In this document: positions 1-22,028 of the stretch, one piece after another | Numbering within the stretch: the stretch's first letter is position 1 | Layout of the letters: each line of letters begins with the position of its first letter | DNA from: a virus | IMG/VR virus record: IMGVR_UViG_3300025645_000520 | Coordinates: 1-22,028 of that record | DNA length: 22,028 nt | Reading direction: 5' to 3' (one strand) | Program-made: the position numbers and the translations under genes | The notes under the pieces: generated by a model | Told to the model about the DNA's origin: nothing | Seen by the model: the letters and a program-made list of their open reading frames with translations, nothing else | Databases searched by the model: none

Positions 1-1556
1 TCATTTGCTAGAACCTCATCTGATTTTCTATCTAAATCTTCTTGTGCCTGGGTGGATAATGCTTCTTGGTTTACTAAGCTATCTGCTAATTGGTCAGCAC
101 TCATTCCTAAAGCTCCGGCTAATGCTTGTTGTTGGATAACATTCATACCCTGTAGTTCTTCTAAACTACCTGCTTCTTCAACTAACGCTTTAGCTAATGC
201 TTCTTGATCTCCTGATAAAGCTGCTGCCCTAGCTTTTTCAAGATTTAAATCTCTACCAATTAACAATTCTGCCTCTAATTCTTTTTGGATAGAAGATTCA
301 AAATCTAATAATTGCCCTGCAGATCCTGCAACTGCACTCATTTCAATACCCAAAGATTTTGCTGTGGCCACTGCTTTTGTTAAACCACCTTCAATACCCA
401 TAGAATTAACTCGGGCTAGACCTGTTATTTTATTAGCTTCATCTAATACATCAGATAGTTTTAATCTAATACCAAATTCTCTTTCAGCATCTAAAACTCC
501 TTTTGCTTGTTCTTTTTCTAATGCTTTAAAACTTTTACCTGTAATCATGGCTTGTTTAGCCATATTACCTACTGCTTCTTCTGATAATCCAAGTAATGCA
601 AGTGATTCAGCTGCTCCTTCTCTAATATCTTTACTAAAGGCAATTGCCGTTCCCCCTAAAGCTTTATTTAGGGACATTACTGCTTTTTTCTGTTCTTTTA
701 TAGTAATACCAGTAAGACCTGCTGCCTTACTAGATTCATACATTTCGTTTTTAAATTCCTTGGCTTCCTTTTTAGATAAGCTAAGACCTCGAGCAATTTC
801 AGTTGTAGATTGGTCTGCTTTTTTAAATTGGTCAAATAAAGCACCTGCTAATTTAAATAAAGCCCCTGCTGCACCTAATCTAACTGCGGACTTATCTATG
901 TTTTTGGCCATTCCTTTACTTAGATTCTTTGCATTTTGTAAACCTGTAACTTGTTTACCTTGTGCAGCTGCTTGTTGTTTATTTAAAACAGCGGCATCAG
1001 CGGCAGCTTTTTTAAAATTAAACATTTTAGCTATACCACCTGCACCTGCCTTTTGGAGTATTCCTTCAACCCCATCAGCTAATTTACCCGCTATTCCTAA
1101 ACTTTCTCTTTGTTTTTTATTTTGTGCCTCAAGGTTAGCTAGTATTTTTTTATCTAACGCAAAAGTTTCTTCTAAGGCAGAAATCTCATCTATGTTAAGT
1201 TGAACCCCTTCTCTTTTAAGGAATTCTATTTTTCTAAGAGTTATTGATTGTTGTTTTTGAACTTTTTCAACTTCTTTAATAAGCTCTTTTTCTATATCAT
1301 ACCCTGCAGCTACCTTTTTTTGAATAGCCGCATAATTATCTAATTGTTTAGAAGTTTGGTTTATAGCAGAAGTTATATCCCTACTATATGATTTATATAA
1401 TTTTTGAGTGACGTCATCAGCACCCTTTATTTTATCAGAAATTTGGGATTGAATAGAAGCACCTAAAGAAAGTAGTTGGTTATCTAAAGCTCCAATTTCC
1501 TCAGAAAATTTCTTTATTTCATCATTAGCTTTTTGAACATCGTCTCCTAGTGCCAT
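1..1556 (-). CDS. gp29: Tail tape-measure protein, N-terminal 518 residues (runs off left edge)
   Basis: The minus strand is open from an ATG at 1554-1556 to the window edge, giving 518 residues with no stop. The protein is almost entirely helical. Residues 1-150 are charged and coiled-coil-like, residues 150-245 are rich in Ala, Gly and Lys, and there is a short hydrophobic stretch around 227-241 (AAGALFKLAGALF). Residues 345-490 look like a domain I associate with tape-measure proteins of marine T4-like phages, around LLDFESSIQKELEAELLIGR. Such proteins set tail length and sit inside the tube. The start follows a promoter-like motif by only six bases and has no Shine-Dalgarno sequence. Position directly after the gp26-like chaperone and its frameshifted extension is where a tape measure is expected. 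The equivalence to T4 gp29 rests on position and composition, not on a recognised signature. The true length is unknown. Confidence 0.8.
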   Translation of the reverse strand, partial: MALGDDVQKANDEIKKFSEEIGALDNQLLSLGASIQSQISDKIKGADDVTQKLYKSYSRDITSAINQTSKQLDNYAAIQKKVAAGYDIEKELIKEVEKVQKQQSITLRKIEFLKREGVQLNIDEISALEETFALDKKILANLEAQNKKQRESLGIAGKLADGVEGILQKAGAGGIAKMFNFKKAAADAAVLNKQQAAAQGKQVTGLQNAKNLSKGMAKNIDKSAVRLGAAGALFKLAGALFDQFKKADQSTTEIARGLSLSKKEAKEFKNEMYESSKAAGLTGITIKEQKKAVMSLNKALGGTAIAFSKDIREGAAESLALLGLSEEAVGNMAKQAMITGKSFKALEKEQAKGVLDAEREFGIRLKLSDVLDEANKITGLARVNSMGIEGGLTKAVATAKSLGIEMSAVAGSAGQLLDFESSIQKELEAELLIGRDLNLEKARAAALSGDQEALAKALVEEAGSLEELQGMNVIQQQALAGALGMSADQLADSLVNQEALSTQAQEDLDRKSDEVLAN

Positions 1557-1562
1557 ATGGGT

Positions 1563-1579
1563 ATTTTGTTATAAATATT
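1563..1579 (-). promoter_or_regulatory. Late-promoter-like motif upstream of tape-measure gene
   Basis: The minus strand reads AATATTTATAACAAAAT, six bases before the ATG. It is one of about ten near-identical copies in front of virion genes here. By analogy with T4 late promoters it may be recognised by a phage sigma factor. The function is inferred from recurrence and position only. Confidence 0.5.
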
Positions 1580-1592
1580 AAAAGAAGGGATT

Positions 1593-1877
1593 TTACTTAT
1601 AACTAGTTTTATTTTGAAACTTAGGTTGGTTTACTTGACCCTTAGTATTAACCAAAGAATCTTTGTCTTTAGACTTATTTGATTTTTCATTTTGAGACTT
1701 ATTGTACTCATTTATTTCATGAAAAGTAAATTTACGAAGCCAAATAGGCATATTGTATATTGTAAACCAATCATAGCCTCCATTTCCATGGAAGACTATG
1801 TTATGTATTTGAGTAAATAAATTTTTTCTGTATATTGGACTATTTTCCAAAGTCAGGCCAAAAAAATCCAACCCCAA
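1593..1877 (-). CDS. Frameshifted C-terminal extension of the tail assembly chaperone (gp51/GT-like)
   Basis: This reading frame is offset by +1 (or -2) from the gp26-like gene and overlaps its last 38 bases. The frame is open from just after a TAA at 1920-1922 down to 1593 and contains no ATG until residue 43. The only early start is a TTG at 1875-1877. The residues before that methionine look genuinely coding: NLFTQIHNI, then GGYDWFTIYNMPIWLRKF, a pattern I associate with gp51/GT-type chaperone extensions. The last 35 residues are hydrophilic low-complexity sequence. Joining it to the upstream frame at the seven-T run (1860-1866) would give a protein of about 326 residues, as lambda makes gpGT. 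In that case the real product has no independent start. Initiation at TTG is the alternative. Known role of the family: binding the tape measure during tail assembly. Confidence 0.65.
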   Translation of the reverse strand: MGLDFFGLTLENSPIYRKNLFTQIHNIVFHGNGGYDWFTIYNMPIWLRKFTFHEINEYNKSQNEKSNKSKDKDSLVNTKGQVNQPKFQNKTSYK

Positions 1878-1919
1878 TTGGAATTGTTTTTGTTGTTTCG
1901 CTACTTGAGGGAAAAAAAG
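1840..1919 (-). other. Candidate programmed frameshift window in the chaperone gene
   Basis: This is the overlap between the end of the gp26-like frame (stop TAG at 1840-1842) and the +1 frame, which opens after a TAA at 1920-1922. It contains seven consecutive T at 1860-1866, in the zero frame GGA TTT TTT TGG. A ribosome with tRNA-Phe on the second TTT could slip forward one base, still fully paired, and continue GGC CTG ACT. A two-base backward slip on the same run would give the same frame. The frame arrangement is seen directly. The slip itself is inferred. Confidence 0.6.
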
Positions 1920-2574
1920 TTAAATCTACATCTGGTGACATTGATTTAATGTATTCTCTAAGCGCACGAGCATCTCGTGCTAGCAGATATTTATCTACAA
2001 ATTCTCGAATATCTTTTTTATCTGTTTTTCCTTCAACTGAAAGTATTGTGTGTTTTAATCTTGTAGTAAGAGTAGGGTCTGATTCTTTATTTATTTTCTT
2101 TAAACCATCAAGTTCACGTTGAATTTTTGTTTCATCCCCGTGATTTAATAACTTAAAAACAATTTCATTCCCCGAATGTGGGAATGTAAAGTTAAATTCA
2201 TTTTTACCTGATTTAAACAAATCTTCATCTATAGTTGTGTTTTCAACATCGGTTAAATCTACAGTTTCTTCTACCCCATCAAATGTAAAAGTGTAATCTT
2301 TACCATATCCTAAGATACGGGCCGCAATCATAATGGCGTTTTTATCCCCAATTAATAAATCATTATAATCTATTTTAGAAACAATTAATGATTGAAATAA
2401 TTTATCTAATACTGTTCCTTTTTGAATGTAAGAAGCATTGGTAAGAATGTCTTCTTCTTTAGCTGTCATATATTTAATTTCAATTTTTCCATCAGCTAAT
2501 GGTGAATCCTTTGAATATAAATACCCTTTAGAAGGTAAGTCTACTATTTCTGTTGCTAGTTTAAAATCTGCCAT
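1840..2574 (-). CDS. gp26: gp26-like tail assembly (tape-measure) chaperone
   Basis: A 244-residue protein resembling the T4 baseplate gp26 family (T4 gp26 is about 208 residues). The family-like features are VDLPSKGYLY at residues 12-21, then KIEIKYMTAKEEDIL at about 30-44, followed by a mixed alpha/beta body and a helical C-terminal half containing the DARALREYIKSMSPD segment. Its place between the tube gene and the tape measure, with an out-of-frame continuation, matches the lambda gpG position. That supports a cytoplasmic chaperone role for the tape-measure protein rather than a structural one. ATG at 2572-2574 is preceded by a leader without Shine-Dalgarno, 28 bases downstream of a promoter-like motif. 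The family assignment is from recognised motifs. The chaperone role is inference from context. Confidence 0.75.
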   Translation of the reverse strand: MADFKLATEIVDLPSKGYLYSKDSPLADGKIEIKYMTAKEEDILTNASYIQKGTVLDKLFQSLIVSKIDYNDLLIGDKNAIMIAARILGYGKDYTFTFDGVEETVDLTDVENTTIDEDLFKSGKNEFNFTFPHSGNEIVFKLLNHGDETKIQRELDGLKKINKESDPTLTTRLKHTILSVEGKTDKKDIREFVDKYLLARDARALREYIKSMSPDVDLTFFPSSSETTKTIPIGVGFFWPDFGK

Positions 2575-2602
2575 AATCTTTATTTAATAATAACGTTTGT
2601 TC

Positions 2603-2616
2603 ATATTATACATATG
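2603..2616 (-). promoter_or_regulatory. Late-promoter-like motif (CATATGTATAATAT) upstream of gp26-like gene
   Basis: The minus strand reads CATATGTATAATAT, the variant of the recurring motif with G in place of T in the core. It lies in the 77-base gap after the oxygenase-like gene. The leader to the ATG is 28 bases, longer than for most copies. Confidence 0.45.
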
Positions 2617-2651
2617 AATATAATATATTTTTAATGCACTTCCACATAATT

Positions 2652-3404
2652 TTAAAAGAAAAGTTTATTAGTTTTTGTTTCAGGATCATAATAATAATGC
2701 CCTTGAAATGTTATTCTTGAATCTCCTTCTTTTAATTCAAATCCCCCAATTCTATGAGATAATTTTGCTTCCCATATATGTAAACTACCTAATTGATATT
2801 CTTCTGTAGCAGGAACACCAGAATTAGTGGTTATGGTGATAGAATTAGCTGGGCCACTTCCATGGGTACTAAAAGATGAAGATTTAGTAGGACCAGTTTC
2901 ATATTCTAAATAAGGAGTAGTACCTTTAGATTCTATAAGGACAACAAATGAATACATTTTGTTAATATCAAGATTAGGATAATAATCTACAATACTAACA
3001 TCAGTATGATATTTAAACTCATTAAAAGGTTGAGAGTGGGAAGCATATACATGAAACCCAGGTATAGTAAGATCAAGTTCTAATTCGGATTCTATAGATG
3101 TAATTTCTGTAATTTTATTTATGGTTTTTGTATACAACCAATAAAATTTTTCTAATAGTGCAAATTGAGTTCCTAGGGTTATATCTTCCTTATGTCCCTC
3201 TAATCTATATAAAGGATCACCTAAAAGATATTCTGCTTTGTATTGATCCCTTAAAACTTCTATAATAGGAGTGTCTTTATAGGGTAATAAACCTGAATTT
3301 CTATATTCAGAGGAATGTTTCCAATATTGTTTTAAATCATAAACTCCATCTTTAATTAAATTAATTTCAGATAAGGATAAAAAGTTTGGATAGTTTTGAA
3401 CCAT
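2652..3404 (-). CDS. 2-oxoglutarate/Fe(II)-dependent oxygenase-like protein
   Basis: A 250-residue protein with the residue order of a 2OG-Fe(II) dioxygenase. A beta-strand leads to FKYHTDVSIVD with an HxD pair (H133, D135). About 80 residues later come a second histidine in LSHRIGG (H217) and an arginine in SRITFQGHYYYD (R230) that could bind 2-oxoglutarate. Length and spacing fit a compact prolyl-hydroxylase-type jelly roll. Such enzymes are frequent in T4-like phages of marine bacteria, but their targets are mostly unknown. The gene sits between tail tube and tape-measure chaperone, immediately after a terminator, and starts ATGGTTCAAAAC with no visible promoter of its own. That suggests read-through expression with the tail genes. 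Substrate unknown: a virion protein or a host protein are both possible. A non-catalytic beta-sandwich virion protein is the main alternative. Confidence 0.6.
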   Translation of the reverse strand: MVQNYPNFLSLSEINLIKDGVYDLKQYWKHSSEYRNSGLLPYKDTPIIEVLRDQYKAEYLLGDPLYRLEGHKEDITLGTQFALLEKFYWLYTKTINKITEITSIESELELDLTIPGFHVYASHSQPFNEFKYHTDVSIVDYYPNLDINKMYSFVVLIESKGTTPYLEYETGPTKSSSFSTHGSGPANSITITTNSGVPATEEYQLGSLHIWEAKLSHRIGGFELKEGDSRITFQGHYYYDPETKTNKLFF

Positions 3405-3418
3405 ATAACTAAGATAAG

Positions 3419-3442
3419 AAAAAGCCTGGCCGAAGCCAAGCT
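3419..3442 (-). terminator. Intrinsic terminator after tail tube gene, UUCG loop
   Basis: On the minus strand the RNA reads AGCUUGGC, loop UUCG, GCCAGGCU, then UUUU. This is an eight-pair stem with one G-U wobble, the very stable UUCG tetraloop and a U-tract (3419-3423). It lies between the tube gene (ends 3472) and the oxygenase-like gene (starts 3404). Confidence 0.85.
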
Positions 3443-3471
3443 ATTTTCAAAATCAGGGGTGGGTAAAATTT

Positions 3472-3960
3472 TTAGAAGTTTAAGATACAATAATCTGGTT
3501 GTACTGTAATGCTTATGTTCTGAGCAGTATCTACAGTATCCCAATTATAATCTCCAAATGATGTACTTGTAATAAATGCACCTTTTATAATCCATTCAGA
3601 TACAATATCTCCTACAGGTCCTAGTACGTTAAAAGTAAGATCTTTTTTATAAAAATCACTATACCCATCACGACCAGTAACTGATTCGTGGTGTAAACGT
3701 ACCCATTCCATAGTTGCTTGTGCTCCAGATGGTGTAATTGGGTCAAATAATGTTAAAGAAATTGGATCCCAAGTGGATTTTCCTTTTACATATCTTGATA
3801 CATTAATATGATTTAATTCAACTGTACCTTGTGATAAGGTTACAGCCCCTACTTCTTTTACTAAATAAGCAGGAATACCGTCAATATACATGACGAATCT
3901 GTTTGCTTGTTTTGGCTCAAAAGCGGTGAAAAATATTTCGTTTGGATCTAATACTGCCAT
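3472..3960 (-). CDS. gp19: Tail tube protein
   Basis: A 162-residue protein, essentially the length of T4 gp19 (163). It has the expected layout: FEPKQANRFVMYIDGIPAYLVKEV near the N-terminus, a mid-section VSRYVKGKSTWDPISLTLFDP, the MEWVRLHHESVTGRDGYSDFYKKDL segment around residues 83-107, and a C-terminal strand ending ISITVQPDYCILNF. This fold forms hexameric rings that stack into the inner tube through which DNA passes, surrounded by the sheath. It directly follows the sheath gene, as in most contractile phages. It has a copy of the recurring promoter-like motif 11 bases before ATG and a strong terminator after it, so it can be transcribed as a single-gene unit, which would fit the high copy number needed. 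Confidence 0.9.
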   Translation of the reverse strand: MAVLDPNEIFFTAFEPKQANRFVMYIDGIPAYLVKEVGAVTLSQGTVELNHINVSRYVKGKSTWDPISLTLFDPITPSGAQATMEWVRLHHESVTGRDGYSDFYKKDLTFNVLGPVGDIVSEWIIKGAFITSTSFGDYNWDTVDTAQNISITVQPDYCILNF

Positions 3961-3971
3961 TTTATTTTTTT

Positions 3972-3988
3972 ATTTTATTATAAATATT
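3972..3988 (-). promoter_or_regulatory. Late-promoter-like motif upstream of tail tube gene
   Basis: The minus strand reads AATATTTATAATAAAAT, 11 bases before the gp19 ATG in the 42-base gap after the sheath gene. It matches the other copies at nearly every position. Confidence 0.5.
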
Positions 3989-4002
3989 TATCTTTTTAAT
4001 TC

Positions 4003-6372
4003 TTACGCTGGAAATGTTGCTCCAGTTGGTAATACATTGAAATCTAGGATTACAAATTCTGCTGTTTTGGTTGGTTGTAAGAAAATCTGACCTACTAACT
4101 CATTTCTATCTATTGTAGATGCTGTGTTATTGGTATCATCCATTACTACTTTAAAAGCATATAATCCCTGTCTTTGTTGTACTCCTTCTAAATATGGGTT
4201 AACTACACTTAAGAAGTTATTTCTTGTAGCAATTGTATTTTGTTCAAATACTAAACCATCAGCTACTCCAGATATAAATCCTTTAAGGGAAATTAATAGT
4301 CTACGTACATTTACTCTATCTAAAGCACTGGCACGTTTTTGTAATGTTTTCTGACCAAATACAACTACTCCAGATTGTGGGAAAGTTGCTAATGGGTTAA
4401 CGTTTGCTTCATATAAAGTATCTCTATTAGTTGCAGATAATTTTCTTTCAGCTCTAACTACTTGACCTAAAGCTCCTCTAGTTAATCCAGCAGGTGCAAA
4501 CCATGGTTCACTTGAAGCGTCTGTAAATACATACACTCCAGGAATTACAGTTGAAGCTGGTGAATAAACTAATTCGCCAGTTTGTGGATCAATCATTTGA
4601 ACCCATGGCCAATAAGTTGCAGCATAACTGTTATCAAATGCAGCAGCAGCTTGTGAAACTGATGCTATTGAACTACCATATTTTACTAAATCTAGTACTG
4701 CGATTGCATCGCCTCTTTGGATTGTATTTGATAATAAAGATGTTGTTTGAGTTGCGTGAGTTGCGTTAAGTAACCCAGGAGCACTAATAACATTATATTG
4801 GTATTCATCTACATTTCCTAATAGAGCAATTGCGTTATCATAATTACTACCAGTTAATCCTTGTGTATCAAATGCAGCGCCATCTCCTATGTTTCCATAA
4901 AAATTAGCAACACGTCCTGAAGTAGCTGTTGTTATATTTTCTCCCTCTGCTCCATTAAATGAACCAGAAGATACTGCTGGTAAAGAACCTGTAAATTCAG
5001 ATTTTGCTTGACCATTATTATCGAAATAATTTGGTGTTTTTAAATTTACTGATTTTACTCTTACATATCTTGATAAATTAGCGTAAGATCCTGATTCTTG
5101 AATGAAGTAATCTGATCCCTCATTAACTAAATTTTTATTAATATCACCAATTTGTGCTGATATATAATTTGGTTGATATGGGTCTAGTGATAAGTTATTA
5201 TATTGTTCTAATACTACTTGTTGGTTTGTATTATCATTACCTCTACGAATAAGCAAACTAAATGTTCCTGAAGCTGTATTTACTGAAGGAATTGACCAAC
5301 GAACATTTTCTGCTGATCCTGTTGATAAAGCACCACCTGTTAATTCGGTTGTACCGGTATTCATTACCCCTCCTTCTGAAATTGTTTCTAATTCAAAAGG
5401 TGTAACATCATCTGATAAATTAGCAGCAACTAAAGTTACTGTAAAAGTTCCGGCAGTTAAATCTGCTGATGTTACTGTAAGTACTACATCTGTACCTGCT
5501 ACTCCTCCTAAAGCTGCTTGTAGAACAGTTCCGGACCAAGTAAATGTATCATTTACTTTAACTCCTTCTCCAACTGATGTAGCTGTAATAGTTGTTAAAG
5601 TAGCATCACCCGTTCCTGTAACTCCTTCAAAAGTTAAAGACCAAGCTTGACCTGTTGCTGTTGTACTTGTTGTTGATGAAGGGTTAATTGTAGTTGTTCC
5701 TGCATCATAAGTATCTGTTGATCCAAATGTAGTTGAACCTGATAATTCTGTTGCTACAATTGGTGAACCACCATTATCGTTTGTTGAAAAAGTTAATGTG
5801 TCTCCTAAATTGTACCCTGTACCCGCGGTTGAAGCTGTTATTGCTACTGGTGCACCGGCATCAATAGAAAGTTTAAATGTAGCTCCTGTTCCACTACCAT
5901 TTGTTGAAAAGGTAGCATTTGTAAGATCATATGCTGTAGCTCCGTCTATAGACCCTGTAAAATCTGAACCAGCATCAACACCTGCAGCAAATAAAGCTGC
6001 GGCATTAGTAGCTATATCAGCACCTGTACCTGTTTTTAATTCTGAACCATCTACGGTGTTAATAAATGAACTTGTAGCAGAAGTAAAGGTTTCTGGAGTT
6101 ACTCTAGTAACTAGTAAACTTGTTCCACCACTTTGAAAATAGTTATTCGCTGCTAATGAAGTCAAATATGAATAAGCAACGGATGCACTTTGTACTGTAG
6201 TACCAAAAATTGCTGTATATTCACTAAAAGAGGTAACCAATGTAGGTACTTCAACAGGTCCTAAAGCAGCTGGTCCTATAATAGCAGCACCAATTTCTGC
6301 TGGTTGTTGAGTAATAAATGATTGGTCGTTTTCTCTAGCTAATACACCTGGAGATAATAATGTTTCTGCCAT
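4003..6372 (-). CDS. gp18: Contractile tail sheath protein with large Thr/Gly-rich insertion
   Basis: A 789-residue protein, about 130 residues longer than T4 gp18 (659). The N-terminus (MAETLLSPGVLARENDQSF, then IGAAIIGPAALGPVEVPTLVTSFSEY) and the C-terminal third are classic sheath sequence: PWFAPAGLTRGALGQV, LYEANVNPLATFPQSGVVVFGQKTL, DRVNVRRLLISLKGFI, and RNELVGQIFLQPTKTAEFVILDFN. The sheath surrounds the tube and contracts to drive it into the cell. Residues of about 105-355 form an insertion rich in Thr, Ser, Gly and Asp with beta-strand character, including GTGYNLGDTLTFS and the looser GEGVKVNDTFTWS. This is probably one or two outward-facing domains, the region that varies most among sheath proteins. 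The gene is preceded by a coiled-coil gene and followed by the tube gene. ATG follows a promoter-like motif by 23 bases. Confidence 0.93.
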   Translation of the reverse strand: MAETLLSPGVLARENDQSFITQQPAEIGAAIIGPAALGPVEVPTLVTSFSEYTAIFGTTVQSASVAYSYLTSLAANNYFQSGGTSLLVTRVTPETFTSATSSFINTVDGSELKTGTGADIATNAAALFAAGVDAGSDFTGSIDGATAYDLTNATFSTNGSGTGATFKLSIDAGAPVAITASTAGTGYNLGDTLTFSTNDNGGSPIVATELSGSTTFGSTDTYDAGTTTINPSSTTSTTATGQAWSLTFEGVTGTGDATLTTITATSVGEGVKVNDTFTWSGTVLQAALGGVAGTDVVLTVTSADLTAGTFTVTLVAANLSDDVTPFELETISEGGVMNTGTTELTGGALSTGSAENVRWSIPSVNTASGTFSLLIRRGNDNTNQQVVLEQYNNLSLDPYQPNYISAQIGDINKNLVNEGSDYFIQESGSYANLSRYVRVKSVNLKTPNYFDNNGQAKSEFTGSLPAVSSGSFNGAEGENITTATSGRVANFYGNIGDGAAFDTQGLTGSNYDNAIALLGNVDEYQYNVISAPGLLNATHATQTTSLLSNTIQRGDAIAVLDLVKYGSSIASVSQAAAAFDNSYAATYWPWVQMIDPQTGELVYSPASTVIPGVYVFTDASSEPWFAPAGLTRGALGQVVRAERKLSATNRDTLYEANVNPLATFPQSGVVVFGQKTLQKRASALDRVNVRRLLISLKGFISGVADGLVFEQNTIATRNNFLSVVNPYLEGVQQRQGLYAFKVVMDDTNNTASTIDRNELVGQIFLQPTKTAEFVILDFNVLPTGATFPA

Positions 6373-6395
6373 CTTTATATGTTATTTTTAATATT

Positions 6396-6412
6396 GTTTT
6401 ATTATACATATT
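6396..6412 (-). promoter_or_regulatory. Late-promoter-like motif upstream of sheath gene
   Basis: The minus strand reads AATATGTATAATAAAAC, the G-variant of the recurring motif. It lies 23 bases upstream of the gp18 start, in the gap after the 83 aa gene. Confidence 0.5.
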
Positions 6413-6430
6413 AAAGATTTTCTCAAAGAA

Positions 6431-6682
6431 CTATTTTAGTTTAATAAATTCTCCTTTTTCTAGGTCAATATTACCTTCTCCATACTTTTCTTGTAATTCT
6501 TTACCTGTTTTTTCTTGGTCTTGGAGGAGTGATTGATATTGGTTTTGGAGATTTTTTTTATCCTTTTCTAAAAATACTTTCCTTAATTCAATTTGGCCTA
6601 GGGAAAAAGTAATTTCGTTTTCTGATCTTTGGAAATCTTTTAATTTTTGTAACTCTTCTTGTAATAACTTTGTTGTACTCAT
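6431..6682 (-). CDS. Small coiled-coil protein of unknown function
   Basis: An 83-residue, highly charged, almost entirely helical protein rich in Glu, Lys, Gln and Leu. A long coiled coil (about residues 5-70) contains LLQEELQKLKDFQ and KDKKNLQNQYQSLLQDQEKTGKEL, separated by a short break near FSLGQIELRK, and it looks like a prefoldin-like helical hairpin. The tail is NIDLEKGEFIKLK. I do not recognise a family. It sits between the glycosyltransferase pair and the sheath gene, with a promoter-like motif 5 bases before its ATG, and has no Shine-Dalgarno sequence. A small assembly factor for the tail is possible by position but unsupported. T4 has terminase genes 16 and 17 at this place, and this protein does not resemble a small terminase by any motif I can see. 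Confidence 0.7.
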   Translation of the reverse strand: MSTTKLLQEELQKLKDFQRSENEITFSLGQIELRKVFLEKDKKNLQNQYQSLLQDQEKTGKELQEKYGEGNIDLEKGEFIKLK

Positions 6683-6687
6683 TTTTT

Positions 6688-6705
6688 ATTTTGTTTATAA
6701 ATATT
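6688..6705 (-). promoter_or_regulatory. Late-promoter-like motif upstream of coiled-coil gene
   Basis: The minus strand reads AATATTTATAAACAAAAT, one base longer than the other copies, only 5 bases before the ATG. Confidence 0.45.
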
Positions 6706-6706
6706 A

Positions 6707-8503
6707 TTATTCTATTCTATTATAAATATCACTTTCTAATTTAGAAGTAAGGTTTATTAGTTCATTATTATGATAATATCCCAGGTCTTCTATTTTAGAA
6801 AAATATACAGTAAATTGTTTATCATTTAAGGTAATATCCTCTCCATTTACTCTTATCTTTATTTGTTTTTCTTCAAAATTATCATATATAAAAACTTTAT
6901 TTTCAGAAAAAAACAATTTGTATTGATCATTACTTTTATTATAATTTAATACATCAGGGTTTCCTGTATTTAACATTCCTACAATTTCAGTTTCAACTTT
7001 AACATAATTAAAATTAGAAATTAAATGACCCCAATATGCTTCTGCATCTGTAAAAGATTGTCCCGTTGTTGGGTTTGAGCTAGTATATTCTTGTTTGGAT
7101 ATTAAGTTATTAATTTTGTTAGCATTTTCTTTACTTAAAATATTAAATAATAGGCTTGGGAATAAAGAGGCATTAGTAGTAGGATCTTTAAAATCACTAC
7201 ATATAAAATCTTTTGGATTATTAATCATATTTAACACCCCCTGAGTTATTTCTATATCGTAATTTATAAAAGAATAGTGAGAATAATCTAAATTTTGACA
7301 AAAAGCAATAGCATTCTTTTTTAAATTGAAAACTGTCCACCCATAATCATTCATCATATGTGATATTTTTATTGGAGGTTTTTCACCACATGGTGTACAT
7401 TCAATATTAACGCTTTTCCAAAATACCATTCCTCTTTCAGGATATTTTAGAATAGGATTACTCTTATCATACACTAAATAATCTATATTATTTTGAATTT
7501 CTATTGGAAGAGGGGAATGGGTAGATACCAATATATCATATTTATCTTTTAATGATAAAATCATATTGGATAATAAGTCAAGTTTACGTTGGGTATCGCA
7601 ATAACATAAAATAATAACTAAATTTTTATTTTTCATAATATTATAATCATTAAATGCTTTTTCTAAAGTTTTAGCACTTTTGGGTTTTACTGAAGGGTCT
7701 GGTCCGTGTATAAAATAGGGTTCTAATGAAGATTTATCGTACATAACATCAAATCCTTGTTTTAAAAAATATGGGTTAACTAAAGTTTCTTCTTTTGAAC
7801 TATAATAGTTATTCCAGGTAATTGGTAAATCTAATATTTTGTTTTCTTCCCATAATACATTATTTGCTACTCTTTCTTCGGAAAAAGCATTGTCATCTGC
7901 ATATAGTTTAAGGCTATAATTATTTAATTCTTTATTCCATTCTAAACATTTTTCAAAGAATGGTTTACTATCCCTATTATAAAAATAAAAATTAGCGGCC
8001 AATAATTTTTGGTTTGGGTTTCTTTTAATGTTCTTTATAGCAGCTATCTCACCCCCATAATTACCTTCTAATCTTATACCTTTATGATGTCTCCATTGAT
8101 TAATGTCTTTATGAAAATATTGAGCAAATAAAGGGTAATCCTTTAAAGATGATAAGTATTGTAAAGAGTTATCGATATTTTCAGTTACAAAAGCATCACC
8201 ATCTATCCATGCAAAGTTATTATAATTTTCTTCTAATGAATCTAGATTTGCTAAATACTTAGCAAAATATATAGAATAATCTTTATGAAATAAATCGGGT
8301 TCATGTGTAGAATTTATAGTAGGTTTAGGATTATAATTAATTCTTTTATTAGTTACATTAGGTAAATCAATTGTAGAATCACAATTAAAACCATATACTA
8401 TAAGTTTGTATTCTGAATATTTTAGTAAACTTTTAGCAAGTACCTCAATCATTGATAAATAATTTTGGTTCCCTCCTGTTGTCCAAACAAATTTATTATT
8501 CAT
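6707..8503 (-). CDS. Large two-domain glycosyltransferase-like protein
   Basis: A 598-residue protein that looks like two glycosyltransferase-A-type domains in tandem. Domain 1 (about 1-285) begins MNNKFVWTTGGNQNYLSMIEVLAKSL, has a DxD metal and sugar-nucleotide motif in FAWIDGDAFVTEN (D101, D103), a second acidic YADDNAF (about 201-207) and a late histidine in PYFIHGPDP (H266). This resembles GT8-like enzymes. Domain 2 (about 293-540) starts LVIILCYCDTQRKLDLLSNMILSLKDKYDILVSTH and has FINYDIEI near 412-419 as a candidate metal-binding turn. The last 50 residues look beta-rich. The start overlaps the end of the upstream glycosyltransferase gene by 8 bases (8496-8503), so the two are probably translationally coupled and work in one pathway. 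Substrate and acceptor unknown. Soluble: no membrane segment is visible. Confidence 0.7.
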   Translation of the reverse strand: MNNKFVWTTGGNQNYLSMIEVLAKSLLKYSEYKLIVYGFNCDSTIDLPNVTNKRINYNPKPTINSTHEPDLFHKDYSIYFAKYLANLDSLEENYNNFAWIDGDAFVTENIDNSLQYLSSLKDYPLFAQYFHKDINQWRHHKGIRLEGNYGGEIAAIKNIKRNPNQKLLAANFYFYNRDSKPFFEKCLEWNKELNNYSLKLYADDNAFSEERVANNVLWEENKILDLPITWNNYYSSKEETLVNPYFLKQGFDVMYDKSSLEPYFIHGPDPSVKPKSAKTLEKAFNDYNIMKNKNLVIILCYCDTQRKLDLLSNMILSLKDKYDILVSTHSPLPIEIQNNIDYLVYDKSNPILKYPERGMVFWKSVNIECTPCGEKPPIKISHMMNDYGWTVFNLKKNAIAFCQNLDYSHYSFINYDIEITQGVLNMINNPKDFICSDFKDPTTNASLFPSLLFNILSKENANKINNLISKQEYTSSNPTTGQSFTDAEAYWGHLISNFNYVKVETEIVGMLNTGNPDVLNYNKSNDQYKLFFSENKVFIYDNFEEKQIKIRVNGEDITLNDKQFTVYFSKIEDLGYYHNNELINLTSKLESDIYNRIE

Positions 8504-10784
8504 TAAGTAAAGGTTTTATTTTATGTAATACTTGTTCTACGGAAATAGATTTTTGGCAAATATGTTGTTTATGTGTTCCCTTATTTTCTGGGCACCAATC
8601 CCAGTCCCCTGCATCGAATACATGAGTATTATGAGTCCAACAATTATTACATACGTTATGGTTTTCAATTTTAGTTAAGTTATTAGGTATGTCATACCCA
8701 TAAGGAACAAAATTATTTATCATTATTGTATGTTTATTTAAAGCCCAGTTTATCCAAGATAATCCTGATCCTAGTCCTATAAATAAATCGGAATGGTGTA
8801 TATAATTAAATAGTTCATCCCAAGGTAATTTTGATTTATCTATTATATTAGTTCCCTTAAAACCATTTAAAGTTAAACTAACTACTTTATAACCCTTAGA
8901 ATGTAATATCTTAGCTAAATTTCTCCAATTTTCATGAGGCCATTCTTTTAACCCAGATGTTGATTGAGGTCCTATACAAACATATTTTCCTTTTATAGGT
9001 CTTTTATGTGGGGTAAAATTAATACCATGGTTTATAGGAGTATAAGGAATATTTAAAATATCACTTGATGTTTTTATTAAAGGGATAGTATTTACTTGGT
9101 TAGGATGGTCGGAGAAATTTTTCCATCCTCCTTTTTCATCTCTAAACCACCCAATTTGGAAATGGGCATAACTTGGGGGGTTATCTCCAGGGTTTACGAA
9201 TGTTATATCTTTATATGGTTTTAAATTTTTAAACCACTCATTATGGAATGTGCTAACTATGACATTACATTTATATTTATTTTTAAATTCTACTATTTGA
9301 GGTGCCCAAGCTAAGGTATCTCCTATTGATTTTGATTCAAATGATATTTTTACAGTTTTATCTTTTAAACTAAAGGTGTGTACTATTTTACCATTTATTT
9401 TTATTATCCAAGGTATATGATAGCTTTTATTACATTTAGTCCACATATTGTTACTGATGGTACTACTATGAAGGGTTTTATTAGTAGACCCATCTATAAA
9501 TTCAACAAAATATTTGTTGTTATGATGACCTAGTACTTCTACTTTAGGACCTAAATTAAAACTTATTTCCACTTTATTCTTAGGTAAACTTTCTAACAAA
9601 TCTTCAATTTCTTTACCTGCGATTTTAGCAGCATTTTCCCATGTAAATTTTTCTCGTATTTCAATAGATTCTTTTAATGCCCGTTTTTTATGTTTTTTAT
9701 AGTTAATATAAGCATCTCTCATTACTTTTTTTAAGTCATTAAAATCGGGATCATAAAATTCCCCCTCTAACATTTCTTGAGAAAAACTACTATATTCACC
9801 TTTTTTAGCTTTTGATGTAGATAATATGTTTACAGGTAATCCTAACCCCTCTGCAAATTCTAATTGTGCACTACAGTTAGAATAAATGGAGGGAGTACCA
9901 CAAGCCATAGCTTCAATTAGAGGTAAATTCCATCCTTCTGATCTTGCGCAAGATAAAAAAACATGCCCCTTTTGTAAATACTTAATGTATTCTTTCCTAG
10001 TTGGGAAATGTTTTATTTTAATTCTGGGGTCATTTAAATTATAGTTTTTAAGTCTATTTTCTGTAGATTTAAATTCATCTTTAGCATAGGGGTTATCAAT
10101 AGATACTATTAAATCCACGGGTTCATCCTCATTAAATTCTTGTAAAAAAGATTCTATAATTTCCTTAGTAGATTTTCTATAATCCCACCTACCAAATAAA
10201 ATAAATTTAAACCTATTATCTTTATATTCGGGAAGGGTTGATTTATTATTAGGTTTAAAAATTGACCCATCTACAGCTTCAGGTACTACTTTTACTTTAT
10301 GAGGTTCTATTCCTTGTTCTATAGTACAATCTCTTTGCCATTTAGAAGCAACCCAAACTTGATCAAAAGTTTTTAATTGATTGAAAAAATAATCAGGTTG
10401 TCTTGTAGTTTCCCAAACATTATAAGCAATCTTAGGACCATCATAGTTTTGATAGAAAAAATGATGGTTAGTTTCATTAAGGATAATATTTACATTATGT
10501 TTAAAAGTGTTTGGGTGTTCTTTATAAAAGGGGTAATGTTGAAGGGAATTATCATTATCCCATAAAGATTGTTCTACTAATAACTTTTTATCTTTATCAT
10601 CAAAATCTTCTTCCCCATTATGAGGTTCATCATTAAAACCATCCCAAGATTTACCTATTGTAAAGTTTCTAACCTTTAAATCATAGAGGTTAGAAAGTTC
10701 TCTATAAAATGCTCTAGTATGATTTGCATACCCCGTAGTCCCTATATAACTACCATGTGAAAATATTTTTGGTGTTTTCTTCAT
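8496..10784 (-). CDS. GT4-type glycosyltransferase fused to a TibC/Aah-like O-heptosyltransferase
   Basis: A 762-residue two-enzyme fusion. Residues of about 1-400 form a GT-B, GT4-like transferase: nucleotide-binding half with FILFGRWDYRKSTKEII (193-210) and the E-x7-E signature in SEGWNLPLIEAMACGTP (E283, E291). Residues of about 405-762 match my memory of the bacterial autotransporter heptosyltransferase family (TibC, Aah). They show a beta-domain with VEFIDGS and NMWTKC, ISFESKSIGDTLAWAPQIVEF (about 480-500), YVCIGPQSTSGLKEWPHENW, and DLFIGLGSGLSWINWA. They end in CNNCW...DWDWCPENKGTHKQHIC. The four cysteines C712, C715, C731 and C743 correspond to the iron-binding motif described in that family. 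TibC attaches heptose to serines of a surface protein. In a phage tail cluster the acceptor could be a virion or host surface protein (inference). Start chosen at MKKTPKIF. The gene is followed by a coupled second transferase. Confidence 0.85.
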   Translation of the reverse strand: MKKTPKIFSHGSYIGTTGYANHTRAFYRELSNLYDLKVRNFTIGKSWDGFNDEPHNGEEDFDDKDKKLLVEQSLWDNDNSLQHYPFYKEHPNTFKHNVNIILNETNHHFFYQNYDGPKIAYNVWETTRQPDYFFNQLKTFDQVWVASKWQRDCTIEQGIEPHKVKVVPEAVDGSIFKPNNKSTLPEYKDNRFKFILFGRWDYRKSTKEIIESFLQEFNEDEPVDLIVSIDNPYAKDEFKSTENRLKNYNLNDPRIKIKHFPTRKEYIKYLQKGHVFLSCARSEGWNLPLIEAMACGTPSIYSNCSAQLEFAEGLGLPVNILSTSKAKKGEYSSFSQEMLEGEFYDPDFNDLKKVMRDAYINYKKHKKRALKESIEIREKFTWENAAKIAGKEIEDLLESLPKNKVEISFNLGPKVEVLGHHNNKYFVEFIDGSTNKTLHSSTISNNMWTKCNKSYHIPWIIKINGKIVHTFSLKDKTVKISFESKSIGDTLAWAPQIVEFKNKYKCNVIVSTFHNEWFKNLKPYKDITFVNPGDNPPSYAHFQIGWFRDEKGGWKNFSDHPNQVNTIPLIKTSSDILNIPYTPINHGINFTPHKRPIKGKYVCIGPQSTSGLKEWPHENWRNLAKILHSKGYKVVSLTLNGFKGTNIIDKSKLPWDELFNYIHHSDLFIGLGSGLSWINWALNKHTIMINNFVPYGYDIPNNLTKIENHNVCNNCWTHNTHVFDAGDWDWCPENKGTHKQHICQKSISVEQVLHKIKPLLNE

Positions 10785-10817
10785 TTACTACTATATAACT
10801 GTGGTTAGTTTCAGTAA

Positions 10818-10833
10818 CCTTAATATACATAAC
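10818..10833 (-). promoter_or_regulatory. Weak late-promoter-like motif before the glycosyltransferase pair
   Basis: The minus strand reads GTTATGTATATTAAGG in the 67-base gap after gp15, 33 bases upstream of the 762 aa gene. It keeps the TATGTATA core but lacks the AAAA tail of the other copies. Confidence 0.3.
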
Positions 10834-10851
10834 TATTTAACGATCTCCAAA

Positions 10852-11775
10852 TTACTCTTGACGAGTTTGCCCACCAGGAAAAGTTCTAACTCCGGGTTTA
10901 AATGTGTCAGCATTACTAGTAGTTTCAAAATTAATTGTAACTTTAGATTTAGAATTCCATTTTTGAATTGAATGCATTTCTTTTTGGATTGTATCAGGTA
11001 TAATATATCCTCTTAATTGGATTTTGAATGTTCCTTTTACTAATCTATCCATACCTTGGGTTAAAGAAGTTTCAGTTGAAAAAGAATCAATAAAAGCTCT
11101 AAATTTAAATCTTTCTGGATTACCCCAATAAGCATCTGAGGCATATTCACAAGCTTCTATAATTTTGTTTAATTGTTCCATATAATAGGACTGCACGATA
11201 ACACTATATTCTAATGTTACAAAATCAGGCATAGCTACTGCATAGTGTTCTTTTACAGGTTTTTTATTATTTAGTACAGAAAAATTATTATAAAAATTAT
11301 CTGGGCTGTACTTTTTTTGGAATGATCCATATAAATTTACCCCATTAGCATCTAACTTATTAGACACTGTTCTATCTTTAGTTAATGTATCCCGTTTTAA
11401 AACAATAATAGGTAACATTATAGCACCATCTTTATCTCTATAATAACCATCACGTTGAAAGGATTTCCACCTTTCAGGTGAACCATATATTACTGGAACA
11501 TTTCTTCTTTCCCCATTTTGGAATACAAAGGGTTTAATTACATTTTTAAAATAATAAAATACTGCTTCATCAAGATCTTGTATACCTATTGAAAATGGTT
11601 TTGTAGAATCTTCTTTAAAGCTTAGTTTTGTAGATCTATTAAAATCTATTCCCGTTTCTGATTCATTAGGGTTAATTCTAGCATTAGGATTACCTCTTTC
11701 AGTGTCATAAGCAGTTTGCTGTTCAACACTTAATTGTCTTTGGGTTTTTGGTATTGGTTTTCTAATTTTGCTCAT
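10852..11775 (-). CDS. gp15: gp15-like tail sheath terminator / stabilisation protein
   Basis: A 307-residue protein (T4 gp15 is 272). Residues 1-55 form a Pro/Asn/Glu-rich, probably flexible extension. The gp15-like core has a strand with RRNVPVIYGSPERWKSFQRDGYYRDKDG (about 95-120), then LPIIVLKRDTLTKDR, then a beta-alpha segment with YSVIVQSYYMEQLNKIIEACEYASDAYWG, and late strands FKFRAFIDSFSTETS and GTFKIQLRGYIIPD. In T4, gp15 forms a hexameric ring that caps the tail tube and sheath and joins them to the neck. Its ATG overlaps the stop of the gp14-like gene by one base (ATGA-type junction), so these genes are translationally coupled. That context, right after gp13 and gp14, supports the call strongly. 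No Shine-Dalgarno sequence is visible. Confidence 0.82.
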   Translation of the reverse strand: MSKIRKPIPKTQRQLSVEQQTAYDTERGNPNARINPNESETGIDFNRSTKLSFKEDSTKPFSIGIQDLDEAVFYYFKNVIKPFVFQNGERRNVPVIYGSPERWKSFQRDGYYRDKDGAIMLPIIVLKRDTLTKDRTVSNKLDANGVNLYGSFQKKYSPDNFYNNFSVLNNKKPVKEHYAVAMPDFVTLEYSVIVQSYYMEQLNKIIEACEYASDAYWGNPERFKFRAFIDSFSTETSLTQGMDRLVKGTFKIQLRGYIIPDTIQKEMHSIQKWNSKSKVTINFETTSNADTFKPGVRTFPGGQTRQE

Positions 11776-12305
11776 TACATTCGTTCTAAATAAGGAGAAA
11801 TCGCTACTTTATCTGCTGGTATATAATATGTTGATACTAAAATGGATAAGTTACTTCCAAATTTTTCTAAACCTGGATTTAATGGGTTTAGTTTTCCATC
11901 TGAATCATTATTAGGATAATCAGGGTTTTTTCCTCCCCAATATTGATTACCTATTGTACTTTGTACACCATAATAACTTTCTTGATATAAAATAATATCA
12001 CCAACTTCAGGTACTACATCGGCATCAACAAGGTCATCTCTAAAAAAGAAAAAATTAATTGGCTGGGCAAACTGAATACCTTCCTCATTTTCAGCATATG
12101 CCTGATCCTGTCTATCAATTAAAACATTAAATAGAAAAGGACCGTTATAAAATTTAGATCCAGCGGCTTCACCATATATGTTTACTTTAGTTTCTTCTAA
12201 TTTAAATTGATACAAAGCACATTGTTGGGTAATAATATTACCCATCAATTCTCTATTTAATTTTCTTACCAGAGAAACATCCCTCTGTCCTGTAAACATT
12301 GCCAT
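11775..12305 (-). CDS. gp14: gp14-like neck (head completion) protein
   Basis: A 176-residue protein, shorter than T4 gp14 (256). Features consistent with this neck family are KLNRELMGNIITQQCALYQFKLEE near residues 15-38, GPFLFNVLIDRQDQ (about 55-68), FFFFRDDLVDADVVPEVGDIILYQ (about 85-108) and a Tyr/Asn-rich loop NQYWGGKNPDYPNND. These hydrophobic strands around a conserved VGDII turn are typical of connector proteins that bind below the portal. In T4, gp13 and gp14 form the neck that joins DNA-filled heads to tails. The gene follows the gp13-like gene after only three bases and overlaps gp15 by one base, giving the conserved 13-14-15 order. The assignment leans on context as much as on motifs. 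Confidence 0.75.
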   Translation of the reverse strand: MAMFTGQRDVSLVRKLNRELMGNIITQQCALYQFKLEETKVNIYGEAAGSKFYNGPFLFNVLIDRQDQAYAENEEGIQFAQPINFFFFRDDLVDADVVPEVGDIILYQESYYGVQSTIGNQYWGGKNPDYPNNDSDGKLNPLNPGLEKFGSNLSILVSTYYIPADKVAISPYLERM

Positions 12306-12308
12306 ATA

Positions 12309-13460
12309 TTATCCTATAAAAATTGTCCAAGGGACTTGTTGTAATTCTACCATTTTAGATTCTGCTTCTTGTGCCTTTCTTTCTAATAGGGCTTTTCTAG
12401 AAGTTTCATCAAGATAAGCTCTTAATCTTTCTAATAATGCTGTTTTTTCGGCTGTTGCTGCTGCTATTAAATCCCCTTGATTTAAATTAACTTCTGAATT
12501 TGGAATTGGTATACTTGTATATTTACCTCTAATATACCCTAACATTTCTTTAGCAATAGCTAGTGTCATTTCAAATATCCATTGTCTACCAATAGAATTG
12601 ATTAAACTATATTTCGGGTTTTGGAAATTAGCATTACCTACATTATTAACTTGATCTGTGGCACATTTTACCCCTCCTCTATCTTTTTCAAAAATATATT
12701 GAAACCAAATTTTTCCACTTTGTTCTGGAACTGGGAATACTTTAAGATCATTAGCATGTATTTCAAAACTATAATTTGACCATCTAACTTGTTGGTTCAT
12801 TTCGATTGATTGAATTACTTGCATATCATAGCTTAGGGGCATCATTAAAAATCCCATATCACCACCAAATCCTCCTACACCCACCATTCCGGCAGCAATT
12901 GCACCTCCAAAACCAAAACCATTATATGGATCTAAATATAAATCAGATGCTGGGATTGGTTCTTGGTAAAATACACGTTTAATTTCTATTCCTTCGGAAT
13001 AAGCAGACCCTGTAAACCCACTAGCTGACATAAATGTTTCAAAACTGTAATTTTGTTGGCCTTTAGTTAAATCAAAAGAACCTGAATACCAAGGGATTGT
13101 ACCTCCTACTCCTGCTTCATCAGCATATTGTTGAGTTAGTTTTATAATAGGTTTAAAACTTGGTGTTATTATAGTTTCATTTAATTCTTCAAATATTGAA
13201 ATACCTTCTAAATCTAAAAAATTATCTCTAACTATATAGGCCCATATTTCATTTCCATACATAGTTACTGCTTCTTCAAATGCAGTGTAAAAAGACCCAG
13301 ATTGGAGTTCTATATCTACTAGAGGATAACCCAATCTGTTTGCACAGAAAACAGATACTTTATCTGCATCTCTTCTAAATTCAGCATCATTATCATAAAA
13401 ACCAAAAGGTGTTTCTCCGGGTGCGAATGAACTTGAACCGTCCCAAATAGGTATATTCAT
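12309..13460 (-). CDS. gp13: gp13-like neck protein with glycine-rich insertion
   Basis: A 383-residue protein (T4 gp13 is 309). The N-terminal region VSVFCANRLGYPLVDIELQSGSFYTAFEEAV (about 35-65) is the helical signature I associate with neck proteins of T4-like marine phages, and RQWIFEMTLAIAKEMLGYIRGKYTSIPIPN (about 290-320) is the matching C-terminal helix. A Gly-rich, hydrophobic loop at about 181-203 (GFGFGG...GVGGFGG) interrupts the middle and is probably a surface insertion. The last 45 residues are helical, ending in VPWTIFIG. T4 gp13 joins gp14 to build the head-tail neck. The gene opens the gp13-gp14-gp15 unit. It lies just behind a terminator, with its own promoter-like motif 7 bases before ATG, so it probably starts a fresh transcript. 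Confidence 0.78.
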   Translation of the reverse strand: MNIPIWDGSSSFAPGETPFGFYDNDAEFRRDADKVSVFCANRLGYPLVDIELQSGSFYTAFEEAVTMYGNEIWAYIVRDNFLDLEGISIFEELNETIITPSFKPIIKLTQQYADEAGVGGTIPWYSGSFDLTKGQQNYSFETFMSASGFTGSAYSEGIEIKRVFYQEPIPASDLYLDPYNGFGFGGAIAAGMVGVGGFGGDMGFLMMPLSYDMQVIQSIEMNQQVRWSNYSFEIHANDLKVFPVPEQSGKIWFQYIFEKDRGGVKCATDQVNNVGNANFQNPKYSLINSIGRQWIFEMTLAIAKEMLGYIRGKYTSIPIPNSEVNLNQGDLIAAATAEKTALLERLRAYLDETSRKALLERKAQEAESKMVELQQVPWTIFIG

Positions 13461-13467
13461 AATCTAT

Positions 13468-13484
13468 ATTTTGTTATAAATATG
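13468..13484 (-). promoter_or_regulatory. Late-promoter-like motif upstream of gp13
   Basis: The minus strand reads CATATTTATAACAAAAT, 7 bases before the gp13 ATG. It lies immediately downstream of a terminator hairpin, where a new promoter would be needed. Confidence 0.55.
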
Positions 13485-13520
13485 AAAAAAAGGACTCATA
13501 TTGAGTCCTTAATTTTTTTT
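13485..13520 (-). terminator. Intrinsic terminator after the 75 aa gene, probably bidirectional
   Basis: A nine-pair perfect stem (13490-13498 with 13502-13510) with a three-base loop, AAGGACTCA / TGAGTCCTT. It has an A-run on one side (13485-13491) and a T-run on the other (13513-13520). On the minus strand it ends in a U-tract and closes the phoH-180aa-75aa unit. Confidence 0.85.
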
Positions 13521-13540
13521 ATGTAAGTTTTAAGTATAAA

Positions 13541-13768
13541 CTATAATGATACTTTTAAAGTCCCGGCATCATTCCAAAGTTGACCTGCAACTGCAGGATC
13601 TATTGTTGGTAAAGCTGCTAATGAAACTACTGATCCTTCAACTGTTAAATCAGTTGATATTGTAAGGGACCCAGTGATTGCATGGGATCCAGTGAAATGT
13701 CTAAAATTATTATCTAATTCATCAATTGTTAATGCTGAATCTTTTACTGATCTGTATGTTAATGCCAT
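13541..13768 (-). CDS. Small fibre-like virion protein (mini-fibre)
   Basis: A 75-residue protein built from pieces usually seen in larger phage fibre or appendage proteins. The N-terminus has LTYRSVKDSALTIDELDNNFRHFTGS, a short turn-rich repeat ITGSLTISTDLTVEGSVV follows (about 32-48), and the C-terminus ends LPTIDPAVAGQLWNDAGTLKVSL (about 53-75), a terminal motif I associate with marine phage structural proteins. It looks like a fibre head and tail with the shaft missing. It may form a small trimeric decoration, or be a remnant or modular adaptor. It lies between an unknown virion protein and gp13, with a promoter-like motif 13 bases upstream and a terminator downstream. Function unknown. 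Confidence 0.7.
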   Translation of the reverse strand: MALTYRSVKDSALTIDELDNNFRHFTGSHAITGSLTISTDLTVEGSVVSLAALPTIDPAVAGQLWNDAGTLKVSL

Positions 13769-13781
13769 TTTATTTAATTTA

Positions 13782-13798
13782 ATTTTGTTATAAATATT
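13782..13798 (-). promoter_or_regulatory. Late-promoter-like motif upstream of mini-fibre gene
   Basis: The minus strand reads AATATTTATAACAAAAT, identical over 17 bases to the copy before the tape-measure gene. It overlaps the last codon of the 180 aa gene and ends 13 bases before the ATG. Confidence 0.55.
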
Positions 13799-14339
13799 AA
13801 GAAGAAGCTACAAAATATTCTATTTGGATATCTTTAGTATCTGCTTTTGCTTTTATTGAAGATAAGGCAGAAAATGATGAAAAATATTGAATGTCAACAT
13901 ATCCTTCTACGGCATAATCATAATAGTCTGTTCCTTGTATTTGTGCGTTTGAAAACACCATTGATTTACCTGCATCTATTTTAAATAATGTCTCATCACC
14001 AGAACCATTATTAGTAGTGTTAGGTGAGGTTGATTCAGGACTATCTTGAATTAAGTAAAGAGAAACAAAATTAGATGAACATAAATTTGTAAATCTCATA
14101 TATTTAACTGTATCTCTTACAAATGAACCTGCTACTTGTTGTTCTTCAGAATCAACAAATCTTAAAATTTCAACTCCACTACCACTAAATTTGGTAGATA
14201 TAGTATCAACTCTTCTTACTGTTTGAGTAATACCTGGGATTGTGATTTCGTTTATACAAATTTCCTCATTTTTATTAGGTAAGGTTATACTTTCTTGTAT
14301 AAGTACTTTTAACGAACCACTAGTTATACATTGTGCCAT
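13797..14339 (-). CDS. Unknown beta-rich virion-type protein
   Basis: A 180-residue protein I do not recognise. It is mostly predicted beta-strand with alternating hydrophobic and polar residues and many Ser, Thr and Ile: LKVLIQESITLPN, EICINEITIPGITQTVRRVDTISTKFSG, VKYMRFTNLCSSNFVSLYLIQDSPES (about 80-104), a Ser/Asn/Gly linker, DAGKSMVFSNAQI, and VDIQYFSSFSAL. The segment with an Asn/Ser-rich loop followed by DAGKSMVF resembles receptor- or lattice-facing jelly-roll proteins. No signal peptide or membrane segment. It is transcribed after phoH and before the mini-fibre gene with its own promoter-like motif. That fits a head or neck decoration protein made late, but the role is a guess from context. 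Confidence 0.65.
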   Translation of the reverse strand: MAQCITSGSLKVLIQESITLPNKNEEICINEITIPGITQTVRRVDTISTKFSGSGVEILRFVDSEEQQVAGSFVRDTVKYMRFTNLCSSNFVSLYLIQDSPESTSPNTTNNGSGDETLFKIDAGKSMVFSNAQIQGTDYYDYAVEGYVDIQYFSSFSALSSIKAKADTKDIQIEYFVASS

Positions 14340-14344
14340 TATAT

Positions 14345-14362
14345 ATTTTTATTATAAATATG
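14345..14362 (-). promoter_or_regulatory. Late-promoter-like motif upstream of the 180 aa gene
   Basis: The minus strand reads CATATTTATAATAAAAAT, 5 bases before the ATG at 14337-14339. Confidence 0.5.
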
Positions 14363-14365
14363 ATA

Positions 14366-15103
14366 TTAGTTTTTATTATTATAATTATATGAACCAGAAA
14401 TTGTAATACTTGCTCCTTTTTCTACCGCTTCATTGTAGTAGTTTATTAAATCTTCTACAATTTCATTTCTATGGTTAGTAGTTAAAGTAATTGCTTCTAA
14501 ATTTTTAATTTTTCTAGCAGCAGCATATAGAAATTTAAAACCTGAATCTGATTTTTTCTTTAAATCTGTTTGATGGGAATCACCACATACTACCATTTTA
14601 CTTCTTAAACCAATACGAGATGTAATCATCTCCATTTGTTCATGAGTAACATTTTGTGCCTCATCTACTATAATTAAAGAATCTAAAAATGTTCTACCTC
14701 GCATAAAAGATACAGGCACAATTTCTATTTTACCATCTTCAATCATTTTTTCAACTTTTACTTTATCATACAATGCAAAGAAATTTTGGTAAATGGGTTG
14801 AACCCAAGGATCCATTTTTTCTCTTAAATCACCAGGTAAAAAACCTATTTCTTCTTTAGATACTGTAGGTCTAGTAATAATAATTTTATCATACTGTTTA
14901 CTAAATACTCCATCTAATGCTACATTACATGCTAATAATGTCTTTCCACTACCTGCACTCCCACCTAAGAGGGTAATAGTATTTTCGAGGATTGCTTTTT
15001 TTGCTAATTTTTGTTCTTCATTAAGTTGGAGTTTGAACTTAATTGGGTTTTTAGGAACTCTCTTAGAACGAAATACATCGTCCGTATGGTGTTTACTTGC
15101 CAT
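14366..15103 (-). CDS. phoH: PhoH-family ATPase
   Basis: A 245-residue protein with clear PhoH signatures: Walker A GGSAGSGKT at residues 47-55, ITRPTVSKEEIGFLPGDLREKMDPW (about 77-100), Walker B LIIVDEAQN at 143-151, then the QMEMITSRIGLRSKMVVCGDSHQTDL segment (about 155-180), and an arginine-containing TTNHRNEIV near the end. This is a P-loop NTPase of helicase superfamily-1 type. Host PhoH is phosphate-regulated, but phage copies are common in marine phages and are probably nucleic-acid or nucleotide-linked ATPases of unclear role. It sits directly after the capsid gene behind a terminator, with a promoter-like motif about 117 bases upstream, an unusually long leader here. The start ATGGCAAGTAAACACC is chosen because the conserved region begins soon after it. 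Confidence 0.92.
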   Translation of the reverse strand: MASKHHTDDVFRSKRVPKNPIKFKLQLNEEQKLAKKAILENTITLLGGSAGSGKTLLACNVALDGVFSKQYDKIIITRPTVSKEEIGFLPGDLREKMDPWVQPIYQNFFALYDKVKVEKMIEDGKIEIVPVSFMRGRTFLDSLIIVDEAQNVTHEQMEMITSRIGLRSKMVVCGDSHQTDLKKKSDSGFKFLYAAARKIKNLEAITLTTNHRNEIVEDLINYYNEAVEKGASITISGSYNYNNKN

Positions 15104-15243
15104 AAATTCTTGAAATTAAGGGTTATATTATCAGTGAATGAAACCGTTGTAAATACGTTAAAAAACCGTAAATTATGGATATAGCTATATAATGAGATAA
15201 ATATAGTTCTGATATAACGCATTTTATTATACATATGAAAAGT
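15104..15243 (-). promoter_or_regulatory. phoH leader region with late-promoter-like motif
   Basis: This gap holds a promoter-like motif at 15221-15237 (minus strand CATATGTATAATAAAAT). After it comes a leader of about 117 bases to the phoH start, the longest in the window. The leader contains two copies of ACGGTTT-like sequence (around 15155 and 15165). I see no ORF of credible length in it and no known riboswitch fold. Confidence 0.45.
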
Positions 15244-15272
15244 AAAAAAAAACCCGGTCAAAAGACCGGGTT
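15244..15272 (-). terminator. Strong intrinsic terminator after the major capsid gene
   Basis: A perfect nine-pair stem, AACCCGGTC / GACCGGGTT (15251-15259 with 15264-15272), with a four-base loop. On the minus strand it is followed by a run of T (15244-15252). It ends the gp22-gp23 transcript about 30 bases after the gp23 stop. Confidence 0.92.
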
Positions 15273-15302
15273 AATTTTATCAAGATTTGGTTATTCTATA
15301 TA

Positions 15303-16937
15303 CTATAGAGTCTCTAAACCATTAACTTGGATTTTACCATAAAATTCTGGACGAACCATTTTCTTAGCATAACGAGTCATCAATCCTTTACGTGGAGTAA
15401 AAGTTGCTGGATCATATACTAATGGAGTCATGATTAATGGAATGTATGGAGCAAATACAGCACCAGTTTCTAGGAATTGAGCACCTTTAAATCCTAACAA
15501 GATTTGATTATCTGTCATATAAGGATTTTTGTATACTTTATATCTTCCGTTAAATGCACCTACTTTTTGTACACCAAATGCATAACTTGCTTTAGATACA
15601 TCTCCATCAGCATCACCAGCAAATCCAGGAATAGATTCAATGATTGTACTAATTGCAGGAGAAATTACCATAAAGTTAGCACCACCTCTAAGAGTTTTCT
15701 GGTGAATTACGTTAGATAATTTTTGGATTTTAGTTCCTAATGTTTGGAACCATTGTCCTTGTGAATTATAAAATCCTAAGTCTGAAACAGTACCATCAGT
15801 ACCATTATCTACGATTGAACGGTTGTTTACAGCAGACCATACTTCTGTACCTGCAGCAGCAGATTCAACTAGCATGTCTAAGATCTCAAGGTCAATTTCT
15901 AATGAAATGTACTCACTTAAGATAGAAGTCAATTCAGCTTCAGCATCTAAAGCGTGGTAAGCATTTAAGTCTTGTGCGAACTCAGGAGTCCATACAGCTT
16001 TCAACTTACGAGTTTTAGCTACGATAGCAGATGATTGCATCTGTACGTTGATTTCTGGAATTGTGATTGGAGTATTGTTACCATTTAGGCTATTATTTCC
16101 ATCTTCAAAATCACCTCTTTCATTATCTAATGGAGCTAATGAATAAGATACCGCAGTATTACTAGCAGGATCAATAGAATCTTCATCAACAACAAATATA
16201 ATTGCAGTACCCGCAGCGTTGAATTTAGTAAATTGAGGGTATTGTGCTGTTACAGCTGGAGCATTAGCGCCTACTAAGTAGAAGCTTCTGATTGCTTCAG
16301 CATCATAATTTGCATCAAGACCAGCTACAGCTACAGAAGCAGTAACCAAAGTACCAGCAGCTACAGAAGCTGAAAATGCTGAATCATAATTAACTGAAGC
16401 TTGAACTGCTGAACCGGTTGTTACCGCGGCAACAGAAGCTGTAGTGTTAATTGAGTATCCATATCTTCCTGAACCATATAAACCACCTGAATTAGTGTTT
16501 CCGAAAGGAGCAGTTGAAGGATTAGTTCCTTCGTTTCCGTATAAAGATGCATCTTTTACAAATGGTGTTTTATTAGCTCCATATTGGAAATCTAAATAAA
16601 ATACAAGACCTGAAGGTAAGTTCATTGGTTGAACGCTAATGAATTCTTTCGCTGCGATTTGACCAAATACTTTTCTTACCAATGGTAAGGCAACACCTGC
16701 CCACTGAGCACCTGTTCCTGCTGTAAAAGTACCAGAACCTGCACCACCACCGGTGTTAGATTCTTCTACTACTAATTGTTTTGCTTGATTTTCAAGAATA
16801 ATTCCCATGTTGGTTTTATTAGCACCAGTCATTCCTTCTAACAAACCTGTTTTTTCCCATTTTGATGCCAATTTGGCTGCGTCACTCTGCATTGAGTGGT
16901 ATGGGTTCGCGCTTTCTAATAGAGTATTTAAGCTCAT
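15303..16937 (-). CDS. gp23: Major capsid protein
   Basis: A 544-residue protein, close to T4 gp23 (521). Conserved parts: VALPLVRKVFGQIAAKEFISVQPMNLPSGLVFYLDFQYG (about 82-120) and the central core, including IVAKTRKLKAVWTPEFAQDLNAYHALDAEAELTSILSEYISLEIDLEIL, which closely parallels the T4 capsid sequence. The C-terminus has APYIPLIMTPLVYDPATFTPRKGLMTRYAKKMVRPEFYGKIQVNGLETL. It builds the icosahedral head shell. Residues 1-59 look like a scaffold-side propeptide: the glycine-rich TGGGAGSGTFTAGTG (62-76) starts just after VVEESN, a plausible prohead-protease site. An Ala/Ser/Thr-rich insert at about 130-270 is probably the outer surface domain. Starts 33 bases after the gp22 stop and ends in a strong terminator. 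Confidence 0.95.
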   Translation of the reverse strand: MSLNTLLESANPYHSMQSDAAKLASKWEKTGLLEGMTGANKTNMGIILENQAKQLVVEESNTGGGAGSGTFTAGTGAQWAGVALPLVRKVFGQIAAKEFISVQPMNLPSGLVFYLDFQYGANKTPFVKDASLYGNEGTNPSTAPFGNTNSGGLYGSGRYGYSINTTASVAAVTTGSAVQASVNYDSAFSASVAAGTLVTASVAVAGLDANYDAEAIRSFYLVGANAPAVTAQYPQFTKFNAAGTAIIFVVDEDSIDPASNTAVSYSLAPLDNERGDFEDGNNSLNGNNTPITIPEINVQMQSSAIVAKTRKLKAVWTPEFAQDLNAYHALDAEAELTSILSEYISLEIDLEILDMLVESAAAGTEVWSAVNNRSIVDNGTDGTVSDLGFYNSQGQWFQTLGTKIQKLSNVIHQKTLRGGANFMVISPAISTIIESIPGFAGDADGDVSKASYAFGVQKVGAFNGRYKVYKNPYMTDNQILLGFKGAQFLETGAVFAPYIPLIMTPLVYDPATFTPRKGLMTRYAKKMVRPEFYGKIQVNGLETL

Positions 16938-16969
16938 TTTTTTAGTTTTTAAAGTTTTAAAATTGTTTT

Positions 16970-18055
16970 TTAAATCAATCCAGCAAGTTTACGCATACGG
17001 TTGTATACATCATTGCTTTCAATAATTGGTTTTTTAGCTTCAGTTATAGTTCCAGTTGCTTTAGATGCACTACCTCTTGGTCTTGCCATTGCTTCTGTTT
17101 TTGATACTAAACCTTCGTTTAATGTTTCAAAAATAACTTTAGCTTCTTTTACTGTTGACGCTTTATCAAATGCTTTAAGCACTTTAACTTTTTTGTCTTC
17201 AGATAAGTTTTTAGATTTGAATACTTTGTTTGTATAAAGTAACTTAGCATTAAGTAAATTAACTTCTTGTAATTCAACTTTAAGAGCTTCGATTTCTTCA
17301 ATCGCTTCTTTAAATTTCATTTTTTCAGTTTCAGCTTCGATTTTATCGTCTTTTTTACGATCATCACCTTCAGCTTTTTCTTTTTTAGACATTTCGTCTA
17401 AATCTTCTACTTTTGCTTCGTCAATTTCTATATCAACATCAACATCTTCAATATCTTCGATATCGTCAACGTCTACAACGTCTTCAACATCTTCTTCATC
17501 TTCCACTGCTTCATCACCTGCTTCAATTGTTCCGTCTGCTACTAAATCTTTAATAACATCCTCAATGAATCCTTTTAAGTCATCTTCTGACATATCTTCA
17601 AGATCAATTTCTTCATCTTCAAGACCATCTTCCGTGTCTTCTTTCTCGTCTTTTTCGCCATCTAAGTAGCCTTCTTCTTCAGCATCAGTACGTTCGTCCT
17701 CTTTCAAGTCCTCTTTTTCGTCCTTTATACCGTCCTTGTAGCCTTCTTCTTCAGCGTCTGTACGAGCGTTTTCATCCAATTCAAGTTCAGCAAGTAACTC
17801 GTCTAGGTTAATTTCATCAAGCTCTTCTTTTTCTTCTTTTACGTCATCATACGCCTCTTCTAAATCAGCTTCAACTTCTTGGATTTCAGTTTCTTCAACT
17901 TCGTCTTTGTCCATTTCTTCTAACTTTGCAGATAACATACTTTTTAGATGAGGTGTAAAAGCCTCTTCAAGAGCAAGTTTTGCGTTTGCAATAGCAGTTT
18001 CTTTAACAGCTTTAGCATCAGCGATTGCTTCTTTTAACAAATCATTGTTTGCCAT
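16970..18055 (-). CDS. gp22: Prohead core scaffold protein, very acidic
   Basis: A 361-residue, highly acidic, helical protein between protease and capsid genes, the place of T4 gp22. It begins MANNDLLKEAIADAKAVKETAIANAKLALEEAF, has long Glu/Asp runs (for example DVEDVVDVDDIEDIEDVDVDIEIDE, about 189-213), a coiled coil MKFKEAIEEIEALKVELQEVNLLNAKLLYTNKVFK near residue 245-280, and a C-terminal NRMRKLAGLI typical of this family in T4-like marine phages. Scaffold proteins fill the prohead and are cut up by gp21 before DNA packaging. Matches to the T4 cleavage rule (I/L-x-E) occur near the C-terminus at ITE-A (337-339) and IIE-S (344-346). A 19-residue acidic repeat occurs twice at 98-140. No motif-type promoter precedes it. 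The leader contains a hairpin. Confidence 0.85.
   Translation of the reverse strand: MANNDLLKEAIADAKAVKETAIANAKLALEEAFTPHLKSMLSAKLEEMDKDEVEETEIQEVEADLEEAYDDVKEEKEELDEINLDELLAELELDENARTDAEEEGYKDGIKDEKEDLKEDERTDAEEEGYLDGEKDEKEDTEDGLEDEEIDLEDMSEDDLKGFIEDVIKDLVADGTIEAGDEAVEDEEDVEDVVDVDDIEDIEDVDVDIEIDEAKVEDLDEMSKKEKAEGDDRKKDDKIEAETEKMKFKEAIEEIEALKVELQEVNLLNAKLLYTNKVFKSKNLSEDKKVKVLKAFDKASTVKEAKVIFETLNEGLVSKTEAMARPRGSASKATGTITEAKKPIIESNDVYNRMRKLAGLI
17636..17764 (-). repeat. Direct repeat of 19 residues inside the scaffold gene
   Basis: Residues 98-116 and 122-140 of the scaffold protein both read RTDAEEEGYxDGxKDEKED, differing at two positions and separated by five residues (DEKED end to RTD start). 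It is an internal duplication in the acidic part of the protein. Confidence 0.8.
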
Positions 18056-18245
18056 AATCTCAAAATTTTTTTTGTGAAATACGATTATTAGGAATCGTAA
18101 TAGGTAGTTTTTTTATATTGGTGCCATATAAGATACTCATGACACATTGCGGTCATACGTATGTAAAAATATTTTAAGACACAAGAAGCGCTCAAAAGAG
18201 CGCTTTATGCATTAAATCCGTCGGTAGCGTCCGAAGAAAATATTA
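18056..18245 (-). promoter_or_regulatory. Leader region of the scaffold-capsid unit with two hairpins
   Basis: The 190-base gap between gp21 and gp22 holds no ORF. It contains a perfect eight-pair hairpin AAGCGCTC / GAGCGCTT (18186-18205, loop of four) shortly after the gp21 stop, and a ten-base palindrome CATACGTATG (18154-18163) that partly resembles the recurring promoter core. It also has a seven-pair hairpin TACGATT / AATCGTA (18080-18099) a short way upstream of the gp22 start. The first hairpin has a poor U-tract on the minus strand, so it may be a weak terminator or processing site. Confidence 0.5.
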
Positions 18246-18851
18246 TTAAGTTATAGGACATGAACCTTTTGAACAAAGGATTTCATGTATTACTTTATTT
18301 ACATTGGTATAATCATATGTAACTGTATTTTTACCTTCATTTAAGGTAGTCATATAAGAACCTGGGTTTGAAGGTGTTGAGACAAAATCCCAACATAATA
18401 ATTCAAAGTCATCTTGTACCTCCATTACACCACCTCTTTCTTCTAAAGAACCCATACCACGAGATGATACACCTACTGTAACTCCGCTTTTAATTAATTC
18501 TTTAAGTATATTTCCTGATGGGGTAGGTAGTATTTCAATTTTACCCATTACATTATTTCCATCCCACCAATATTCTGATATTAGATGTGATACATTTTTT
18601 AAGTTTACTACAGTAGATTCAGGATGATCTAATTCCCCCATTGAACGTCTTTGTTCAACTAGTTCATTATATTTTTCCATTTCTCTATCCCATAAACCCT
18701 TTGAGTAATAACGTCCGTTACCATTTTTAACTTCAGCCGTAGCTAAAATACCCTCAACAAAAAGATTTCCACTCTCCTTATTAACATTTTCAGTTAATTG
18801 GGAGGGGGATATCTTTACAGTATGAGTTTCTATTAATAGCTTTTTGCTCAT
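18246..18851 (-). CDS. gp21: Prohead core protease
   Basis: A 201-residue serine protease of the T4 gp21 type (T4 gp21 is 212). Visible signatures: GILATAEVKNGNGRYYSKGLWDREMEKY (about 34-62), RSMGELDHPEST with the catalytic histidine H76, LISEYWWDGNNVMGKIEILPTPSGNIL (90-116), then SGVTVGVSSRGMGSL with the candidate catalytic serine at 129 or 130, and a late acidic residue in LLCWDFVSTPSNPGS (D155). This family cuts scaffold and the capsid N-terminus after I/L-x-E in the prohead, and itself is autoprocessed. It starts one base after the end of the 412 aa core gene and precedes the scaffold and capsid genes, giving the expected 21-22-23 order. No motif-type promoter is visible, so it is probably read from upstream. 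Confidence 0.93.
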   Translation of the reverse strand: MSKKLLIETHTVKISPSQLTENVNKESGNLFVEGILATAEVKNGNGRYYSKGLWDREMEKYNELVEQRRSMGELDHPESTVVNLKNVSHLISEYWWDGNNVMGKIEILPTPSGNILKELIKSGVTVGVSSRGMGSLEERGGVMEVQDDFELLCWDFVSTPSNPGSYMTTLNEGKNTVTYDYTNVNKVIHEILCSKGSCPIT

Positions 18852-18852
18852 A

Positions 18853-20091
18853 TTATTTATTTACAGAATATGCCGAAGTTGATTGTCCTACTTTTTTAGG
18901 ATCTCTTTCACCTGCAGCACCACGTGTTGGGTTATTTTTATCATTAAAGCTTACAGCATCCATTTCGTCAATAGCATATGCAGAAGTTGATTGTCCTACT
19001 TTTTTAGGATCTCTTTCACCAGCAGCACCACGAGTTGGGTTGTTTTTATCATTCCAACTTACCTCATCCATTTCATCTACTATTTCTTTTTTAGAATATG
19101 CTTTACCACATGATTTTTCATATACTTTTTCCATTTGAGATTTCTTCTTTTCTAAAAGTTTAATTTCTCTTTGCATTTCCTTCATCTTAGTTTTATCAAT
19201 TAACTCACTAAGGTTTTCATCTTCTTGAATTGAACTAACTCTATCTAATTTTTCTTGGATATGATCATGTAAATAATCTAATTGTGCTTCTAATTTTACG
19301 GCTTCAGCTTCTTTCCCTATTTCCGCTAATTTACTATCTATTGATTCTTTTTTCACTTTTTTCTTTTTATCTGATGCTGCTTTTTTCATTGGTTCTTTTT
19401 TATCTCCGTCTCCGTCGATATCTGCAAAATCGGGTTTTGGTGATTCTTCAATTTCTTCTTCTCTTAAAGACCCCATTAAGGATTCTTTAACTAAATCAAA
19501 TGTATTATCACTGTCTTTTAATTTTTCACTATATCCGCTTGCAGCATGTTTACCATCTACTTTTTGTGTTTTAGCTTCAGTATAACCTAAACCCTTAATT
19601 CCAAATTGTCCTTCTTTTACATAATGTAATGGATCTTTAGCTAAGTTTTTAATTACTAGCTCTTTAGCTTCATCTAAAGTTAATTCACTATTATAGCTGC
19701 TTTCTAATTGTACACCTTTTAATAATTCTTCACCATTAACATTATTAATGTTTTCTACTGTAGTATCATAATCGTAATTATGAGAATCAATATTTTCTAA
19801 GGTTTTATCAACTTTGTAAGAAGCTTGAAATCCTTTACCTTCAAATTTAGCTTTTGAATCTGCTGATATACCTTCTGAATCTTTTATAGTGTTTGTTGAT
19901 TCATCAGTATTAACTATAGGTTTTAATTCGGATAAATCTCCTTTTTTTTCATTTAAAAATTGAGCAAATTTAATTTCAAAATCTTGTTTTGGAGTTGCTT
20001 CAAATGTAGACATTGGTTTTAAATCTACATAATTTTCTGTAATTAACTTTTTTGTTAATTCCTCATGTAATTGGTTTGCTGTTTTTTTCAT
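18853..20091 (-). CDS. Prohead core-region protein with C-terminal tandem repeat
   Basis: A 412-residue, hydrophilic protein of unknown function, in the gp67/gp68 region upstream of the protease. Residues 1-60 are helical (QLHEELTKKLITENYVDLKP, EIKFAQFLNEKKGD). A middle domain has LTLDEAKELVIKNLAKDPLHYVKEGQFGIKGLGYTEA (about 137-173). Then come an acidic-to-basic segment PDFADIDGDGDKKEPMKKA (220-238), and a coiled coil (about 255-330). The last 74 residues are two copies of a 36-residue unit. The composition resembles an inner-head or scaffold protein that could be cleaved by gp21 at I/L-x-E (for example ITE-N near residue 19). It starts 7 bases after the end of the 77 aa gene, and ends next to gp21. 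Binding or assembly role is inferred only from position. Confidence 0.8.
   Translation of the reverse strand: MKKTANQLHEELTKKLITENYVDLKPMSTFEATPKQDFEIKFAQFLNEKKGDLSELKPIVNTDESTNTIKDSEGISADSKAKFEGKGFQASYKVDKTLENIDSHNYDYDTTVENINNVNGEELLKGVQLESSYNSELTLDEAKELVIKNLAKDPLHYVKEGQFGIKGLGYTEAKTQKVDGKHAASGYSEKLKDSDNTFDLVKESLMGSLREEEIEESPKPDFADIDGDGDKKEPMKKAASDKKKKVKKESIDSKLAEIGKEAEAVKLEAQLDYLHDHIQEKLDRVSSIQEDENLSELIDKTKMKEMQREIKLLEKKKSQMEKVYEKSCGKAYSKKEIVDEMDEVSWNDKNNPTRGAAGERDPKKVGQSTSAYAIDEMDAVSFNDKNNPTRGAAGERDPKKVGQSTSAYSVNK
18862..19077 (-). repeat. Two-copy tandem duplication, 108 bases per unit
   Basis: Units at 18862-18969 and 18970-19077 encode residues 375-410 and 339-374 of the 412 aa protein. 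Each unit includes NDKNNPTRGAAGERDPKKVG. By hand alignment the DNA differs at 13 of 108 positions, so the duplication is fairly recent, in frame and under amino-acid constraint in the central part. Confidence 0.9.
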
Positions 20092-20098
20092 TTTATTT

Positions 20099-20332
20099 TT
20101 ATTGTAATAATGTTTCTATATCGTTGAAATAATCATTTAACATATCTGTGCCTATAACGACTGCAAAACTATCTGGATTATCCCTATAGTATTTTATTGT
20201 TTCTATTTTTCCTAGTTTAATGGATTTTTTAATATCCTCAAATCTAGCTTCTAATTTATCAAAAGCTTCTATACGTTCCGCGTGAAACTTAGATGCTTTG
20301 TCTTCTTGTTCTTTTATATTACCCTTATACAT
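20099..20332 (-). CDS. Small helical protein of unknown function, prohead-core region
   Basis: A 77-residue, charged, helical protein: KASKFHAERIEAFDKLEARFEDIKKSIKLGKIETIKYYRDNPDSFAVVIGTDMLNDYFNDIETLLQ. A helix of about 35 residues is followed by a Pro-containing break, a short hydrophobic VVIG segment and a C-terminal helix. I recognise no family. Position between two core-region genes, in the place of T4 gp67/gp68, suggests a minor prohead-core component. Its ATG (20330-20332) sits next to the stop of the 199 aa gene at 20334, so the two are probably translationally coupled. No Shine-Dalgarno sequence. Confidence 0.65.
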   Translation of the reverse strand: MYKGNIKEQEDKASKFHAERIEAFDKLEARFEDIKKSIKLGKIETIKYYRDNPDSFAVVIGTDMLNDYFNDIETLLQ

Positions 20333-20333
20333 A

Positions 20334-20933
20334 TTAAAATAATTTATTTACTTCGAGTCCTGATTTCTTTTGGACATAAGTACCTTTCTTATTTTTAGGG
20401 ACTAATGTGTATTTAAATGCTTTTACTATATAGTTATCTTTTACTCCGTCTTCTGTTGCTTTAGGTCCCGGACCTAGGGTTGCACCAACTCCTTCTTTTT
20501 TAAGTTTTTTTTTCTTTTTTTTAAAAGCGTATGGGGTTGCATATTGCATTCCTGTACCTGCACTAAAACTAGCAGATCCTGCTCCCCCTCCAGTAGTAGA
20601 CATTTCTTCTATTTCTTCTTCTTCTCTGACTGCTTTTCTATAATCTTCTGGGTAATTATTTCTAACATGAGTACGAATTACATTTCTTAATTGTTTTGCT
20701 TGTTCGTATATGTCTAAGAATTTTTTATCATCTTTAGCTTTTTGGTACACACCTTTAGCTGTATCCGCTAATTCCATAGAATCTTCAACTAATTTGGTTA
20801 AATTAGGAACATAATCAATAGACCAAGATATAGCACCCGTTACAGGATCTTTACCTGTAACTACAGATTTTACACCCCCAGTAACCTTAGTATCACCTAC
20901 TTCAATTTCTTTAAGTTTATATTTGAACGCCAT
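20334..20933 (-). CDS. Prohead-core candidate sharing a Gly-rich motif with the capsid protein
   Basis: A 199-residue protein without a recognised family. Residues 1-45 form a beta-rich head (YKLKEIEVGDTKVTGGVKSVVTGKD), 46-100 are helical (LTKLVEDSMELADTAKGVYQKAKDDKKFLDIYEQAKQLRNVIR), and 101-111 are very acidic (REEEEIEEM). Then comes TGGGAGSASFSAGTGMQYA (114-132), followed by a lysine run (KKKKKKLKK, about 138-147) and a basic C-terminal domain. The Gly-rich motif matches the segment at the mature N-terminus of gp23 at 14 of 19 positions. The preceding IEE-M fits the prohead-protease rule, so the protein may be cut there, leaving a basic DNA-facing C-terminal piece. It overlaps the upstream 288 aa gene by 17 bases. 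Confidence 0.72.
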   Translation of the reverse strand: MAFKYKLKEIEVGDTKVTGGVKSVVTGKDPVTGAISWSIDYVPNLTKLVEDSMELADTAKGVYQKAKDDKKFLDIYEQAKQLRNVIRTHVRNNYPEDYRKAVREEEEIEEMSTTGGGAGSASFSAGTGMQYATPYAFKKKKKKLKKEGVGATLGPGPKATEDGVKDNYIVKAFKYTLVPKNKKGTYVQKKSGLEVNKLF

Positions 20934-21783
20934 TTGCTATTTGAATTTCGTTTACTAATTGATAATAACGTAACAAATCAACTAAATTATTATCACCAAC
21001 TTTATCAGTTTTATTTAATTCAGTTAAGAATTTAGATACTTCGGTAATTTTAATTTGAGTGGTTTTATCTTTAATATTTTTAACTATCTTAGATAATGTT
21101 GATTTTAACTCTGTAATTTTAATATTATAGAAGTTTCTTAAATCAGGGGTTGAATCTACAGCATTAATGTATTCCTTAAGAATTTGTTTTTGCCCACTAC
21201 TTAATGCGTCATACTTATTATTAAATTTTTCTAATAATATTTTATATGTTAAAGATCTTACATCTTTATCATATGTAGAAAATTCTTTAAGTACTGATTG
21301 TTTTTTATCATTACCAATTTCCTTTTTAGTTAAATGTTCTAGTAAAGTTACTTTATTTTCAACTAATTGGGTAGGATTTGAAATTAATTTTGAATTAACG
21401 TTTTCGATTAAAGTGTATAAGGCAGCTAATTCTTTATAATTAGTAACTTTAGAACCAAAGAAAGATTCTAAATTATAATGTTTCTTAATTTCATTAATTA
21501 AATTATATTTCTGCTTTTTTAATGATTTTCTATTAAACTTAGTAGAAGCTTCTAATATAGTATCAACTATCATAGTAGCTCTACCTTCGGTTATTACTTT
21601 AGACTTAAGTATAGACTCATACAATTTGTATTCTTTACCTAAAGAAGTGTTAGTAAAATATTCTTTTAAAATATCAATAGCAGGTGAGTCACCCCCTTTT
21701 AATGTATCTGCAGTTATTTGACGTACTAGTAATTCAAATAATATTCCAGTATTCTTATACTTTGAGTGTTTTATTTTCATCAA
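20917..21783 (-). CDS. Conserved-type helical protein of unknown function, portal-adjacent
   Basis: A 288-residue, almost wholly helical, lysine-rich protein starting MMKIKHSKYKNTGILFELLVRQITADTLKGGDSPAIDIL. Helical segments of about 15-25 residues follow one after another (KTNFNRKSLKKQKYNLINEIKKHYNLES region, LYTLIENVNSKLISNP, NLVDLLRYYQLVNEIQ near the end), with no membrane segment, metal motif or catalytic signature that I can see. The N-terminal phrase looks familiar from T4-like phages of marine bacteria, but I cannot attach a function. Its place upstream of the core genes, where a portal gene would end just outside the window, suggests a head role. A promoter-like motif lies 9 bases before its ATG, so it probably starts the transcript carrying the core genes and protease. 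Its end overlaps the next gene by 17 bases. Confidence 0.75.
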   Translation of the reverse strand: MMKIKHSKYKNTGILFELLVRQITADTLKGGDSPAIDILKEYFTNTSLGKEYKLYESILKSKVITEGRATMIVDTILEASTKFNRKSLKKQKYNLINEIKKHYNLESFFGSKVTNYKELAALYTLIENVNSKLISNPTQLVENKVTLLEHLTKKEIGNDKKQSVLKEFSTYDKDVRSLTYKILLEKFNNKYDALSSGQKQILKEYINAVDSTPDLRNFYNIKITELKSTLSKIVKNIKDKTTQIKITEVSKFLTELNKTDKVGDNNLVDLLRYYQLVNEIQIANGVQI

Positions 21784-21792
21784 AAAAATAGT

Positions 21793-21809
21793 ATTTTATT
21801 ATAAATATA
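21793..21809 (-). promoter_or_regulatory. Late-promoter-like motif upstream of the prohead-core genes
   Basis: The minus strand reads TATATTTATAATAAAAT, 9 bases before the 288 aa start. No further copy of the strong motif is seen until the phoH region, so it may drive all core genes down to gp21 or gp23. Confidence 0.5.
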
Positions 21810-21818
21810 TAAAGAGTC

Positions 21819-22028
21819 TTACTTCTTTAATTGGTTTTCATCTAACAATGAAGTATCATCTTTATCCTCTTCAAATATTAATTGTTTTTTATTAAGACCT
21901 TCTAGAGATTTAAATATATCTTTATTCTTTAAATAACTTATTTTAGCAGCACTTTCAAGAGCTAAAGGACCACCTTTAAATTTTGGACGAATACTGTCAG
22001 AATCATTTTTATCCTTACCTTTCATACC
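21819..22028 (-). CDS. Partial ORF at right edge, unknown, probably portal-region
   Basis: The minus strand is open from the window edge to a TAA at 21819-21821, giving about 69 visible residues. An ATG at 22023-22025 could be the start, but the frame continues to the edge, so this may be the C-terminus of a longer protein. The sequence is charged and hydrophilic: KGKDKNDSDSIRPKFKGGPLALESAAKISYLKNKDIFKSLEGLNKK, then an acidic end. In T4 the portal gene 20 and the small gene 67 precede the core genes, and this position would fit either. I cannot tell which. Confidence 0.6.
   Translation of the reverse strand, partial: GMKGKDKNDSDSIRPKFKGGPLALESAAKISYLKNKDIFKSLEGLNKKQLIFEEDKDDTSLLDENQLKK

Follow-up and report, generated by a model that had tools for sequence, protein, structure and literature searches.

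A phage GT4–TibC-like glycosyltransferase fusion in an optional cassette between the neck and tail sheath genes

We found that a 762-residue glycosyltransferase, in which a GT4 domain is joined to a TibC-like (BAHT) domain, is part of an optional glycosylation cassette between the neck gene and the tail sheath gene of a T4-like phage. The gene occupies positions 8496..10784, stop codon included, of the window, by which we mean the whole stretch of viral DNA analysed (22,028 nucleotides, IMG/VR record IMGVR_UViG_3300025645_000520). The BAHT domain is a shortened relative of the E. coli enzyme that puts heptose on surface adhesins. We give a probability of about one half to the following reading: late O-glycosylation of a virion protein by the tail-operon cassette, with the TibC-like domain initiating with a heptose-type sugar, probably from ADP-heptose. 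Here we infer the donor, the acceptor, the order of the sugars, the oligomeric state and the benefit.

Results

A glycosyltransferase fusion in a phage tail operon

The plus strand of the region is full of stop codons, and the open reading frame is genuine on the minus strand, where all the features described below also lie. Profile searches identify both of its domains. The N-terminal GT4 domain (residues 1-395, 9600..10784) matches PF00534 (E 1.8e-11, 44.3 bits against a cut-off of 26.4), PF13692 and phrog_2170 (E 9e-31). Its E-x7-E motif (E283 to E291, 9912..9938), described as intact in the original prediction, has both glutamates invariant across 37 homologues. Profile searches also recovered the tail-gene setting that had been proposed: the neighbours include tail sheath (4003..6372; PF04984, PF17482, phrog_23), tail tube (3472..3960; phrog_4542), neck, Gp23 and prohead protease genes, and the fusion gene is part of a T4-like phage tail operon. 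The virus infects aquatic bacteria, and Flavobacteriaceae are the likely host family.

A survey for the same architecture found it in 111 ORFs on independent metagenome contigs (with some contig redundancy), and the fusion is thus not an assembly artefact. In IMG/VR, the large phage clade of TIGR04414-like BAHT domains is represented by 598 or more matching stretches. We rejected a bacterial origin of the fusion because its matches in metagenome-assembled genomes (L065 and L067) lie on phage contigs that also encode sheath and tube. TIGR04414 exceeds its cut-off in only one of 301 Flavobacteriaceae genomes, and this match is the L067 phage contig.

The fusion gene overlaps by 8 bases the gene for a 598-residue tandem GT-A-fold protein (6707..8503). 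This protein has no Pfam match; its AF2 model (pLDDT 76) matches glycosyltransferases of the LH3/ColGalT/LARGE1 type in Foldseek. In relatives, its first GT-A domain is fused C-terminally to the fusion protein. The earlier idea that the GT4 and BAHT domains build a two-sugar unit in one polypeptide is plausible.

Family and fold of the TibC-like domain

The second domain spans residues 404-762 (8496..9575). Residues 404-757 match TIGR04414 (hepto_Aah_TibC; E 1.3e-57) with 195.5 bits in the protein profile search and 198.4 bits from DNA, both under the curated NCBIfam equivalog cut-off of 200 bits; a 65%-identical relative scores 202.7 and the Microcystis phage Mel-JY01, whose 190-kb genome encodes a BAHT fusion, 317. 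Residues 408-754 match TibC (4rap) in phmmer (E 3.3e-31), which is also the best PDB match of the AlphaFold model (Foldseek E 5.3e-30, TMt 0.81). Family, sequence and fold searches therefore agree with the original prediction in placing the C-terminal half with TibC/Aah, not in an unrelated GT9 group, and all the motifs it quoted are present, including the cysteine cluster. Since the TIGR04414 score lies just below the equivalog cut-off, we class the domain, from its sequence, as a sister clade of TibC and not as its equivalog. In the sampled tree, the clade of BAHT domains lacking the thumb (see below) is found only in phages.

Conserved and missing features of TibC

The residue equivalent to the TibC catalytic base Asp110 is D489 (9318..9320), according to the alignment with TibC, the TibC paper and conservation in homologues: it is invariant in 116 of 116 domains. 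T609 and K613 (8946..8960) align with Thr226 and Lys230, which bind the donor phosphate, and W677 with Trp305; all 116 domains have T or S and K at the first two positions, and the tryptophan is equally invariant. The cysteines C712, C715, C731 and C743 (8556..8651) are spaced exactly as C339, C342, C358 and C370 of TibC (PMC4358343) and are kept in 114 of the 116 homologues. The region is modelled at a block pLDDT of 71-91, and its spacing together with the TibC fold predicts a four-cysteine iron finger. Both domains of the fusion are under purifying selection, with dN/dS against four homologues of 0.10-0.11 (GT4) and 0.12-0.22 (BAHT).

Other features of TibC are missing. The region at the position of its beta-hairpin thumb (8820..8867) is shortened in the alignment and has no tip resembling F265/V266; in TibC, this thumb builds the dodecamer and is needed for the active form. 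TibC Arg286, which contacts the adenine of ADP, is replaced by L658 (8811..8813), and Pro300 by Gly672. Only 15 of the 116 homologues have an arginine at the former position, and these are the ones with a long thumb loop. Strand-loop-strand acceptor repeats (TIGR04415) were found in none of 19 related phage records, most of which are fragments. The claim that the domain carries the full set of family features is thus too strong: it holds for the motifs, the D/T/K/W residues and the four cysteines, and fails for Arg286, the thumb and the acceptor repeats. For the same reasons, the label 'TibC/Aah heptosyltransferase' is best read here, from the alignments, as a statement of homology. Protein heptosylation by this family was described for bacterial autotransporter adhesins (PMC4358343).

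Loss of a thumb that TibC requires for its active dodecamer might suggest that BAHT serves as a scaffold, leaving catalysis to the GT4 and GT-A domains. We consider this very improbable, given that the catalytic D, K and W vary in none of the 116 domains, that the BAHT domain has a dN/dS of only 0.12-0.22, and that stand-alone BAHT genes occur at the same cassette site.

An optional cassette between neck and sheath

Comparison of loci delimits the site of the cassette by two genes: a conserved 307-residue gene (10852..11775), called neck protein by its position, and cc83, which encodes an 83-residue coiled-coil-like protein (6431..6682). Occupied sites have 2.2-12.4 kb between them, whereas 13 relatives have an empty site, with 36-109 bp and no BAHT. 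In almost every locus where a sheath gene was detected, BAHT is located upstream of cc83-sheath-tube, down to 35-40% identity, and its partner domains shuffle among these loci.

This position bears on what the cassette modifies. WaaC-type members of GT9 have LPS as their substrate. The cassette could alter glycans (LPS or capsule) or a protein on the surface of the host, leading to superinfection exclusion or receptor change; serotype-changing phage glycosyltransferases are known and are also mentioned in PMC12619734. We regard this as improbable because the genes belong to the structural operon of this T4-like phage and because family and fold searches both point best to the protein-modifying branch, which has an iron finger, and not to WaaC. 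Glycosylation of phage DNA, for which phage enzymes are known (cited in PMC12619734), is less credible still: the known acceptor of the BAHT family is a protein, and the genes sit among tail genes.

We searched the structural proteins for signs of an acceptor. The tail sheath of the window has no NCBIfam match. An insert in the sheath was rejected as the acceptor, as sheath length does not track the presence of BAHT (p 0.30, a crude test). More generally, phages with and without BAHT show no difference in the length of sheath, tube or cc83, nor, by a similarly crude test, in their Ser/Thr content (p 0.69, 0.15 and 0.51, respectively).

Genes resembling the ADP-heptose route

Some relatives encode a kinase, an adenylyltransferase, a HAD protein and a cupin that resemble the ADP-heptose route. 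In six loci these genes stand immediately downstream of BAHT, still within its tail operon, and two separate branches have HldC- and HldA-like genes right behind BAHT. One locus (L048) reads neck-GT4-BAHT-HldC-HAD-cupin-HldA-cc83-sheath; another (L007), whose fusion is 79% identical to ours, has the same four-gene block elsewhere on the contig, among replication genes. The best family matches of the HldA- and HldC-like proteins are rfaE_dom_I (95-122 bits against a curated cut-off of 345) and rfaE_dom_II (98-115 against 181.5), although below the equivalog level, and the HAD and cupin were assigned from sub-threshold Pfam matches. No GmhA was found in these relatives. As the relatives carry sugar-donor-like genes, the viruses probably sugar-coat their own particles.

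Two counts were treated with caution. After removing a false GT9 match in L316, hldC loci adjoin BAHT in 9 of 80 cases, a figure biased by queries chosen from BAHT contigs; our argument uses only the adjacency in two separate branches. Kinase-like genes occur in 6 of 40 contigs with BAHT and in 0 of 10 without, which is the expected direction, and we set this enrichment aside as too weak on fragments.

The leucine at the Arg286 position means that the donor could differ. An alternative is then a protein O-glycosyltransferase using a donor other than heptose, the loss of Arg286 marking a change of nucleotide or sugar. It is consistent with Leu658 and Gly672 and with the restriction of the arginine to the 15 long-thumb-loop domains. 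It also fits the sampled genomes of the likely host family, in which neither rfaE_dom_II nor GmhA exceeds its cut-off (0/121 each), and the lack of hld matches on two related contigs of 119-120 kb whose tail tubes are very similar (L072 and L076). The complete Mel-JY01 genome has no hld match either. However, BAHTs that directly adjoin HldC/HldA-like genes in two branches also lack the arginine. Its loss hence does not exclude a heptose donor, and we dropped it as proof of a new one. Overall, we find this alternative rather unlikely.

Discussion

Among the roles originally put forward, glycosylation of a virion protein is the best supported, because of the structural operon, the empty sites and the ADP-heptose-like genes beside the enzyme in relatives. 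In the mechanism we propose, the fusion enzyme would be expressed late, from the tail operon cassette. Using a nucleotide-activated donor, probably ADP-heptose, its TibC-like domain would attach a first sugar of heptose type to Ser/Thr on a virion protein, D489 serving as the putative base. Extension of the glycan would then fall to the GT4 domain in the same polypeptide and to the tandem GT-A protein encoded by the overlapping gene. As the thumb is missing, the enzyme probably does not form a dodecamer ring of the TibC type, and the iron finger may still support folding, dimer formation or substrate contact. The phage might benefit by shielding or diversifying the surface of its particles.

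More tentatively, such phages may supply hosts that lack ADP-heptose with a self-sufficient module for protein heptosylation. The donor would be made by the kinase, the phosphatase, the adenylyltransferase and a cupin isomerase standing in for GmhA. Virion proteins would be heptosylated, from within the tail operon, by the TibC-like enzyme of the thumb-less, phage-only clade, which is in many cases joined to extending transferases. A phage clade of this size beside tail sheath genes would mean that particle glycosylation is common in aquatic T4-like phages and draws on a sugar familiar chiefly from LPS. Moreover, this shorter BAHT seems to function despite lacking a thumb on which TibC depends, a point relevant to whether the ring is indispensable.

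The fusion shares with TibC/AAH (TIGR04414; PDB 4RAP/4RB4) the fold, the N-terminal beta-barrel, the catalytic Asp, the Thr/Lys/Trp donor residues and the cysteine spacing. It differs in being phage-encoded, joined to GT4, beside tail genes and under the equivalog cut-off, in lacking Arg286 and the thumb, and in that no autotransporter or strand-loop-strand repeats were found. The literature searched, with its incomplete journal coverage, contained no description of a phage BAHT. In mycobacteriophages, glycosylation of capsid and tail tube was reported (Freeman et al. 2023, as cited in PMC12619734); phage-encoded glycosylation of structural proteins is also the outcome proposed here, for other phages and hosts. 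HldE-annotated genes of cyanophages (S-SM2, S-SSM7 and S-CAM1) encode HldC-like proteins about 51% identical to that of L048, but no BAHT was found in the cyanophage records, and we know of no link between these genes and a protein heptosyltransferase. Finally, the N-terminal half of the fusion belongs with phage GT4 enzymes (phrog_2170, Streptomyces phage glycosyltransferases), whose matches span this half only, without BAHT.

Sequence, fold and active site of the fusion protein

The fusion glycosyltransferase gene (8496-10784, minus strand) is an intact ORF of 762 codons. The N-terminal half of its product belongs to the GT4 family, and residues 404-757 match TIGR04414, the profile of the TibC/Aah-like autotransporter heptosyltransferases (BAHT), with an E-value of 1.3e-57 and 195.5 bits against a cut-off of 200. 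Sequence search aligned TibC (4rap) with residues 408-754 (E 3.3e-31). TibC was also the top PDB match of the AlphaFold model (pLDDT 88.5; E 5.3e-30, TM-score 0.81 on the target), with GT4-type enzymes ranking next. The original prediction had recognised this fusion by motifs and cysteines, all of which are indeed present. The enzyme family itself is already known.

We placed the active-site residues using the TibC paper (PMC4358343) and an alignment of the window protein with TibC. The catalytic Asp110 corresponds to D489, Thr226 to T609, Lys230 to K613, and Trp305 to W677, while Cys339/342/358/370 correspond, with identical spacing, to C712/715/731/743. The Asp, Lys, and Trp are invariant across 116 distinct BAHT domains, the Thr position is always Thr or Ser, and the four cysteines occur in 114 domains. 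Unlike TibC, the window protein has L658 in place of Arg286 and G672 in place of Pro300, and it lacks the β-hairpin thumb with its hydrophobic tip. The Arg is retained in only 15 of the 116 domains, every one with a longer thumb loop. The fusion is under purifying selection (dN/dS 0.10-0.22).

Phylogeny and domain partners

In a tree of 83 BAHT domains, the window protein falls in a thumb-less clade (63 rows, support 100/100) made exclusively of viral contigs. The Arg-plus-thumb group branches separately (97/98); phage members are mixed with bacterial ones (Methylobacter, a Rickettsiaceae MAG, and a Bacteroidetes MAG) in a third branch. The thumb-less clade can be called phage-only within our sampling, in which bacterial genomes were scanned with strict patterns. 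That scan returned seven loci; two of them, L065 (a MAG-derived 762-aa fusion, omitted from the thinned tree) and L067, lie on phage contigs, as judged from the sheath and tube genes present. In the literature searched, we found no description of a thumb-less phage BAHT clade that is fused to GT4, sits at the sheath, and is linked in certain phages to putative donor-synthesis genes.

The partner domains are shuffled: BAHT occurs alone (362-374 aa), fused to GT4 (about 760 aa), or fused to both GT4 and GT-A (about 1240 aa), and some relatives also bear a PIG-L de-N-acetylase-like domain. In 9 of 31 aligned members (L022:6290-7753 and similar), a GT-A domain precedes the PIG-L-like one, a pairing that hints at a glycan containing a de-acetylated N-acetylhexosamine. 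The window's next gene overlaps the fusion gene by 8 bases and encodes a 598-aa protein predicted, with moderate confidence, to consist of two GT-A folds. The 1226-aa protein of Microcystis phage Mel-JY01 (L064:4750-8430), deposited as 'methyltransferase FkbM', has the order GT4, GT-A-like, BAHT; this name looks incomplete or wrong because TIGR04414 scores 317 bits over the final 360 residues. A 254-kb contig of a Bacteroidetes bin, which may be chromosomal or may come from a large phage, encodes within one stretch (L071:141-7071) a GT4+GT-A protein (576 bits to the window GT4) and a distinct GT-A+BAHT protein.

A variable cassette upstream of the tail sheath

The window encodes a Gp23 capsid protein, prohead protease, PhoH, neck, sheath, tube, and baseplate proteins. 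Its capsid protein is closest, among cultured phages, to those of Flavobacterium phage immuto (56%) and Microcystis phage Mel-JY01 (50%), and the host is therefore likely to belong to Bacteroidota. The glycosyltransferase genes sit between a conserved 307-aa gene, named neck by its position, and the genes for an 83-aa coiled-coil-like protein (cc83), the sheath, and the tube. This gap measures 36-109 bp in 13 relatives without BAHT and 2.2-12.4 kb in those with it. Of the 47 tube-anchored contigs that extend 1.5 kb or more upstream, 27 have BAHT upstream of the sheath. Exceptions are L191 (no sheath gene after BAHT), L213 (several intervening genes), and the L060-type loci (another arrangement, no sheath detected). 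At L003 and L008, whose fusion is 100% identical to the window's, neck and fusion are separated by an extra ~1 kb that holds small ORFs of 143 and 132 aa, a difference that suggests recent gene gain or loss inside the cassette.

Putative donor-synthesis genes

Genes for HldC-like and HldA-like proteins occur on several of the contigs that bear BAHT. In L048, whose BAHT is 59% identical to the window domain, the genes run neck, GT4-like, BAHT, HldC-like, HAD-like, cupin-like, HldA-like, cc83, sheath. Operons of this kind occupy the sheath site in six loci altogether, some of them lacking the cupin, and BAHT-HldC-HldA recurs in another tree branch (L060/L245-type, L319/L321/L327). On the L007 contig (fusion 79% identical to the window's), the four-gene block lies amid replication genes (gp32, RecA-like, exonuclease, DnaB-like). 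The best reading of the block is a putative ADP-heptose route in which the cupin would replace GmhA; all its members score below the curated profile cut-offs. The block recurs (L048:2592-4414, L242:5234-7071, L243:2823-4651, L246:6108-7936) and may represent a phage-encoded route with a non-GmhA isomerase. All four genes, in several orders, are present without BAHT within the retrieved stretch at 53 of 80 hldC loci. No hld genes were seen in two related contigs of 119-120 kb or in the complete Mel-JY01 genome, which counts against a general association with BAHT. Neither rfaE_dom_II nor GmhA matched above cut-off in 121 Flavobacteriaceae genomes of unstated completeness, with cut-offs that are possibly strict beyond Proteobacteria.

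Proposed role and the search for an acceptor

Judging from its operon position, the fusion would be expressed late. We propose that it moves a heptose-type sugar onto Ser/Thr of a virion protein, that the GT4 and GT-A domains lengthen the glycan, and that the modification protects or varies the particle surface. Between the tail tube and baseplate hub genes, a 250-aa protein (2652-3404) may, at a guess from its H-x-D...H spacing, be 2OG-Fe(II) oxygenase-like; it had no supporting Pfam, PHROGs, or NCBIfam match. We found no acceptor protein for BAHT, and sheath length does not track BAHT presence. The window sheath (4003-6372) has 789 aa, compared with 566-600 aa in relatives, from which it differs by a Ser/Thr/Gly-rich insertion around residues 110-350.
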